Below, piece by piece: positions 1 through 64,000 of a DNA stretch of 64,000 nucleotides. The position numbers and the translations under genes are program-made. The stretch comes from Gammaproteobacteria bacterium (GTDB lineage Bacteria; Pseudomonadota; Gammaproteobacteria; Burkholderiales; Burkholderiaceae_C): positions 186,001 through 250,000 of the forward strand of contig JAHIYE010000020.1 of the NCBI GenBank assembly GCA_018815325.1. The letters run 5' to 3'. The notes below the pieces were generated by a model that saw nothing but the letters and a program-made list of their open reading frames with translations, made no database searches and was not told where the DNA came from. Numbering within the stretch: position 1 is the first letter of the stretch; the number at the start of each line of letters is the position of its first letter.

Positions 1-935
1 TGCGTGGGCAGGGCGACGTGCCTGCCGTAGTTCTCGGCCAGAAATACCTCCGCACGCTCCAGAATGAAGTAACGAAAGGCCTCGGCTGCAGGCGAGAGCA
101 GCTTGGATTGCGTATGCACGACGTTCCAGGCACGCACCACGGGCGTACCCTCTACCTCGAGGATGGCGATGAGTTGGTTGTCCAGCTCCAGACCCAGCGT
201 GTGGAGGGAGAGAAAGCTCAGTCCCATGCCGGCCATGACGGCCTGCTTGATGATCTCGTTGCTGGCGAGCTCCATCGAAACGGTGGGCTCAAAATGGGCC
301 GCATTGAAGAAGTTCTCCAGCGCGGAGCGCGTGCCCGAGCCTTCCTCACGCATGATGAAAGCATGTGAGCGCAGCGACTCCACTGTGAGGTGGCCCAGCT
401 TCACCAGCGGATGATCGACCGCTGCCACAAACACATGCGGGTGGGCGGCAAACGGCTCGGCGCGTGTCGCGAGTTCCTGGGGCGGGCGGCCCATGATGGC
501 AATGTCCACCTCGTTGGCCTGCAGCATCTTGACGAGTTGCTCTCGGTTGCCGGCGACCAGCTTGACCTCGATGCCCACATGCTCGCGACGGAATTCGGCC
601 AGCAGACGCGGCAGGAAGTATTTGGCCGTGCTGACCATGCCAATGGTGAGGGTGCCGGTCTCCAGACGCTGCAGACGTGCAGCCGCGTCCTCCGCATCCT
701 TGAGCGTGGCGAGAATCTTGCGCGCATAGACCAGCATGTATTCGCCCACGGTGGTGAGTGATACCAGGCGGCCGTTGCGCTCAAACAGAGGCATGCCCAC
801 ATGACCTTCGAGCTCCTTGATCTGCATGGTGACCGCAGGCGGCGTGAGGTGCAGTGCTTGCGCCGCTTTGCTGAAGCTCAAGTGTTTAGCGACCTCGGTA
901 AATACCCGGATCTGACGAAAGGTTGCGTTCTTCAT
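1..935 (-). CDS. cbbR: LysR-type regulator CbbR of the Calvin-cycle operon (3' end cut off by the window)
   Basis: Reading the minus strand from ATG at 935 gives MKNATFRQIRVFTEVAKHL, then a LysR winged helix-turn-helix (about residues 18-40) and a substrate-binding domain that continues past base 1 (311 complete residues seen). It is divergent from cbbL with about 105 bp between the start codons, the classic arrangement for CbbR, which activates cbb operons in response to metabolites such as phosphoenolpyruvate or NADPH. The C-terminus lies outside the window. The family is certain; the CbbR name rests on the sequence and the divergent cbbL. Confidence 0.93.
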   Translation of the reverse strand, partial: MKNATFRQIRVFTEVAKHLSFSKAAQALHLTPPAVTMQIKELEGHVGMPLFERNGRLVSLTTVGEYMLVYARKILATLKDAEDAAARLQRLETGTLTIGMVSTAKYFLPRLLAEFRREHVGIEVKLVAGNREQLVKMLQANEVDIAIMGRPPQELATRAEPFAAHPHVFVAAVDHPLVKLGHLTVESLRSHAFIMREEGSGTRSALENFFNAAHFEPTVSMELASNEIIKQAVMAGMGLSFLSLHTLGLELDNQLIAILEVEGTPVVRAWNVVHTQSKLLSPAAEAFRYFILERAEVFLAENYGRHVALPT

Positions 936-942
936 TAAGTAA

Positions 943-955
943 TTCCTGAATAGAA
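943..955. promoter_or_regulatory. LysR-type T-N11-A motif between cbbR and cbbL
   Basis: TTC-N7-GAA forms an inverted repeat fitting the LysR T-N11-A rule. It sits 8 bases upstream of the cbbR start and about 18 bases upstream of the predicted cbbL -35 box, where a CbbR recognition site is expected. The assignment is by position and pattern only; a second imperfect dyad (AATT-GTG-AATT, 964-974) abuts the -35 box. Confidence 0.45.
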
Positions 956-971
956 ATTATATTAATTGTGA

Positions 972-2498
<1,527 letters not shown>

Positions 2499-2522
2499 TC
2501 CAGGTCAATTCAGGAGAAATAC

Positions 2523-2942
2523 ATGAAAATCACACAAGGTACTTTTTCGTTCCTGCCGGAACTGACTGACAAGCAGATCACGAGCCAGGTTGAATACTGT
2601 CTCTCCAAGGGCTGGGCTGTCAGTGTGGAATACACCGATGACCCGCATCCACGCAACACCTATTGGGAAATGTTCGGCATGCCCATGTTCGACCTCAAGG
2701 ACCCGGCGGGCATCCTGATGGAAATCAACAACTGTCGCAAGACCTTTCCCAACCACTATGTGCGGGTGATGGCCTTCGACTCGACGCACGGCACGGAGTC
2801 TGTGGTGATGTCGTTCATCGTGAACCGACCCAAGGATGAGCCAGGCTTCCGTCTGATTCGTACCGAAGAGCCGGGCCGTACGATCCGCTACAGCATCGAG
2901 AGCTACGCGACACAAGCCAAGCCTGAAGGTTCACGTTACTGA
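2523..2942 (+). CDS. cbbS: RuBisCO small subunit, red type
   Basis: Small subunit of form I RuBisCO, 139 residues. It opens with [16 protein letters not shown] and has the long C-terminal extension (ending AKPEGSRY) typical of red-type small subunits, which forms a beta-hairpin in the L8S8 central channel. It follows cbbL by 24 bases with a good ribosome site (CAGGAG) and precedes the matching activase cbbX. Confidence 0.98.
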
Positions 2943-2968
2943 GTTTCCTCACTGCAAAGGCCGCACCT

Positions 2969-3895
2969 ATGACCGATACCAGCACCTCACACGATGACGC
3001 AATGGCCGTGCCAGCCACACTGGGTGAGGCAATGCGCGGGAGTGGCATCGCCGAAGTGCTGGCCCAGCTCGACCGGGAACTGGTCGGGCTGGCGCCGGTC
3101 AAGTCGCGTATCCGTGACATTGCCGCGCTGCTGCTGGTGGACAAGCTGCGGGCACAGAAGGGTTTGTCTGGCGGTACACCCAGCCTGCACATGAGCTTCA
3201 CCGGCAATCCCGGCACAGGCAAGACCACGGTAGCCCTGCGCATGGCGGAGATTCTGCACAAGCTGGGCTATTCCCGCAAAGGCCATCTGGTGGCCGTCAC
3301 GCGGGATGATCTTGTGGGTCAGTACATCGGGCACACGGCGCCCAAGACCAAGGAAATCCTCAAGAAAGCCATGGGTGGCGTGCTGTTCATCGATGAGGCT
3401 TACTACCTGTACCGGCCCGAGAACGAACGCGACTATGGCCAGGAGGCGATCGAGATACTGCTGCAGGTGATGGAGAACAATCGCGATGACCTGGTGGTCA
3501 TCCTGGCGGGCTACAAGAACCGCATGGATACCTTCTTCCAGTCGAATCCGGGCATGTCCTCGCGTATCGCGCACCACATTGATTTTCCCGACTACAGCAC
3601 GACCGAGCTCTCCCAGATTGCACAGCTGATGCTGGGTCAGATGCAGTACAAATTTGACGAGGGAGCCAAGCGCGCCTTTGATGAATACCTGACACTGCGC
3701 ATCACGCAGCCGCATTTTGCGAATGCCCGCAGTGTGCGCAATGCGCTGGACAGGATACGCCTGCGCCATGCCTCGCGTCTGCTGGGCCAGAGCGAGGCCA
3801 GGGCCGATGAAGCCGCACTGACCACCATCACTGAAGCCGATATCCGTGCGAGCCGTGTGTTTGCGCCGATAGCTTCAGGCCAATCCAAGGAGTAA
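2969..3895 (+). CDS. cbbX: AAA+ red-type RuBisCO activase CbbX
   Basis: Hexameric AAA+ ATPase that removes inhibitory sugar phosphates from red-type RuBisCO by pulling on the CbbL C-terminus. Of 308 residues, Walker [10 protein letters not shown] is at 79-87 and Walker B VLFIDEA at about 138-144; [11 protein letters not shown] lies in the family region around the sensor and arginine finger. Situated 26 bases after cbbS and 3 bases before cbbY, so clearly co-transcribed. RuBP and ATP are the known allosteric and energy ligands of the family. Confidence 0.96.
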
Positions 3896-3898
3896 ACC

Positions 3899-4624
3899 AT
3901 GTTGCAAGCACTGATTTTCGATGTCGATGGCACGCTGGCGGACACCGAGCAGGTGCACCGTGAGGCCTTCAACGCGGCCTTCAAGGAAATGGGCATGGAC
4001 TGGCACTGGGATGAGGACTTGTACACCGAGTTGCTGAACGTGTCCGGTGGCAAGGAGCGTATCCGTCACTACTGGGAGATGAAGCAGCCCGACATGCTGG
4101 ATGTGGGGGGCACGGCCATTCAGGACACGATTGACCATCTGCACAACCTCAAGACCGCAGCGTATGAAAATGCCGTGAACGATGGTGCCGTAGCCCTGCG
4201 GCCGGGCGTGCTGCGCCTGATGGATGCGGCCCTAGCACAGGGCCTGTTGCTGGCAATCGCCACCACCACCTCGCCCGTCAACATTGCGGCCTTGCTGCGC
4301 CATGCGATTGGTCCAGCCTGGCGCCACAATTTTGCGGCGATCGAGGATGCCTCCAGCGCCCCGCTCAAGAAGCCGAACCCGCAGGTCTACCAGCAGATGC
4401 TGGATGTACTCAAGCTGCCACCCCAGGCCTGCCTGGCGTTCGAGGATTCTGCCAATGGCTTGCAGGCTGCCGTGGCGGCCGGCCTGCCCACCATCATCAC
4501 GCCGACCCGCTATACCAAGCACCACGATTTCAAGGCGGCACTGCGGGTGTTGCCCGATCTGGGCAAGGTGGATGTGCCCCAGCTTCGTCAATGGCATGAA
4601 GCCTGGCTGAAAGCACAGACATAG
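3899..4624 (+). CDS. cbbY: HAD-family phosphatase CbbY (xylulose-1,5-bisphosphate phosphatase)
   Basis: HAD hydrolase of 241 residues with the nucleophile motif DVDGT at 8-12 and later motifs LKKPNPQ and FEDSANG. CbbY proteins next to cbbX dephosphorylate xylulose-1,5-bisphosphate, a misfire product that inhibits RuBisCO, to xylulose-5-phosphate. Only 3 bases separate it from cbbX. A second HAD enzyme of the operon (8800-9483) is the phosphoglycolate phosphatase. Confidence 0.93.
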
Positions 4625-4688
4625 ACACAGACACCTGCTGCCAAAGCCCGGAGCTGACTCAAAAAACACAACATCGAGAGAGACCACC

Positions 4689-5771
4689 ATGCCACTGTCC
4701 AAACGCACCACCCTGACGCAATTCCTGATCGAGGAGCGCAGACGCTTCCCCGATGCGAGCGGCGACTTCAATGCCCTGATCCTGGATGTCGCCTTGGCCT
4801 GCAAGGCCATTGCCCGTACCGTGGCTTTTGGTGAGCTGGGGGGCGTGCTGGGCAACCACGCTGCAGATGCGGGAGGCTCGGTGAACGTGCAGGGCGAAAC
4901 ACAGAAGAAGCTTGACGTGCTGAGCAACGACGTGTTCATCCGTCTGACCGAGTGGGGTGGTCACCTGGCGGGCATGGCCTCTGAAGAGATGGATCTGCCC
5001 TACCAGATTCCCGGCAAATACCCGCGGGGCAAATACCTGCTGGTGTTCGATCCGCTCGATGGTTCGTCGAACATTGATGTCAACGTGTCGGTGGGCAGCA
5101 TTTTTTCCGTGTTGCGCGCACCCGAGTCGGGTCGCGACATGGCCGAGGCCGATTTTTTCCAGCCAGGGGCGCAGCAGGTGGCCGCTGGTTACGCCTTGTA
5201 CGGCCCGACCACCATGCTGATTCTCACGGTGGGCAATGGCGTCAACGGCTTTACGCTCGACCCCAACCTGGGCGAGTTCATGCTCACGCACCCGCAACTG
5301 AAGATTCCGCAAGATACCCAGGAATTTGCCATCAACGCTTCCAACAGCCGTTTCTGGGAGCCGCCTGTCAAACGCTATGTGGACGAATGCCTGGCTGGCA
5401 AGACCGGTGTGCGGGGCAAGGATTTCAACATGCGATGGATTGCCTCGATGGTGGCTGAAGCGCACCGCATCCTGATGCGCGGCGGTGTGTTTCTCTATCC
5501 GCGTGACAGCAAGGATGCCGCCAAGCCGGGTCGTCTGCGCTTGCTGTACGAGGCCAATCCGGTGGGCTTCATCATGGAGCAGGCCGGTGGTCGCGCCAGT
5601 ACCGGCAGTCAGCCTGTGCTGGGCGTGGTGCCCACATCGCTGCATCAACGCATCGGTCTGGTGTTCGGCTCCAAGAACGAAGTCGAGCGTATCGAGCGCT
5701 ACCACGCTGAGCCAGCGCGACAAGAGTCAGGCACCCCATTGTTTGCGGAGCGCAGCCTGTTTCGCAACTGA
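4689..5771 (+). CDS. cbbF: Fructose-1,6-bisphosphatase class I
   Basis: 360-residue class I FBPase that makes fructose-6-phosphate (and acts on sedoheptulose bisphosphate in many autotrophs). The metal and substrate motif [10 protein letters not shown] is intact, followed by the YALYGPTTM and RYVDECLAG regions typical of the family. The start at 4689 has a purine-rich site (GAGAGA) upstream. Part of the regeneration half of the Calvin cycle encoded by this operon. Confidence 0.96.
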
Positions 5772-5827
5772 GTGCACCGCACTTGCTGTGCACACGAACC
5801 GAATTTAAATCTCTGCAGGAACTCGCC

Positions 5828-6712
5828 ATGTCTGAACGTCATCCCATCATCGCCATCACTGGCTCCTCCGGCGCAGGAACCACTTCGGTGACCCGCACCT
5901 TTGAGAACATCTTCCGTCGTGAGAGTGTGCACGCCGCCGTTATCGAGGGCGACAGCTTTCACCGCTACGACCGCAAGGAAATGAAGCTGCGCATGGCCGA
6001 GGCCGAGAAGGCCGGTAACAACAACTTCAGCCACTTCGGCCCCGAGAACAACCTGTTTGCCGAACTGGCTGAGCTGTTCCGCTCGTATGGCGAGGTGGGC
6101 AATGGTCAACGCCGCAAATACCTGCACGACACCGAAGAGGCCGCACCTTACAAGCAGGAGCCTGGTACCTTCACCCCCTGGGAGCAGCTGCCAGCCGACA
6201 CGGACCTGCTGTTCTATGAGGGGTTGCATGGTGCGGTCATCACCCCGGAGGTGAATATTGCCCAGCACCCCGACCTGCTGATCGGTGTGGTGCCCGTCAT
6301 CAACCTGGAGTGGATCCAGAAACTCTGGCGTGACAAATCCAAGCGAGGTTACTCGACCGAGGCGGTGACAGACACCATCCTGCGCCGCATGCCGGACTAT
6401 GTGAACTACATCTGCCCGCAGTTTGCGCATACGCATGTGAACTTCCAGCGTGTGCCCACGGTGGACACGTCGAATCCCTTCATCGCGCGTGACATCCCGG
6501 CGCCCGATGAAAGCATGGTGGTGATCCGCTTTTCCAATCCCAAGGGCATCGACTTCCCTTACCTGCTCAACATGATCAATGACTCCTTCATGTCGCGTGC
6601 CAACACGGTTGTGGTGCCCGGCGGCAAGATGGAGCTGGCCATGCAGCTGATCTTCACGCCCTTTGTGTGGCGCATGATGGAGCGCCGCAAGCGTGCGCTG
6701 GGAGGGGCTTGA
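5828..6712 (+). CDS. cbbP: Phosphoribulokinase
   Basis: Class I bacterial phosphoribulokinase, 294 residues, converting ribulose-5-phosphate to ribulose-1,5-bisphosphate with ATP. P-loop GSSGAGTT is at 12-19, followed by [10 protein letters not shown] and FYEGLHG motifs. The ATG at 5828 is preferred to the upstream in-frame ATG at 5783 because of the GCAGGA site before it and because the P-loop is then at the family position. Two bases separate its stop from the transketolase start. Confidence 0.97.
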
Positions 6713-6713
6713 C

Positions 6714-8783
6714 ATGAGCACACCTACGCTGGAACTTGCCCGCCGGATGGCCAATGCCATCCGCATGCTGTCTGTCGATGCCGTCGAGAAGGCCAAATCC
6801 GGTCATCCGGGTGCCCCCATGGGCATGGCCGACATCGCCGAGGTGTTGTGGAACCGATACCTCAAGCACAACCCCGCCAATCCCCAGTGGCCGGACCGCG
6901 ATCGTTTTGTGCTGTCCAATGGTCACGGCTCGATGCTGATCTATGCCTTGCTGCACCTCACGGGTTATGACCTTCCCATGGAGGAGCTCAAGAAGTTCCG
7001 CCAGCTGCACAGCAAGACCGCAGGCCACCCCGAGGTGGGTGTGACGCCTGGTGTAGAAACCACCACCGGACCACTCGGTCAGGGGCTTGCGAATGCCGTG
7101 GGCATGGCATTGGCGGAGAAACAGCTGGCGGCAGAATTCAACCGCGAAGCGCATGCGATCGTTGATCACTTCACCTATGTGTTCCTCGGCGACGGTTGCA
7201 TGATGGAAGGCATAAGTCACGAGGTCTGCTCGCTGGCAGGCACGCTTCGTCTGTCCAAGCTCATCGCGCTGTATGACGACAACGGTATTTCGATCGACGG
7301 GCATGTTGAAGCCTGGTTCAGCGATGACACGCCGGCGCGCTTTGCTGCGTATGACTGGAATGTGATTCCGGCGGTTGATGGGCATGACCCCGTGGCCGTG
7401 GATGCGGCCATCCGTGCGGCACGCGAGCAGGGCTTGCGCGCGGACGGCAAGCCTACGCTGATTTGCTGCAAGACCGTGATTGGACAGGGCTCGCCCAACA
7501 AGGCCGGCACCCATGATGTGCATGGTGCCGCGCTCGGCGCCACCGAGGTGAGCGCCACACGTGAGGCCCTGGGCTGGACGGCGGCGCCATTTGAGGTGCC
7601 TGCCGACGTCACGGCGGCCTGGAATGCCGTATCCCGCGGTCAGGCCGCGCAGGCGCAATGGCGCAAGCGCTTTGAGGCCTACCGCAGCCTGTACCCTGGG
7701 CTGGCGACTGAATTCGAGCGTCGCATGAAGGGCGATCTGCATGCCGACTATGCTGCGCAACTGCCGGCTGTGCTGAAGTCCATTGCGTCCCGCGAGGAGG
7801 CTGTGGCGACCCGCAAGGCCAGCCAGAATGCGCTGGACGCGCTGGCACCCCAGCTGCCCGAGTTTTTCGGCGGGTCAGCCGATCTGACGGGTTCCAACCT
7901 GACTAATTTCAAGGGCTGTGTGAAGGCCGGGCGCGACCACTGGGGCAACCATCTGTCCTACGGTGTGCGCGAATTCGGCATGGCGGCCATCATGAATGGC
8001 ATGGCCCTGCATGGCGGCTATATCCCCTATGGCGGCACCTTCCTGACCTTCAGCGACTACAGCCGTAACGCCATCCGCATGGCCGCACTCATGAAGCAAC
8101 GTGTGATCCACGTGTTCACGCATGACAGCATTGGTCTGGGTGAAGACGGGCCGACCCACCAGTCGATCGAGCATGTGCCTTCCCTGCGCATCATTCCCGG
8201 GCTTGATGTGTGGCGGCCGGCCGATGGCCTGGAAACCGCTGTCGCCTGGGCGTGTGCCGTGGAGCGCCGTGATGGTCCGAGCGCACTGGCCTTGTCGCGC
8301 CAGAACCTGCCGCGCCTGAGTGAATTCGGCCAGGTGGCACAGATCCGCAAGGGCGGCTACATCCTGGCCGAGCGCGCCAATCCGCTGGCTGTCATCATTG
8401 CCACGGGGTCCGAAACCTCGCTGGCGATGGAGGCGCATGCCCAGCTGGCCGAGCTAGGTATTGCCACGCGTGTGGTCTCCATGCCTTGCAGCAATCTGTT
8501 TGACCGCCAGAGCCAGGCGTACCAGGATGCTGTCTTGCCCCTGTCCCTGCCGGCCGTGGCCGTGGAGGCTGCACACCCCGATTTCTGGCGCAAGTATGTG
8601 GGGCGCACCGGTCGTGTCATCGGCATCGCCAGTTTTGGTGAGTCCGCACCTGCGAAGGACCTGTACCAGCACTTTGGCATCACAAGCTCGAAAGTGGTTG
8701 AAGCCGTTTGTGCATTGGTGCAGCGCACGGGCGATGGCGTTGGCAACGGACTGGCTGAGCAGGCCACCCTGTCCCCCAACTGA
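6714..8783 (+). CDS. cbbT: Transketolase
   Basis: Thiamine-diphosphate enzyme of 689 residues that moves two-carbon units in the regeneration phase of the Calvin cycle. Visible: [11 protein letters not shown] near the N-terminus, the ThDP/Mg motif beginning GDGCMMEG, and the pyrimidine and C-terminal domains. The start at 6714 follows GGGAGGGG and almost touches the cbbP stop, showing tight translational linkage. The upstream ATG at 6693 lies inside cbbP and is less likely. Confidence 0.97.
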
Positions 8784-8799
8784 CACTATAGGAACTGCT

Positions 8800-10520
<1,721 letters not shown>

Positions 10521-10530
10521 GGAGCGCACC

Positions 10531-11748
10531 ATGAACTTCATCCGATTTGAAGACCTGTGTGCACAGGACAAGGTCAAAGGCAAACGCGTTTTCATCCGGG
10601 CCGATCTCAATGTGCCGCAGGACGATGCAGGCCACATTACCGAAGACACCCGCATCCGTGCCTCACTTCCCTGCATCCGCATGGCGCTGGACGCCGGGGC
10701 GGCCGTGATGGTGACTTCGCACCTGGGGCGACCAACCGAGGGCGAATTCAAACCAGCCGACTCCCTGGCCCCTGTGGCCGCGCGCATGGCCGAGTTGCTG
10801 GGCAGGAAGGTTCCTCTCATCGCGAACTGGGTGGATACAGCTGGCAACGCAAGCCTTGCGGTTGTCAAGGTCGAACCTGGACAGCTCGTGATGCTGGAGA
10901 ACTGCCGCCTCAACCGGGGCGAGAAAAAGAACGCGGAAGATCTCGCCCGCAAAATGGCTGCGCTGTGCGACATCTTTGTGCATGACGCCTTTGGCACCGC
11001 GCATCGTGCCGAAGCCAGTACCTACGGCATTGCCCAGTTTGCCCCGGTGGCGAGCGCCGGGCCGCTACTGGCCGCCGAGATGGATGCCATTGGCAAGGCC
11101 CTGCAAAACCCCAGGCGCCCGTTGGTGGCCATCGTGGCCGGCTCCAAGGTCTCCACCAAGCTCACCATCCTCAAGAGCCTGGCGAGCAATGTAGACCAGC
11201 TCATCGTGGGGGGCGGCATCGCCAACACCTTCATGCTCGCAGCAGGACTGAAGATCGGCAAGAGTCTGGCCGAGCCTGATCTGCTGGCCGAGGCCAAAGC
11301 GGTGATCGAGGCCATGAAGGCACGCGGTGCCGAGGTTCCGATACCGACCGATGTGGTGACTGCCAAGGCTTTCAAGGCCGATGCACCGGCGCAGGTCAAG
11401 CAGGCGACGGAAGTCGAGGATGACGACCTGATTCTCGACATCGGCCCCGAGACGGCGAAGCGCCTGGCTGCGCAGCTGAAGGCGGCAGGCACCATCGTCT
11501 GGAATGGCCCGGTGGGGGTATTCGAGTTCCCGGCATTTGAGAACGGCACCCGGGAAATCGCCCAGGCCATTGCCCAGTCGAGTGCCTTCTCCATTGCTGG
11601 CGGTGGCGATACGCTGGCGGCAATTGCCAAGTACGGCATTGAGCAGCAGGTGGGCTATATCTCCACGGGCGGCGGTGCCTTTCTGGAAGTGCTGGAGGGC
11701 AAAACCCTGCCGGCCTTCGAGATTCTGGCCAGGCGGGCCCAACATTAA
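10531..11748 (+). CDS. pgk: Phosphoglycerate kinase
   Basis: 405-residue phosphoglycerate kinase, producing 1,3-bisphosphoglycerate from the RuBisCO product with ATP. Motifs include [19 protein letters not shown], the hinge [10 protein letters not shown] and the nucleotide-binding region WNGPVGVFE ... GGGDTLAAI. The start at 10531, 10 bases after the gap stop, has GGAG upstream. It is cbbK of the operon. A dispersed repeat begins just after its stop codon. Confidence 0.97.
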
Positions 11749-11750
11749 TC

Positions 11751-11812
11751 GCTATAAAAATAATAGCTTTCAGCGCTTTCCTGGAAAGGGCTGGAAGCCA
11801 ATTTGTCAATAA
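11751..11812 (+). repeat. Dispersed ~60-bp intergenic repeat, copy A
   Basis: Begins with a short hairpin (GCTAT-N6-ATAGC type), continues through an AGCGCTT block and ends GGGCTGGAAGCCAATTT. Copies at 27984-28033 (minus), 35643-35704 and 58182-58237 (minus) share this order. This copy separates pgk from fba. Confidence 0.75.
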
Positions 11813-11843
11813 TTTTGAATATCCAAAAAACAGGAGAGCAGTA

Positions 11844-12881
11844 ATGGCATTCGTATCCCTCAGGCAGGTTCTGGACCACGCAGCCGAGCATGGCTATGGC
11901 GTTCCCGCCTTCAACGTGAACAACCTGGAACAGATTCACGCCATCATGCAGGCGGCGCAGGAAACCGACAGTCCGGTGATTCTGCAAGCTTCGGCTGGCG
12001 CCCGTAAATATGCAGGGGAAGCCTACCTGCGGCACATGATGCTGGCGGCAGTGGAAACCCATCCGGACATTCCCGTGGTGGTGCATCAGGACCATGGAGC
12101 CTCGCCAGCCGTCTGCCAGCAGTCGATACGCTCAGGATTTACCAGCGTGATGATGGATGGTTCGCTGATGGAGGACGCCAAGACGCCTGCCAGCTATGAG
12201 TACAACGTGGCCGTCACGCGCAAGGTTTGCGAGATGGCGCACCCGATCGGGGTATCCGTCGAAGGGGAGCTCGGCTGCCTGGGGTCCCTGGAGACTGGCG
12301 AGGCCGGCGAGGAGGATGGCGTGGGGGCTGAAGGCAAGCTCACGCACGACATGATGCTGACCGACCCGGTACAGGCCAAGGACTTTGTGGCCAAGACCGG
12401 TGTGGATGCGCTGGCCATCGCCATTGGCACCAGCCATGGCGCCTACAAGTTCACCCGCAAGCCCACTGGCGACATCCTGGCGATGGACCGCATCGTGGCC
12501 ATTCATGCGCAGATTCCCAACACCCATCTCGTGATGCATGGCTCATCCAGCGTGCCGCAGGAGTGGCTGGCCATCATTCGCCAATTTGGGGGTGAGATCA
12601 AGGAAACCTATGGCGTGCCGGTGGAGGAAATCCAGCGCGGTATCAAGAGCGGTGTGCGCAAGATCAACATCGATACCGATATCCGCCTGGCCATGACAGG
12701 CGCGATGCGGCAGGTGTTTGCCGAGCAGCGCAGTGAATTCGATCCGCGCAAGGCCTTGGCCGCTGCAACCAAGGCAGCGCGCGGCATCGTCAAGGCGAGG
12801 TTCGAGGCGTTTGGCTGTGCCGGGCAGGCCAGCAAGATCAAACCACTGTCTCTGGAGATCATGGCGAAGCGCTACGGCTGA
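11844..12881 (+). CDS. cbbA: Fructose-bisphosphate aldolase class II
   Basis: 345-residue zinc-dependent class II aldolase condensing dihydroxyacetone phosphate with glyceraldehyde-3-phosphate (or erythrose-4-phosphate). It has FNVNNLEQ near the N-terminus, VVHQDHGAS (zinc and catalytic region), the glycine-rich [10 protein letters not shown] and the INIDTDIR phosphate-binding segment. CAGGAG precedes the ATG. Last gene of the cbb operon; I see no clear intrinsic terminator in the 120 bases after it. Confidence 0.96.
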
Positions 12882-13001
12882 GCGTAGCCCGTGTGAGTGG
12901 CAGGGGTCTGTCTGCGTACATGGGCCTGCTCTTTGTAAGTGATTCGAAATATATATTGGCCTTGGGTTATATTCCACCCACTTTTTTAACTGGAGTCGAA
13001 A

Positions 13002-13310
13002 TTGAAACTGGTTTCCATCCTCATGACATCTGCCCTGCTGGTGTCTGCCCCCGCATTCGCGAACAAAGAGCTGGCCCAAAAGAACGCCTGCCTGGCCTGC
13101 CATGCCGTTGACAAGAAACTCGTGGGTCCGTCTTACCAGGACATCGCGAAGAAATACGCCGGCCAGAAAGATGCAGAGGCCATGCTGGTGGCCAGCATCA
13201 AGAAGGGTGGCTCGGGCAAGTGGGGCCCGATCCCGATGCCGGCTCAGGCCGCCTTGAGCGATGCGGATGCGCATACGCTGGCTGCCTGGGTGCTGGCTGG
13301 CGCCAAGTAA
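13002..13310 (+). CDS. Small periplasmic monoheme cytochrome c (c551/c5-like)
   Basis: 102 residues starting at TTG (13002) after a TGGAG site. Signal peptide to about residue 20 (APAFA), heme motif CLACH at 30-34 and a likely axial methionine in PIPMPAQ. The mature protein closely matches the C-terminal heme domain of SoxD in this window (for example DKKLVGPSYQDIAKKYAG against DKKIVGPSFMDIAKKHAG). It lies between the cbb and sox genes and is a plausible electron acceptor for sulfur oxidation. A strong terminator follows. Confidence 0.92.
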   Translation: MKLVSILMTSALLVSAPAFANKELAQKNACLACHAVDKKLVGPSYQDIAKKYAGQKDAEAMLVASIKKGGSGKWGPIPMPAQAALSDADAHTLAAWVLAGAK

Positions 13311-13383
13311 ATTCCGGGGCAAGGGACTCCGGCTGAATCAGACGCGTTTGTTCTGATCGCGGAAGCTCCGCCTCCAACTCATC

Positions 13384-13410
13384 AAGGGCCCACCACAGGT
13401 GGGCCTTTTT
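13384..13410 (+). terminator. Intrinsic terminator after the small cytochrome gene
   Basis: Perfect 8-bp stem GGCCCACC/GGTGGGCC with loop ACA (13387-13405), followed by TTTTT. Confidence 0.85.
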
Positions 13411-13473
13411 CATGCCTGTATCGAAGGTCTGCTTGCGACGCATTCGTCAGGCCCGGATGGCATTCCCAGGTGA

Positions 13474-13791
13474 TCAGCCGAATTTCTCAAGAATACGTGC
13501 GGTGCGCTCGACCTCGCCAATGGCTTGGGCACTGGATTCCGAGTCATAGACAGCCTCCATGACCGAGCAGGTCATCATCCTGTAGAAAGTCTTGTCCATC
13601 GCCTTGCGAGCTGCAGACATTTGCAGCGCCACTTCCTCGCAAGATCTTCCGCTATGGATCATCTCCACCAAGCCTCGTACCTGGCCCTCGATGCGGCGCA
13701 AGCGGTTGACGACATCTTTCTGGTGTTCCTCACGATACGTCGAAGTAGGTGCCGGAGGGGCTGATTTGCTCGTGGTTTTCTTGGTTGCCAT
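13474..13791 (-). CDS. CsoR/FrmR-family (DUF156) metal- or thiol-sensing repressor
   Basis: 105 residues, all-helical family of copper, nickel, formaldehyde or persulfide sensors that bind DNA as tetramers. After a Lys/Pro-rich tail of about 20 residues comes RLRRIEGQVRGLVEMI, typical of the family. Cysteines are at 51 and 75 only. No histidine occurs at the second sensor position where CsoR and FrmR types carry one, so a cysteine-only sensor is possible. It is transcribed away from the DUF302 and FadL genes, with two operator-like repeats between. The ligand is unknown. Confidence 0.85.
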   Translation of the reverse strand: MATKKTTSKSAPPAPTSTYREEHQKDVVNRLRRIEGQVRGLVEMIHSGRSCEEVALQMSAARKAMDKTFYRMMTCSVMEAVYDSESSAQAIGEVERTARILEKFG

Positions 13792-13873
13792 GCGAATTGG
13801 ATGTTGTGGTGTTTGAGGGCCGCCGGGGTGGCAGATGGCTGTTTCTGCGGGGAAGCGGAGCGAGTTATGTATT

Positions 13874-13928
13874 TATACCGCAGTGCGGGGGGTAGGGTAA
13901 TTTCTTATACCTAGGGGGGTAGGGTATA
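13874..13928. promoter_or_regulatory. Twin CsoR-type operator-like repeats
   Basis: GGGGGGTAGGGTA occurs twice (13887-13899 and 13914-13926), 27 bases apart, each preceded by TATACC (13874-13879 and 13906-13911). The second unit ends GGTATA, giving TATACC-N11-GGTATA. TACC/GGTA arms around a G/C run resemble published CsoR-family operators. They lie between the repressor gene and the DUF302 gene. Confidence 0.6.
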
Positions 13929-14055
13929 GGGTTCATCCTAATGGCAACACAAGGTTTGTTCGGCACGATGCATTCCATGGCAGTTGGTTCCGGTATCAGG
14001 GGCCAATATTTTTTTGAAGCCCATCCCGGCATTTGATTGGTAAAGGAATTCATTC

Positions 14056-14628
14056 GTGATCATTTTTAAAAAAGCCCTCGTGTTGTTGTCCCTGGCAGCG
14101 ACCGTATTTCTGACCGGCTGCGGAACTATCAGCACCATGGGCAAGCTGGAAGACGGCGCGGGTGCCGAGGCCAGCAAGATGTGGGATCGCTGGGTTGATG
14201 CTGAGGGCGATATCGCCGTCGCCACAACCTGGGAGCGCAAGGTCAAGCCTGGCCTGACGGTAGAAGACATCGAAACGGTTTTCGCCCAGGTGGCAACCGA
14301 GCGCAACATGCGCAGCGTGGGCGAGCTGCCCCTGTCAAAAGAACTGGAGTCACGCTCAGGCAAGAAAGAGAAATTCCTCAAGGTCTACTCGTATTGCTCG
14401 CCGACCACGGCTCGCAAGATGGTCGACTTCAGTCCGCACATGGCAGCCTACCTGCCTTGCCGTCTCTCGGTCGTGGAGAAGGAAGACGGCCTGTGGATTT
14501 ACACGCTGAACATGGACATGATGGTCAAGATGGGCCGCAAGCTGCCGTCCCCATTGAAGGAAGAGGCTTGGGCTGTGCGCGAAACCATCTACCAGATGAT
14601 GACCCGTGCGGCCAATGGTGAGTTTTGA
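14056..14628 (+). CDS. DUF302-family lipoprotein
   Basis: 190 residues from a GTG start with AAGGAAT upstream. The signal sequence ends in a lipobox LTGC (Cys21), so the protein should be lipid-anchored. The region from about residue 60 resembles DUF302, a small alpha/beta domain of unknown function. Two cysteines (CSPTTARK and LPCRLSV) lie in the mature part. It is followed 55 bases later by a FadL-type porin and sits behind the twin operator repeats, so probably both genes respond to the CsoR-like repressor. Function unknown. Confidence 0.8.
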   Translation: MIIFKKALVLLSLAATVFLTGCGTISTMGKLEDGAGAEASKMWDRWVDAEGDIAVATTWERKVKPGLTVEDIETVFAQVATERNMRSVGELPLSKELESRSGKKEKFLKVYSYCSPTTARKMVDFSPHMAAYLPCRLSVVEKEDGLWIYTLNMDMMVKMGRKLPSPLKEEAWAVRETIYQMMTRAANGEF

Positions 14629-14683
14629 GTAGGTTGGGTAGTCAGTTTTCTAAATTTTTAATATAAGTCGGAGACAACTAATC

Positions 14684-15949
14684 GTGGGTAAATCTAAAAG
14701 TATTCGCAATGCCGCCATCGCGGCGGTCATTGCCGGCCCGCTGACGGCGGCCATGGCCACCAATGGCTATTTCTCGCATGGCTATGGCATGAAAGCCAAG
14801 GGCATGGGTGGAGTTGGCATCGCATTGCCACAGGACGCCATGGCGGCAGCCACTAATCCAGCCGGTATGGTGGACGTGGGAAGTCGTATCGATTTTGGTG
14901 TTGATTTGTTTATGCCTGATCGGACGGTAACGTATACATCTGCATATCAAGGTGTGGCGGCAGGTGATTACCGAAGTGGGCAACGTAGCTTTCTGGTTCC
15001 AGACTTTGCATACAACCGCATGATTGGTAGCGATATGGCAGCTGGTGTTGTTGTGTACGGCAATGGCGGTATGAATACCAACTATGGCACTAACCTCATC
15101 ACCTCAAGCGGCTCCAACACGTACACGAATTTAGAGCAATTGTTCATTGCGCCGACGATTTCCAAGAAAGTTGGTGACAACTCCTTTGGTTTATCACTCA
15201 ACATGATCCGGCAGACATTTGAGGCGAAAGGTTTGGAGGCTTTCGACAACACTAACAACAGTCGTTATGTCGGCTCCGTCACCAACAAAGGTGAGGATGT
15301 ATCGACTGGTTTTGGTTTGAAATTCGGTTGGTCAGGGCAGGTGTCGCCAACCGTCACCCTTGGGGCCGTATATCAAACTCGCAGCAAGATGTCCAAGTTT
15401 GATAAATACAAAGGTCTTTTGGCGGAAGAAGGTGGGTTTGATATTCCAGAGAATTTTGGTTTTGGTATTGCGATCAAAGCAACGCCTAAAACTACTGTTG
15501 CCGCTGATCTCAGCCGCATCAACTATGGCAGCATCAACTCTCTTGCAAATCCAGGAACCGTATTCCCTGCTGTATCGGGTACCCCCATGGGTCCGGCCAA
15601 TGGTTCGGGATTCGGGTGGAGAGACATGACGGTATTCAAGATTGGTGTGTCGCATGAATACAGCAAGAACCTAACGGTTCGCGCTGGATACAACTACGCC
15701 CAGATGCCCATTACCAGTCAGAACACTTATTTCAATATCTTGGCGCCTGCTACGGTTGAGCAGCATCTAACGTTGGGTGCTACGTGGACGTTGGACAACA
15801 AGTCTGAGTTGACCATGAGCTATATGCATGCGTTTAACAAGACTATTGATGGAGTTGCCAATGGCAATGGTCAAACAGTTCCAGGCTATCCGGTGAACCT
15901 CAGCATGAAACAGAACGCCATTGGTGTTGCCTACGGCTGGAAGTTCTAA
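14684..15949 (+). CDS. FadL/OmpP1-type outer-membrane transport protein
   Basis: 421 residues from GTG at 14684 (GGAG upstream). After a signal peptide ending near AMA, the mature N-terminus starts TNGYFSHGYGMKAKGMGG, leading to the NPAGM signature of the FadL/TodX family of 14-strand barrels for hydrophobic compounds; it ends in an aromatic residue (GWKF) as outer-membrane barrels do. From about 14,880 on, third positions are much richer in A/T than in neighbouring genes. The substrate is unknown; the sulfur context suggests a hydrophobic sulfur species, which is inference. Confidence 0.87.
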   Translation: MGKSKSIRNAAIAAVIAGPLTAAMATNGYFSHGYGMKAKGMGGVGIALPQDAMAAATNPAGMVDVGSRIDFGVDLFMPDRTVTYTSAYQGVAAGDYRSGQRSFLVPDFAYNRMIGSDMAAGVVVYGNGGMNTNYGTNLITSSGSNTYTNLEQLFIAPTISKKVGDNSFGLSLNMIRQTFEAKGLEAFDNTNNSRYVGSVTNKGEDVSTGFGLKFGWSGQVSPTVTLGAVYQTRSKMSKFDKYKGLLAEEGGFDIPENFGFGIAIKATPKTTVAADLSRINYGSINSLANPGTVFPAVSGTPMGPANGSGFGWRDMTVFKIGVSHEYSKNLTVRAGYNYAQMPITSQNTYFNILAPATVEQHLTLGATWTLDNKSELTMSYMHAFNKTIDGVANGNGQTVPGYPVNLSMKQNAIGVAYGWKF

Positions 15950-15962
15950 GCGCTCTCGGGAT

Positions 15963-15991
15963 TGGGTTCAGGGTGAGAGCTCTCAACCCAT
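15963..15991 (+). terminator. Possible terminator hairpin after the FadL-type gene
   Basis: GGGTGAGAG/CTCTCAACCC (15971-15989) forms a near-perfect dyad, alternatively extended by TGGGTT/AACCCA. Only a short T run follows, so termination is uncertain. Confidence 0.4.
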
Positions 15992-16163
15992 TTCTGCACT
16001 GGAAAAATGTTTCTAGGCAAATTGGCAGAATATCGGCGGCATGAATTGACATGTTGATTGGAATAGGGAGAAGCCAAGCTGATGGTCTATAGCAAACGCC
16101 TTGCGGCATCGGATGCCTAACAAGGGATTGCATGAGATGGATGCTTCCTGTACGCTTATTTTT

Positions 16164-16481
16164 ATGAACAAGTTAATTTTTTTTCTTGCCCTTTCTCTGT
16201 TTCTGGGTACGGCAGGCGCCCAAATTCCGGCCCTGTACCACGGGGCGGATCTGAAACTCGGCGAGAAGCTGATTGCAGACAACAAGTGCGCAGCTTGCCA
16301 CCAGCAAAAAGTGGGCGGAGATGGCAGTGCGATCTACCGGCCCGCAGGTCGAATCAACACCGCCGGCGCTTTGCGGGGCATGGTGGAGCAATGCAATACG
16401 ATGCTCAACCTGGGACTTTTCCCGGACGAGGTGAACTCGATCGCAGCCGTTCTGAACCGTGACCACTACCGTTTCAAGTAG
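16164..16481 (+). CDS. Small exported monoheme cytochrome c
   Basis: 105 residues from MNKLIFF, with a signal peptide ending GTAGA and a mature domain of about 85 residues carrying CAACH and an extra cysteine (VEQCN). An in-frame ATG at 16137 with a better AGGGA site would add nine residues before the signal; I prefer 16164 because it gives a normal signal peptide. It lies 86 bases upstream of the ArsR-type regulator and soxCD, so it is probably a sox-associated electron carrier. I do not recognise a named family. Confidence 0.8.
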   Translation: MNKLIFFLALSLFLGTAGAQIPALYHGADLKLGEKLIADNKCAACHQQKVGGDGSAIYRPAGRINTAGALRGMVEQCNTMLNLGLFPDEVNSIAAVLNRDHYRFK

Positions 16482-16567
16482 CGCTTTCGCCAGCAAGGAG
16501 GTTAGTAAAAACCCTAGGTTCGAATTTCTGTTTGCGCTATATATTAGTACATTCGGATATTATTATC

Positions 16568-16912
16568 ATGCGATTGAATGATGAGACTACTTCCCTGATG
16601 TCCTTGCGGGTCTATGAGCGTGCTGCTGAACTGTTTGGTTTGCTGGCTACGCCCATCCGGCTTCGCATCATCAGTGCCCTGTGCCAGGGGGAGCGGAACG
16701 TGACGCAATTGCTGAGCCAGATAGAGACGGCGCAACCCAATATCTCGCAGCATCTGAACATGCTGTATCGATCCGGGGTGCTGACAAAGCGGCGCAGTGG
16801 CGCACAGGTGTTTTATCGCATTGCGGATGATTCTGCGGTGCTGGTATGCAAGGCGGTCTGCTCGCAGATTGCCAGGGAAATGGAACAGGACTGCAAGGTG
16901 CATGCGGGCTGA
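16568..16912 (+). CDS. soxR: ArsR-family repressor, SoxR-like
   Basis: 114-residue winged-helix regulator: ELFGLLATPIRLRIISALC, then QPNISQHLNMLYRSGVL recognition helix and the RRSGAQVFYRI wing. Position immediately upstream of soxC, and a cysteine in the ALCQGER helix plus C-terminal cysteines (VLVCKAVC), fit the SoxR/SqrR/BigR group that sense persulfides with two distant cysteines. The start at 16568 is chosen; a TTG start at 16532 is also possible. This is not the unrelated MerR-type redox SoxR of enterobacteria. Confidence 0.83.
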   Translation: MRLNDETTSLMSLRVYERAAELFGLLATPIRLRIISALCQGERNVTQLLSQIETAQPNISQHLNMLYRSGVLTKRRSGAQVFYRIADDSAVLVCKAVCSQIAREMEQDCKVHAG

Positions 16913-16975
16913 CCTTGCGGCTCCAGGTGAGGATGTGGAACAACCAGGCCTAGGCAACTTTTCAAAGGAAACCGA

Positions 16976-18340
16976 GTGAAACAACAAGACTTGAGCTCAG
17001 GAAGGATCCTCAAGGCGCCCGAGAGCTTTTTGAGCAGGGACGGGATCAAGACCGTGTTCGCAGAAGCCCGTGCCGGGCGTCGCGACTTTATCCGCAATGC
17101 GTTTGCCGCTGCCGCTGCAGGTGTGGCGGCACCGGTGGCGATGGCACAAGGCAACCCGGTGCCTGTCGAGGGCGGAGATCCCAATATCCTGACTCTGCCG
17201 ACACACAGCACCAGTCTGGGTCAAGGCGTGGCGACCGAGGGGTATGGCAAGCCTTCACAGTTCGAGGCCAATGTACAGCGTCGTCAGAGCCCGGGTCTGA
17301 CTCAGACCACGCAGGCCTCTGTGTCGTTTGCGCCTTTGCAGTCGTTGTTCGGTATCGTGACGCCGAGTGGTCTGCACTTCGAGCGTCACCATCAGGGCTG
17401 GTGGGACATCGACCCCTCCAAGCATCGCTTCATGATCAACGGCATGGTGAAGTCGCCCCGCGTCTTCACGGTTGATGAAATCATGCGCTTGCCTTCCGTT
17501 TCGCGTTTCCACTTCATTGAGTGTGGTGCGAACACGGCGGTGGACTGGGGCAATGTGGCTGTGCCTACGGTGCAGTACACCCACGGCATGGTTTCATGCA
17601 GCGAGTTCACGGGAGTGCCGCTGATCACGTTGCTGGAGATGGCCGGTGCAGACCTGAAAAATGGCAAGTTCGTGCTGGCTGAAGGCGCCGATGGTTCTTC
17701 GATGACCCGTACCATCCCCATGAGTCTGATCAAGTCAGGCGAGGTCTTTGTGGCCTACGGTCAGAACGGTGAAATGCTGCGGCCAGAGCAGGGTTACCCG
17801 CTGCGCCTGATTGTGCCGGGTGTGCAGGGGGTGAGCTGGGTCAAGTACCTGCGTCGCATTGAAGTAGGCGACAAGCCTTATGCGACCAAGGATGAGGCGG
17901 TGCACTACATCGACCTGCAGCCCGATGGACAGCATCGCCAGTACACCAGCATCCAGGAGTGCAAGAGTGTCGTGACCACACCCTCAGGCGGTCAGGTACT
18001 GCTGGACAAGGGCTTCTACAACATCAGTGGTCTGGCCTGGTCCGGTCGCGGCAAGGTCAAGCGCGTGGATGTTTCGGTGGATGGTGGGCGCAACTGGCGC
18101 ACGGCGCGTCTTGAGTCGCCTGTGTTGTCCAAGGCACTTACCCGCTTCAATATTGACTGGGTCTGGGACGGCAAGCCTGCCATTGTGCAAAGCCGTGCCA
18201 TGGATGAAACCGGCTACGTGCAACCCAATTACAAGCAGCTGCGTTCTGTTCGCGGTACGCGCTCGATCTATCACAACAATGCCATCCAGTCGTGGTTGGT
18301 GCAGGAAAATGGCGAGGTGAAAAATGTCCAGGTTTCGTAA
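16976..18340 (+). CDS. soxC: Sulfane dehydrogenase SoxC, molybdenum subunit
   Basis: 454-residue molybdopterin protein of the sulfite oxidase family. With SoxD it oxidises the sulfane sulfur on SoxY by six electrons. GTG start with AAAGGAA upstream. A twin-arginine signal (RRDF at 35-38) lies unusually far in, behind a 34-residue leader. The molybdenum-ligand cysteine is C183 in HFIECGAN, and the dimerisation domain follows. The 3' end overlaps soxD by 17 bases. Presence of SoxCD predicts full oxidation of thiosulfate to sulfate without stored sulfur globules. Confidence 0.96.
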   Translation: MKQQDLSSGRILKAPESFLSRDGIKTVFAEARAGRRDFIRNAFAAAAAGVAAPVAMAQGNPVPVEGGDPNILTLPTHSTSLGQGVATEGYGKPSQFEANVQRRQSPGLTQTTQASVSFAPLQSLFGIVTPSGLHFERHHQGWWDIDPSKHRFMINGMVKSPRVFTVDEIMRLPSVSRFHFIECGANTAVDWGNVAVPTVQYTHGMVSCSEFTGVPLITLLEMAGADLKNGKFVLAEGADGSSMTRTIPMSLIKSGEVFVAYGQNGEMLRPEQGYPLRLIVPGVQGVSWVKYLRRIEVGDKPYATKDEAVHYIDLQPDGQHRQYTSIQECKSVVTTPSGGQVLLDKGFYNISGLAWSGRGKVKRVDVSVDGGRNWRTARLESPVLSKALTRFNIDWVWDGKPAIVQSRAMDETGYVQPNYKQLRSVRGTRSIYHNNAIQSWLVQENGEVKNVQVS

Positions 18341-19436
18341 AGCCGTACTGAGCGCTGCATTGCTTGCTGTGGCAGGCTTCGCCGGCGCGCAGACCAACAG
18401 CAAATACCCGGGAGTGGGCCGTGCTGCGACTCAGAAAGAAGTCGCTGCATGGGATATCGATGTGCGTCCGGACTTCAAGGGTTTGCCAGCAGGTTCGGGC
18501 ACCGTGGCCAAAGGCCAGGAGGTCTGGGAAGGCAAGTGCGCACATTGCCATGGCTTTTTTGGCGAGTCGGGCGAAGTCTTCAGCCCGCTGGTGGGGGGCG
18601 TCACGCCGGAAGACATCAAGACCGGTCATGTCGCCAACCTGAAAAATACGAGCTATCCTGGGCGCACGACCATGATGAAGGTGGCTACGGTGTCGACCCT
18701 GTGGGACTACATCAACCGCGCCATGCCCTGGACGGCTCCCAAGTCGCTCAGCACGGAAGAGGTTTACGCGGTGACGGCATTTTTGCTGAATCTCAGCGGC
18801 ATCGTGCCGGACAACTACACCTTGTCCGACAAGAACATCGCAGACGTTCGTATGCCTAACCGCAACGGCATGACGACCAAGCATGCGATGTGGCCAGGAA
18901 ATGAGTTTGACGGCGTCAAAAAGCCCGACACCCAAAATACCGCGTGCATGAAGGACTGTGCGCCTGAGGCCAAGGTGGCTTCGTTCCTGCCTGATTTTGC
19001 ACGCAATGCACACGGCAATCTGGCTGAGCAGAACCGTCCCGTGGGTGCCCAGCGCGGAGTTGATACCACCAAGCCTGAGGGCAAGGACCTGAACGCAGAG
19101 CGTATCAGTCAGCAGTCTGCAGCTCCCAAGGCGGCAGAGCCTGCAGCCAAAGCTGCCGCACCCAAGACGGATGCGTCTGGCATTGACAGCAAGGCGGCAA
19201 TGGCCTTGACGTCAAAATACAGCTGTACAGCCTGCCATGGCGTTGACAAAAAGATTGTTGGCCCCAGTTTCATGGACATTGCCAAGAAACATGCTGGCAA
19301 AGCAGATTATCTCGCCGGGAAAATAAAATCGGGTGGTGTCGGGGTCTGGGGGCCAATCCCCATGCCCGCACAGACATTGAGCGATGCAGAAGCCAGGACC
19401 ATTGGTGCGTGGCTGGCTTCTGGTGCGGGAAAATGA
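18324..19436 (+). CDS. soxD: SoxD diheme cytochrome c subunit of sulfane dehydrogenase
   Basis: 370 residues with signal peptide (AGFAGA) and two heme motifs: CAHCH in the N-terminal SoxD domain and CTACH in a C-terminal c551-like domain. The domains are joined by an Ala/Pro/Lys-rich linker (about residues 265-290). It takes electrons from SoxC. The start lies inside the soxC 3' end (overlap 17 bases), indicating translational coupling. The C-terminal domain is nearly a copy of the free cytochrome at 13002-13310. Confidence 0.95.
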   Translation: MSRFRKAVLSAALLAVAGFAGAQTNSKYPGVGRAATQKEVAAWDIDVRPDFKGLPAGSGTVAKGQEVWEGKCAHCHGFFGESGEVFSPLVGGVTPEDIKTGHVANLKNTSYPGRTTMMKVATVSTLWDYINRAMPWTAPKSLSTEEVYAVTAFLLNLSGIVPDNYTLSDKNIADVRMPNRNGMTTKHAMWPGNEFDGVKKPDTQNTACMKDCAPEAKVASFLPDFARNAHGNLAEQNRPVGAQRGVDTTKPEGKDLNAERISQQSAAPKAAEPAAKAAAPKTDASGIDSKAAMALTSKYSCTACHGVDKKIVGPSFMDIAKKHAGKADYLAGKIKSGGVGVWGPIPMPAQTLSDAEARTIGAWLASGAGK

Positions 19437-19507
19437 GGGGTTAGGGATATTACGAATGCACAGCTTTTATTCTTTTCATTAGCATTGACTTATCAAGGAG
19501 ACTGAAT

Positions 19508-19966
19508 ATGCAAACTCGTCGCGAGACACTCAAGCAGAGCGCTATCGTTGCTGGCCTGCTGGCATCCACGGGCCTGTTCCCGCAATATGCCATGGCGGCC
19601 TATAACAAGGCCGCTTTCGAAGCCAAGACCCTGGCGGAAGTCCTGAAAGCCCTGGGCGCTGGCGCTCACATGGAAAGCAAGGACATCAGCATTGGTGGCC
19701 CGGACATCGCTGAAAACGGCGCCGTGGTGCCGCTGACGGCCAGCACTGCGCTGCCTGGCGTCAAGCACATGCTGTTGCTGGTGGAGAAAAACCCCGCCGC
19801 TCTGGCAGCCCTGTTCAATGTGACGGACAGCGTGGAGGCGAACTTCGCCACCCGCGTCAAGATGGGCCAGTCCTCGGACGTCTACGCTGTTGCCGTGATG
19901 GCAGACGGCAAAGCCTTGTTCGCCAAGAAAGAAGTCAAGGTTACCCTTGGCGGCTGCGGCGGCTGA
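19508..19966 (+). CDS. soxY: Sulfur carrier subunit SoxY
   Basis: 152 residues with a Tat signal (TRRETLKQSAIVAG) and the C-terminal swinging arm GGCGG, whose cysteine (C150) carries the sulfur intermediates through the Sox cycle. AAGGAG precedes the ATG. It pairs with SoxZ 48 bases downstream. The length and arm match the family exactly. Confidence 0.97.
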   Translation: MQTRRETLKQSAIVAGLLASTGLFPQYAMAAYNKAAFEAKTLAEVLKALGAGAHMESKDISIGGPDIAENGAVVPLTASTALPGVKHMLLLVEKNPAALAALFNVTDSVEANFATRVKMGQSSDVYAVAVMADGKALFAKKEVKVTLGGCGG

Positions 19967-20014
19967 TCGGCTAGAAGACATTCAACAGATTCACACAGAT
20001 TTAGGAGTTTAAAA

Positions 20015-20326
20015 ATGGCAGATCCGATGCGCATTCGTGCCCAGGCAGCTGGCGACAAGGCAACCATCCGTGTTTTGATGGCTCATGAAATGGAGTCCGG
20101 TCAACGCAAGGACTCTTCAGGCAAGCTGGTGCCCGCACACTTTATCAACGAAGTTTCCGCTACGCTCAATGGCAAAGTCGTCATGACCGCCGAGTGGGGC
20201 CCTTCCGTATCCAAGAACCCGTTCCTGCAGTTCACCCTCAAGGGCGCCAAGGCCGGTGATAAAGTGGGCATTTCCTGGAAAGACAACAAGGGTGACAGCC
20301 GCAGCGACGAGGCGACTGTTTCCTGA
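20015..20326 (+). CDS. soxZ: SoxZ, partner of the sulfur carrier SoxY
   Basis: 103 residues, an immunoglobulin-like fold that binds SoxY. It has no signal peptide, as expected, because it is exported with SoxY through the Tat pathway. Motifs include RVLMAHEMESGQRKD and FINEV. A terminator-like hairpin follows, so the SoxYZ message may be made in excess of soxAXB. Confidence 0.96.
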   Translation: MADPMRIRAQAAGDKATIRVLMAHEMESGQRKDSSGKLVPAHFINEVSATLNGKVVMTAEWGPSVSKNPFLQFTLKGAKAGDKVGISWKDNKGDSRSDEATVS

Positions 20327-20344
20327 GTTTTCTGACCTTTACGT

Positions 20345-20373
20345 GAGAGGAGGGGGGCTTGCTCCTCTCTTTT
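20345..20373 (+). terminator. Internal terminator or attenuator between soxZ and soxA
   Basis: GAGAGGAG (20345-20352) pairs perfectly with CTCCTCTC (20362-20369), with a 9-base loop and TTTT after it. It lies within an operon otherwise read in one direction, so partial termination or mRNA 3'-end protection is likely. Confidence 0.6.
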
Positions 20374-20406
20374 CATTTCCGATTTCATAACAATGTCGAG
20401 GTGACA

Positions 20407-21204
20407 ATGAAACATGCAATATTGATCACGGCTGTCTTGGCCGCCATGGCGACGGGTGCTGCCCACGCGCAAAAATCAGCGGTAGACAGCATCGCCGAAT
20501 ACCGGGCACTATTACAGGACGGCAACCCCTCGGAGTTGTTTGAAGTCAAAGGTGAAGAACTGTGGAGCAAGAAACGCGGCCCTAAAAATGAATCGTTGCA
20601 ACAGTGCGATCTCGGCAAAGGGCCGGGCGTCGTCAAAGGGGCTTTTGTAGAACTGCCCCGTTATTTCGCCGACACACAACGTGTGCAAGACCTCGAGTCC
20701 CGTCTGCTGACCTGCATGGAAACACTCCAGGGCCTGGATACGGCAGCGATTGCCAAGACGCCTTTTCGCAAGGGCGAGCAGAACAATATGGTGGCGCTGT
20801 CAACCTGGATCGCTGCCGAATCGCGTGGCATGAAATTCAACCTGCCACAGAGTCATGTGCAGGAAAAAACCATGTACGAGGTGGGCAAGCGCCTGTTCTT
20901 CATGCGCAGTGGTCCCCATGATTTTGCCTGCGCAACCTGCCACGGCGCGGATGACAAGCGCATCCGCCTGCAGGATTTGCCCAACCTGACCAAAAATATT
21001 GGGGCCGGGAATGGCTTCGGCGCCTGGCCAGCCTACCGCCTCAATGGCACGATGTGGAGCATGCAGGAACGTATCAATGACTGTTATCGTCAGCAGCGCT
21101 TTCCTTACCCGGGTTATGCCAGCGATGCAACCATCGCGTTGGGCGTTTACATGGGGGTGAACGGCAATGGCGTGGCGTCCACTGCACCGGCTATCAAGCG
21201 TTAA
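20407..21204 (+). CDS. soxA: L-cysteine S-thiosulfotransferase subunit SoxA
   Basis: 265 residues with signal peptide (GAAHA). The catalytic heme motif CATCH is at 175-179 and the active-site cysteine that forms the cysteine persulfide is C226 in RINDCYRQQ. The N-terminal half keeps two cysteines (QQCDLGKG and LTCMETLQ) but no first CxxCH, so this is the monoheme SoxA type. The ATG at 20407 is chosen over an earlier in-frame start because it begins the signal peptide. SoxAX attaches thiosulfate to SoxY. Confidence 0.95.
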   Translation: MKHAILITAVLAAMATGAAHAQKSAVDSIAEYRALLQDGNPSELFEVKGEELWSKKRGPKNESLQQCDLGKGPGVVKGAFVELPRYFADTQRVQDLESRLLTCMETLQGLDTAAIAKTPFRKGEQNNMVALSTWIAAESRGMKFNLPQSHVQEKTMYEVGKRLFFMRSGPHDFACATCHGADDKRIRLQDLPNLTKNIGAGNGFGAWPAYRLNGTMWSMQERINDCYRQQRFPYPGYASDATIALGVYMGVNGNGVASTAPAIKR

Positions 21205-21216
21205 GGAGAAGACGAC

Positions 21217-21864
21217 ATGAACAAAATCGCAAAATATCTTTTGCCAGCTACGGTCATCGTTCTGGCTGGATGTACCCTCGGCCCGTCGGGTCCTGAGCTT
21301 GACAAGCTGACTGCCGATATCGCCAAGCGCTCCTTCAGCGACAAAGGTATTGCCAAAGTCGATCGCCTTGTGCAGGATGAGAGCAATCGCGAGTGCAGTG
21401 CAGCAGATGTCGCAGGCAAGCCGATTGATGAGAAGGTGGCAAAGGCTATCGAGGAGGCCAATCTCAAAACCATTAAATGGCCGTCCGATGGCAAATTCCT
21501 CGGCGACTGGAAATCCGGCGAAAAGATTGCACAGAATGGCCGCGGCATGACCTGGTCGGACAAGCCTGGATCCGTCAATGGTGGCAATTGTTACAACTGC
21601 CACCAGATCAGCAAGGAAGAAATTTCCTTCGGTACGATTGGCCCAAGTCTGTACAACTACGGCAAGGTGCGCGGTGTGACCGATCCGAGCAATCCTGCTT
21701 CCAAAGCTGTCGTGGAATACACCTGGGGCAAGATATGGAACGCCCGGGCCTACAACGCCTGCTCGAATATGCCGCGTGCAGGACACAACGGCGTTCTGAA
21801 CGAGGACCAGGTCAAGGACATCATGGCCTTGTTGCTCGATCCGAAATCACCCGTTAATCAATAA
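21217..21864 (+). CDS. soxX: SoxX cytochrome c, with lipoprotein signal
   Basis: 215-residue monoheme partner of SoxA with heme motif CYNCH at 125-129 and axial methionine region NMPRAGHNG. The N-terminus (VIVLAGC, Cys19) is a clear lipobox, so SoxX, and through it SoxAX, may be membrane-anchored, while textbook SoxX is soluble. AAGGAG stands before the ATG, 12 bases after soxA. A strong terminator follows, before soxB. Confidence 0.93.
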   Translation: MNKIAKYLLPATVIVLAGCTLGPSGPELDKLTADIAKRSFSDKGIAKVDRLVQDESNRECSAADVAGKPIDEKVAKAIEEANLKTIKWPSDGKFLGDWKSGEKIAQNGRGMTWSDKPGSVNGGNCYNCHQISKEEISFGTIGPSLYNYGKVRGVTDPSNPASKAVVEYTWGKIWNARAYNACSNMPRAGHNGVLNEDQVKDIMALLLDPKSPVNQ

Positions 21865-21872
21865 ACCCCAAC

Positions 21873-21899
21873 AGACTCGGGTGCGTCCCGGGTCTTTTT
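21873..21899 (+). terminator. Intrinsic terminator between soxX and soxB
   Basis: Nine-pair stem AGACTCGGG/CCCGGGTCT with one G-U pair (21873-21895), loop TGCGT, followed by TTTTT. It should end or reduce transcription before soxB. Confidence 0.8.
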
Positions 21900-21928
21900 A
21901 TATCCATTAAATCAGTGAATGCGTATTT

Positions 21929-23662
21929 ATGAATTTAACTAAACGCGAGTTTTTTCAGGTACTGGGCGCCGGCACGATGGCCGGCATGGGCTTGGGCGCA
22001 TACGCTGATGCGGATGCCGCTACGGCAGCCAATGGTTTGTACGACATCCCCAAGTTCGGCAGCGTGTCCTTTCTGCACATGACGGATTGCCACGCGCAGC
22101 TCAAGCCCATCTATTTCCGCGAACCCAATGTGAATCTGGGGATTGCCGACATGAAGGGCAACCTGCCTCACCTTGTGGGCGAGCATCTGCTGCGTACCGC
22201 CAAGATTCGTCCCGGCACGGCAGAAGCCCATGCATTGACCTATCTGAACTTTGAGAAGGCAGCACGGCGCTACGGCAAGGTGGGCGGTTTTGCCCACCTG
22301 TCCACGCTCGTCAAGCGCCTGAAGGCCAGCCGACCGGGCTCGTTGTTGCTGGATGGTGGTGACACCTGGCAAGGCTCGGCTACCTCCTTGTGGACCAATG
22401 CCCAGGACATGGTCGATGCCTGCAAGTTGCTCGGCGTGGACGTGATGACCGGCCACTGGGAATTCACCTACGGCATGGACCGTGTGAAAGAAATTATCGA
22501 GAAAGACTTTGCCGGCAAGATCGACTTTGTCGCCCAGAATGTCAAGACCAATGATTTTGGCGACCCGGTCTTCAAGCCCTATGTGATCCGCGAAATCAAT
22601 GGAGTGCCTTGCGCCATCATTGGTCAGGCTTTTCCCTATACCCCCATTGCCAATCCGCGTTACATGGTGGCGGACTGGGCCTTCGGCATCCAGGACGAGA
22701 ACATGCAGAAGATGGTGAATGAGGCTCGCGGCAAAGGTGCGCAGGTTGTCGTTGTGCTGTCGCACAACGGCATGGATGTGGACCTGAAGATGGCCAGCCG
22801 TGTCACGGGCATCGACGCCATCATGGGTGGGCACACGCACGATGGCATGCCGGTGGCCACCTTGGTGAGCAACCCGGGCGGCAAGACCATCGTGACCAAT
22901 GCTGGCTCCAACAGCAAGTTTCTGGGCGTGCTTGACTTTGAAGTCAAGGACAAGAAAGTCAGCGATTTCCGCTACAAGCTGCTGCCCATTTTTGCCAACA
23001 TGCTGCCCGCTGACCAGGAGATGGAAGATCTCATCACCAAGGTGCGTGCGCCGTACGAAGCCAAGCTGGCCGAGAAACTGGCTGTCACCGAAGGCACGCT
23101 GTACCGTCGCGGCAATTTCAACGGCACGGGTGACCAGCTGCTGCTTGATGCCCTGATGGATGTACAAGGAGCCGAGATGGCGTTTTCGCCGGGCTTCCGC
23201 TGGGGTACGAGCCTGTTGCCGGGTCAAGCCATCACGCGTGAATGGCTGATGGACATGACCGCCACCACCTATTCCTACGCCACGGTGAGCGAGATGACGG
23301 GCGCCACGATCAAGACGGTGCTCGAAGACGTGTGTGACAACCTGTTCAATCCCGACCCGTATTACCAGCAGGGCGGTGACATGGTGCGTGTCGGTGGCTT
23401 GCAGTACAGCTGCAACCCCGTGGAAAGCATGGGCAAACGCATCAGCGACATGCGCCTCAACGGCAAGATGATCGAAGCCGACAAGAAGTACAAGGTGGCT
23501 GGCTGGGCCCCTGTGGCGGAAGAGGCCAAGTCCGCAGGCGGCAAGATGGTCTGGGAAGTGGCAGAGGAGTGGCTCAAGTCCAAAGGTGGCAAGGTCCCCG
23601 AGCGCAAACTCAACACGCCCAAGCTCAGCGGGGTATTGCCCAATCCGGGCTACGCAGCTTGA
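21929..23662 (+). CDS. soxB: Thiosulfohydrolase SoxB
   Basis: 577-residue dimanganese enzyme of the 5'-nucleotidase family that hydrolyses sulfate from SoxY-bound thiosulfonate. Metal motifs: MTDCHAQ, GGDTWQGS, TGHWEFTYG, LSHNGMD and GGHTHDG. The signal has KREFFQVLGAG, a lysine-arginine variant of the Tat motif where most SoxB proteins have RR. It lies 65 bases after soxX behind a terminator, so it may have its own promoter. Confidence 0.97.
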   Translation: MNLTKREFFQVLGAGTMAGMGLGAYADADAATAANGLYDIPKFGSVSFLHMTDCHAQLKPIYFREPNVNLGIADMKGNLPHLVGEHLLRTAKIRPGTAEAHALTYLNFEKAARRYGKVGGFAHLSTLVKRLKASRPGSLLLDGGDTWQGSATSLWTNAQDMVDACKLLGVDVMTGHWEFTYGMDRVKEIIEKDFAGKIDFVAQNVKTNDFGDPVFKPYVIREINGVPCAIIGQAFPYTPIANPRYMVADWAFGIQDENMQKMVNEARGKGAQVVVVLSHNGMDVDLKMASRVTGIDAIMGGHTHDGMPVATLVSNPGGKTIVTNAGSNSKFLGVLDFEVKDKKVSDFRYKLLPIFANMLPADQEMEDLITKVRAPYEAKLAEKLAVTEGTLYRRGNFNGTGDQLLLDALMDVQGAEMAFSPGFRWGTSLLPGQAITREWLMDMTATTYSYATVSEMTGATIKTVLEDVCDNLFNPDPYYQQGGDMVRVGGLQYSCNPVESMGKRISDMRLNGKMIEADKKYKVAGWAPVAEEAKSAGGKMVWEVAEEWLKSKGGKVPERKLNTPKLSGVLPNPGYAA

Positions 23663-23686
23663 TGTCTGGCTGAGCGAGTACAAACC

Positions 23687-23711
23687 AACAGGGCCCCACG
23701 GGGCCCTGTTT
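23687..23711. terminator. Bidirectional terminator between soxB and the dsrE-like gene
   Basis: Ten-pair stem AACAGGGCCC/GGGCCCTGTT (23687-23696 with 23701-23710), loop CACG, T run on the plus strand. The convergent genes on both sides could both use it. Confidence 0.8.
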
Positions 23712-23715
23712 CATT

Positions 23716-24252
23716 TCAGCGAATCTGCTCAATGGAGAACTTCTTGTCCATCACGGTGGCGGAAATGAGCGCGTAGCCCTGGTTCTGCCAGTGCATGAGC
23801 TCGGTGAGTGCTGAGGGCGTTACTTCGACAAAGTCGTACAGATCGGCGGGGGTGTAATCGTAGTCCTTCATGGACAGGCCACAGACCTTGAATTTCACGC
23901 CCAGTTCGGCGTAGTAGCGCATGCGCTGCACCACATCTCGATAACGCTCTTCGTTCTTGCGTGCCAGGGTGACGATTTCGGTGCCATGCATGAGTACGAT
24001 GATGGGGATGTCATCCGGGATCATGCTGTAGGGTGCTTCGGTCAGGGGGTTCATCACGCCACGGACCCAGTTCAACGCACTGGCCAATTTGGCCGGGTCG
24101 TCGAGGTAAATATCGATCAGGGCCTTGGGGTTCTTGTAAGGGGTCTGTGTCACCTTGGCCTGGGCCAGCGCCGTGCCCATGTGCAAGCCGCTGACCAGCA
24201 GTGCGGCCAGGATGATGAGGCGTGTGAGCCGATGAAGAGGGGTGTGTGACAT
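23716..24252 (-). CDS. Exported DsrE-family protein
   Basis: 178 residues with an N-terminal signal peptide (cleavage near TALA, about residue 29) and a DsrE/DsrF-like domain. A single cysteine in FKVCGLSM matches the position used by DsrE-type sulfur carriers. Cytoplasmic DsrE proteins carry persulfide; this one is predicted periplasmic. It converges on soxB, so it may bind or relay sulfur in the periplasm, but this is inference from family and neighbours. Confidence 0.85.
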   Translation of the reverse strand: MSHTPLHRLTRLIILAALLVSGLHMGTALAQAKVTQTPYKNPKALIDIYLDDPAKLASALNWVRGVMNPLTEAPYSMIPDDIPIIVLMHGTEIVTLARKNEERYRDVVQRMRYYAELGVKFKVCGLSMKDYDYTPADLYDFVEVTPSALTELMHWQNQGYALISATVMDKKFSIEQIR

Positions 24253-24281
24253 GGCGGGCTCCGTTGCAGATGCCGCCGCTA

Positions 24282-24356
24282 TGGTGCCCCCGACAGGAAT
24301 CGAACCTGTATCTAGCGCTTAGGAGGCGCTCGTTCTATCCATTGAACTACGGCGGC
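24282..24356 (-). tRNA. tRNA-Arg, anticodon CCU
   Basis: 75 bases on the minus strand folding as a cloverleaf: D stem GTTC/GAAC, anticodon stem AGCGC/GCGCT with loop CTCCTAA, T arm ACAGG-TTCGATT-CCTGT and encoded CCA. The acceptor stem GCCGCCG against CGGGGGC has a G-G mismatch at pair 4-69; all other pairs are standard. It reads AGG codons. Confidence 0.93.
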
Positions 24357-24443
24357 AAGGTCACCATTGTAAATGGCGTCTTGCCGTCGCATGGCCGGAT
24401 GTTTGTACCTAGCAGGGGCTTTCAACGGAATGCGGAGGCGTTG

Positions 24444-25658
24444 CTATTTCGTGAGCAGGCGCATGGCTTCTTCGAGGCCCTTGAGGGTCAGGGGATACAT
24501 GCGGTGGTTCACCAGTTGTTGAATCACCGCAATGCTTTGGCGGTATTGCCAGACGCCCTGCGGCTCGGGGTTGATCCAGGCGAACTTGGGGAAGGCATGG
24601 GTCAGGCGCTGAAGCCACTCGACACCGGCCTCCTCGTTGTTGTACTCCACGCTGCCGCCCGGCTGCAGGATCTCGTAGGGGCTCATGGTGGTGTCGCCCA
24701 CGAAGATCAGCTTGTAGTCCTTGTTGTACTTGCGGATGATGTCCCAGGTAGCGAACTTTTCGCTGAAGCGGCGCCGGTTGTTCTTCCACATGAAGTCGTA
24801 GACGCAGTTGTGGAAGTAGTAGAACTCCAGGTGCTTGAACTCGCTCTTGGTCGCGCTGAAGAGCTCTTCCACGCGGGCAATGTGCTCGTCCATGGTGCCG
24901 CCCACGTCCATCAGCAGCAGCACCTTCACATTGTTGTGGCGCTCGGGTCGCATCTTGATGTCGAGGTAGCCGGCATTGGCGGCGGTTTTGCTGATGGTCT
25001 CGTCCAGGTCCAGTTCGTCTTCATGGCCCTCGCGGGCGAACTTGCGCAGTCGGCGCAGCGCGACCTTGATGTTGCGTGTGCCCAGTTCCTGCGTGTCGTC
25101 GTAGTCCTTGTAGGCACGCTGGTCCCAGACCTTGATGGCGCTTTTGTTGCGGCCTTTCTCCTGGCCGATGCGGATGCCCTGGGGGTTGTAGCCGTTGGCA
25201 CCGAAGGGCGAGGTGCCGCCCGTGCCAATCCACTTGCTGCCACCTTCGTGTCGCTCTTTCTGTTCCTCAAATCGCTTTTTCAGCGTTTCCATGAGTTCGT
25301 CCCAGCCCATTTTCTCGATGGCGGCTTTTTCCTCGGGGCTGAGCTCAAGCTCCAGGTTCTTGCGCAACCACTCCAGCGGGATGTCCTTGGTGAAGTCGGC
25401 AATCATCTCCACGCCCTTGAAGTAGGCGGCGAAGGCGCGATCAAACTTGTCGTAGTGCTTCTCGTCCTTTACCAGTGTGGTGCGGCTGAGGTAGTAGAAG
25501 TCATCAATCTTGTAGCCCGTGGGCTCGTTGTCGGCCTCTGGCTGCGGCGTGTTGGGGCCGACGACGCCTTCTTTCAGGGCTTCAAGCAAAGTCAGGTATT
25601 CCTTCACCGAAACCGGCAACTTGGCAGAACGCAGGGTGTAGAAAAAATCGATCAGCAT
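24444..25658 (-). CDS. VWA-domain CoxE-like protein
   Basis: 404 residues. The N-terminal half (LIDFFYTLRSAKLPVSVKEY) is typical of the CoxE/VWA family; the C-terminal half has a von Willebrand A fold with the metal site as DVGGTMDEH, the usual altered form in this family. Such proteins act with MoxR AAA+ ATPases in metal-centre insertion or protein remodelling. The MoxR partner (26316-27170) is upstream in the same direction with a GNAT gene between. The target is unknown. Confidence 0.88.
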   Translation of the reverse strand: MLIDFFYTLRSAKLPVSVKEYLTLLEALKEGVVGPNTPQPEADNEPTGYKIDDFYYLSRTTLVKDEKHYDKFDRAFAAYFKGVEMIADFTKDIPLEWLRKNLELELSPEEKAAIEKMGWDELMETLKKRFEEQKERHEGGSKWIGTGGTSPFGANGYNPQGIRIGQEKGRNKSAIKVWDQRAYKDYDDTQELGTRNIKVALRRLRKFAREGHEDELDLDETISKTAANAGYLDIKMRPERHNNVKVLLLMDVGGTMDEHIARVEELFSATKSEFKHLEFYYFHNCVYDFMWKNNRRRFSEKFATWDIIRKYNKDYKLIFVGDTTMSPYEILQPGGSVEYNNEEAGVEWLQRLTHAFPKFAWINPEPQGVWQYRQSIAVIQQLVNHRMYPLTLKGLEEAMRLLTK

Positions 25659-25673
25659 GGATATCTCCTGCCC

Positions 25674-26303
25674 TCAGGACCTCGGCTTGGCGAGTTGGTG
25701 AGTCAGGTGGGTTTTCACCGTGGGCCACTCAGAGGCAATGATGCTGTAGACACAGGTATCACGCAGGCTGCCGTTGGGGCTGAGCTGGTGCGAACGCAGT
25801 ACGCCGTCAAGCTTGGCGCCCAGTCGCTCGATGCCTCTGCGGCTCTGGTGGTTGAAGAAGTGGGTACGGAATTCCACCGCGATGCAGTTCAGGCTATCAA
25901 ACGCGTGCGACAGCAGCATCAGCTTGCACTCGGTGTTCAGCGCGGTACGCTGCACGCTCTGGCGGTACCAGGTGGAGCCGATCTCAAGCCGGCGATTGGT
26001 CGCGTCGATGTTCATGAAGGTCGTCATGCCCGCCAGACGGCCCGGTGTGCCGTCGGATTTGAGCTCACGCACGGCGAACGGCAGCATGCTGCCCTTTGCC
26101 TGCAATGACAGGCGGCGCTCAATTTCACTGCGCATGGTCTGGGGCGAGGGGATGCTGGTGTACCAGAGCTCCCACAGCTGACCATCCTGCACGGCGGTAA
26201 TGGCCTGCGCCTCGTGTGCCAGTGTGAGCGGCTCCAGCAGCGCGTGTCGCCCCTGCAGGGTGACAGCAGCAGGCGGCAGGGTTGACGGGGCAGCCTTGTC
26301 CAT
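25674..26303 (-). CDS. GNAT-family acetyltransferase (RimJ/RimL-like)
   Basis: 209 residues. ALLEPLTLAHEAQAI, GMTTFMNIDATNRRLEIGSTW and the later LNTECKLMLLSHAFDSL are typical of RimL-like N-acetyltransferases, which acetylate protein N-termini or small amines with acetyl-CoA. The gene lies 15 bases before the VWA gene and 12 bases after the MoxR gene, so the three form one unit although a GNAT between these partners is not usual. Substrate unknown. Confidence 0.85.
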   Translation of the reverse strand: MDKAAPSTLPPAAVTLQGRHALLEPLTLAHEAQAITAVQDGQLWELWYTSIPSPQTMRSEIERRLSLQAKGSMLPFAVRELKSDGTPGRLAGMTTFMNIDATNRRLEIGSTWYRQSVQRTALNTECKLMLLSHAFDSLNCIAVEFRTHFFNHQSRRGIERLGAKLDGVLRSHQLSPNGSLRDTCVYSIIASEWPTVKTHLTHQLAKPRS

Positions 26304-26315
26304 GGTGATGCGTGT

Positions 26316-27170
26316 TCAGCGGTTGTGGCGCTGCATGAACACCAGTTTTTCGAACAGCGTCACGTCCTGCTCGTTCTTGAGCAGCGCCCCCACCAGCGGA
26401 GGCACGGCGACCTTGTCGTCCTTGCTCTGCAGGGCTTCCAGGGGAATGTCTTCGGCCATCAGCAGCTTCAGCCAGTCCAGCAACTCGCTGGTGGAGGGCT
26501 TTTTCTTGAGACCCGGCAGGTTGCGCACGTCGTAGAAGGTTTTCATGGCTGCGCCCAGCAACTCCTTCTTGAGGCCCGGGAAATGCACGTCGATGATGCT
26601 TTGCATGGTCTCGGCATCGGGGAACTTGATGTAGTGGAAGAAGCAGCGACGCAGGAAGGCGTCCGGCAACTCTTTCTCATTGTTGGAGGTGATGAACACC
26701 AGGGGCCGGTTCTTGGCCTTGATCAGCTCGCGGGTTTCATAGCAGTAGAACTCCATGCGGTCGATTTCCCGCAGCAAGTCGTTGGGGAACTCGATATCGG
26801 CCTTGTCGATCTCGTCGATCAGCAACGCCACCGGCCGGTCGGCCGTGAAAGCCTGCCACAGCACACCTTTGACAATGTAGTTGTGGATGTCCTTGACGCG
26901 CTCACCACCGTCCACATCGGAGAGTTGCGAGTCGCGCAGCCGGCTCACGGCATCGTATTCATACAGGCCCTGCTGGGCTTTGGTGGTGGACTTGACATGC
27001 CATTGCAGCAGTGGCATATCCAGCGCCTGGGCCACTTCTTCGGCCAGCATGGTCTTGCCGGTGCCGGGCTCGCCCTTGACGAGCAGCGGGCGTTTGAGGG
27101 TGATGGCCGCATTGACCGAAAGCATCAGGTCCTGGGTGGCAACGTAGTTCTTGGTTCCGTGGAATTTCAT
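26316..27170 (-). CDS. MoxR-family AAA+ ATPase
   Basis: 284 residues with Walker A GEPGTGKT (about 37-44), Walker B ALLIDEIDKAD and sensor FITSNNEKELPDAFLRRC. MoxR ATPases work with VWA proteins as metal-insertion or assembly chaperones. It is first in the unit MoxR-GNAT-VWA transcribed away from the cytochrome c4 gene. The closeness to the sox genes may mean that it helps mature a Sox or cytochrome enzyme, which is inference. Confidence 0.92.
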   Translation of the reverse strand: MKFHGTKNYVATQDLMLSVNAAITLKRPLLVKGEPGTGKTMLAEEVAQALDMPLLQWHVKSTTKAQQGLYEYDAVSRLRDSQLSDVDGGERVKDIHNYIVKGVLWQAFTADRPVALLIDEIDKADIEFPNDLLREIDRMEFYCYETRELIKAKNRPLVFITSNNEKELPDAFLRRCFFHYIKFPDAETMQSIIDVHFPGLKKELLGAAMKTFYDVRNLPGLKKKPSTSELLDWLKLLMAEDIPLEALQSKDDKVAVPPLVGALLKNEQDVTLFEKLVFMQRHNR

Positions 27171-27221
27171 GGTTCTGGCGTGCAGTCAAAAAGGCCTGGC
27201 CGAAGGGGCCCCGGTGGCCGA

Positions 27222-27261
27222 TATAATAGAAAGCTGATTTATATCAATCAACAGTTGATTG
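27222..27261 (+). promoter_or_regulatory. Promoter with FNR-like box and 17-bp palindrome before cytochrome c4
   Basis: A consensus -10 TATAAT (27222-27227) is followed by CTGATTTATATCAA (27234-27247), matching the FNR/Anr consensus at all but one defined base, and by the perfect palindrome CAATCAAC-A-GTTGATTG (27245-27261). Downstream placement suggests repression. No good -35 is seen. Confidence 0.5.
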
Positions 27262-27271
27262 TCCTCGCAAA

Positions 27272-27937
27272 ATGAACAAACTGATCCTTTCGATTTCTAC
27301 CCTGCTTGTCGCCTCTGCGACGGCTTTTTCAGCCCACGCCCAGGATCTCAAGGGTGATATCAAGGCCGGCGAGAAAAAAATTGACATGTGTATTGGCTGC
27401 CACGGCATCGTGGGCTATCAGGCCAGTTTCCCTGAAGTCTACAAAGTGCCCAAAATCTCGGGCCAGGGTGCCAAGTACATTGTGGCAGCGCTCTCCGCCT
27501 ACAAAAAAGGCGAGCGCAAACACCCCACGATGCGCGCCATTGCTGATTCGCTGAGCGATCAGGACATGGCCGACATTGCCGCCTACTATGAGGTGCACGG
27601 CAAGGTAGACGGTGCCGAGCTGCCTGCTACGGCTGCCGAAGGCCCTGCCAAGGCCATGGCCCTGGTGCAAAAAGGCGCCTGTTTCTCCTGCCATGGTGCG
27701 AACTACAGCAAGCCGATCGACCCCTCCTACCCCAAGATCGCCGGTCAAAACGCTGATTACCTGTTTGTTGCCCTGAAAGCCTACAAGACCGAGAACAACG
27801 CCGTGGTGGGGCGTGGCAACGCCATCATGGGCGGTGTTGCCAAGCAGTTCAGCAATACTGAACTCAAGGAAATGGCCAAGTACATCAGCAGCCTGCCGGG
27901 TGAGCTCAAGACCGTTCCTGAGCATAAATTCCGCTGA
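27272..27937 (+). CDS. Diheme cytochrome c4
   Basis: 221 residues with signal peptide (FSAHA) and two heme motifs, CIGCH at 40-44 and CFSCH at 137-141, in two similar halves, as in cytochrome c4. It carries electrons in the periplasm to terminal oxidases, and here could link the Sox enzymes to the oxidase. It is divergent from the MoxR gene behind a promoter with FNR-like box. A strong terminator follows. Confidence 0.93.
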   Translation: MNKLILSISTLLVASATAFSAHAQDLKGDIKAGEKKIDMCIGCHGIVGYQASFPEVYKVPKISGQGAKYIVAALSAYKKGERKHPTMRAIADSLSDQDMADIAAYYEVHGKVDGAELPATAAEGPAKAMALVQKGACFSCHGANYSKPIDPSYPKIAGQNADYLFVALKAYKTENNAVVGRGNAIMGGVAKQFSNTELKEMAKYISSLPGELKTVPEHKFR

Positions 27938-27955
27938 TCCTGGCTGCTGAACAGG

Positions 27956-27983
27956 AAAAAGCCGCTCATTGAGCGGCTTTTTT
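27956..27983 (+). terminator. Intrinsic terminator after cytochrome c4
   Basis: GCCGCTC/GAGCGGC stem with loop ATT (27961-27977), extended by A5/T5 on either side; a typical terminator that may also work on the minus strand. Confidence 0.9.
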
Positions 27984-28033
27984 GCTTCTGGCTCTTGCCC
28001 TTATTGCCAGAGAAGCTATTGAATTGATAGCGA
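27984..28033 (-). repeat. Dispersed intergenic repeat, copy B
   Basis: Read on the minus strand: GCTATCAATTCAATAGC, then TTCTCTGG and GGGCAAGAGCCAGAAGC, the same order of parts as copy A at 11751. It begins directly after the cytochrome c4 terminator. Confidence 0.65.
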
Positions 28034-28073
28034 ACGTATTTACGACGTGGAGGCCGTGCAAGTGACCTGGAGT

Positions 28074-28511
28074 TCAGTCCCGCGTGGCGTGGCGCTGCAC
28101 ACAGGCAATATAGGCCTCACCGTCAGGCGGACGGCCCGCGCGCTGGCTCTCCCAGACCATCTGGCCCAGGCACTCCATGGTTTCGTGGTGGGCATCGTGC
28201 AGCGAATTGCGCCGGGCCGTCAGTAGCTCAACGGCCTGACGAATGCCCCGCGGCTGGTCAATGCTGCATTGCTCGCTGATGGACAGGTGCATCGACAGAT
28301 GCAGAAACGGATTGGTCTTGCCGGCCTCCACGTCATACATCTTGAGCAGCGCAGCCGCCTCATCCGCAAAATCCGCGTGGTACTCGGGGTGCTCGGCCAT
28401 CCACTGGCTGGCGAGCTGCTCGATGGCTTCCAGGGTTTGTCCATCGCGGGATTTTCTGTAGACACTGCAGAAAAAACGACGGACATCGGCTTGGGAGGGC
28501 TGGATCAACAT
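28074..28511 (-). CDS. DUF1841-family protein
   Basis: 145 residues beginning MLIQPSQADVRRFFCSVYRK. The NPFLHLSMHLSISEQ segment and the histidine-rich DAHHETMEC part are typical of DUF1841, a small proteobacterial family without known function. It has no signal peptide or membrane segment. It lies 53 bases after the pcaR-like gene on the same strand (pcaR is upstream). Confidence 0.83.
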   Translation of the reverse strand: MLIQPSQADVRRFFCSVYRKSRDGQTLEAIEQLASQWMAEHPEYHADFADEAAALLKMYDVEAGKTNPFLHLSMHLSISEQCSIDQPRGIRQAVELLTARRNSLHDAHHETMECLGQMVWESQRAGRPPDGEAYIACVQRHATRD

Positions 28512-28564
28512 GAGACGGATGATTGCAAAAGAGGGAGGATACGTCAGGTGCGTTGCCGGCTTGC

Positions 28565-29347
28565 TCAGGGCAGCAGTTTTGAGATGGCCTGTGCGCAGCG
28601 CAGCAGGGCGGGCAGCAGATGGTCCTGTGCCGTTTTGACATTGGTGCGATTGGCTTGCCCGCTGATGTTGAGTGCGGCAATCGTGCGCCCTGCGCGGTTG
28701 GTGATGGGGGCGGCCAGCGAAATCAGGCCTTCTTCCAGTTCCTGGTTCACCAGACTCCAGCCCTGACGCCGTACCTGCTGAACTTTGGCCAACAAGGCTT
28801 CTGTGCTGGTGACGGTATGCCGGGTCAGTGCGTGTGGCTTGGCGAGCTTCAGGCGACGCAGAACCTCCTCGTCTGGCTGGTCGGCCAGCAGCACGCGGCC
28901 CATTGAGGTGCAGTAGGCCGGCAGACGTGAGCCCACGCCCAGGCTGATGCTCATGACCTTGTGCGTGGGCACCCGCAACACGTAGACGATGTCGGTGCCG
29001 TCGAGCACGGCTGCCGAGCAGGATTCCTTGAGCTGCTCCACGAGCTGCTCCATGAGGGGTTCGGCCAGGTTCCAGATCGGCATGGATGAGAGGTAAGCAA
29101 AACCCAGGTCAAGAATGCGCGCGGTGAGACGGAACAACTTGCCATCGCTTTCCACATAGCCCAGGGTCTGCAGCGTCAGCAGGATGCGGCGTGCACCCGC
29201 GCGGGTGAGGCCAGTGCGCTCGGCCACCTCGGTGAGGGTCTGCTGCGGGGCCTGCGCGCTGAAGGAACGGATCACCTCCAGCCCGCGTGCGAAGGACTGC
29301 ACATAACTGTCGCCGGGTGAGGGCGGTGGGGTGGCGCTGGGAGGCAT
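28565..29347 (-). CDS. pcaR: IclR-family regulator PcaR/PcaU type
   Basis: 260 residues: helix-turn-helix (TLTEVAERTGLTRAGARRIL) and an IclR effector domain with AAVLDGTDIVYVLRV and QELEEGLISLAAPI. This subgroup controls beta-ketoadipate genes in response to protocatechuate or beta-ketoadipate. It is divergent from pcaI with repeated operator-like sites between, so it is probably an autoregulated activator of pcaIJ and perhaps pcaF. Confidence 0.88.
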   Translation of the reverse strand: MPPSATPPPSPGDSYVQSFARGLEVIRSFSAQAPQQTLTEVAERTGLTRAGARRILLTLQTLGYVESDGKLFRLTARILDLGFAYLSSMPIWNLAEPLMEQLVEQLKESCSAAVLDGTDIVYVLRVPTHKVMSISLGVGSRLPAYCTSMGRVLLADQPDEEVLRRLKLAKPHALTRHTVTSTEALLAKVQQVRRQGWSLVNQELEEGLISLAAPITNRAGRTIAALNISGQANRTNVKTAQDHLLPALLRCAQAISKLLP

Positions 29348-29381
29348 TACGGGCAGGTTTGCAGAATCGTTTAGAATTCAT

Positions 29382-29413
29382 TATACGAACAAATGTTCTA
29401 TATACGAACAAAT
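29382..29413. promoter_or_regulatory. IclR/PcaR operator-like repeats upstream of pcaI
   Basis: TATACGAACAAAT appears at 29382-29394 and 29401-29413, 19 bases apart; between them GAACA-AA-TGTTC (29387-29398) makes an inverted repeat. IclR regulators of this group bind GAAC/GTTC repeats of this kind. Confidence 0.55.
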
Positions 29414-29470
29414 TGAGCCCCGCCTGGCTGTTGTCCTTTGCGCGGGAGGCGTAGTTTCTGGAGACTGTGC

Positions 29471-30187
29471 ATGATCAACAAAATTGCCCATTCCGTGGCT
29501 GAAGCGCTTGAGGGCGTGAAAGACGGCTCAACCGTCATGATCGGCGGCTTCGGCACGGCCGGCATTCCCAATGAACTGATTGATGGCCTGATTGCGCAGG
29601 GCGCGAAAGACCTCACGGTGGTCAACAACAATGCGGGTAACGGTGATACGGGGCTGGCTGCGCTGCTGGCCACCGGGCGCGTACGCAAGATCATCTGCAG
29701 CTTTCCACGTCAGGCCGATAGTCAGGTATTTGATGGCTTGTACCGCAGCGGCAAGCTCGAGCTGGAGCTCGTACCCCAGGGCAATCTGTCCGAGCGTATC
29801 CGTGCCGCAGGTGCCGGCATCGGCGCCTTCTTCACGCCCACGGGCTATGGCACGGAACTCGCGAAAAACGCCGATGGTTCCAGCAAGGAAACGCGCGAGA
29901 TCAACGGCAAACAGTATGTGCTTGAGCACCCGATCCATGGCGATGTGGCGCTGATCAAGGCTGAGCGTGGCGACCGCTGGGGCAACCTGACCTACCGCAT
30001 GACGGCACGCAACTTTGGCCCCAGCATGGCGATGGCCTGCAAGCAGTCGATTGCGAGCGTGCACGAGATTGTCGAGCTTGGCGATCTGGACCCCGAGGCA
30101 GTTGTGACACCCGCCATCTTCGTGAGCAAGATCGTGAAGGTCGAACGCCAGGTCACCCAGGGTGGTGGTTTCAAAAAGGCAGCATGA
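29471..30187 (+). CDS. pcaI: 3-oxoadipate CoA-transferase subunit A
   Basis: 238-residue alpha subunit of succinyl-CoA:3-oxoadipate CoA-transferase, activating beta-ketoadipate. It has the family glycine-rich motif VMIGGFGTAGIPNELI and the GNLSERIRAAGAGIGAFFTPTG region in order. The ATG at 29471 is chosen after a TCTGGAG site; an upstream in-frame ATG at 29438 is less likely. PcaJ follows after an unusually long 154-base gap that holds a repeat. Confidence 0.95.
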   Translation: MINKIAHSVAEALEGVKDGSTVMIGGFGTAGIPNELIDGLIAQGAKDLTVVNNNAGNGDTGLAALLATGRVRKIICSFPRQADSQVFDGLYRSGKLELELVPQGNLSERIRAAGAGIGAFFTPTGYGTELAKNADGSSKETREINGKQYVLEHPIHGDVALIKAERGDRWGNLTYRMTARNFGPSMAMACKQSIASVHEIVELGDLDPEAVVTPAIFVSKIVKVERQVTQGGGFKKAA

Positions 30188-30290
30188 AGTGGTTCACCCC
30201 CAGGCTGCGCGCACTGCGTGTCGCTTCGCCACCCCCCTTGCTGGGGGCGCACCTGGCGGCCCGGCGAAGCCGGCTCCGCGGGTGCCTGCG
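30188..30290. repeat. GC-rich repeat-like element between pcaI and pcaJ
   Basis: The 154-base gap starts with a C/G-rich stretch containing CACCCCCCTTGCTGGGGGCG, which can form a hairpin, then CGGCCCGGCGAAGCCGGC and CCGCGGG. I recall closely similar intergenic elements from Comamonadaceae genomes, but only one copy is in this window. The two coenzyme A-transferase genes are usually almost contiguous. Confidence 0.5.
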
Positions 30291-30341
30291 AACAAGTCCT
30301 TTCCAACGTGCGTCCCTGTGATGACGCAGAGGAGTAAATGA

Positions 30342-30983
30342 ATGAGTTATGTCAAACGTAGCAAAGACCAGCTCGCCGCGCGCGTGGCGCAGGATATTCC
30401 TGAAGGCGCTGTGGTGAATCTGGGCATCGGTCAACCCACGCTGGTAGCCAATCACATCCCAAGCAGCCGCGAGGTGTTGCTGCACAGCGAGAACGGCCTG
30501 CTTGGCATGGGCCCCGCACCGGCATCCGGGGAGGAAGACTACGATCTCATCAACGCCGGCAAGCAACCCGTGACGCTGCTGCCCGGCGGCTCCTTCTTCC
30601 ACCACACCGACAGCTTTGCCATGATGCGCGGCGGCCACCTCGATATCTGTGTGCTGGGCGCCTTCCAGGTCTCGGCCACAGGTGATCTGGCCAACTGGCA
30701 CACGGGTGAAAAGGATGCGATCCCCGCCGTGGGCGGTGCCATGGACCTGGCGGTAGGTGCCCTTCAGACCTGGGTGATGATGGATTTGCTGACCAAGCAG
30801 GGCGTGAGCAAGGTGGTACAGGCCTGCAGCTATCCCCTCACGGGAATAGCCTGCGTCAAGCGCATCTACAGTGATGTCGCCACACTGGACTGTACGCCGC
30901 AAGGCCTTGTACTGGTGGACATGGTGGATGGCTTGAGCCATGCCGAACTGGAGCAACTGGTGGGCCTGCCCATCGCCCAATAG
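30342..30983 (+). CDS. pcaJ: 3-oxoadipate CoA-transferase subunit B
   Basis: 213-residue beta subunit with the catalytic glutamate in the SENGLLGMGPAP motif and the NLGIGQPTLVANH start region. It forms the active transferase with PcaI. AGGAGT precedes the ATG. A 9-base inverted repeat lies between it and pcaF. Confidence 0.95.
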   Translation: MSYVKRSKDQLAARVAQDIPEGAVVNLGIGQPTLVANHIPSSREVLLHSENGLLGMGPAPASGEEDYDLINAGKQPVTLLPGGSFFHHTDSFAMMRGGHLDICVLGAFQVSATGDLANWHTGEKDAIPAVGGAMDLAVGALQTWVMMDLLTKQGVSKVVQACSYPLTGIACVKRIYSDVATLDCTPQGLVLVDMVDGLSHAELEQLVGLPIAQ

Positions 30984-31036
30984 ACACAGCCATGGCCGGT
31001 GTTGCATGCCGGCCATGTGCATGACATTCAGGCTGT

Positions 31037-31085
31037 GCCTGTCGAAGCCATTTGAAAATCAGTCCTCGCGAGCACGTCGACAGGC
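31037..31085. repeat. Inverted repeat between pcaJ and pcaF
   Basis: GCCTGTCGA (31037-31045) and TCGACAGGC (31077-31085) are perfect complements 31 bases apart. The second arm continues TCAGTGCGACAGG. This resembles REP-like units widespread in proteobacteria. No T run follows, so it is not a standard terminator. Confidence 0.5.
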
Positions 31086-31112
31086 TCAGTGCGACAGGAC
31101 AGGAGAAACGAT

Positions 31113-32315
31113 ATGAACCAGGCTTTTATCTGTGATGCGATTCGCACCCCTTTTGGCCGCTACGGCGGGGCGCTCAGCAGTGTGCGCACGGACGATCTCG
31201 GTGCGATTCCACTGAAAGCGCTGATGGCGCGCAACCAGCAGGTCGACTGGCAACAGCTCAGCGACGTGCTCTATGGCTGTGTCAACCAGGCCGGCGAGGA
31301 CAACCGCAATGTGGCGCGCATGTCGTCACTGCTTGCCGGACTGCCGCAGGAAGTGTCGGCGGCCACCATCAATCGCCTGTGCGGTTCGGGCCTGGATGCC
31401 CTGGGCACGGCCTCACGTGCCATCAAGGCGGGCGAGGCCACAATGATGATCGCCGGTGGCGTGGAGAGCATGAGCCGGGCGCCCTTCGTGATGGGCAAGG
31501 CAGAGAGCGCCTTCAGCCGCAGTGCGCAGATGTATGACACCACGATCGGCTGGCGTTTTATCAACAAACTCATGAAAGAGAAATACGGTGTCGATGCCAT
31601 GCCGGAGACGGCAGAAAACGTGGCCGCCGATTACAAGATCAGCCGCGAAGACCAGGACAAGATGGCGCTGGCTTCCCAGCTCAAGGCCGTGGCCGCGCAG
31701 AAGGCGGGTTACTTCGACGAAGAACTCACCCCCGTGACCATTCCCCAGAAAAAGGGCGACGCCGTGGTCGTGAGCAAGGACGAGCATCCACGTGAAACCT
31801 CGGCAGAAGCCCTGGCCAAACTCAAGGGCGCGGTGCGACCGGATGGCACGGTGACCGCTGGCAATGCCTCGGGCGTGAACGACGGCGCCTGCGCGCTGCT
31901 GGTTGCCAACGAAGCCGCGGCCAAGGCCAACGGCCTCACACCCCGTGCCCGCATCGTCGGCATGGCGACGGCGGGTGTGCCGCCCCGCATCATGGGCATC
32001 GGCCCGGCGCCGGCCACCGAAAAGGTGCTGGCGTTGACCGGATTGAAGCTGGCGCAGATGGATGTGATCGAGCTCAACGAGGCCTTTGCAGCCCAGGGCC
32101 TGGCCGTGCTGCGCCTGCTGGGTCTGCGCGACGATGATCCACGCGTCAACGCCTGGGGTGGCGCGATTGCGCTGGGACATCCGCTGGGTGCTTCGGGTGC
32201 ACGTCTGGCGACGACGGCGGTGAACCAGTTGCACCGCAATGGTGGCCGCTATGCGCTGTGCACCATGTGTATTGGTGTGGGGCAGGGTATCGCGGTTGTG
32301 CTGGAACGCGTTTAA
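31113..32315 (+). CDS. pcaF: 3-oxoadipyl-CoA thiolase
   Basis: 400-residue thiolase that cleaves beta-ketoadipyl-CoA to succinyl-CoA and acetyl-CoA. The acylation cysteine lies in NRLCGSGLDA, the histidine in NAWGGAIALGHPLGASG and the second cysteine in CTMCIGVGQG. The ATG at 31113 follows AGGAG. It is the last step of the pathway fed by the hydroxyquinol genes downstream and by any catechol or protocatechuate branch elsewhere. Confidence 0.96.
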   Translation: MNQAFICDAIRTPFGRYGGALSSVRTDDLGAIPLKALMARNQQVDWQQLSDVLYGCVNQAGEDNRNVARMSSLLAGLPQEVSAATINRLCGSGLDALGTASRAIKAGEATMMIAGGVESMSRAPFVMGKAESAFSRSAQMYDTTIGWRFINKLMKEKYGVDAMPETAENVAADYKISREDQDKMALASQLKAVAAQKAGYFDEELTPVTIPQKKGDAVVVSKDEHPRETSAEALAKLKGAVRPDGTVTAGNASGVNDGACALLVANEAAAKANGLTPRARIVGMATAGVPPRIMGIGPAPATEKVLALTGLKLAQMDVIELNEAFAAQGLAVLRLLGLRDDDPRVNAWGGAIALGHPLGASGARLATTAVNQLHRNGGRYALCTMCIGVGQGIAVVLERV

Positions 32316-32333
32316 GACTTAAAAGACGCGCGA

Positions 32334-32360
32334 GGCCCGCCGTTCTGCCAACGGTGGGCC
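32334..32360. terminator. Hairpin between convergent pcaF and gntR genes
   Basis: GGCCCGCCGTT (32334-32344) pairs with AACGGTGGGCC (32350-32360) with one G-T wobble and loop CTGCC. No direct T run on the plus strand, so a weak or bidirectional terminator. Confidence 0.5.
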
Positions 32361-32370
32361 GACAGCACGG

Positions 32371-33081
32371 TTAGCTGATCTGCATGCGCCGGGCGTTTTC
32401 GCGCAGCGAGTCGGAGGTGCGACGGTAGTGGTCAGTCAGCAGATGCACGGCCTCGTCGGCTTTCCCTTCGATCGCCGCATGGAACAGCGCCACATGCTCC
32501 TGATGCGCCTTGCGGCTCATGAAGTTCTTGCTCGCGGCGACCTGGCGGTAGCGGTAGGCTTCGTGCGATAGCGTGTTGCAAAAATCGCGCAACCAGCGTG
32601 ATGGGCAATTGGCCAGCAACTGCGCATGAAACTCCTGGTGCAAGGACTCCCACTCGGGGTTGGGCACATAGCGATCGGTCGCCAGTGAGCGTGGCGAGCG
32701 TGAGAGCTTGTGCACCAGCAGCACCAGCGCATCTTCCCAGGCCGCATCCCGAGCGATGATCGATTCGCGCAAGGCGATGGCCTCCACCTGGCAGCGGGTA
32801 TCCGTGAGGATGGCCAGTTCGCTCCAGTGCAGCGGCGCCACGCTGAAGCCGCGCTGGTCATTGCGCGTCACCAGGCCTTCGGACGACAGCCGGTTCAGGG
32901 CTTCGCGTACCGGGCTGGCACCCACGCTGTAGCGCTCGCCCACGGCATCAACCTTGAGTTTTTCGTCTGGCTTGAGCACGCCGTGAAGGATGTCGGCACG
33001 CAAGGCGTCATACACCGCGCTGGCGCGGGTGGTACCGCTGGCATCGGCCGTGGTGGTGACGAGGGCAGGCTTTCTGGGCAT
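32371..33081 (-). CDS. GntR-family regulator, FCD type
   Basis: 236 residues: winged helix (VYDALRADILHGVLKPDEKL ... VREALNRLSSEGLV) and an FCD effector domain in which a metal is often bound by histidines (for example EHVALFHAAIEG). It is divergent from the catabolic operon beginning at 33376. An ATCGAT-centred motif lies 5-18 bases before its start codon and recurs in the same place before the FAH-family gene at 51395, pointing to autoregulation and a shared regulon. Effector unknown. Confidence 0.87.
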   Translation of the reverse strand: MPRKPALVTTTADASGTTRASAVYDALRADILHGVLKPDEKLKVDAVGERYSVGASPVREALNRLSSEGLVTRNDQRGFSVAPLHWSELAILTDTRCQVEAIALRESIIARDAAWEDALVLLVHKLSRSPRSLATDRYVPNPEWESLHQEFHAQLLANCPSRWLRDFCNTLSHEAYRYRQVAASKNFMSRKAHQEHVALFHAAIEGKADEAVHLLTDHYRRTSDSLRENARRMQIS

Positions 33082-33085
33082 GGTC

Positions 33086-33099
33086 TTTTATCGATTAAA
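33086..33099. promoter_or_regulatory. Operator-like ATCGAT motif before the gntR gene
   Basis: TTTTATCGATTAAA, a near-palindrome centred on ATCGAT, lies just upstream of the minus-strand start codon at 33081. The similar AATTATCGATAAAA is found just upstream of the FAH-family gene. The remaining 276 bases up to 33376 hold no gene that I can support. Confidence 0.5.
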
Positions 33100-33375
33100 C
33101 GAATTCTAGAGTAAGCATGCAGCGAAGCAGCGCCCACATCATCTGTACACCGCTGATGAACGGGTTCTGTGCGCAGATCGGTATCCGGACATGCGTAGTG
33201 GTCTGCGATTCTTTCCAATCCCTGAAAAACTGATTTCCGACAGTATTCTTGTTTTGTACCCCGCGGCACTTCACACTGCGGTCAGTGGTTGGTGCCGTGC
33301 GCGTATGGCATCGACATGATCTGCATGGCAGCAGAGGCGCTGCGGATGAGCCGCTCAATTTTTTAAGGGAAACAG

Positions 33376-34299
33376 ATGACGAACAGCATTGGATGGATTG
33401 GTCTTGGCCGCATGGGCGAGGCGATGGTGAAGCGCTTGACCAAGGCCGGACATGGCGTGAGCGTGTGGAACCGCACCCGCAGCAAAGCCGAGCCGCTGGC
33501 CGAGTACGGCGCCACTGTGGTGGACAGCAAGCTCGACCTGGCGGCCTGTGAAGTGGTTTTCACCATGGTCTCCACCACCGACGATTTGAAGCAGGTGCTG
33601 TTTGGCGAGGGGGGGCTGGTCACCGGCAAGGTCAAACCCAAGGTGGTGGTGGACAGTTCCTCCATCTCGCAGGAAGGCTCAGCTGACATTCGCGCCACAC
33701 TCGAAGGCCTGGGTGTGGCTTATCTTTGCACGCCAGTTTCTGGCAATGCCAAAGTTGCCAAGGCCGGCAAGCTGCTCATGGTGGCTTCGGGCCCCAAGGC
33801 CCTGTACGACAAGGCCGAGCCTTACCTGCAGGCCATGGCCCGCAAGGTCATGTGGGTGGGCGAGGGCGAGTTGGCCCGGATCTGGAAGATCGCCCACAAC
33901 ACCATGTTCGGCGTGATCATCCAGAACCTCTGCGAGATCACCGTGCTGGCCGAGAAGGCCGGCATCCCGCGCCATGTGTTTCTCGAGAGCATCAACGACT
34001 CGGTGCTCGGCTCGATGTACACCAAGTACAAGACGCCCGTGCTCAGCAACCTGACGTTCGAGAACGTCACGTTCACGCCGAAGCTGCTGCTCAAGGACAT
34101 GGACCTGGGCATGGCGACGGCCAAGGCCCTTGGTGTGGCCATGCCCGCTGCGGCGGCCACGCGTGAGTCGGTGGCCCGCATGGTGGGCCGTGGCTATGAC
34201 GACATTGATTTCTCCGTGCTGCTGGTGGAAACCGCCAAGGACGCCGGCATGGAGCTCAAACCCGAGAATGTGAAACTGAGCGACGGGCTGGAGAGCTGA
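33376..34299 (+). CDS. NAD(P)-dependent 3-hydroxyisobutyrate dehydrogenase-like oxidoreductase
   Basis: 307 residues of the beta-hydroxyacid dehydrogenase family: GWIGLGRMGEAM at the N-terminus (nucleotide binding), substrate motif TPVSGNAKVAKAGKL and the helix LARIWKIAHNTMFGV, which keeps the catalytic lysine (about position 172) with the usual N-x4-family spacing. It would reduce or oxidise a small beta-hydroxy acid or a semialdehyde. First gene of the catabolic operon, 2 bases before the amidohydrolase. A second paralogue is at 38310. Substrate unknown. Confidence 0.85.
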   Translation: MTNSIGWIGLGRMGEAMVKRLTKAGHGVSVWNRTRSKAEPLAEYGATVVDSKLDLAACEVVFTMVSTTDDLKQVLFGEGGLVTGKVKPKVVVDSSSISQEGSADIRATLEGLGVAYLCTPVSGNAKVAKAGKLLMVASGPKALYDKAEPYLQAMARKVMWVGEGELARIWKIAHNTMFGVIIQNLCEITVLAEKAGIPRHVFLESINDSVLGSMYTKYKTPVLSNLTFENVTFTPKLLLKDMDLGMATAKALGVAMPAAAATRESVARMVGRGYDDIDFSVLLVETAKDAGMELKPENVKLSDGLES

Positions 34300-34301
34300 A
34301 G

Positions 34302-35648
34302 ATGCCTGCAGCTGTGCGAACCCTGATCCGCGGCGCCACCATCATCACGATGGACGCCCAGGGCGATCTGCCCCGGGGCGACCTGCTGGTCACGGGCGAC
34401 CGCATCACCGAGATCGCGCCGAGTCTGAAGGTGGACGAAGCGCAGGTGGTCGAGGCCGAGGGTTGCATACTCATTCCCGGGCTCATCAATGCGCATATGC
34501 ACACTTGGCAGACCGCCCTGCGCGGCTTGGCCGCCAACTGGACCTTGCTGGAGTATTTCAGGAAGATGCATGCCGGCCTGGCCACAGTGTTTGAGCCAGA
34601 GGACCTGCATATCGCCACCCTCGTGGGGGGCTTGAATCAGCTCAACTGCGGCACCACCACGCTGGCCGACTGGTGCCACAACAACCGCACGCCGCAGCAC
34701 AACGATGCAGCCATTGCCGGTCTGCAGGAGAGTGGCATACGCGCCGCGTTTTTTCATGGCACGCCCAAGCCGGATCCCAAGCCTGGCGAGACCCCGTTCT
34801 GGGAAGTGCCACATCCGCGCGCAGAGATCGAGCGGCTGCTCAAGAAGCATCAAGGCGAGGCCTTGCTCAGCGTTCATGCCGCCGTGCTCGGGCCGCACTA
34901 CTCCACCCTCGATGTGGCGCTGCACGACTTTCGCATGGCGCGTGAGCTCGGCATCATCGCCTCGCTGCACCAGGGCGGTGGGCCGGCTCGCACACCCGAG
35001 GGCTGGGAGCGGCTGGAGGCCGAGGGCCTGCTGGGGCCGCACATCAACATCGTGCATGGCCATGCGCTCAGCGATGCACAGCTCCAACGCTTCTGCGCGC
35101 TCGGCATGAGCTTTTCTGCTGCGGCAGAGAGTGAGATGACCCAGGGTCACGGCTTTCCGATTACCGGGCGGTTGCGCCAGTTCGGCAAGGCACCGTCGCT
35201 CGGGGTTGATCTCGAGAGCGTCATCAGCGGCGACATGCTGAGCCAGGCCCGCGTGGCGCTGGGCATGCAGCGCAGCCTGGACAACGCAGCCCACCGCGAG
35301 ACGCATGGCAGCATCCCGCTCACTTCCACAGTCACCACGCGCGAAGCGCTTTCCTGGGTCACGGTTGAGGGTGCGCGCATGCTGGGCCAGCTCGATCGCA
35401 TCGGTTCGCTGGCCGCCGGCAAGCAGGCCGACCTGGTGCTGATCCGCGCCGACGAGCTCAATATGCAGCCGGTTCACGACGCCGTGAACAGCGTCGTGCT
35501 GCAAACCTCCTTGCTGAATATCGACAGTGTGATGGTGGCCGGCCGCTGGAAGAAACGCCAGGGTCGGCTGCTCGATGTGGAGCTGGCCCCCAGGCTGGCT
35601 GCACTGAGGAAGTCTGGCGTGAAGATCACCGAAGCGCTGGGACTATAA
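34302..35648 (+). CDS. Amidohydrolase of the ATZ/TRZ-like group
   Basis: 448 residues. Metal-dependent deaminase or chlorohydrolase fold: INAHMHTWQ gives the HxH metal pair, followed by SVHAAV, a HQGGG motif near the middle, HGHALSD and the C-terminal IGSLAAGKQADLVLI composite-barrel return. Family members hydrolyse C-N or C-Cl bonds of rings (triazines, cytosine, guanine and S-adenosylhomocysteine). It may remove an amino or halogen group from the substrate of this region, which I infer only from context. Its stop codon lies in repeat copy C. Confidence 0.82.
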   Translation: MPAAVRTLIRGATIITMDAQGDLPRGDLLVTGDRITEIAPSLKVDEAQVVEAEGCILIPGLINAHMHTWQTALRGLAANWTLLEYFRKMHAGLATVFEPEDLHIATLVGGLNQLNCGTTTLADWCHNNRTPQHNDAAIAGLQESGIRAAFFHGTPKPDPKPGETPFWEVPHPRAEIERLLKKHQGEALLSVHAAVLGPHYSTLDVALHDFRMARELGIIASLHQGGGPARTPEGWERLEAEGLLGPHINIVHGHALSDAQLQRFCALGMSFSAAAESEMTQGHGFPITGRLRQFGKAPSLGVDLESVISGDMLSQARVALGMQRSLDNAAHRETHGSIPLTSTVTTREALSWVTVEGARMLGQLDRIGSLAAGKQADLVLIRADELNMQPVHDAVNSVVLQTSLLNIDSVMVAGRWKKRQGRLLDVELAPRLAALRKSGVKITEALGL

Positions 35649-35704
35649 AAATGATAGCGATAGACGTTTGATTGATATGGGCTAGAGCCAACTTTTACCA
35701 ATAA
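35643..35704 (+). repeat. Dispersed intergenic repeat, copy C
   Basis: CTATAAAAATGATAGC, a middle part with ACGTTTG and the ending GGGCTAGAGCCAACTTT match copy A part for part. It overlaps the stop codon of the amidohydrolase gene. Confidence 0.7.
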
Positions 35705-35718
35705 ACAGGAGACAAACC

Positions 35719-36669
35719 ATGAAACGCTTTTTGATTGTGGCAGCCGCCGTGCTGGCGCTAAGCACCGCTTCGGCGCAGGACTATCCAAACAAGACGATCA
35801 AGATCGTCGTGCCCTTCACTGCGGGCAGTGCCACCGACATCATGGCGCGCGTGGTGGGCGAGCGGCTATCTGCTTCGATGGGCCAGGCCGTGGTGGTGGA
35901 AAACCGCCCCGGCGCCGGCGGCACACTCGGCGCAGCGCAGGTCGCCAAGAGCGAACCCGATGGCTACACCCTGCTTGTGGTCTCCACCGGTCATGTGGTC
36001 AACCCTGCGCTCTATACCGGCCTGACCTATGACACATTGGGTGACTTCGCTGGCGTGAGCCCGCTGGCTGCGTTGCCGAGCGTGCTCGTGGTCGCTGGTG
36101 CCAGTCCCATCAAATCGGTGCAGGAGTTGCTCGCAGCAGCCAGGGCCAAGCCGGGCCAACTGAACTATGCCTCGGCAGGCGTAGGCAGCGCCACCCATGT
36201 GAACGCCGAGAAGTTTCGCAGCATGGCCAACATCCAGGTCACGCACATCCCGTTCAAGGGCACACCCGAGACCATCGTGGAGACCAGTTCCGGCCGGGTC
36301 GACTTCATGTTCACCCCGGTGCTGGCTTCGCTGCCCACCATCCGGGACGGCCGCCTGCGTGCACTGGCCGTGAGCACCGCCAAGCGATCTTCCTCCATGC
36401 CCGATGTGCCCACGGTGGCCGAGGCCGGCATGCCTGGTTTTGCGTTCGATTTCTGGATCGGCATGCTCGCACCCTCCAAGACCCCGCGTGCCGTGGTCAG
36501 CAAGCTCAACGCCGAGATCGCCAAGGCGCTGGCCCAGCCTGAGGTGAAGGAACGCATGGCCAAGCTCGGTGCCGAGTCCATGCCCATGTCGCCCGAGCAG
36601 TTCGACAGCTACATCAAGGATGAATTCAACACCCTTGGGGCTGTGATGAAGGCCGCGCCCAAGTCCTGA
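35719..36669 (+). CDS. Bug-family tripartite tricarboxylate transporter binding protein
   Basis: 316 residues with signal peptide (STASA) and the Bug/TctC signature YPNKTIKIVVPFTAGSATD, NRPGAGGTLGA and DGYTLLVV. Such proteins bind carboxylates in the periplasm, but the TctA and TctB membrane partners are not in the window. It probably binds the aromatic or acid substrate of this catabolic region. A strong terminator follows. Confidence 0.9.
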   Translation: MKRFLIVAAAVLALSTASAQDYPNKTIKIVVPFTAGSATDIMARVVGERLSASMGQAVVVENRPGAGGTLGAAQVAKSEPDGYTLLVVSTGHVVNPALYTGLTYDTLGDFAGVSPLAALPSVLVVAGASPIKSVQELLAAARAKPGQLNYASAGVGSATHVNAEKFRSMANIQVTHIPFKGTPETIVETSSGRVDFMFTPVLASLPTIRDGRLRALAVSTAKRSSSMPDVPTVAEAGMPGFAFDFWIGMLAPSKTPRAVVSKLNAEIAKALAQPEVKERMAKLGAESMPMSPEQFDSYIKDEFNTLGAVMKAAPKS

Positions 36670-36675
36670 CGACCC

Positions 36676-36712
36676 GCCCGGGCTGGCTGAATCAGGCCAG
36701 CCTGGGCTTTTT
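36676..36712 (+). terminator. Intrinsic terminator after the first Bug gene
   Basis: Twelve-pair stem GCCCGGGCTGGC/GCCAGCCTGGGC (36676-36687 with 36696-36707, one G-T pair), followed by TTTTT. Confidence 0.85.
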
Positions 36713-36732
36713 CTGCACAGGAACATTGCTCC

Positions 36733-37686
36733 ATGTCTTCTGCTTTCTCCAGCATACCCGTGGCTGACACGCTGCTGCGTGTCAATGTTTTCAACACTTC
36801 AAGCAACCTGCCCCTGTTGGCCGCTATCGCCCAGGGCTATTTCGCGCAGCGGGGCTTGCAGATTGAGGTGCAGCACACGCCCAACTCTGACGAGCAGCGC
36901 GCTGGCCTGGCCACTGGCAAGTTCGACATTGCCCACGCCGCGGTCGACAATGCCGTGGCCATGGTGGAGGCAGCCAAACAGGATGTGGCCATCGTCTGCG
37001 GTGGCGATGCCGGCATGAACGACTTTGTGGTGCGCGCCGAGATTGACAGCCTGGACGACCTGCGTGGCAAGCTGCTCGCGGTGGATGCACCCAATACCGC
37101 CTATGCGCTGGTGGCCAAGAAGATTCTCAAGAACCACGGCCTGCTCGAAGGTCGCGACTATGCCGTCAAGCTGGCGGGTGGCACCGGGCCGCGTTCGGCT
37201 GCCATGGTGGCCGACCCGCAGCTCGCTGCGGGCATGATCAACCCGCCGTTTTCATTCACGGTGCGCGAGCAGGGCCTCAAGAGTCTGGGCAGCCAGTACC
37301 AGCTGCTCGGGCCCTATCAGGCCACCGGGGCCTTCGTGATGCGGTCCTGGGCACAGGCCAACGCAGAAGTGCTGGTGCGCTATCTCGCGGCCTATATCGA
37401 GGGTCAGCGCCATGTCATGAACCCCGCGCACCGTCACCAGATGATCACCCTGCTGGGCAGCAGCTTCAAGCTCGCACCCCATGTGGCCGAGGGCACGTAT
37501 GAGGCTCTGGTGGCACCCGGCTCGGGCCTGGCGCCCGATGCGCGTTTCAACCTGGCAGGTTTCCATACCGTGCTGGCTATCCGCGCCGAGATGGAAGGCA
37601 TGTGGGGCGGCACGCCGCCAGCGCCTGACAAATACCTTGAACCCGCTTATTTCGAGCAAGCCTTGCAGACCGCGCGTGCGGTGTAA
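36733..37686 (+). CDS. NMT1/SsuA-like binding-fold protein without signal peptide
   Basis: 317 residues of a periplasmic-binding-protein fold (NMT1/THI5/SsuA group): LPLLAAIAQGYFAQRGL, GKFDIAHAAVDNAVAMV, the very conserved GGDAGMNDF and VDAPNTAYALVAKKILK. The N-terminus (MSSAFSSIPVADTLLRV) has no signal or lipobox, and a terminator just upstream excludes a longer form. Thus it is predicted cytosolic. A paralogue at 40365 with the same motifs is a lipoprotein. No ABC permease or ATPase is nearby. Function unknown. Confidence 0.8.
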   Translation: MSSAFSSIPVADTLLRVNVFNTSSNLPLLAAIAQGYFAQRGLQIEVQHTPNSDEQRAGLATGKFDIAHAAVDNAVAMVEAAKQDVAIVCGGDAGMNDFVVRAEIDSLDDLRGKLLAVDAPNTAYALVAKKILKNHGLLEGRDYAVKLAGGTGPRSAAMVADPQLAAGMINPPFSFTVREQGLKSLGSQYQLLGPYQATGAFVMRSWAQANAEVLVRYLAAYIEGQRHVMNPAHRHQMITLLGSSFKLAPHVAEGTYEALVAPGSGLAPDARFNLAGFHTVLAIRAEMEGMWGGTPPAPDKYLEPAYFEQALQTARAV

Positions 37687-37716
37687 GGCAGTTGCCCCAC
37701 CCGTGAAGGACACGCC

Positions 37717-38313
37717 ATGAACCATCCCCAGCGCATCCCTTATATCGATCCGGTCTCGATCACCGACCCAGCCATGATGGCCGAGTTCGAGCGTGCTGCG
37801 CGCGAAGGCGCGCCACGCCCGGAGAGCCATGCGATTCGTGCCCATGTACCCAAGGTGTTCTGGGCTTTCACCAACGCCTGGAACGATACCTTTGTGGACG
37901 GTGTGTGTGATCACGCGATCAAGGAGCTGTGCCGCCTGTATGTCTCGCAGGCGGTCAACTGCAACTACTGTGGCAACCAGCGCTCCATGAAGGCGCAGGC
38001 ACAGGGTCTGCTGGAAGACGATGTGAAAGACCTGCTGGAGTTCGACAAGTCCACACGTTTTGTGTCGCGTCAAAAGGCTGCGTTGCGGTTGGCCGAAGCC
38101 ATCACCTGGGGGCTGGACTCCAGCGACGAACTCTGGGCCGGGCTCAACACGCATTTCGAGACTCCTCAGATCGTGGAGCTTGGCTTCTTCATTGGCCTGA
38201 CCATGGGCCAGCAGCGCTGGAACCGGCTTATCGGCATGGGGCAGAGCCAGTTCATGGCAGGCGCCACCGGCGGCATTGCACCCGGCGTGGCACAAGCCAG
38301 GGCCGTGGCATGA
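37717..38313 (+). CDS. AhpD-like/carboxymuconolactone-decarboxylase-family protein
   Basis: 198 residues. The motif VSQAVNCNYCGNQRSM has the CxxC pair of AhpD-like alkylhydroperoxidase-fold proteins. The family includes peroxidase-like and decarboxylase members; the exact role is not clear. It shares an ATGA stop/start overlap with the following dehydrogenase gene, so the two are translationally coupled. Confidence 0.78.
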   Translation: MNHPQRIPYIDPVSITDPAMMAEFERAAREGAPRPESHAIRAHVPKVFWAFTNAWNDTFVDGVCDHAIKELCRLYVSQAVNCNYCGNQRSMKAQAQGLLEDDVKDLLEFDKSTRFVSRQKAALRLAEAITWGLDSSDELWAGLNTHFETPQIVELGFFIGLTMGQQRWNRLIGMGQSQFMAGATGGIAPGVAQARAVA

Positions 38314-39191
38314 CGGTACGCATCCATTTTTTTGGCATGGGCAAGATGGGCCTGCCCATGGCCTTGCATCTGCAGGGTGCGGGCCATTCCGTGAGCGTGA
38401 GCGACACCAGCAGCGAGCGTCTGCAGCTTGCCACAGACAAGGGTCTGGCCACAGCGGCCGTCGTTGGCGCAGTGCTGGCGCGTGCCGACATGATTTTTTC
38501 TTCCCTTCCCAATGATGCAGCCCTGCAGCATGTGGCCGCACAAGTTGCCCGTGCGGCGCGGCGTGGCGCCATTTTTGTAGATACCAGTACGGTGTCGCAG
38601 CCAGCGTCTGCCGAGGTCGCCAAGGCGCTGACTGCCGCTGGCGTGCTGTATTTGCGGACCACGGTTTCAGGCAACAACAAGATGGCCGAGGCTGCACAAC
38701 TCACTGTCATGGCCTCCGGCCCGCGCGAGGCCTATGACGCAGCGCTCCCCTTGCTCAAGGCCCTCGGGCCCAACCACTTTTACCTGGGCGAGGCTGAGCA
38801 AGCGCGCCTGATGAAGCTGGTGGTTAACCTCATGATCGCCCAGACCAGTGCGATGCTGGCCGAAGCGCTCACGCTGGGTCGCAAGGGGGGGCTCGACTGG
38901 ACCGACATGTGGGCCGTGCTGGGTGCGAGCGCAGTCGGCTCACCCATTGTGAAGGCCAAATCGCCTCAATTGAGCCAGCGAGACTTCACCCCCACCTTCA
39001 CCGTACTGCAGATGATCAAGGACCTGGACCTGATCATCGGTGCGGGTGAAGCCAGCCATGTGCCGCTGCCGCAGACCGCGATGACGCTGCAGCTCATGCA
39101 TGCCGCCGTGGCTCAGGGTGATGCGCTGGATGACTATGCTGCCATCATCAAGTCGGTGGAGCGCAGTGCTGGCCTGCCGGTACAGCTTTGA
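38310..39191 (+). CDS. 3-hydroxyisobutyrate dehydrogenase-like oxidoreductase, second copy
   Basis: 293 residues: FFGMGKMGLPMALHLQGAG nucleotide-binding start, the TTVSGNNKMAEAAQL substrate motif and the lysine helix ARLMKLVVNLMIAQ. It belongs to the beta-hydroxyacid dehydrogenases like the product at 33376, but the two are only distantly similar. The ATG at 38310 overlaps the stop of the AhpD-like gene. Maleylacetate reductase follows 32 bases later. Substrate unknown. Confidence 0.84.
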   Translation: MTVRIHFFGMGKMGLPMALHLQGAGHSVSVSDTSSERLQLATDKGLATAAVVGAVLARADMIFSSLPNDAALQHVAAQVARAARRGAIFVDTSTVSQPASAEVAKALTAAGVLYLRTTVSGNNKMAEAAQLTVMASGPREAYDAALPLLKALGPNHFYLGEAEQARLMKLVVNLMIAQTSAMLAEALTLGRKGGLDWTDMWAVLGASAVGSPIVKAKSPQLSQRDFTPTFTVLQMIKDLDLIIGAGEASHVPLPQTAMTLQLMHAAVAQGDALDDYAAIIKSVERSAGLPVQL

Positions 39192-39223
39192 GCCTTTCCT
39201 GAAGCAGACAAGGAGTCGGAACT

Positions 39224-40285
39224 GTGAAGAGTTTTGTCTATAACGGTCAGCCCTCGCGTGTGGTGTTTGGTGCGGGATCGCTTTCTCACCTCGTGCGTGA
39301 GATCGAAGCCATGGGAGCCCACAAGGCGCTGGTGCTGTGCACACCAGAGCAAAAGGACTCTGCCCGCATGGTGGCTGACCTGCTGGGCAGTCGCGCCGCA
39401 GGTGTGTTTGACCGTGCCGTGATGCATGTGCCGATAGAGACCGCACGTGAAGCACGCGAGGTGGCGCGTCAGTTGGACGCCGATTGTGCTGTCGCCATTG
39501 GAGGAGGTTCCACTACCGGCTTGGGCAAAGCCATTGCGCTTGACTCAGGTTTGCCCATCCTCGCGATTCCCACCACCTATGCGGGTTCGGAGATGACGCC
39601 GATTTATGGCATTACCGAGGCCGGCCTCAAGAAAACCGGCAAGGACGTCCGCGTGCTGCCCCACACCGTGATCTATGACCCCCTGCTTACGCTCTCGCTA
39701 CCCATAGGGATGAGTGTCACCAGCGGCATCAACGCCATCGCGCATGCGGCCGAAGGCCTCTATGCCACCGACAGCAACCCCATCATGGATTTGATGGCAG
39801 AAGAAGGCATAGCTGCCTTAGGCCGGGCGTTGCCTGCTATTAAAAAAAGAGCGGATAACGTCGAGGCCCGCGCCGAGGCGCTCTACGGTGCCTGGCTTTG
39901 CGGCACGGTGCTGGGCAATGTGGGCATGGCGCTGCACCACAAGCTGTGCCATACCCTGGGCGGCAGCTTCAACCTGCCGCATGCCGAGACGCATACCGTG
40001 GTGTTGCCACACGCGCTGGCCTACAACGCTGCCGCCGCACCCGAGGCCATGCAGCGCATAGCGCGTGCACTCAAGGCGTCCAATGGACCCCAGGCCGTCT
40101 ACGACCTGGCCAAACACAATGGCGCACCCGTGGCTCTCAGGGTACTGGGCATGCAAGAGGCCGATCTGGACAAGGCCTGTGACATCGCTTTACAGAACCA
40201 GTACCCCAATCCGCGCCCGCTGGAGCGGGTGGCGATACGACAGCTGTTGCAGGATGCCTTCGAGGGCAAGCGCCCGCAGGCCTGA
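39224..40285 (+). CDS. Maleylacetate reductase (iron-containing alcohol dehydrogenase family)
   Basis: 353 residues from a GTG start with AGGAGT upstream. Family marks: FVYNGQPSRVVFGAGSL, GGGSTTGLGKAIAL, IPTTYAGSEMTPIYGIT and the histidines in NAIAHAAEG and HHKLCHTLGG. Maleylacetate reductases turn maleylacetate, the ring-cleavage product of hydroxyquinol, into beta-ketoadipate with NADH. The hydroxyquinol dioxygenase at 45720 and pcaIJF at 29.5-32.3 kb complete the route. Confidence 0.92.
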   Translation: MKSFVYNGQPSRVVFGAGSLSHLVREIEAMGAHKALVLCTPEQKDSARMVADLLGSRAAGVFDRAVMHVPIETAREAREVARQLDADCAVAIGGGSTTGLGKAIALDSGLPILAIPTTYAGSEMTPIYGITEAGLKKTGKDVRVLPHTVIYDPLLTLSLPIGMSVTSGINAIAHAAEGLYATDSNPIMDLMAEEGIAALGRALPAIKKRADNVEARAEALYGAWLCGTVLGNVGMALHHKLCHTLGGSFNLPHAETHTVVLPHALAYNAAAAPEAMQRIARALKASNGPQAVYDLAKHNGAPVALRVLGMQEADLDKACDIALQNQYPNPRPLERVAIRQLLQDAFEGKRPQA

Positions 40286-40364
40286 ACCCAGACGATTCCC
40301 GCCGCGCAAGGTTTTCATCGCGCGACCACACCACCCGCTTCATATCACCCCGAGGAGAACTGCC

Positions 40365-41372
40365 ATGTTTCGTACCCGACTTGCCGCTGCGCTGGCCCTG
40401 GGCGCCTTGCTGCTGCCAGGCTGCAGCACCACACCACAACCCCAGGCGATACCGACCACCCTGCGCGTGATGGTGTTCCCGGGTTCGAGCAATCTGCCAT
40501 TGCTCGCGGCAATCGAGAAGGGTTATTTCACCCAGCGCGGCCTGACCATCGAGGTGATGAATACGCCCAACTCCGATGTACTGCGCGCGGGCTTGCCGGC
40601 CGGGAAGTTCGAAATTGCGCATGCGGCGGTGGACAACGCCATCGCCATGGTGGAGGTGGCGAAGAACGACGCCATCATCGTGATGGGCGGCGACGCGGGC
40701 ATGAACGAGTTCATGGTGCGGTCTGATGTACGTTCGTTTGACGATATTCGCGGCAAGGTGCTCGCGGTGGATGCACCCAACACAGCCTATGCGCTGGTGG
40801 CCAAGAAAATTCTCAAGAACAAGGGCCTGCTGGAAGGACGCGACTACACGGTCAAGGCCGTGGGAGGCACCGCCCAACGCTCCATGGCCATGGCCAGGAG
40901 CCCTGAGCTGGCTGCCGGCATGGTGAATCCTCCGTTCTCGTTCACCGTGCGCGATCTGGGACTCAAGAGCCTGGGTCGTGCCACCGATCTTGCCGGGCCC
41001 TACCAGGCCACCGGTGCCTTTGTGATGCGTGACTGGGCCAGGCAGAATGCGGGCGCGCTGGAGCGCTACATCAGCGCCTATATTGAGGGTGCTCGCTATG
41101 CCATGAACCCGGTGAACCGTGACGAGATGGTCAAGCTGCTGGAGGCACGCTTCAAACTCGAGCCCAACGTGTCAGCACCGAGCTACGATGCCTTGATGAC
41201 GCCAGGCTTTGGCCTGAGCGCCGATGCACGCTTCAATATGGACGGTTTTCGCAACGTACTGGCCATGCGTGCCGAGATGGAGGGGCAGTGGGGTGGCATG
41301 GCGCCTGCGCCCGACAAGTACATCGATTTGAACTACTACGATCGCGCACAGGCATGGGCTGGCAGGCGGTGA
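40365..41372 (+). CDS. NMT1/SsuA-like lipoprotein, paralogue of the product at 36733
   Basis: 335 residues with a signal peptide ending in lipobox LPGC (Cys21) after AGGAG and ATG at 40365. The mature part has the same motifs as its paralogue: SSNLPLLAAIEKGYFTQRGL, AHAAVDNAIAMVEV, MGGDAGMNEF and VDAPNTAYALVAKKILK. This is a membrane-anchored binding protein, probably for a substrate of the region, but no ABC permease or ATPase lies here. The pair may act as an outside and an inside binder. Confidence 0.82.
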   Translation: MFRTRLAAALALGALLLPGCSTTPQPQAIPTTLRVMVFPGSSNLPLLAAIEKGYFTQRGLTIEVMNTPNSDVLRAGLPAGKFEIAHAAVDNAIAMVEVAKNDAIIVMGGDAGMNEFMVRSDVRSFDDIRGKVLAVDAPNTAYALVAKKILKNKGLLEGRDYTVKAVGGTAQRSMAMARSPELAAGMVNPPFSFTVRDLGLKSLGRATDLAGPYQATGAFVMRDWARQNAGALERYISAYIEGARYAMNPVNRDEMVKLLEARFKLEPNVSAPSYDALMTPGFGLSADARFNMDGFRNVLAMRAEMEGQWGGMAPAPDKYIDLNYYDRAQAWAGRR

Positions 41373-41433
41373 GTTTCTGACTGCAGCCTGACCATCTGAC
41401 TGAGGGAGGGTGACTGGCAAATTCGGGGTAATT

Positions 41434-41455
41434 CATATACCATGCAGGGTATATG
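41434..41455. promoter_or_regulatory. Operator-like palindrome upstream of the DUF4395 gene
   Basis: CATATACC-N6-GGTATATG is a perfect inverted repeat with 8-base arms, about 80 bases before the DUF4395 start codon. Its TATACC/GGTATA arms equal those near the CsoR-like repressor gene at 13.9 kb. Confidence 0.6.
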
Positions 41456-41535
41456 CAAGGTTCTCGATGAGCTGGGCAATTGGGGTGAACCATGACGCGC
41501 TGGCTCACGCAGACCTCATCGGAAAGAGGAGAGAC

Positions 41536-42249
41536 ATGTCATTCAATATTTCATCCATCACAGACGTCTTCAAGCATCTCTGGTTCAGGGATTCTGCCGA
41601 TGACACGATCTGGATCAACGACACGGCTGTGCGTATTCGTGCGGGGATTCTGTTGGCCATTCCGCTCTACATGGGCCTGACGCTGTTCAACGCCATCTAT
41701 GGCTCTCATTGGATCGTGACAGGCAATGCCATCCGGGATACTTTCGACACGGATTTTGACGGGCACATTCTCTACAGCGTCGAAGCGATCCGGCGCACGC
41801 TGGAATACTCGACGCAGACGTATGTGCTCTGGTATGGCTTGTTTGAAATGCTGTCGGGCATGTTCCGCTTTACTTCCAGGCTGTCGCCAACCATCCTGAT
41901 CAGCAGCTTTCTGGCCAAACGCCTTGAGCCTGTCTGGAAGCCCCTGACGCCCAAGCGCTTTGCCTGGACCATTGGGGCGAGTTTCATTACGGTGTGTCTG
42001 ATTTTCTTCAATCCGGAAGTTTTTGCCGGTTGGGTGAACAGCTTGTTTGGAACACAGTTGTTGCCGACCACCAGTAACTACATGCCCAGATGGATTCCGC
42101 TGGTGCTGGTCTGGGTCTGTTTTGGCTTCATGTGGATGGAAACCGTGCTCGGATTCTGTGCGGGCTGCAAGGTCCATTCGCTGTTCGTGCGCATGGGCTT
42201 GTTGCAGGAAGAGTGCGAGGCCTGCAACAACCTCAGTTGGGGAAAATGA
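41536..42249 (+). CDS. DUF4395-like integral membrane protein
   Basis: 237 residues with about four membrane segments. INDTAVRIRAGILLAIPLY, TPKRFAWTIGASFITV and the end METVLGFCAGCKVHSL match the DUF4395 pattern, a family often seen with sulfur-transfer proteins. Extra cysteines lie in the C-terminal tail (ECEACNN). The ATG at 41536 follows AGAGGAGAG; upstream in-frame starts would add an unlikely leader. A methyltransferase gene follows after 16 bases. Function unknown. Confidence 0.75.
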   Translation: MSFNISSITDVFKHLWFRDSADDTIWINDTAVRIRAGILLAIPLYMGLTLFNAIYGSHWIVTGNAIRDTFDTDFDGHILYSVEAIRRTLEYSTQTYVLWYGLFEMLSGMFRFTSRLSPTILISSFLAKRLEPVWKPLTPKRFAWTIGASFITVCLIFFNPEVFAGWVNSLFGTQLLPTTSNYMPRWIPLVLVWVCFGFMWMETVLGFCAGCKVHSLFVRMGLLQEECEACNNLSWGK

Positions 42250-42265
42250 GAGACTGTCACCCATC

Positions 42266-42901
42266 ATGAATACGTCAACATCGCCCGCCTTTCCCGACGC
42301 CGCCAAGACCTGGAACAGCCGCTTCGCGACCGGGGACTATATTTTTGGGACCGAGCCGAATGCCTGGTTGCGCGAACATGCTGCCGTGTGGTCAGCCGGG
42401 CAGCGTGTGCTTTGTGTAGCCGACGGTGAAGGGCGCAACAGTGTCTGGCTGGCGCGCCAGGGTTTGCAGGTGGATGCGTTTGACATTGCCGAGCTGGGTG
42501 TCGCCAAGGCACGCAAGCTCGCAGCGAGCAAGGGTGTGCAGGTGAACTATGTCGTGAGCGACTGCGACAGCTATGCCTGGCCGCAAGGCGTGTACGACGG
42601 TGTGGTGGTGATCTTTGTGCAGTTTGCCGATCCGGCCATGCGCGAGCGCATGTTCACCCACATCAAGCACAGCCTCAAGCCCGGTGGCACCATGGTGCTG
42701 CAGGGTTACACGCCCAGGCAACTGGAGTACAAAACCGGCGGCCCGCCACAGGTCTCACACCTGTACACAACTGACATGTTGCGCCAGGCGTTTGCCGATT
42801 TAGACGTGCTTGAGTTGCGTGACTACGAGGCCGAACTCAGCGAAGGTGACCGGCATACCGGTATGTCTGCCCTGATTGGCTTGGTGGCCCGCAAGCCCTG
42901 A
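42266..42901 (+). CDS. Class I SAM-dependent methyltransferase (TehB-like)
   Basis: 211 residues. WNSRFATGDYIFGTEPNAWL opens the family signature; the SAM motif reads VLCVADGEGRNSVWLAR, and SDCDSYAWP follows. It is a cytosolic enzyme of the TehB/thiopurine-methyltransferase-like group that methylates small molecules, often thiols or metalloid anions. It follows the DUF4395 gene by 16 bases behind the operator-like palindrome, so a sulfur-compound substrate is an attractive but unproven idea. Confidence 0.83.
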   Translation: MNTSTSPAFPDAAKTWNSRFATGDYIFGTEPNAWLREHAAVWSAGQRVLCVADGEGRNSVWLARQGLQVDAFDIAELGVAKARKLAASKGVQVNYVVSDCDSYAWPQGVYDGVVVIFVQFADPAMRERMFTHIKHSLKPGGTMVLQGYTPRQLEYKTGGPPQVSHLYTTDMLRQAFADLDVLELRDYEAELSEGDRHTGMSALIGLVARKP

Positions 42902-42936
42902 CAAGCCATTGCCGTTAACGGGATAGATGGATGCGG

Positions 42937-44607
42937 CTAGGACCGGGCAGTTGCCAGGCCAGTGACGTGTGCCAGTGTATTTTCGGCATGACGTGCGTCA
43001 CTGCCACGCCAGGCCACGATCTGGTCCGGCCGGATCAGCACCAGGGGAGCCTCGTACAAGGCCAGCAACTCGGCTGATGCATGGTGCACTACCGTCAAGC
43101 CGATACCCAGCTTCCGGGCGCCTGTTTCAAACGCAGAACTGTCGTGCACGCCAGGTCCGAGCACCAGCAATGTCCATTCGAAGCCAAAACTGTCGAACAG
43201 GGAGCGGCCATCATCCAGCCAGGCATGCGGTGGGCGCCCGCCGGGGCAGGCGGTGGGCTGGTACGTGTTCGGCGCATCAAGCGGCGGCGTAGTGCCATCG
43301 GCCACGATGATGGGTGAGCCGTCGTAACGTCCGCCAAAGGTGATGCCAGGGATGTTGAACTCGCGTCGCACATGGCCATTGAGGTATTCCGACGCAGCAG
43401 CACGGGCCTGCTCGCCCGCCGCCGTGTCATCGGCCAGTTCGGGTGCAGCTTCGAACAAGCCGATCGAATCCGCCAACTGGCGTGCATAGCTGGTGTTGCG
43501 CATGGCAAGCGGCTTGCGTTCCAGTTCGTAGCTGTCGAGCAGTGTGGAGGGGGCCTGGCCCTTGAGCACGGCGGCGAGCTTCCAGCCCAGGTTCACCGCG
43601 TCTTCCACGGCAGTGTTGTAGCCCAGTCCACCCGTGGGGGTGAACAGGTGCACGGCGTCGCCGCCCAGAAAAATGCGGCCCCGCTGGAAGTGCTCGGCCA
43701 CCAGGGCATGCCCTGCGGTCCAGGTAGCCATGGAGAGGATGTCGATCGAGATGTCCAGCCCTGAAGCCTGGGCAAACAGGCGGCGTGCATCGTCCTCGGT
43801 CAGGGCCTCGGTCTCTTCGTCGCTGCCCATCTGTACATGAAATGCAAACTCACCTTTGCCATCCACCGACATGATGAAAGCGCGCAGCGCCGGGTTCACC
43901 ATCACATACATCCAGGCCCGGTCATTGGGGTTCTGCGCATAAAAAGCCGGCGCGCGAAGATAGACCGCGAGCATGCGGCCCCCCATGAACTTGCGCTTGA
44001 AACCTGTGGCGCCTTCCCACGCGATGCCGAGCTGGTTGCGAACCTGGCTGCGGGCACCATCAGCTGCCATGAGGTAGCGGGCCTGCACCGCCACCGGTGT
44101 GCCGCCATCGACCGCCTGCACCGTGGCCTCAATGCCTGCGCCGGTGTCCTTGAAGGAGCTGAGTTGCCAGCCATAGCGCAGGTCAACCGAGGGCAACTGC
44201 TGGGCATGCTGGCGCAGCGTTACCTCCACATATTTTTGCGAAATGCGGTGCGGCAGCTCGGCCGCGCTCCAGGAGCCGCTCATGTTCTTGATCAGTTGAG
44301 GTGCGGCCGCTGCCGTGGGCAGGCGCAGGCGGGCCAACTCGTGACCGGCAAAACGTGTGAGGTAGGCGATGTCGGTCGGGTGGTCGGGCGGCAAGCCCTG
44401 GGCACGGATCTCATGCGCAAAGCCAAGACGGCGGAAGTGCTCCATGGTGCGTGCTTGCGTGGCATTGGCCTGCGGGTTGAAGGCGGTGCCCGGCTTGGCA
44501 TCCACGACCAGGCAGGCAATGCCACGGCGACCCAGTTCGTTCGCCAGCATGAGGCCACAGGGGCCGCCGCCAGCAACCAGCACATCGATGTTGATAGAGG
44601 CTGCCAC
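42937..44607 (-). CDS. FAD-dependent aromatic monooxygenase (PheA/TfdB/MhpA type)
   Basis: About 556 residues. Rossmann motif VLVAGGGPCGLMLANELG at the N-terminus, NAD(P)H/FAD motif AADGARSQVRNQLG and FLGGDAVHLFTPTGGLGYN for ribityl binding; a thioredoxin-like C-terminal domain follows. Family members ortho-hydroxylate phenols. Here it probably makes hydroxyquinol from a dihydroxybenzene such as resorcinol. I prefer the GTG at 44607, just after the regulator gene's stop; a GTG at 44634 would overlap it. Read together with the LysR gene. Confidence 0.88.
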   Translation of the reverse strand: MAASINIDVLVAGGGPCGLMLANELGRRGIACLVVDAKPGTAFNPQANATQARTMEHFRRLGFAHEIRAQGLPPDHPTDIAYLTRFAGHELARLRLPTAAAAPQLIKNMSGSWSAAELPHRISQKYVEVTLRQHAQQLPSVDLRYGWQLSSFKDTGAGIEATVQAVDGGTPVAVQARYLMAADGARSQVRNQLGIAWEGATGFKRKFMGGRMLAVYLRAPAFYAQNPNDRAWMYVMVNPALRAFIMSVDGKGEFAFHVQMGSDEETEALTEDDARRLFAQASGLDISIDILSMATWTAGHALVAEHFQRGRIFLGGDAVHLFTPTGGLGYNTAVEDAVNLGWKLAAVLKGQAPSTLLDSYELERKPLAMRNTSYARQLADSIGLFEAAPELADDTAAGEQARAAASEYLNGHVRREFNIPGITFGGRYDGSPIIVADGTTPPLDAPNTYQPTACPGGRPPHAWLDDGRSLFDSFGFEWTLLVLGPGVHDSSAFETGARKLGIGLTVVHHASAELLALYEAPLVLIRPDQIVAWRGSDARHAENTLAHVTGLATARS

Positions 44608-44609
44608 GC

Positions 44610-45536
44610 TCAGACCCCGAAGCGGCTGGTCCACTTTTTCTCGTAATTCATCTTGGCGAAGTGCTCGGCAATGAAGTCAATGAAGGTGCGCACCTTGGCC
44701 GACAGATGCTTGCGGCTGGGGTAGGCCAGGTTGATGGTCAGGCGGGGCAGCTCCCACGCGTCAAGCACGGGCACCAGGCGGCCGGCCACGATGTCGTCGT
44801 AAAGAATATAGGTGGGCTGCACGAGAATGCCCATGCCGTCGAGCGCGGCGGCGCGCAGGATCTGGCCGTCGTTGGACTCCAGCAGGCCCTTGACCGACAG
44901 GGTCGTGGTCTGGCCCTCGCGTGTGAAGCGCAATTCGTCGGGGTGGTTGGCGTGCAGGTAGATCAGCAGATGGTGCTGGTGCAGGTCTTCCAATGTCTTG
45001 GGAAAGCCGTGCCGGGCCAGGTAGCGTGGTGAGGCGGCGAGGATACGGCGTGTTTCGCCCAGACGGCGGATCGTGATGTTGGAGTCGGGCTCGTACTCGC
45101 GCGTGCGGATGGCCACATCGATGTTGTTGTCGATGATGTCCATGTAGCGGTTGGCGGCCTCCAAATGCACCGTGACATTGGGGTAGCGCTGGGTGTATTC
45201 GCGCAGCAGCGGCGCCACATGGTGCATCGAGAACGAAAGCGAGGCCGAGATGCGCAGCATGCCGGTGGGATTGAGCGTGGAGGCATTGACGGTGCTCTCG
45301 GCGTCCTTGAGCTCGGCCAGGATGCTTTTGGCCCGGTTGTAGAACTCCTGCCCGGTGTCGGTGAGGAACAGGCGGCGCGTGTTGCGTTCCACCAGCCGGG
45401 CAGCCAGACGGTCCTCCAGCGATGACAGGTGGCGGCTGGCGGCTGCATTGGACAGATTGAGGGCTTCTGCCGCACGGCTCATGCTGCCGGTTTCGGCCAC
45501 CTGCACAAACAGTTCAATCTCGGTCCAACGATCCAA
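44610..45536 (-). CDS. LysR-family regulator
   Basis: 308 residues with helix-turn-helix (AEALNLSNAAASRHLSSLED) and a substrate-binding domain of the CrgA/DsdC-like group. It starts 184 bases from the divergent dioxygenase gene and is read together with the monooxygenase gene, so it probably controls both. Effector unknown; aromatic ring compounds or their cleavage products are likely from context. Confidence 0.87.
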   Translation of the reverse strand: MDRWTEIELFVQVAETGSMSRAAEALNLSNAAASRHLSSLEDRLAARLVERNTRRLFLTDTGQEFYNRAKSILAELKDAESTVNASTLNPTGMLRISASLSFSMHHVAPLLREYTQRYPNVTVHLEAANRYMDIIDNNIDVAIRTREYEPDSNITIRRLGETRRILAASPRYLARHGFPKTLEDLHQHHLLIYLHANHPDELRFTREGQTTTLSVKGLLESNDGQILRAAALDGMGILVQPTYILYDDIVAGRLVPVLDAWELPRLTINLAYPSRKHLSAKVRTFIDFIAEHFAKMNYEKKWTSRFGV

Positions 45537-45674
45537 TCAACGCTCCTGAGGGGCACACAGCGATCAGCTGCTTCCAGAAGGAAGTCAGCCCAGTCAAGCC
45601 TTGTTTGACATTGGCCTATTATTTCCACTGTGCGAAAAAGAGATTTACAACAAAGCTCTATCGCGAATTGTCGT

Positions 45675-45689
45675 GGACTTTTAAAGTCC
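45675..45689. promoter_or_regulatory. Perfect palindrome before the dioxygenase gene
   Basis: GGACTTT-T-AAAGTCC is a perfect 15-base dyad ending 30 bases before the ATG at 45720. It may be an operator, but it does not fit a LysR T-N11-A site. Confidence 0.4.
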
Positions 45690-45719
45690 GTATCACAGAG
45701 CAAACCCTCAGGAACGCCC

Positions 45720-46550
45720 ATGCGCAATCTCAATCAGGACACCATCACCCAGGCCGTCATCGCCCGTTTTGCCAGCACGCCCGATCCACGCCTCAAGGAG
45801 ATCATGACCAGTCTCGTGCAGCACCTGCATGCGTTCGCGCGCGAGGTCAAGCTGACCGAAGAGGAGTGGATGAAAGGCATCCAGTTCCTGACGGCGACGG
45901 GTCAGATGTGCGATGAAAAGCGCCAGGAGTTCATCCTGCTCAGCGACACACTCGGCCTGTCCATGCTCACAGTGGCGATGAACAACGACAAACCCACGGG
46001 CTGCACCGAGCCCACCGTGTTCGGCCCCTTCTTTCTGGAGGATGCCCCCGAGTACCAGTTGGGTGATGATGTGGCCAACGGCGCCACGGGCGAGCCCTGC
46101 CTGGTGAGCGGTACGGTCAAGAGCCTTGACGGCAAACCCATCCCCAATGCATTGATCAACGTCTGGCAGGCCGATGCCGATGGCAATTACGATGTGCAGT
46201 ATTCCCACCTGGCGCATCCGCAGGCACGGGGCATCCTGCATGCCGACGAGCAGGGGCGTTTTCACTTCAAGACCATCCTGGCCGAGGCCTATCCGATTCC
46301 CAGTGACGGCCCGGTCGGCGCGATGCTCAAGGCCACCAACAACCACCCGTGGCGACCGGCGCACCTGCACTTCATGATTGATGCGCCAGGTTACGAGCGC
46401 CTCATCACCCACGTGTTCCGTGACCATGACCAGTACCTTGACTCCGACGTGGTGTTTGGCGTGCGCTCGACGCTGATCGCTGACTGGGTCAAGGAGGCTG
46501 ACGGCACCTACAGCCTGAAATACGACTTTGTGCTCAACCCGGTGGTCTGA
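45720..46550 (+). CDS. Hydroxyquinol 1,2-dioxygenase (intradiol)
   Basis: 276 residues with an N-terminal dioxygenase helical domain and catalytic core. The iron ligands are two tyrosines and two histidines, expected in GNYDVQY, AYPIPSDGPVG and WRPAHLHFM. The YPIPSDGPVG form and THVFRDHDQYLDSDVVFG are typical of hydroxyquinol dioxygenases rather than catechol ones. It cleaves 1,2,4-trihydroxybenzene to maleylacetate, which the reductase at 39224 takes further. AGGAA precedes the ATG. Confidence 0.92.
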   Translation: MRNLNQDTITQAVIARFASTPDPRLKEIMTSLVQHLHAFAREVKLTEEEWMKGIQFLTATGQMCDEKRQEFILLSDTLGLSMLTVAMNNDKPTGCTEPTVFGPFFLEDAPEYQLGDDVANGATGEPCLVSGTVKSLDGKPIPNALINVWQADADGNYDVQYSHLAHPQARGILHADEQGRFHFKTILAEAYPIPSDGPVGAMLKATNNHPWRPAHLHFMIDAPGYERLITHVFRDHDQYLDSDVVFGVRSTLIADWVKEADGTYSLKYDFVLNPVV

Positions 46551-46568
46551 CGCATTGGCAGCACAGTC

Positions 46569-46874
46569 ATGATTTACACCTTCATCCTCATCGACAAGCC
46601 TGACCACGCTGACTTGCGTCAGCGCGTGCGGCCCGAGCACAAGGCCTACCTCGCGGCAGTGGCTGACCGCATGGCATTTGCCGGTCCCTTCACCAAGGAC
46701 GACGGGCAGACCATGCTGGGCAGCCTGCTGGCGATCGATTTCGATTCGCGTGACGCAGCCCATGCCTGGCTGGCCAATGAACCCTTTACCCAGGCGGGCC
46801 TGTATGCCAGCACCACGATTCATGCCTTTGTGAACCTGTGGCCGCAAAAGGCCGGTTTTCCGCCAACGGCCTGA
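46569..46874 (+). CDS. YciI-family protein
   Basis: 101 residues with Asp9 in FILIDKP, RPEHKAYL and AGPFTKDDG, the conserved dyad and turn motifs of YciI proteins. A member, TftG, dehalogenates 5-chlorohydroxyquinol next to a hydroxyquinol dioxygenase in 2,4,5-T degraders. The gene here follows the dioxygenase by 18 bases, so a similar elimination role is possible, but other YciI functions are unknown. Confidence 0.85.
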   Translation: MIYTFILIDKPDHADLRQRVRPEHKAYLAAVADRMAFAGPFTKDDGQTMLGSLLAIDFDSRDAAHAWLANEPFTQAGLYASTTIHAFVNLWPQKAGFPPTA

Positions 46875-46893
46875 TGCCGTGCAGGACCTCGGC

Positions 46894-47208
46894 ATGATCA
46901 GGCACATCGTGATGTGGAACATCCGTGGTGACACGCCAGCGGAGAAGGCGCGTGGCATCGAGTTGCTGCAACGCAGCTTTGCGAGTTTGCGCGGGCGCAT
47001 ACCTGGCATGCTGCATCTGGAGATTGGTGTGGATTCGAGCCGCATCGACTATGCCTGCGACGTGGTGCTGTATTCAGAATTTGAAAACCAGGCGGCACTC
47101 GACGCCTACGCCACACACCCCGAGCACCTGCGCGTGAAAGCCGAACTGAGTGATCTGCGCACGGCCCGCCATCAGGTGGACTACACGGTGTCTGGCCTAA
47201 ACCCATGA
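46894..47208 (+). CDS. Dabb-family (stress-responsive alpha/beta barrel) protein
   Basis: 104 residues: MIRHIVMWNIR and the later YDVVLYSEF-like core with DAYATHPEHLRV are typical of Dabb dimers, found in olivetolic acid cyclase and in many aromatic gene clusters. It may catalyse or assist a small ring or keto rearrangement. It lies 19 bases after YciI; an in-frame GTG at 46879 is possible as start. Function unknown. Confidence 0.84.
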   Translation: MIRHIVMWNIRGDTPAEKARGIELLQRSFASLRGRIPGMLHLEIGVDSSRIDYACDVVLYSEFENQAALDAYATHPEHLRVKAELSDLRTARHQVDYTVSGLNP

Positions 47209-47228
47209 TGTGATTCAGGAGACAAGAG

Positions 47229-47846
47229 ATGAACGACGACATGAAAGAAGAGTTGCTGATCCGGCAGATGGTGGAGCGCTGGGCAGTCTGGCGTGATGCC
47301 GGTGACTGGGAGCGTTTTGCCACCGTCTGGCACCCCGAGGGGGTGATGATGGCCACCTGGTTTCAGGGGCCGTTCGCGGATTTCATCCGGGTGACGCAGG
47401 AGGGCTGGGCCAAGGGGGTGAGCATCCTGCACTTTCTGGGCGGCTCTGCTGTCGAGGTGGCGGGCGACCGTGCCATTGCGCAGACCAAGATGACGATTTC
47501 GCAGCGTGGCATGGTCGAGGGTGCTGAGGGCCCTGTGCTGTGTGATGTGGTGTGCACAGGCCGCTTTTATGACTTCGTGATCCGACACAACGGCGCGTGG
47601 AAGCTGCTGCACCGCCAGCCGATCTACGAGAAGGACCGCATCGATCCCGTGGACTCCTCGGCCCGGCTCAAGCTCGATGCCCAGGCACTGTCCACCTTCC
47701 CCGAAGGTTACCGCCACCTGGCTTACATCCAGACGCGCATTGGCTACACCGTGAAGATGGACATGCCCATGCTCAAGGGCCCGGTCGTCGAAGAGTTGTA
47801 CCGCCGTGGCGCACGCTGGCTGGCGGGCGGCGTACTCGAGTGCTGA
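47229..47846 (+). CDS. SnoaL/NTF2-like protein
   Basis: 205 residues with an N-terminal NTF2-like domain: LLIRQMVERWAVWRDAGDWERF and CTGRFYDFVIRHNGAWKLLHRQ. Such domains include hydratases, dehydratases and small-subunit relatives of ring-hydroxylating enzymes. It follows Dabb by 20 bases with AGGAG before the ATG. It belongs to the dioxygenase-YciI-Dabb operon; its reaction is not known. Confidence 0.83.
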   Translation: MNDDMKEELLIRQMVERWAVWRDAGDWERFATVWHPEGVMMATWFQGPFADFIRVTQEGWAKGVSILHFLGGSAVEVAGDRAIAQTKMTISQRGMVEGAEGPVLCDVVCTGRFYDFVIRHNGAWKLLHRQPIYEKDRIDPVDSSARLKLDAQALSTFPEGYRHLAYIQTRIGYTVKMDMPMLKGPVVEELYRRGARWLAGGVLEC

Positions 47847-47946
47847 AGCGACCCAGGTACAGCACAGACACGGTACGGCACTTGAGAGGCAGCGCAGACT
47901 GCCCAAGCCATCAGGGTGGAGATCACTCGCATCAACAGGAGACGAC

Positions 47947-48975
47947 ATGACATTTCCCGTACACGAGGTACAAGCCTCTTTGAGCCCGGCATCAGCCGGT
48001 CGCCGTCAGCTGATCCGCTCCCTGCCGGCCCTCGGGCTTTGGGGTGTCGCCACGCCCTGGGCGCTGGCGCAAGGGGCTTATCCCAACCGGCCGCTGAGGG
48101 TCATCGTGCCGCAGCCACCGGGCGGTGGTTTCGACTTCGTGGCGCGTGCCCTGGCGGATCGCTTGTCCAGACAGATCGGTCAGAGCGTGGTGGTGGAGAA
48201 CAAGACCGGCTCCGGCACACTGATTGGCACCGAGGCAGCAGCCAAGGCCGACCCTGACGGCTACACCCTGTTGATGGGTTCGGTTTCCAACATCGCGCTC
48301 AACATGGGGCTGTACAACAACCTGTCCTATGACAGCCTGCGCGACTTCGAGCCCGTTGGCATGGCCGTGAGCTACAGCTACACGCTGATGGCGCGCAACG
48401 ATCTGCCCTTCAACTCGCTCAAGGACGTGGTGGCCTATGCCAAGGCCAACCCGGGCAAGCTCACCTACGCCTCGGCCGGCAACGGCTCGGGCCAGCATGT
48501 GCTGGCGGCAGCCCTGTGGCACCTGGCAGGCGTGAACGTGGTGCACGTGCCTTACCGCGGCGCACAGGCAGCCTACCTGGACTTGCTGGGCGGGCGTGTA
48601 GATGTGTTTTTTGATCTGTCTTCCACCGCCCGGGGTCAGGTCGAAGCTGGCAAGGTCAAGCCGCTGGCGCTGTCGGGTGCTGAGCGCAACCCCATGCACC
48701 CCAATGTGCCGACCATCCTGGAGTCCGGTGTGGCCCAGCTCGACCTGGAGTCCTGGTTTGGCTACTTCGTGCCGAGCAAGACCCCGGCCGAGGTACAGGA
48801 GCGCCTGCGCACCGAGCTGGCCCGCGTGATTGCCGCGCCCGAGTTGCAGGAGACCTTCCGCAAAGCCGGCGGCAAGCCGCTGAGCTTGAGCACCGAGCAG
48901 ACGCGGGCGATGGTCAAGCGCGACGTGGAGCGCTGGACCAAGCTGGTGCGCGACATCGGCATCTCGGCGGGCTAA
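47947..48975 (+). CDS. Bug-family tripartite tricarboxylate transporter binding protein, second copy
   Basis: 342 residues with a Tat-like leader (GRRQLIRSLPALGLWG) and cleavage near WALA. The Bug motifs YPNRPLRVIVPQPPGGGFD, NKTGSGTLIG and DGYTLLMG are clear. As with the copy at 35719, no TctA or TctB membrane genes are seen. It closes the dioxygenase operon and probably binds an aromatic carboxylate or related acid. A hairpin follows. Confidence 0.9.
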   Translation: MTFPVHEVQASLSPASAGRRQLIRSLPALGLWGVATPWALAQGAYPNRPLRVIVPQPPGGGFDFVARALADRLSRQIGQSVVVENKTGSGTLIGTEAAAKADPDGYTLLMGSVSNIALNMGLYNNLSYDSLRDFEPVGMAVSYSYTLMARNDLPFNSLKDVVAYAKANPGKLTYASAGNGSGQHVLAAALWHLAGVNVVHVPYRGAQAAYLDLLGGRVDVFFDLSSTARGQVEAGKVKPLALSGAERNPMHPNVPTILESGVAQLDLESWFGYFVPSKTPAEVQERLRTELARVIAAPELQETFRKAGGKPLSLSTEQTRAMVKRDVERWTKLVRDIGISAG

Positions 48976-48984
48976 GACCCTCTG

Positions 48985-49009
48985 GCGGCGCTGCTTTGGG
49001 CAGCGTCGC
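48985..49009 (+). terminator. Probable terminator after the second Bug gene
   Basis: Ten-pair stem GCGGCGCTGC/GCAGCGTCGC with one G-T pair and loop TTTGG, followed by a loose T-rich stretch. Confidence 0.6.
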
Positions 49010-49048
49010 ATAATTTCCTTTCTGCATTCTGATTAACCTGGTACCCAC

Positions 49049-49633
49049 ATGAAAATTTCCCAAGCCTGCCTCGACCAGATATTCATCAATGCCCGTACGG
49101 CCAACGGTTTCCTCGACAAGCCTGTTCCGCAGGAACTGCTGCAAGAGGTCTACGACCTGGCCAAATGGGGTGCCACCTCGATGAACACCCAGCCCACGCG
49201 CTATGTGTTCCTCAACAGCACTGAGTCCCGTGCACGCCTGATCCCGGCGCTGTCGCCCGGCAACGTGGACAAGACCAGGACTGCGCCCGTGACCGTGATC
49301 GTGGCAACCGACACGCAGTTCTATGAGCACATGCCCACGGTTTGGCACAACCCCGGCGCGAAGGAAATGTTCGAAGGCAATGCGGCCCTGGCAAGCGGCA
49401 CGGCCACGCGCAACGGCACGCTGGGCGGCGCCTATTTCATGATCGCTGCGCGAGCGCTGGGCCTGGACTGCGGGCCCATGAGCGGCGTCGACCTGGCCAA
49501 GGTCAATGCCGAGTTCTTCGCTGATGGACGCCTGCAGGCCAACTTCCTGATCAACCTGGGTTATGGCGACGACAGCAAGCTGTTCAAGCGTAACCCGCGC
49601 CTGAGCTTCGAGCAGGCCTGCTCCGTGCTGTAA
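49049..49633 (+). CDS. RutE/HadB-like nitroreductase-family reductase
   Basis: 194 residues: LDQIFINARTANGFLDKPV, YDLAKWGATSMNTQP, LSPGNVDKTRTAPVTVI and the YEHMP part align with RutE, an FMN enzyme that reduces malonic semialdehyde to 3-hydroxypropionate. It stands alone between terminators. It may clear a semialdehyde from the local pathways, or act on nitro or quinone groups as other family members do. Confidence 0.87.
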   Translation: MKISQACLDQIFINARTANGFLDKPVPQELLQEVYDLAKWGATSMNTQPTRYVFLNSTESRARLIPALSPGNVDKTRTAPVTVIVATDTQFYEHMPTVWHNPGAKEMFEGNAALASGTATRNGTLGGAYFMIAARALGLDCGPMSGVDLAKVNAEFFADGRLQANFLINLGYGDDSKLFKRNPRLSFEQACSVL

Positions 49634-49684
49634 GTACAAAACAGAGCTTTAAGACACAGGCCTTAAACTCAGGCCCACCCGCCC

Positions 49685-49713
49685 AGGCCCCCTCTCGCAG
49701 GGGGCCTTTGTTT
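49685..49713 (+). terminator. Intrinsic terminator after the RutE-like gene
   Basis: Stem AGGCCCCCT/AGGGGGCCT with loop CTCGC (49685-49707), then TTTGTTT. Confidence 0.8.
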
Positions 49714-49727
49714 ATCTGCTCACAGGC

Positions 49728-50489
49728 ATGGTTTTGGACACATTGATCATCACTGACCCGTTTTTCTATGCGGTCGCCATTCCCGCCGTGCTGCTCATGG
49801 GCATCAGCAAGAGCGGCTTTGGTGTCGGTTTTGGCTCGATGGCCGTGCCCTTGATGGCGCTGGCTGTGAGCGTGCCACAGGCAGCGGCGATCCTGATGCC
49901 GATCCTGCTGCTGATTGACATGCTGGGTCTGGCGGTGTTCCGCCGCAGTTTCGACCGCGAGCTGCTCAAATTCATGCTGCCGCTGGGCCTGTTGGGTACG
50001 CTGATTGGCACACTCTTGTTCAAGGTGCTCGATGCGCATGTGGTGGCGGGTATCGTGGGTGGCTGCACGCTCTTGTTTCTGGCGCAGCGTCTGCTGTTCC
50101 CGCCCAAGGCCGGCAGTCCGCCGCCGCCACGCTGGGTGGGAGGCTTGCTGACCGTGGCCTCGGGTTTCACGAGTTTCGTGGCCCATGCCGGCAGTCCGCC
50201 CATCAGTGCCTATGTGATTCCGCTGCGCCTGTCACCCCTGAAGTTTGCGGCGACCATGGCCATCTTTTTCACTGCGATCAACCTGGCCAAGTGGATTCCC
50301 TACGCATGGTTAGGCCTGTTCGGCGGCAACACCCTGATGACCTCACTGGTGTTGCTGCCCGTGGCCCCGCTGGGCGTCTGGTTGGGGCTGCGCCTTGCCA
50401 AACGCATCAGCCCGGTGCTCTTCTACCGCTTGGTCTACCTCGGCATGTTCCTCACGGGCAGCAAACTGCTGTGGGATGGCTTGCACTGA
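49728..50489 (+). CDS. TauE/SafE-family membrane protein (sulfite exporter-like)
   Basis: 253 residues with about eight membrane segments in two halves. MGISKSGFGVGFGSMAVPLMAL and FTSFVAHAGSPPISAYVIPL are the repeated TauE/SafE motifs. Members export sulfite, taurine products or other organic acids. It ends near the convergent FAH-family gene. A sulfite function would suit the sox genes, but the location in a catabolic region gives no clear pointer. Confidence 0.88.
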   Translation: MVLDTLIITDPFFYAVAIPAVLLMGISKSGFGVGFGSMAVPLMALAVSVPQAAAILMPILLLIDMLGLAVFRRSFDRELLKFMLPLGLLGTLIGTLLFKVLDAHVVAGIVGGCTLLFLAQRLLFPPKAGSPPPPRWVGGLLTVASGFTSFVAHAGSPPISAYVIPLRLSPLKFAATMAIFFTAINLAKWIPYAWLGLFGGNTLMTSLVLLPVAPLGVWLGLRLAKRISPVLFYRLVYLGMFLTGSKLLWDGLH

Positions 50490-50516
50490 GTGCCGTCGAA
50501 TCCGGCAGGATAACGT

Positions 50517-51395
50517 TCATTCGTCTGCAATCGGGTTCGACAGGGTGCCGATGCCCTCGATCTCGATTTCGCAGATGTCGCCAGGTGCCATCCAGACCGG
50601 AGGTGTGCGCGCATAGCCCACACCGGCAGGGGTGCCAGTGATGATCACGTCGCCGGGCTCCAGCGTCATGCATTCGGTGATGATGCAAAGGGCCTCGACC
50701 ACATCCCACAGGAATAGCCCGGTGTTGGAGTCCTGCATGACCTTGCCATTCAGGCGCGACTGGATGCGCAGGCCGGCGGCCCCGGGCGGCAAGGCATCGG
50801 CGGTGACCATCCAGGGGCCGAAGGGGCCGGTGCCATCGAAATTTTTGCCGATGGTCCACTGGTTGGTCTTGCGCTGGTAGTCGCGGATGCTGCCATCGTT
50901 GAAGCAGGCATAGCCAGCCACGCAGTCCAGCGCGTTGGCTTTCGTCAAATGGCGGGCCCGCTGGCCGATGATGATGGCCAGCTCGGCCTCGTAGTCGAGC
51001 CTGGTGGAGGCCTTGGGGCGGATGATCGGTGCGTTGTGTCCGATGATCGAGGTCGCGCCGCGCAGGAAGAAGCTTGGGTACTCAGGGCGTGCATGGCCGC
51101 CCTCGGCAGCATGATCGGCATAGTTGAGCCCCATGCAGACGATCTTGCCTGGATGCAGCACGGGGGGCAGCAACTGCAACTCACCCAGTGCCAGCATGGC
51201 ACTGGCGGGGGCTTGGGCTGCCAGCGCTTCGGCCTCCTTGAGTTTCGTCGGCCCATTACCGTTACCCAGCAGGAGAACGAGGTCACGGGGCTTGGCCGGC
51301 ATGGCCTCGGTCAGGTCCACGACCTGCTGGCCCTGCACAAGACCCAGCCGGGGCAAAGGGTCGCCTGATTTGATGAACTGGATGAAATGCGCCAT
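50517..51395 (-). CDS. Fumarylacetoacetate hydrolase-family protein
   Basis: 292 residues. The core metal motif MGLNYADHAAEGG, DYEAELAIIIG and the end CEIEIEGIGTLSNPI are family-typical; members hydrolyse or decarboxylate beta-keto acids from aromatic ring cleavage (acylpyruvases, 4-oxalocrotonate decarboxylase-like). The start at 51395 has an ATCGAT-centred motif upstream, like the GntR gene at 33081, suggesting control by that regulator. Substrate unknown. Confidence 0.88.
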   Translation of the reverse strand: MAHFIQFIKSGDPLPRLGLVQGQQVVDLTEAMPAKPRDLVLLLGNGNGPTKLKEAEALAAQAPASAMLALGELQLLPPVLHPGKIVCMGLNYADHAAEGGHARPEYPSFFLRGATSIIGHNAPIIRPKASTRLDYEAELAIIIGQRARHLTKANALDCVAGYACFNDGSIRDYQRKTNQWTIGKNFDGTGPFGPWMVTADALPPGAAGLRIQSRLNGKVMQDSNTGLFLWDVVEALCIITECMTLEPGDVIITGTPAGVGYARTPPVWMAPGDICEIEIEGIGTLSNPIADE

Positions 51396-51399
51396 GGTT

Positions 51400-51413
51400 A
51401 ATTATCGATAAAA
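51400..51413. promoter_or_regulatory. Operator-like ATCGAT motif before the FAH-family gene
   Basis: AATTATCGATAAAA, with the perfect core TTATCGATAA at 51402-51411, lies 7-16 bases upstream of the start codon. A second TCGATAA is at 51433-51439. The rest up to 51660 shows no gene. Confidence 0.5.
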
Positions 51414-51660
51414 GTTAATAAATTCTAAAATGTCGATAAATAGAAATATAGCACTTTGTTACGAATATGTAATGCGACCGGGGGCTGCGATCGGGTAGGG
51501 TATGGTGCAGGCAGCTTGCCATGCAGACGCGGGCGACCTGCGGGCCTGCAGCAGGTGCGAACCGGGGCGACGGCTGCCTCACCTTATGTAGCAAATTGAG
51601 ACATTGGTGCTGGCGCCTTCCCAATCTGGTTTTTTTGGCAATCCCTATCAAAATGGTTTC

Positions 51661-52551
51661 ATGACCACAGTCGTATTCGCAGATCTCGTTGGCAGCACAG
51701 GCATTTTTGAACGCCTGGGGGATGCGACCGCGTCACGTTTTGTCACCCAACTCATTGGTGAACTCAGCCAGCAGTTCGAAGCCCACCGTGGTCGCGTGGT
51801 CAAGCTGCTGGGTGATGGACTGTTCGTGGTGTTCCCAGCTGAAAGTGATGCCTTGACTGCGTGCGTCAGCATTCTCAAGCGCCTGCAGGAACACCCCATC
51901 CGGCCCGAAGGGGCTGGTCCTGCCGTGCAGATGCAGATGGGCTTGGACGCTGGCGACGTGGTCGAGATCGAGGGGGACTGCTTTGGCGATACCGTGAACT
52001 CCGCTGCCCGGCTGGCTGACCTCGCCGGTGCGTCCCAGATACTGACCACACAGAGCGTCTGGAACGCCCTGCCGCCGGTGCAGCAGGCGACTCTGCGCAG
52101 CATGGGGCCGATGTACTTGCGGGGCAAAGCCGAGGTCAGCCATGTCTACCGGGTGGAGTGGCAGGCCGGTCGTGAGGAGGATGCCACGATGACCGGGCGC
52201 TCGATGTTTGCCCCTTCACGCCATGCCTGGCTGGAGCTCAGCGTGGGTGAAAAATGGCTCAAGCTGGAACCACAGGCCGCCAAAATGTCGATCGGCCGCG
52301 CCCTGGATGCCTCCTTGTCACTGAGCGATCCCCGTGTGTCCCGTATGCATGCAACGGTGGAGTGGCGTGGCGGGCAGTTTGTGCTGGTGGATGCTTCGAG
52401 CTATGGCACCTGGGTCTACTTTGGCGACCAGACCCAGCCCGTGGTGCTGCGCCGTACCGAATGCTTTCTGGTTGGTCGCGGTCAACTGGCGCTTGGCTGC
52501 GCTCGACAGGAAGAGCATGCGCCCCTGATCGAATTCTCGATCCGGGTCTGA
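51661..52551 (+). CDS. Class III nucleotide cyclase with C-terminal FHA domain
   Basis: 296 residues. The cyclase part has the metal aspartates in VVFADLVGSTG (Asp8) and LLGDGLFVVF and the transition-state pair in DTVNSAARL; the FHA domain (about 185-265) has MSIGRALDAS and SRMHATVEWRGG. The ATG at 51661 starts directly on the cyclase fold. The FHA domain probably binds a phosphothreonine of the Ser/Thr kinase encoded 81 bases downstream. Whether the product is cAMP is unknown. Confidence 0.88.
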   Translation: MTTVVFADLVGSTGIFERLGDATASRFVTQLIGELSQQFEAHRGRVVKLLGDGLFVVFPAESDALTACVSILKRLQEHPIRPEGAGPAVQMQMGLDAGDVVEIEGDCFGDTVNSAARLADLAGASQILTTQSVWNALPPVQQATLRSMGPMYLRGKAEVSHVYRVEWQAGREEDATMTGRSMFAPSRHAWLELSVGEKWLKLEPQAAKMSIGRALDASLSLSDPRVSRMHATVEWRGGQFVLVDASSYGTWVYFGDQTQPVVLRRTECFLVGRGQLALGCARQEEHAPLIEFSIRV

Positions 52552-52632
52552 GGTCTGATGACCAGCCGCTTGCCCGCCAGGTGACCTACTAGAATCATTT
52601 TTTTGAATTTGCACTTTCCACTGACACCTTCC

Positions 52633-54429
52633 ATGAGTCTGAAGAAGCTTGGCCGCTACGATCTATTGCGTGTAATTGGCAAGGGAGCGATGGGCCTGGT
52701 GTATGAGGGGCGGGACCCGAACCTGGATCGCCGCGTGGCGATCAAGACCATCAAGGTGGAGAACCTTTCCGAAGAAGCTGCGGCGGAATACGAAGCCCGC
52801 TTCAGGACCGAGGCCCGTTCGGCGGCACGCCTGCAGCACCCGAACATCGTGAGCGTGTATGACTCCGATCGGGACGGCGACACCGCTTTTCTGGTCATGG
52901 AGTATGTGGAGGGTGAAGACCTCAAGCACCATCTGGATCAGGGGTTCCGCTACTCGCTCGAACAGGCGGTCGGCATCATGCGGGACTTGCTGGCCGCGCT
53001 GGAGTATGCGCACAGCCAGAACGTCGTGCACCGTGACATCAAGCCCGCCAACCTGTTGATCGAGGGCAGTGGCCGCATCAAGCTGACGGATTTTGGCGTG
53101 GCGCGTATCCAGGACTCGGGTGAAAGCACGCGCACCCAGGGCTCCATGGTCGGCACCCTCAAGTACATGTCACCCGAGCAGGTGCAGGGCCTCACCATCG
53201 ATGCCCGGGCAGACCTGTTTTCCGCTGGCATCGTGCTCTACCAATTGCTCACGGGTGCGCGTCCATTCGATGGCGAAAACGATTTCGCCATCATCCACCA
53301 GATCATCAACCACCATCCCGCCGCGCCGAGCTCGTTCAATACCGGCTTGCCGCGCGAGGTCGATGCGGTGGTGGCGCGCGCCCTGGCCAAATCGCGCGAT
53401 GCGCGCTTTGCCACCGCACGGGAGTTTGCCGATGCCTTGCAGGCTGCATTGCGGCAGGCGGACGACACCACGATCGTGCCGCCGCCAGGTTTGCCTCGTA
53501 CCGAGGGGCGTTCGTTCGGCAGTGCCTCGCTGCGCACCATCCTGAGCCCTTCACCCGGACCGGAGCCTTCCCGCAGTGGCAGCAACCCCACGGTCACGCA
53601 AGAGCTTGAGCTGGTGTTCTGGAAGGACATCAAGGACTCGGTGGATCCGCAGGACCTGGCGCTTTTCCTGGACAAGTTCCCTGCCGGCATCTATGCCGAT
53701 CTGGCGCAACGCCGCTTGGCCCGGCTGAAAGATGCTTCCTTGGGCAGCAGCACCGCCACGGCCGCTCCAGGCGCATTCATGGAGGGGGCATCAGCCGTGC
53801 CTCAGACCGGGCAACCGCCTACTGCGGCATCGGCCTCTGGCATACCAGGGGCTGACCTCTCGGCGGCCCCGTCCTTGGCGGAAAAGTGGCGTGCGGCGGG
53901 TCTGATGACGCAGGTACTGGCAGGGCTGGGTGTGCTGGTCGTGCTGGTGGCGGGCGCACGGCTGTTGGGCGGGCGATCCGAGCAGCTACCCGAGCCGACT
54001 TCGCTTGCTGCACCGGCCCAAACGGCGCCCGCAGAATCGCCTTCGAAAGAGGCCAGCGCCACAACGCTCCAGAAGACGGCAAGCACCACAAACGCCGCAT
54101 TGACCCGCAAACCCGTCGTCAAACCGGCGCCTGCCAAGGCACCCGTGCAAGCACAGGCGGCTGCTCAAGCGGAGAAGGTCGACAAGGCGGAGGCCCCGAA
54201 GCCGGTCGCCAAATCAGATGTGCCTGCTGCAACTTCTGCCTCGGGCGCGTCAACGGCAGCCAAACCCGCCCAAACCAGTCCGAAGGATGCCTGTGCGGAC
54301 CGGGTCCTGCTGGGATACCTTTTGTGCATGGCTGAGCAGTGCGAAAAACCTGTTTTCGTAAACCATCCGGTCTGTGTTGAGCGGCGTGAGATGGAACGAC
54401 GGACCCGTGAAGAGCAAAAGCGCTTCTGA
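52633..54429 (+). CDS. Membrane-bound Ser/Thr protein kinase (PknB-like)
   Basis: 598 residues. Kinase domain with GKGAMG (17-21 region), VAIKTIK, HRDIKPANLL (about 133) and LTDFGVARI; activation segment GTLKYMSPEQ. Then an Ala/Pro-rich part, one membrane helix (VLAGLGVLVVLVAGARLLGG, about residue 432) and an Ala/Lys-rich exterior ending in a small domain with four cysteines. The ATG at 52633 fits the domain edge. It is paired with the cyclase-FHA gene. The signal it reads is unknown. Confidence 0.9.
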   Translation: MSLKKLGRYDLLRVIGKGAMGLVYEGRDPNLDRRVAIKTIKVENLSEEAAAEYEARFRTEARSAARLQHPNIVSVYDSDRDGDTAFLVMEYVEGEDLKHHLDQGFRYSLEQAVGIMRDLLAALEYAHSQNVVHRDIKPANLLIEGSGRIKLTDFGVARIQDSGESTRTQGSMVGTLKYMSPEQVQGLTIDARADLFSAGIVLYQLLTGARPFDGENDFAIIHQIINHHPAAPSSFNTGLPREVDAVVARALAKSRDARFATAREFADALQAALRQADDTTIVPPPGLPRTEGRSFGSASLRTILSPSPGPEPSRSGSNPTVTQELELVFWKDIKDSVDPQDLALFLDKFPAGIYADLAQRRLARLKDASLGSSTATAAPGAFMEGASAVPQTGQPPTAASASGIPGADLSAAPSLAEKWRAAGLMTQVLAGLGVLVVLVAGARLLGGRSEQLPEPTSLAAPAQTAPAESPSKEASATTLQKTASTTNAALTRKPVVKPAPAKAPVQAQAAAQAEKVDKAEAPKPVAKSDVPAATSASGASTAAKPAQTSPKDACADRVLLGYLLCMAEQCEKPVFVNHPVCVERREMERRTREEQKRF

Positions 54430-54472
54430 GCGTCTGAAAAAACGATGAGTGGTTTGAGCTAGCGGCCCAGGG

Positions 54473-56293
54473 TTACCAGTCTTTGGGACGCCGGCTGGCC
54501 TGTTGCTCCCGCTCCCTCGCTACCTGCTCTTCAAGCTGCTGCCGTCCCTGTTTGACAACGGCAATGGTTTTGGCCCTGTCACGGTGATGCGGGTACATCT
54601 GCTCAAACAACTCAAGATTGTGCTGGCGAAAGCGCATGGCCTGTTGACGTGCTGCGTGGGGTGGCATGCCCAGCAACTCCAGCACGGTGCGGCCGCTGCG
54701 CAGGCTGGATTCGAACAGCTCGCGTTCGACCCGCATCACGCCGCGGTCACGCAACTCATTCCAGTGCGTCACATCGCGTGCGCGTGCCACGATGTGCAGT
54801 TGCGGGAAGTGCGCCTGCACCAGGTCGACGATGGCGAGGGACTGCTCAACGCTGTCTACCGCCAGCACCAGGATATGCGCACTCTCTGCACCCGCAGTGC
54901 GCAGCATGTCGAGCCGGGAGGCATCGCCGTAAAACACCTGGTAACCGAAGCTGCGCGCCGCTTCGACCATGTCGGCATCGTGGTCCAGCACGGTGGGCTT
55001 CATGCCCTGGGCCATGAGCAGGCGGGCGATGATTTGCCCGTAGCGGCCAAAGCCCGCGATGATGATGGGGGCAGATTGGGGCTCGGAGATTTCTTCCATT
55101 TGCGTGGTTTTTCGGGCCGCCCAGCGGGGCAGCAGAAGTTTTTCGATGGCAACCAGCAGCAGTGGACTGAGCAGCATGGACAGGGCCACCGCGCCGATCA
55201 GGAGCGAGGCGACATCAGCGGCAAACACGCGGGCACCCACGGCAGCCTGAAACACCACAAAGGCGAACTCGCCGCCTTGCGCCAACAGCACGGTGAAGAC
55301 CGGCCGCTCCTGGAATGGCAGCGGCATGAGCCGGGCCAGCATGAAGATCACCAGCAGTTTGATCAGCAGAAAGCCCAGCAGGATGGCCGCCATCAACCAA
55401 GGCGATTGCCAGAGCACGCCGAAATCGATGCTCATGCCCACGGCAATGAAAAACAGGCCCAACAGCAGGCCCTTGAAGGGCTCGATGTCGGTTTCCAGCT
55501 CCCGACGGTATTCGCTTTCAGCCAGCAGCACACCGGCCAGGAAAGCACCCAGCGCCATGCTCAGACCCACGAATTGCATCAGGGCCGCAATGCCCACCAC
55601 GAGCAGGAGTGAGGCCGCAGTGAAAATTTCCGGCGTGTTGCTGCGCGCAATCCAGCGCAGCACCGGGCGCAGCAGCAAGCGCCCACCCAGCACGATGCTG
55701 GCGATCACGGCGACGATCTTGAAGGCCTCAAGTGAGATATCCCCCAGGCTGCTGGCTTCATGAGGGTCACCGGCAATGCCCAGCAAGGGCAGCAAGGCCA
55801 GGATCGGGATGGCAGCCACGTCCTGAAACAGCAGAATCGAGAAGCTGGCCTGGCCGCTGGAGGTGTGCAGGAGGTTGCGCTCCTGCATGGTCTGCAAGGC
55901 AATCGCCGTCGAGGAGAGGGACAGCCCCAGCGCTGCCACGACCGCCATTTGCCAGCTGACGCCAAATGCCAGAGCCACGACGGCGATGACCACGGCACAA
56001 GCCAGTACCTGAGCGCTGCCCCAGCCAAAAATGGGACGGCGCAGGCTCCACAGGCGTCGCGGTTCGAGTTCCAGCCCCACCAGAAACAGCATCAACACCA
56101 CGCCAAATTCAGCAAAGTGCAGGATGTCCTGCACATTGGTCACCAGACGCAGGCCCCAAGGGCCAATGGCGATGCCGGCGGCCAGATAGCCGATGATGGC
56201 TCCCAGCCCCAGCTTTTTGGACACGGGCACGGCCAGCACGGCCGCTGCTAGGTAAATGAAGCTGTTGATCAGCCAGGCAGGGGCGTGTTCCAT
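54473..56293 (-). CDS. KefB/KefC-type potassium-proton antiporter (CPA2 family)
   Basis: 606 residues: about 12 membrane helices beginning LINSFIYLAAAVLAVPVSKKLG, a family LVGLELEPRRLW motif and the C-terminal TrkA-N (RCK) domain with GFGRYGQIIARLL and DHDADMVEAAR. It exports K+ in exchange for protons during electrophile stress, with glutathione adducts as gate in Kef systems. The flavin-type partner gene follows at 56330 (upstream in transcription). Confidence 0.92.
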   Translation of the reverse strand: MEHAPAWLINSFIYLAAAVLAVPVSKKLGLGAIIGYLAAGIAIGPWGLRLVTNVQDILHFAEFGVVLMLFLVGLELEPRRLWSLRRPIFGWGSAQVLACAVVIAVVALAFGVSWQMAVVAALGLSLSSTAIALQTMQERNLLHTSSGQASFSILLFQDVAAIPILALLPLLGIAGDPHEASSLGDISLEAFKIVAVIASIVLGGRLLLRPVLRWIARSNTPEIFTAASLLLVVGIAALMQFVGLSMALGAFLAGVLLAESEYRRELETDIEPFKGLLLGLFFIAVGMSIDFGVLWQSPWLMAAILLGFLLIKLLVIFMLARLMPLPFQERPVFTVLLAQGGEFAFVVFQAAVGARVFAADVASLLIGAVALSMLLSPLLLVAIEKLLLPRWAARKTTQMEEISEPQSAPIIIAGFGRYGQIIARLLMAQGMKPTVLDHDADMVEAARSFGYQVFYGDASRLDMLRTAGAESAHILVLAVDSVEQSLAIVDLVQAHFPQLHIVARARDVTHWNELRDRGVMRVERELFESSLRSGRTVLELLGMPPHAARQQAMRFRQHNLELFEQMYPHHRDRAKTIAVVKQGRQQLEEQVAREREQQASRRPKDW

Positions 56294-56329
56294 AGGTATA
56301 GGGTGTCTGCGGCAGCCGTTCGTAAGGGG

Positions 56330-56998
56330 TCAGAGCGCTGGTCGCAGGCTGACCGGTCGGTCGGCGGGCGGTACATCGCAGGCCGGGCATTCATCCAGAT
56401 CGGCAAGCTCGGGCCATTCGGGATAGCGCTGCAGGCGCTCGGAGAATATCTCCAGGTGAGCGGCCAGGTCCTGCTCGCTGACATGGTGCGCCCCATGCAG
56501 CATCAGCGGCGGCAGGAAGCGCATGCCGCACAGCGCTGCGGTTTGTTCATACGGCGGCAGAAATGCATCGAAAAAATAGCGGTTGTAGCTTTGAGGGTGG
56601 TAGGAGTCCTCAGAGCCCCCGGTAGTCGCCACCAGCCACACAGCCTTGCCGCGCAGGGCGTTACCTGCCTGGCCATTGTGTGCACTGCTGCCATAGGCCC
56701 AGCCATAGGTCAGCACCTCATCGAACCAGAGCTTTTGCAGTGCGGGCATGGAGTACCACTGAATCGGGTGCAGCAGCACCAGCAATTTGGCCTGGCTCAA
56801 GGCCTGTTGCTCGCGCTGGACATCGATTGCATAGTCGGGGTAACTGCCATACAGATCCTGCAACTGGACGCGGGGAAGAAGCTGTGCTTGCTCCATCAGG
56901 CGGCGGTTCACGCGGGACGCACGCCAATCCGGATGGGCTGCAATCAGGTAGATGTCCGGGGGTGAGCCGGGAGCCTCGGTTTGGAGCTTGTCGCGCAT
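56330..56998 (-). CDS. KefF/KefG-like NAD(P)H oxidoreductase
   Basis: About 222 residues of the flavodoxin-fold quinone reductase family: DIYLIAAHPDWRASRVNRRL, HPIQWYSMPALQKLWFDEVL and GWAYGSS. KefF and KefG are ancillary proteins of Kef antiporters, and the gene lies just upstream of the antiporter on the same strand. I place the start at 56998 (MRDKLQTE); an ATG at 57016 would add six residues. The C-terminal tail is rich in proline and has one CDVPP cysteine. Confidence 0.86.
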   Translation of the reverse strand: MRDKLQTEAPGSPPDIYLIAAHPDWRASRVNRRLMEQAQLLPRVQLQDLYGSYPDYAIDVQREQQALSQAKLLVLLHPIQWYSMPALQKLWFDEVLTYGWAYGSSAHNGQAGNALRGKAVWLVATTGGSEDSYHPQSYNRYFFDAFLPPYEQTAALCGMRFLPPLMLHGAHHVSEQDLAAHLEIFSERLQRYPEWPELADLDECPACDVPPADRPVSLRPAL

Positions 56999-57045
56999 AC
57001 CGTTACCATATCGCAAAACTGTCGCCTAGCGCGGAGGAGTGTCGC

Positions 57046-57663
57046 ATGCCTGTGGTTGTGATTGCCAATCCCAAAGGGGGTGTCGGAAAGTCGACACTGG
57101 CCACCAATGTCGCCGGTTATTTCGCCAGCCAGGGCCATGCGGTCATGCTGGGGGATGCGGACCGCCAGCAATCGTCCCGGCTGTGGCTGGGGCTGCGCCC
57201 GGAAGCGGCCCGGCCGATCTCGACCTGGGAGGTCGGGGATAACTCGGTGGCCAAGCCGCCCAAGGGCACCACCCACGTGGTGCTGGACACACCCGGCGGA
57301 CTGCACGGGGCGCAACTGGATGATGTCATCAAGCTGGCCGACAAAGTGCTGGTGCCCCTGCAACCCAGCGTATTCGACATCTTCGCGACCCGGGCCTTTC
57401 TGGACCAGCTGGCCGAGCACCGCAAGGCCGGAAAGATACAGGTCGGGCTGGTGGGCATGCGGGTGGACGCCCGCACGATTGCGGCGGACAAACTGCGTGA
57501 GTTTGTCGAACAACTGGGCCTGCCGGTACTGGGCCAGGTACGCGATACCCAGAACTACATCCATCTGGCGGCCCGGGGCCTGACCCTGTTCGACGTCGCC
57601 CCTGGGCGCGTGGCCAAGGATCTGGCGCAGTGGCAGGCGCTGTGCGAGTGGCTGGACCGGTGA
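57046..57663 (+). CDS. ParA-family ATPase
   Basis: 205 residues with the deviant Walker A NPKGGVGKSTL at about 8-18, DADRQQSSRLW and VVLDTPGGLHG. These small ParA-like proteins partition plasmids, chromosomes or large cellular cargo. No parB or parS is seen here, so it may act on another cargo. The ATG at 57046 follows GGAGGAG. Confidence 0.9.
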   Translation: MPVVVIANPKGGVGKSTLATNVAGYFASQGHAVMLGDADRQQSSRLWLGLRPEAARPISTWEVGDNSVAKPPKGTTHVVLDTPGGLHGAQLDDVIKLADKVLVPLQPSVFDIFATRAFLDQLAEHRKAGKIQVGLVGMRVDARTIAADKLREFVEQLGLPVLGQVRDTQNYIHLAARGLTLFDVAPGRVAKDLAQWQALCEWLDR

Positions 57664-57724
57664 CAGCATGTGCTTTGTCGCTGGCTTGACATGCTGGTGC
57701 CGGCGGGCGCGCTAAAGTGCCTGC

Positions 57725-58180
57725 ATGAAAACATTTGAAACCCTGCAGGAGCTGAGCTCCTGCGTGGGCCAGGAAGTCGCGATCAGCGACTGGCTCACCA
57801 TCACCCAGGACCAGATCAACCAGTTCGCGCAAGCCACCGGGGACCATCAGTGGATCCATGTGGACGTTGCGCGGGCCCAGGCCGGGCCGTTTGGCGCACC
57901 CATCGCGCATGGCTTTCTGACTCTGTCGCTGTTGCCGCGCTTTTTTGAGTCCTCCATGGAGATCACCGGTTCACGGCTGGGTGTGAATTACGGACTGAAC
58001 AAGGTGCGCTTCATGGCACCGGTGCCGGTGGGCAGCCGCCTGCGCGCCCGCATGACGCTGCTGAGCTGCGAGGACATCGATAACCAGGGCGTGCAACTGG
58101 TCTGGGCCGTCACCGTGGAGCGCGAGGGCAGTCCCAAGCCCGTGTGCGTGGCGGAATCCGTGGTGCGACGTTATCCCTGA
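57725..58180 (+). CDS. MaoC-like hot-dog dehydratase
   Basis: 151 residues: WLTITQDQINQFAQATGDHQWIHVD contains the (R)-hydratase active-site Asp and His, with APIAHGFLTLSL after it. Members hydrate enoyl-CoA or serve in polyhydroxyalkanoate and fatty acid metabolism; NodN-like members are similar. It stands alone after parA. A dispersed repeat lies just beyond the stop codon. Confidence 0.9.
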   Translation: MKTFETLQELSSCVGQEVAISDWLTITQDQINQFAQATGDHQWIHVDVARAQAGPFGAPIAHGFLTLSLLPRFFESSMEITGSRLGVNYGLNKVRFMAPVPVGSRLRARMTLLSCEDIDNQGVQLVWAVTVEREGSPKPVCVAESVVRRYP

Positions 58181-58181
58181 T

Positions 58182-58237
58182 GAAATTGGCTTCTGGCCCT
58201 TGCCAGTCATGCGCTAATAGCTACTAATTCAATAGCA
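58182..58237 (-). repeat. Dispersed intergenic repeat, copy D
   Basis: On the minus strand: GCTATTGAATTAGTAGC, then AGCGCATGACTGG and GGGCCAGAAGCCAATTT, part for part like copy A. Confidence 0.72.
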
Positions 58238-58238
58238 A

Positions 58239-58724
58239 TCAGGCTCCGACTGAAATGGGCAACTCGGCAAAGCCGTTTTGACGCCAGGCCTCGAACACCG
58301 TGACAGCCACGGCGTTGGACAGGTTCAGGCTGCGCTGGCCGACGCGCATCGGCAGCTTCAGTGTCTGGGATGCAGGAAACTGCGCTCGCACCGTATCCGG
58401 TAGTCCCCGCGTCTCCGAGCCGAACACCAGCCAGTCACCCGGCGCAAAGTGCATGTCATGCACGAGGCGGGTGCCGCGCGTGGTCAGGGCAAACAGGCGC
58501 TCTGGCGCGGGCTGCTCGCTGGACAGAAAGGCTGCCCAGTCGGCATGGCGTCGGACCTGCGCATAGTCATGGTAATCGAGCCCGGCACGGCGCATGTGCT
58601 TGTCGTCCATCGAAAACCCCAGTGGCTCCACCAGATGCAGGATGCACCCGGTGTTGGCGGCCAGACGGATGACGTTGCCGGTGTTCGGTGGAATTTCAGG
58701 CGCTACAAGAACGATATGGAACAT
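58239..58724 (-). CDS. trmL: tRNA (cytidine/uridine-34 2'-O)-methyltransferase TrmL
   Basis: 161-residue SPOUT methyltransferase: MFHIVLVAPEIPPNTGNVIRL, then FGSETRGLP and the knot end MRVGQRSLNLSNAVAV. It methylates the wobble base of tRNA-Leu. The frame runs open further upstream, but the family begins at the ATG at 58724. It lies 50 bases beyond comF in the same direction. Confidence 0.95.
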   Translation of the reverse strand: MFHIVLVAPEIPPNTGNVIRLAANTGCILHLVEPLGFSMDDKHMRRAGLDYHDYAQVRRHADWAAFLSSEQPAPERLFALTTRGTRLVHDMHFAPGDWLVFGSETRGLPDTVRAQFPASQTLKLPMRVGQRSLNLSNAVAVTVFEAWRQNGFAELPISVGA

Positions 58725-58774
58725 GGGGCTATTGTCGCTGCGTCGTGTCGGTGTCAGCGCGCACCAAGGGCGCC

Positions 58775-59464
58775 TCAATCCGCATCCGTGCGCGCCACCA
58801 CAAGCCCCGTGATGTGGGCCGCGCCAGCTGCACGCAGTGCCCGAGCGGATGCAAACAGCGATGCACCGCTGGTCATGACATCGTCGATCAGGATGACGCG
58901 CCGGTTCTTGAGCTGTGATTGCTTCAGAGGGTCGACAGCAAAGGCCGCTGCGACATTGCGTTCCCGCTCGGCGCGCTTGAGCTGGCTTTGGGGTGGTGTG
59001 TCCTGAATCCGCAGTAGCAACTGGTCGGCCACTTTGTCGGGCGACAGAAGGCGGGCCAGCAGCAGCGCCTGGTTGAAGCCACGCTCCTTGAGGCGTTCTG
59101 TGGACAGCGGCATGGGGATGACAAAGTCGGCATTTTCCAGTGCTGGCTCTACCCAGGGGGCGCTGCGCAGCAGCAAGGCCAGACTTTGTGCCATACCGGG
59201 CTGGCCGTGAAATTTGTAACGAATGATCAGCTCTGACCAAGGGTAGGCATAAGGCACGGCCGCAAGGCATTGGTCCAGCGGTGGCGGCGTGGTGATGCAG
59301 GCCCCGCATCGGGTCACCGCCGGCGGAGTTGGCAGCGCGCAACTGCGGCAGCGTGATTGTGGCTGGGCAAACCGGGTGACGCAGGCCTCGCAGACGGCAT
59401 CGGCCGGCCAGGCGCGACAGACGTCGCAACGACTGGGCAGGCGGGAGAGCAGCGCACGGAACAT
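58775..59464 (-). CDS. comF: ComF-family phosphoribosyltransferase-like protein
   Basis: 229 residues with four-cysteine zinc-ribbon-like N-terminus (CDVCRAWPADAVCEAC ... CRSC), then the PRTase fold ending in VILIDDVMTSGAS. It takes part in natural transformation DNA uptake or nucleotide salvage. It is divergent from the bioC-like gene. Confidence 0.94.
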   Translation of the reverse strand: MFRALLSRLPSRCDVCRAWPADAVCEACVTRFAQPQSRCRSCALPTPPAVTRCGACITTPPPLDQCLAAVPYAYPWSELIIRYKFHGQPGMAQSLALLLRSAPWVEPALENADFVIPMPLSTERLKERGFNQALLLARLLSPDKVADQLLLRIQDTPPQSQLKRAERERNVAAAFAVDPLKQSQLKNRRVILIDDVMTSGASLFASARALRAAGAAHITGLVVARTDAD

Positions 59465-59501
59465 GGAGTCAATATACTCGTCAGCCTAGCCTCCTCACAC
59501 C

Positions 59502-60413
59502 ATGGCCACCGAACGTCCCCCTACCATTGATCCTGTTGCTGCCGAGCGCTGGCACATCCTGCCGGCAACGCCCTCTCCCTGGCTGCACGAGGAGGTGGCG
59601 CGGCGCATGGAGGAACGGCTTGGCTGGATCAAGCTGAAGCCCGCGAACTGGGTGCACTGGGAACCCCTGCGTGGCGGCGTGCAAGCTCATCGCCTGTTGA
59701 CGCAGCGTTATCCGGGGGCAAGTTGTCATGTGATCGAGCCGACGCCGGCCTTGTTGCAGGCTGCAAGGCAGGCTTTGAGTCAACCCTGGTGGAGCCCGGC
59801 ACGCTGGCGTGCAGCGCCAGTGCATTTTGAGGTGCCACCGCAGGCAAGTGTGCAGATGCTGTGGGCCAATATGGCGCTGCACATGGCGGTCGATCCTCAA
59901 CAACTCATCGCACAGTGGCATCGCCTGCTCGCGGTGGATGGTTTTGTGATGTTCTCCTGCCTGGGGCCGGATACTTTGCGGGGCTTGCGCAGCCTCTATG
60001 AAAGCCTGGGCTGGCCCGCACCCGCACATGAGTTCACTGACATGCATGACTGGGGCGACATGCTGGTCAATGCGGGCTTTGCCGAGCCGGTGATGGATAT
60101 GGAGCGCATCACGCTCACGTTTGCCAGTCCCGAGCGCCTGTTGCAGGAGTTGCGCGAACTCGGGCGCAACCTGCACACCCAGCGCTTTGCCGGGCTGCGG
60201 GGACGGCAGTGGCATCGCCAGTTACGGGAAGAAATGTCCCGTCGCCTGGCCAACCCGCAACAGCAGGGCAGTCTGGGGCTGGAATTCGAAGTCATCTACG
60301 GTCATGCACTCAAGCCCGTGCCACGACTCAAGGTGCAAGCGCAGAGCACGGTCACACTCGACGAGATGCGCACGGTGCTGCAAAAAAACAAACCCGGTCA
60401 GCCTCAGGGTTGA
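59502..60413 (+). CDS. bioC: BioC-like methyltransferase
   Basis: 303 residues. The C-terminal two thirds have FSCLGPDTLRGLRSLYESLG, HEFTDMHDWGDMLVNAGF and VMDMERITLTF, the strong signature of BioC malonyl-ACP O-methyltransferases. However, the usual SAM motif I (GxGxG) is replaced by VHWEPLRGGVQAHRLL. No other biotin genes are near. It may be an active variant or a divergent relative. Confidence 0.78.
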   Translation: MATERPPTIDPVAAERWHILPATPSPWLHEEVARRMEERLGWIKLKPANWVHWEPLRGGVQAHRLLTQRYPGASCHVIEPTPALLQAARQALSQPWWSPARWRAAPVHFEVPPQASVQMLWANMALHMAVDPQQLIAQWHRLLAVDGFVMFSCLGPDTLRGLRSLYESLGWPAPAHEFTDMHDWGDMLVNAGFAEPVMDMERITLTFASPERLLQELRELGRNLHTQRFAGLRGRQWHRQLREEMSRRLANPQQQGSLGLEFEVIYGHALKPVPRLKVQAQSTVTLDEMRTVLQKNKPGQPQG

Positions 60414-60543
60414 TTTCGGGTCAACCCTGACGGACTTCCCCCCTGTAGGGTCGGCTACAATTCGGTGTTGGCTTATTTTTGGGAAATTCCCCGCGAGTTT
60501 GGCTGCCTGACAGATGTTGGGTGGTGCAATGTGAGTAATCCTA

Positions 60544-61020
60544 GTGTCTGACCTGGTTTTCCGATTCGCTGCGGTGCATGGATCTGATGTGCAATGGTCC
60601 CTGCGGCGCAATTGCTCGGTGACGCCAGCCCAGTTGGGCTGGCTTTACACTTCGCTGTGTGTGGTTTCACTGGGGATAGGGGTGTTTTTCTGGGTTCAGG
60701 GCGCCACACTTGTCATGCCGTTTGCATGGCTTGAGTTGTGTGCGGTTGGACTGGCCTTCTGGGTGTATGCCAGGCATGCAACAGATGGCGAAAAAATCAG
60801 GTTGCAGGGCTCCAGGCTGATCGTCGAGTGCGAAAGCGCCGGACACACGGAGCGTCTGGAGTTCAACCGGGATTGGGTACGTGTTGAGCCGAAGGCTGGT
60901 GATCATTCGCTGATTGAGGTGTCTGGTCAGGGGCGGTCGGTCGAAGTGGGGCGTTTCGTGCGCCGGGAATTGCGGCCCTTGTTGGCCAAAGAGATACGTA
61001 TGGCGTTGCGCAAGGCGTGA
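60544..61020 (+). CDS. DUF2244-family membrane protein
   Basis: 158 residues from GTG. Two membrane helices (about 38-75) are followed by a basic cytosolic region with RLIVECESAGHTERLEFNRDWV, matching DUF2244. Such proteins regularly precede the cytochrome oxidase subunit II gene in Burkholderiales, as here. Function unknown. The 130 bases between bioC and this start hold no other gene that I can support. Confidence 0.86.
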   Translation: MSDLVFRFAAVHGSDVQWSLRRNCSVTPAQLGWLYTSLCVVSLGIGVFFWVQGATLVMPFAWLELCAVGLAFWVYARHATDGEKIRLQGSRLIVECESAGHTERLEFNRDWVRVEPKAGDHSLIEVSGQGRSVEVGRFVRRELRPLLAKEIRMALRKA

Positions 61021-61095
61021 CGAGATCCGGGCAGGGGTGCGAGATGGCTCCTGGTATCGATTGCTAAATTTTTGGGTATTGAAGAAGTGAACACG

Positions 61096-62265
61096 ATGAA
61101 GAAAATCTCCACCAAATTGGCTTCACTGCTGCTCTTCGCAGGTGCGTGGCTTGGAACAACAGCGGCGCATGCTGTCAATGATCTGCCGGGCGGCCCATCC
61201 GTGCGGCAGCTGAATTTGCCGACTGGAGTAACCAAAATTGCTGAAGAGTTGGCATGGTTGCACTGGTTCATGCTGATTCTGTGCGCGGTCATTTTTGTTG
61301 CCGTGTTCAGCGTCATGTTCTATTCCATCTGGAAACACCGCAAGTCGGTCGGCCACAAGGCCGCAAATTTCCATGAATCCGTGACAGTCGAGATCATCTG
61401 GACGATTGTCCCCTTCCTCATCGTGATCGGAATGGCATTGCCTGCGACCAAACTCCTGGTGGCAATGAAGGACACGACCAATTCTGACCTCACCATCAAG
61501 GCCACGGGCTACCAGTGGAAATGGGGTTATGACTATCTGGTGGGTGAAGGCGAGGGCATCGGCTTCATCTCCACACTCGACGCCAGTCATCGTGAGATGT
61601 CGAACAACGGTGCCAAGGGCGATATCCCTGATGACTACCTGTTCAAGGTGGACAACCCCTTGGTGGTGCCGGTGGGCAAGAAGATCCGCATCATCACCAC
61701 AGCCAATGACGTGATCCACGCATTTGCCGTGCCTCAGTTCGGTATCAAGCAGGATGCGATCCCTGGCTTTGTGCGCGATACCTGGTTCCGTGCCGAGAAA
61801 ACCGGCAACTACTATGGCCAGTGTCAGGAGTTGTGCGGCAAGGAGCATGCCTACATGCCGATCCACGTGAAAGTGGTAACTGCCGAGGAATATTCTCAGT
61901 GGGTCGATGCCAAGAAAAAAGAAGCGGCTGCCAAGGCCGATGATCCCAGCAAGGTCTGGACGCTCGACGACATCGTCAAGCGTGGAGAGAAAGTCTATGC
62001 GGCCAACTGCGCGGCCTGCCACCAGGCCAACGGCAAGGGCGCTGGCCCGATCAAGCCGCTCGACGGCGCTGCGGTCGTGCTCGACGCCGACAAGACCAAG
62101 CAGATCAATGTGCTGCTCAATGGCCAGAACAACGGCACCATGCCGTCCTGGAAGCAACTCAGCGACACCGAGATTGCCGCAGTCATCAGCTACACCAAGA
62201 ACAACTGGTCCAACAAGACCGGGCAGGTGGTTCAGCCGGCTGACGTCAAGGCTGCCCGCAAGTAA
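61096..62265 (+). CDS. ctaC: Cytochrome c oxidase subunit II with C-terminal heme c domain
   Basis: 389 residues: signal peptide (TTAAHA), two membrane helices, CuA domain with QCQELCGKEHAYMPIHV and, after a short linker, a cytochrome c domain with CAACH at 305-309. This is the caa3-like arrangement. ATG at 61096 is chosen; a GTG 9 bases earlier is possible. It passes electrons from c-type cytochromes, such as those of the sox region, to subunit I. Confidence 0.96.
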   Translation: MKKISTKLASLLLFAGAWLGTTAAHAVNDLPGGPSVRQLNLPTGVTKIAEELAWLHWFMLILCAVIFVAVFSVMFYSIWKHRKSVGHKAANFHESVTVEIIWTIVPFLIVIGMALPATKLLVAMKDTTNSDLTIKATGYQWKWGYDYLVGEGEGIGFISTLDASHREMSNNGAKGDIPDDYLFKVDNPLVVPVGKKIRIITTANDVIHAFAVPQFGIKQDAIPGFVRDTWFRAEKTGNYYGQCQELCGKEHAYMPIHVKVVTAEEYSQWVDAKKKEAAAKADDPSKVWTLDDIVKRGEKVYAANCAACHQANGKGAGPIKPLDGAAVVLDADKTKQINVLLNGQNNGTMPSWKQLSDTEIAAVISYTKNNWSNKTGQVVQPADVKAARK

Positions 62266-62306
62266 CCCGTCGTCAAACGAATTCAAGTATTGAGAAGGAA
62301 ATCAGG

Positions 62307-63926
62307 ATGAGTGCCGTTCTAGACCATCACGATCATGCCCATGACGACCACCATGACCACGCTCCCGTGGGCTGGCGTCGCTGGGTGTTTGCCACCAACC
62401 ACAAGGACATTGGTACGCTGTACCTGCTGTTCGCATTCACCATGCTGATGGTCGGCGGAGTATTGGCCCTGCTGATTCGCGCCGAGTTGTTCGAGCCCGG
62501 TCTGCAACTGGTCAATCCCGAGCTGTTCAACCAGCTCACCACCATGCACGGTCTGATCATGGTGTTCGGTGCGATCATGCCGGCCTTCGTGGGCTTTGCG
62601 AACTGGATGATTCCGTTGCAGATCGGCGCAGCCGACATGGCCTTCGCCCGCATGAACAACTTCAGCTTCTGGCTGATGATCCCTGCTGGCCTGATGCTGG
62701 TGGGGTCGTTCTTCATGCCGGGTGGCGCACCTGCTGCTGGTTGGACGCTCTACGCGCCGCTGACGCTCCAGATGGGCCCCTCGATGGATGCCGGCATTTT
62801 TGCCATGCACATCCTGGGTGCAAGCTCGATCATGGGCTCGATCAACATCATCGTGACCATTCTCAACATGCGTGCCCCCGGCATGACGCTGATGAAGATG
62901 CCGATGTTCGCCTGGACCTGGCTGATCACTGCCTACCTGCTGATTGCCGTGATGCCTGTGCTGGCCGGTGCAATCACCATGACGCTGACCGATCGCCACT
63001 TCGGCACGAGCTTCTTCAACCCCGCTGGCGGCGGTGACCCCGTGATGTACCAGCACATCTTCTGGTTCTTCGGTCACCCCGAGGTGTACATCATGATCTT
63101 GCCGGCTTTCGGCATCATCAGCCAGGTTGTGCCTGCGTTTTCGCGCAAGAAGCTGTTCGGTTACGCCTCCATGGTCTACGCGACCTCTTCCATCGCCATC
63201 CTGTCGTTCATCGTGTGGGCGCACCACATGTTCACCACTGGCATGCCGGTGACAGGACAGTTGTTCTTCATGTACGCGACCATGCTGATCGCTGTGCCGA
63301 CTGCGGTGAAGATTTTCAACTGGCTGGCCACCATGTGGCGTGGCTCCATGACTTTTGAGACGCCGATGCTGTTTGCCATCGGGTTCATCTTTGTGTTCAC
63401 CATGGGCGGCTTTACCGGTCTGATCCCTGCCGTGGCCCCCATCGACATCCAGATTCAGGATACCTATTACATCGTGGCCCATTTCCACTATGTGCTGGTG
63501 GCCGGCTCGCTGTTCGCCATGTTTGCTGGTTACTACTACTGGGCTCCCAAGTGGACCGGTGTGATGTACAGCGAGCGCCGTGGCCAGATCCACTTCTGGT
63601 GGTCGCTGATCGCGTTCAACGTGACCTTCTTCCCCATGCACTTCCTGGGTCTGGCTGGCATGCCGCGTCGCTATGCTGACTACCCCATGCAGTTCGCTGA
63701 CTTCAATGCTGTGGCCTCGGTGGGTGCATTTGCCTTCGGTTTTGCTCAGGTGTATTTCTTCGTCTTCATTGTGCTGCCCGGCATGATGGGCAAAGGTGAG
63801 AAAGCACCCCAGAAGCCCTGGGAAGCCGCAGAAGGCCTGGAGTGGGAAGTTCCCTCGCCTGCACCTTTCCATACCTTTGAGACACCGCCGAAGCTGAATG
63901 CGGATGCGACCAAGGTGATTGCCTGA
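62307..63926 (+). CDS. ctaD: Cytochrome c oxidase subunit I
   Basis: 539 residues with about 12 membrane helices and the heme a, a3 and CuB ligands in TTMHGLIMVFG, FWFFGHPEVYI and WAHHMF; HFHYVLVAGS carries the last heme histidines. The N-terminal His/Asp-rich cytosolic tail (DHHDHAHDDHHDH) is a common feature in Burkholderiales. AAGGAA precedes the ATG, 42 bases after subunit II. Confidence 0.97.
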   Translation: MSAVLDHHDHAHDDHHDHAPVGWRRWVFATNHKDIGTLYLLFAFTMLMVGGVLALLIRAELFEPGLQLVNPELFNQLTTMHGLIMVFGAIMPAFVGFANWMIPLQIGAADMAFARMNNFSFWLMIPAGLMLVGSFFMPGGAPAAGWTLYAPLTLQMGPSMDAGIFAMHILGASSIMGSINIIVTILNMRAPGMTLMKMPMFAWTWLITAYLLIAVMPVLAGAITMTLTDRHFGTSFFNPAGGGDPVMYQHIFWFFGHPEVYIMILPAFGIISQVVPAFSRKKLFGYASMVYATSSIAILSFIVWAHHMFTTGMPVTGQLFFMYATMLIAVPTAVKIFNWLATMWRGSMTFETPMLFAIGFIFVFTMGGFTGLIPAVAPIDIQIQDTYYIVAHFHYVLVAGSLFAMFAGYYYWAPKWTGVMYSERRGQIHFWWSLIAFNVTFFPMHFLGLAGMPRRYADYPMQFADFNAVASVGAFAFGFAQVYFFVFIVLPGMMGKGEKAPQKPWEAAEGLEWEVPSPAPFHTFETPPKLNADATKVIA

Positions 63927-63948
63927 ACCGCTTTGCAGGACGCATGAC

Positions 63949-64000
63949 ATGACACCCGAACAAAAGAAATCCAATCTGAAGACCGGCCTGATCCTGGCCT
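63949..64000 (+). CDS. Start of a small cytochrome oxidase assembly protein (cut off by the window)
   Basis: ATG at 63949 reads MTPEQKKSNLKTGLILA before the window ends, the usual start of a one-helix protein of about 40 residues found between ctaD and ctaG in Burkholderiales. An earlier ATG at 63944 runs into a stop after two codons. Confidence 0.7.
   Translation, partial: MTPEQKKSNLKTGLILA

Follow-up and report, generated by a model that had tools for sequence, protein, structure and literature searches.

A predicted CsoR-family operator for an outer-membrane lipoprotein and a porin encoded next to thiosulfate-oxidation genes

The locus and its repeated G-rich sequence

The window, that is, the whole 64,000-nt stretch of DNA that was analysed, carries on its minus strand a gene for a CsoR-family (DUF156) regulator of 105 aa with Cys51 and Cys75 (13474..13791; PF02583, E 1.2e-18). 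Divergent from it, on the plus strand, lie a gene for a DUF302 protein (14056..14628; PF03625, E 2.7e-11), which starts with GTG and shows by eye the lipobox LTGC, and a gene for a FadL/TodX-family outer-membrane porin (14684..15949; PF03349, E 2.9e-28). The same strand continues with a small cytochrome c (16101..16481; PF00034, barely above the cut-off), an ArsR-family regulator (16532..16912; PF01022, with a match to the BigR model below its cut-off), soxC (16976-18340, within 16976..19966), a cytochrome gene in the soxD position (18324-19436), which no soxD model matched, and soxY (19508-19966). TIGR04555 and TIGR04488 score above cut-off in the soxC-soxY stretch, and more sox-like genes can be seen by eye downstream of soxY. 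The three genes from soxC to soxY are possible targets of read-through from the lipoprotein-porin operon; soxC and soxY lie downstream on the same strand here, and many lipoprotein loci have no sox match in the DNA searched.

An earlier note on this DNA had described an exact 13-base repeat with 27-base spacing between the regulator and the lipoprotein gene. The 13-mer GGGGGGTAGGGTA is indeed present exactly at 13887-13899 (copy 1) and 13914-13926 (copy 2), 27 nt from start to start, and at no further place in the 3.86-Mb genome, where the remaining 19 matches of the scan carry 2 mismatches and a reversed control pattern gives 84 matches. At ≤2 mismatches, the window holds three matches where shuffles would give 0.61, and the two exact matches are copies 1 and 2. 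TATACC stands before each unit (13874-13879 and 13906-13911) and GGTATA ends the second (13923-13928), again as described, though the gap from TATACC to the G-run is 7 nt in copy 1 and 2 nt in copy 2. Because of this difference, only copy 2 forms a compact dyad, TATACC-N11-GGTATA (13906..13928), and this 23-bp dyad is matched in none of 100 shuffles and at no other place in the window at ≤3 mismatches. A genome scan for TATACC-N5..11-GGTATA, the check suggested with the repeat, returns two places, the putative operator described here and 41436-41453 of the window.

Within the outer dyad lies the predicted operator core TACCTAGGGGGGTAGGGTA (13908..13926), the window version of TACCCTA-N5-TAGGGTA, which differs from it at 3/14 arm positions, pairs at 4/7 in the 19-bp frame and is among the less regular sites. 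Copy 1 with its TATACC (13874..13899) has the exact right arm GGGGGGTAGGGTA but is 5 nt wider than copy 2 and matches at 1/7 dyad pairs; by its sequence it is a degenerate half-site without a proper left arm. None of these three features is assigned a strand. Directly adjacent, on the plus strand, is the element TAGGGTTCATCCTAATG (13927..13943), with one window match vs 0.02 expected and one exact place in the genome; judged by eye, it is kept in relatives, including some loci without the regulator. A sigma-70 scan of 13400-16600 found no promoter vs 2.8 expected, so none is assigned; a column consensus for two subgroups, which comprise 18/36 loci, brought no decision on a -10-like TAnnnT about 30 nt past the operator or on a CCNATG element.

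A perfect 8+8 dyad, CATATACC-N6-GGTATATG, is found at 41434-41455 (0.02 expected), upstream of two genes, one for a DUF4395 protein (41536-42249) and one for a methyltransferase. Of 299 family genomes, six, spread over four genera, encode the DUF4395 protein, and all six are among the 23/299 genomes with the DUF302 lipoprotein (p 1e-7); in two of the six, about 10 kb separates the DUF4395 gene from the DUF302 gene. None of the other five DUF4395 genomes has the dyad, and we take it as a lead, and no more, to a second target in the source genome.

A conserved palindrome and its link to the lipoprotein gene

The best 80 of 94 relatives of the regulator were taken for comparison (loci L039-L118). 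What their upstream regions conserve is not a duplicated site but a single palindrome of 19 bp, TACCCTA-N5-TAGGGTA. Close relatives in the same orientation have a single element, such as TACCCTACCCCGCAGGGTATAGGG, where the window has TACCTAGGGGGGTAGGGTATAGGG, and the centre of the palindrome is mostly C5 on the window strand in relatives and G in the window. By this alignment, copy 2 is the right half of the conserved palindrome, and copy 1 is a copy of that half. The 13-mer GGGGGGTAGGGTA occurs in 0/80 of the related upstream regions, and at the lipoprotein loci of this set with a site at ≤2 mismatches, the 45 nt that precede the best site contain no arm. The duplicated G-rich operator proposed in the earlier note thus finds no support, as relatives keep a single palindrome and copy 1 lacks a left arm. 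The other part of that proposal, a predicted CsoR-type operator with a CsoR-family regulator encoded directly divergent from it and the lipoprotein-porin pair on its other side, holds up.

The palindrome is strongly tied to the DUF302 gene. Among the 79 loci of this set with at least 300 bp upstream (L090 was dropped), the regulator has a DUF302 gene as its neighbour in 38 and lacks this neighbour in 41; with ≤2 mismatches allowed, the palindrome stands upstream of the regulator in 34/38 and 2/41, respectively, with a Fisher value of 1.5e-15 that overstates the association because related loci are not independent. Shuffled upstream regions reached the palindrome score in 1 of 7900 cases. On the regulator tree, which has few columns and many open forks, the DUF302-neighbour label changes 20 times, at least six of them on well-supported branches. 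Each of the six exceptions to the pairing has an account. Among the four DUF302 loci without the palindrome, both arms have changed together with the dyad kept in L042 and the dyad is rearranged in L052 (both by eye), and the DUF302 genes of L059 and L109 are broken. L089, which has the palindrome and was counted as lacking DUF302, carries a remnant of DUF302 joined to the porin. In L047, the DUF302 and porin genes are missing, and the palindrome precedes a weak cytochrome remnant (E 0.007) and soxC, a case that is weak because it comes from a metagenome assembly. The L047 operator lies directly before these two genes in the stretch 5500-6020.

A second sampling of 399 family genomes, which is not independent because some sites and their flanks equal those of the first set (e.g., L128 and L043), found the regulator in 39, the DUF302 lipoprotein in 28 and both in 15 (p 7e-10). 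The palindrome stands upstream of the regulator in 10 of the 15 shared genomes at ≤2 mismatches and in 12 at ≤3 mismatches, the window included, and at ≤2 mismatches in none of the 15 regulator-only genomes read (of 24 such). An exact palindrome occurs in 1/299 family genomes, and there it lies between the regulator and the lipoprotein gene. Thirteen genomes have DUF302 and no regulator orthologue at E 1e-22, their best relative being 44% identical; for two of the 13, completeness is below or close to 90%, and the absence of the regulator is thus uncertain. At the lipoprotein operons, the palindrome is present in 10/15 with an adjacent regulator vs 2/12 without one (p 0.019), a count that omits G270, whose sole match is a distant soxY-linked gene.

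Since the palindrome tracks the lipoprotein gene and the exceptions can be accounted for, we assign the site to the lipoprotein-porin promoter, where it probably binds the adjacent CsoR-family regulator. Autoregulation of the csoR gene through the palindrome is disfavoured, as 39 of the 41 loci that lack the lipoprotein gene lack the site too (best 80 of 94). The genomes of 27 of these 41 loci were searched, and 26 lack the palindrome at ≤1 mismatch anywhere; the single match (L155) has none of the twelve query genes in the 2 kb around it. The regulator must therefore have other targets or other sites in those genomes. In the source genome, the palindrome at ≤3 mismatches gives 14 places vs 74 per strand for the reversed control, and TACCY-N9-RGGTA gives 5 vs 12, so that no regulon rises above noise.

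Further elements were observed in these upstream regions. L049 and L051 have a second whole palindrome 78 bp from the first, between the regulator and the lipoprotein gene, and L050 has a weaker one about 70 bp away; these second palindromes have the G-tract on the lipoprotein strand. Double sites thus do arise in the group, in a form other than that of the window. Of the 38 lipoprotein loci among the best 80 of 94, nine (L054, L064, L073, L074, L077, L085, L092, L105 and L118) have an FNR-like box, TTGA[TC]-N4-[AG]TCAA, which stands between operator and lipoprotein gene. In 46 of these 80 loci, the 150 bp upstream of the regulator contain TGTGCCA, of which the window carries an altered form and which is perhaps part of the regulator's own promoter.

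The regulator, its likely signal and rival explanations

The regulator belongs to the CsoR/RcnR (DUF156) family, with a PF02583 (Trns_repr_metal) match of 67.7 bits vs a cut-off of 22.8. Cys51 is present in 81/81 orthologue sequences and Cys75 in 75/81, being missing in six. On an ungapped alignment to InrS, the position of the metal-ligand His is Ser or Thr and that of the second Cys ligand is Ala or Ser in all 81, so the Cys-His-Cys ligand set of copper CsoR is absent, and Cys75 stands one residue ahead of the His position. The top solved-structure match, 6ahx, aligns with a 4-residue gap that would shift Cys75 next to the usual Cys; the ungapped reading is favoured by the Pfam match, which is equal in length on both sides. 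With the His and the second Cys ligand replaced, usual metal sensing is unlikely.

The paralogues point toward sulfur. Of 19 paralogues read, which are 34-52% identical, 17 share the 24 spacing of the Cys pair. At least one of three neighbours, a lactamase-rhodanese fusion, a sulfur transporter or OsmC, is found at 18 of 25 paralogue loci (11 with a neighbour like the fusion of L159, which we take to be of the persulfide-dioxygenase type, five with a YeeE-type transporter piece and six with OsmC), the neighbour queries having come from two of the same 25 loci. Such neighbourhoods, by themselves, make sulfane sulfur the likeliest signal of the regulator, a proposal that we hold less firmly than the operator assignment. 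The paralogues adjoining the lactamase-rhodanese gene are those of L159, L020, L022, L024, L019, L158, L160, L161, L036, L014 and L025; some also adjoin a YeeE-type sulfur transporter, and most have the displaced Cys pair. CsoR-family paralogues with the same Cys spacing adjoin OsmC in L037 (in the source genome itself, contig 13), L015, L016, L038, L162 and L163. Upstream of paralogues, 14-bp dyads of the form TACCC-N4-GGGTA or similar are seen in L022, L024, L013 and L012, and a TA[CT]C...G[GA]TA dyad is absent in 16 of the 23 paralogue upstream regions scanned.

These observations suggest that the outer-membrane lipoprotein and the porin, whose genes adjoin those of thiosulfate oxidation, are probably under the control of a CsoR-family repressor. 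In the mechanism that we propose, the reduced regulator, probably in the form of two tetramers, would bind the 19-bp dyad (13908-13926) and keep the lipoprotein-porin operon off, with an effect possibly reading on into sox. Sulfane sulfur or persulfide accumulating during thiosulfate or sulfur oxidation would modify Cys51, with or without Cys75, the regulator would release the DNA, and the lipoprotein-porin pair would be made. Copy 1 (13887-13899) would be a lineage-specific half-site that may add slight affinity. We have reasonable, if moderate, confidence that the palindrome serves the promoter of the DUF302 lipoprotein and the FadL porin as its operator, with CsoR-family repression relieved by sulfane sulfur, and more confidence in the narrower reading that it is a protein-binding operator of this promoter.

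The protein that binds the palindrome could instead be a different regulator, such as the ArsR-family one encoded at 16532-16912 or some activator, the CsoR-family gene being a mere neighbour. We consider this rather unlikely. L133 and L137 keep the palindrome with no regulator orthologue found in the genome, most of the regulator-bearing genomes searched have no palindrome, and the adjacent element, TAGGG...CCNAT (13927-13943 in the window), persists, by eye, without regulator or palindrome (e.g., L129, L136 and L140), so that this stretch may also serve a second factor or the promoter itself. However, the TAC/GTA arms around a G/C tract resemble CsoR-family sites as described in the available part of PMC3902906, and among lipoprotein operons the palindrome goes with the regulator, as counted above. 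A true tandem operator, in which copies 1 and 2 bind the regulator on opposite faces for stronger or looped repression, is unlikely. The exactness of the 13-base repeat, the two palindromes in L049 and L051 and the tandem type 1 sites reported for RcnR (PMC3902906, in part) speak for it, but copy 1 lacks the left arm and occurs in 0/80 related upstream regions (best 80 of 94). In the sections consulted of two papers, moreover, TTHA1953 binding is 10- to 15-fold weaker with one base more or fewer between the arms (PMC10318464), and a half-site gave no detectable binding of Streptomyces CsoR (PMC3902906).

Control of the porin for metal reasons, by a conventional CsoR/RcnR sensor of copper or nickel, would fit the family membership and the matches to the RicR, FrmR and RcnR models, all of them weak and falling far short of the cut-off. 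The substituted His and second Cys ligand positions in 81/81 orthologues on the ungapped alignment and the neighbouring sox genes make this very improbable. Least credible of all is a nucleic-acid structure, G-quadruplex or RNA leader, in place of a protein site: five G-runs lie on one strand in the window, but relatives mostly have a C-tract on the same strand with the dyad arms kept, on which ground a G-quadruplex was rejected, and an Rfam search of 13300-14700 gave only two matches, both far below the gathering score and rejected.

The predicted operator is real and conserved as a site, new in its details and of a kind already known. If the CsoR-family reading is true, a regulator-operator pair with other Cys positions and other site spacing has been kept in betaproteobacteria, and it offers a handle both on two unexplained outer-envelope genes tied to thiosulfate oxidation, those of the DUF302 lipoprotein and the FadL porin, and on how a CsoR fold might sense sulfur with only one invariant Cys. 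A wider proposal, which we put forward tentatively and with more doubt than confidence, is that the regulator here exemplifies a subclass of CsoR whose Cys pair is displaced and whose operator is a 19-bp site of three tracts. In Comamonadaceae and their kin, this subclass would control a module of DUF302 lipoprotein and FadL porin that handles extracellular or zero-valent sulfur, and in the source genome it would also control the DUF4395-methyltransferase operon through the dyad at 41434-41455.

Comparison with known systems

Among the titles and abstract openings covered, no report was found that joins a CsoR-family regulator with a DUF302 lipoprotein-FadL porin pair. CstR of Staphylococcus and Enterococcus is a persulfide-sensing CsoR-family repressor with Cys31/Cys60 at the classical places. 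The regulator here shares with CstR the family, the small Cys-based sensor and the sulfur-gene neighbourhood, but its second Cys is displaced and not invariant; the gapped 6ahx alignment would lessen this displacement.

The closest known system is TTHA1953, which the available part of PMC10318464 describes as a CsoR-family sox repressor of Thermus thermophilus HB8 with the 20-bp consensus TACNNTACNNNNGTANNGTA and with Cys39 and Cys68, 29 apart. Both systems have a CsoR-family repressor tied to sox, two Cys and a palindrome with two TA steps per half. They differ in that the TTHA1953 site is 20 bp without a G-tract and the site here is 19 bp with a G/C tract, in the Cys spacing of 29 vs 24 for Cys51/Cys75, and in the place of the targets, since the regulon of TTHA1953 lies far from its gene and the target here is divergent from the regulator. 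By eye, one half of the 19-bp consensus here fits TACNNTAC and the other half is one base off.

The portions of PMC3902906 available to us describe type 2 operators of Streptomyces lividans CsoR as TAC-N9-GTA and the RcnR type 1 operator as TACT-G6-N-AGTA. As in the Streptomyces lividans sites, a TAC/GTA dyad flanks G/C tracts here, but the outer dyad is TAC-N13-GTA and the copper ligands are absent. Two tetramers of Streptomyces CsoR are reported on one operator (PMC3902906), so two tetramers need no duplication. The tandem operators of E. coli RcnR resemble the window in the G6 tract and in having two units next to each other; for RcnR, both are whole TACT-G6-N-AGTA sites, whereas the window has one whole site and one half, and TACCTAGGGGGGTAGGGTA does not fit the type 1 form. 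By the spacings published in these parts of the two papers, the predicted operator is of neither type 1, type 2 nor TTHA1953 type.

DUF302 proteins have also been noted, without a function, in the sox clusters of Acidithiobacillia (PMC5037610, PMC5248467, each in the part available). These proteins, like the one here, are about 190 aa and tied to sox genes. In Acidithiobacillia, DUF302 is flanked by soxA and soxB and the clusters lack soxCD, whereas the DUF302 lipoprotein here is paired with a porin and has soxC downstream.
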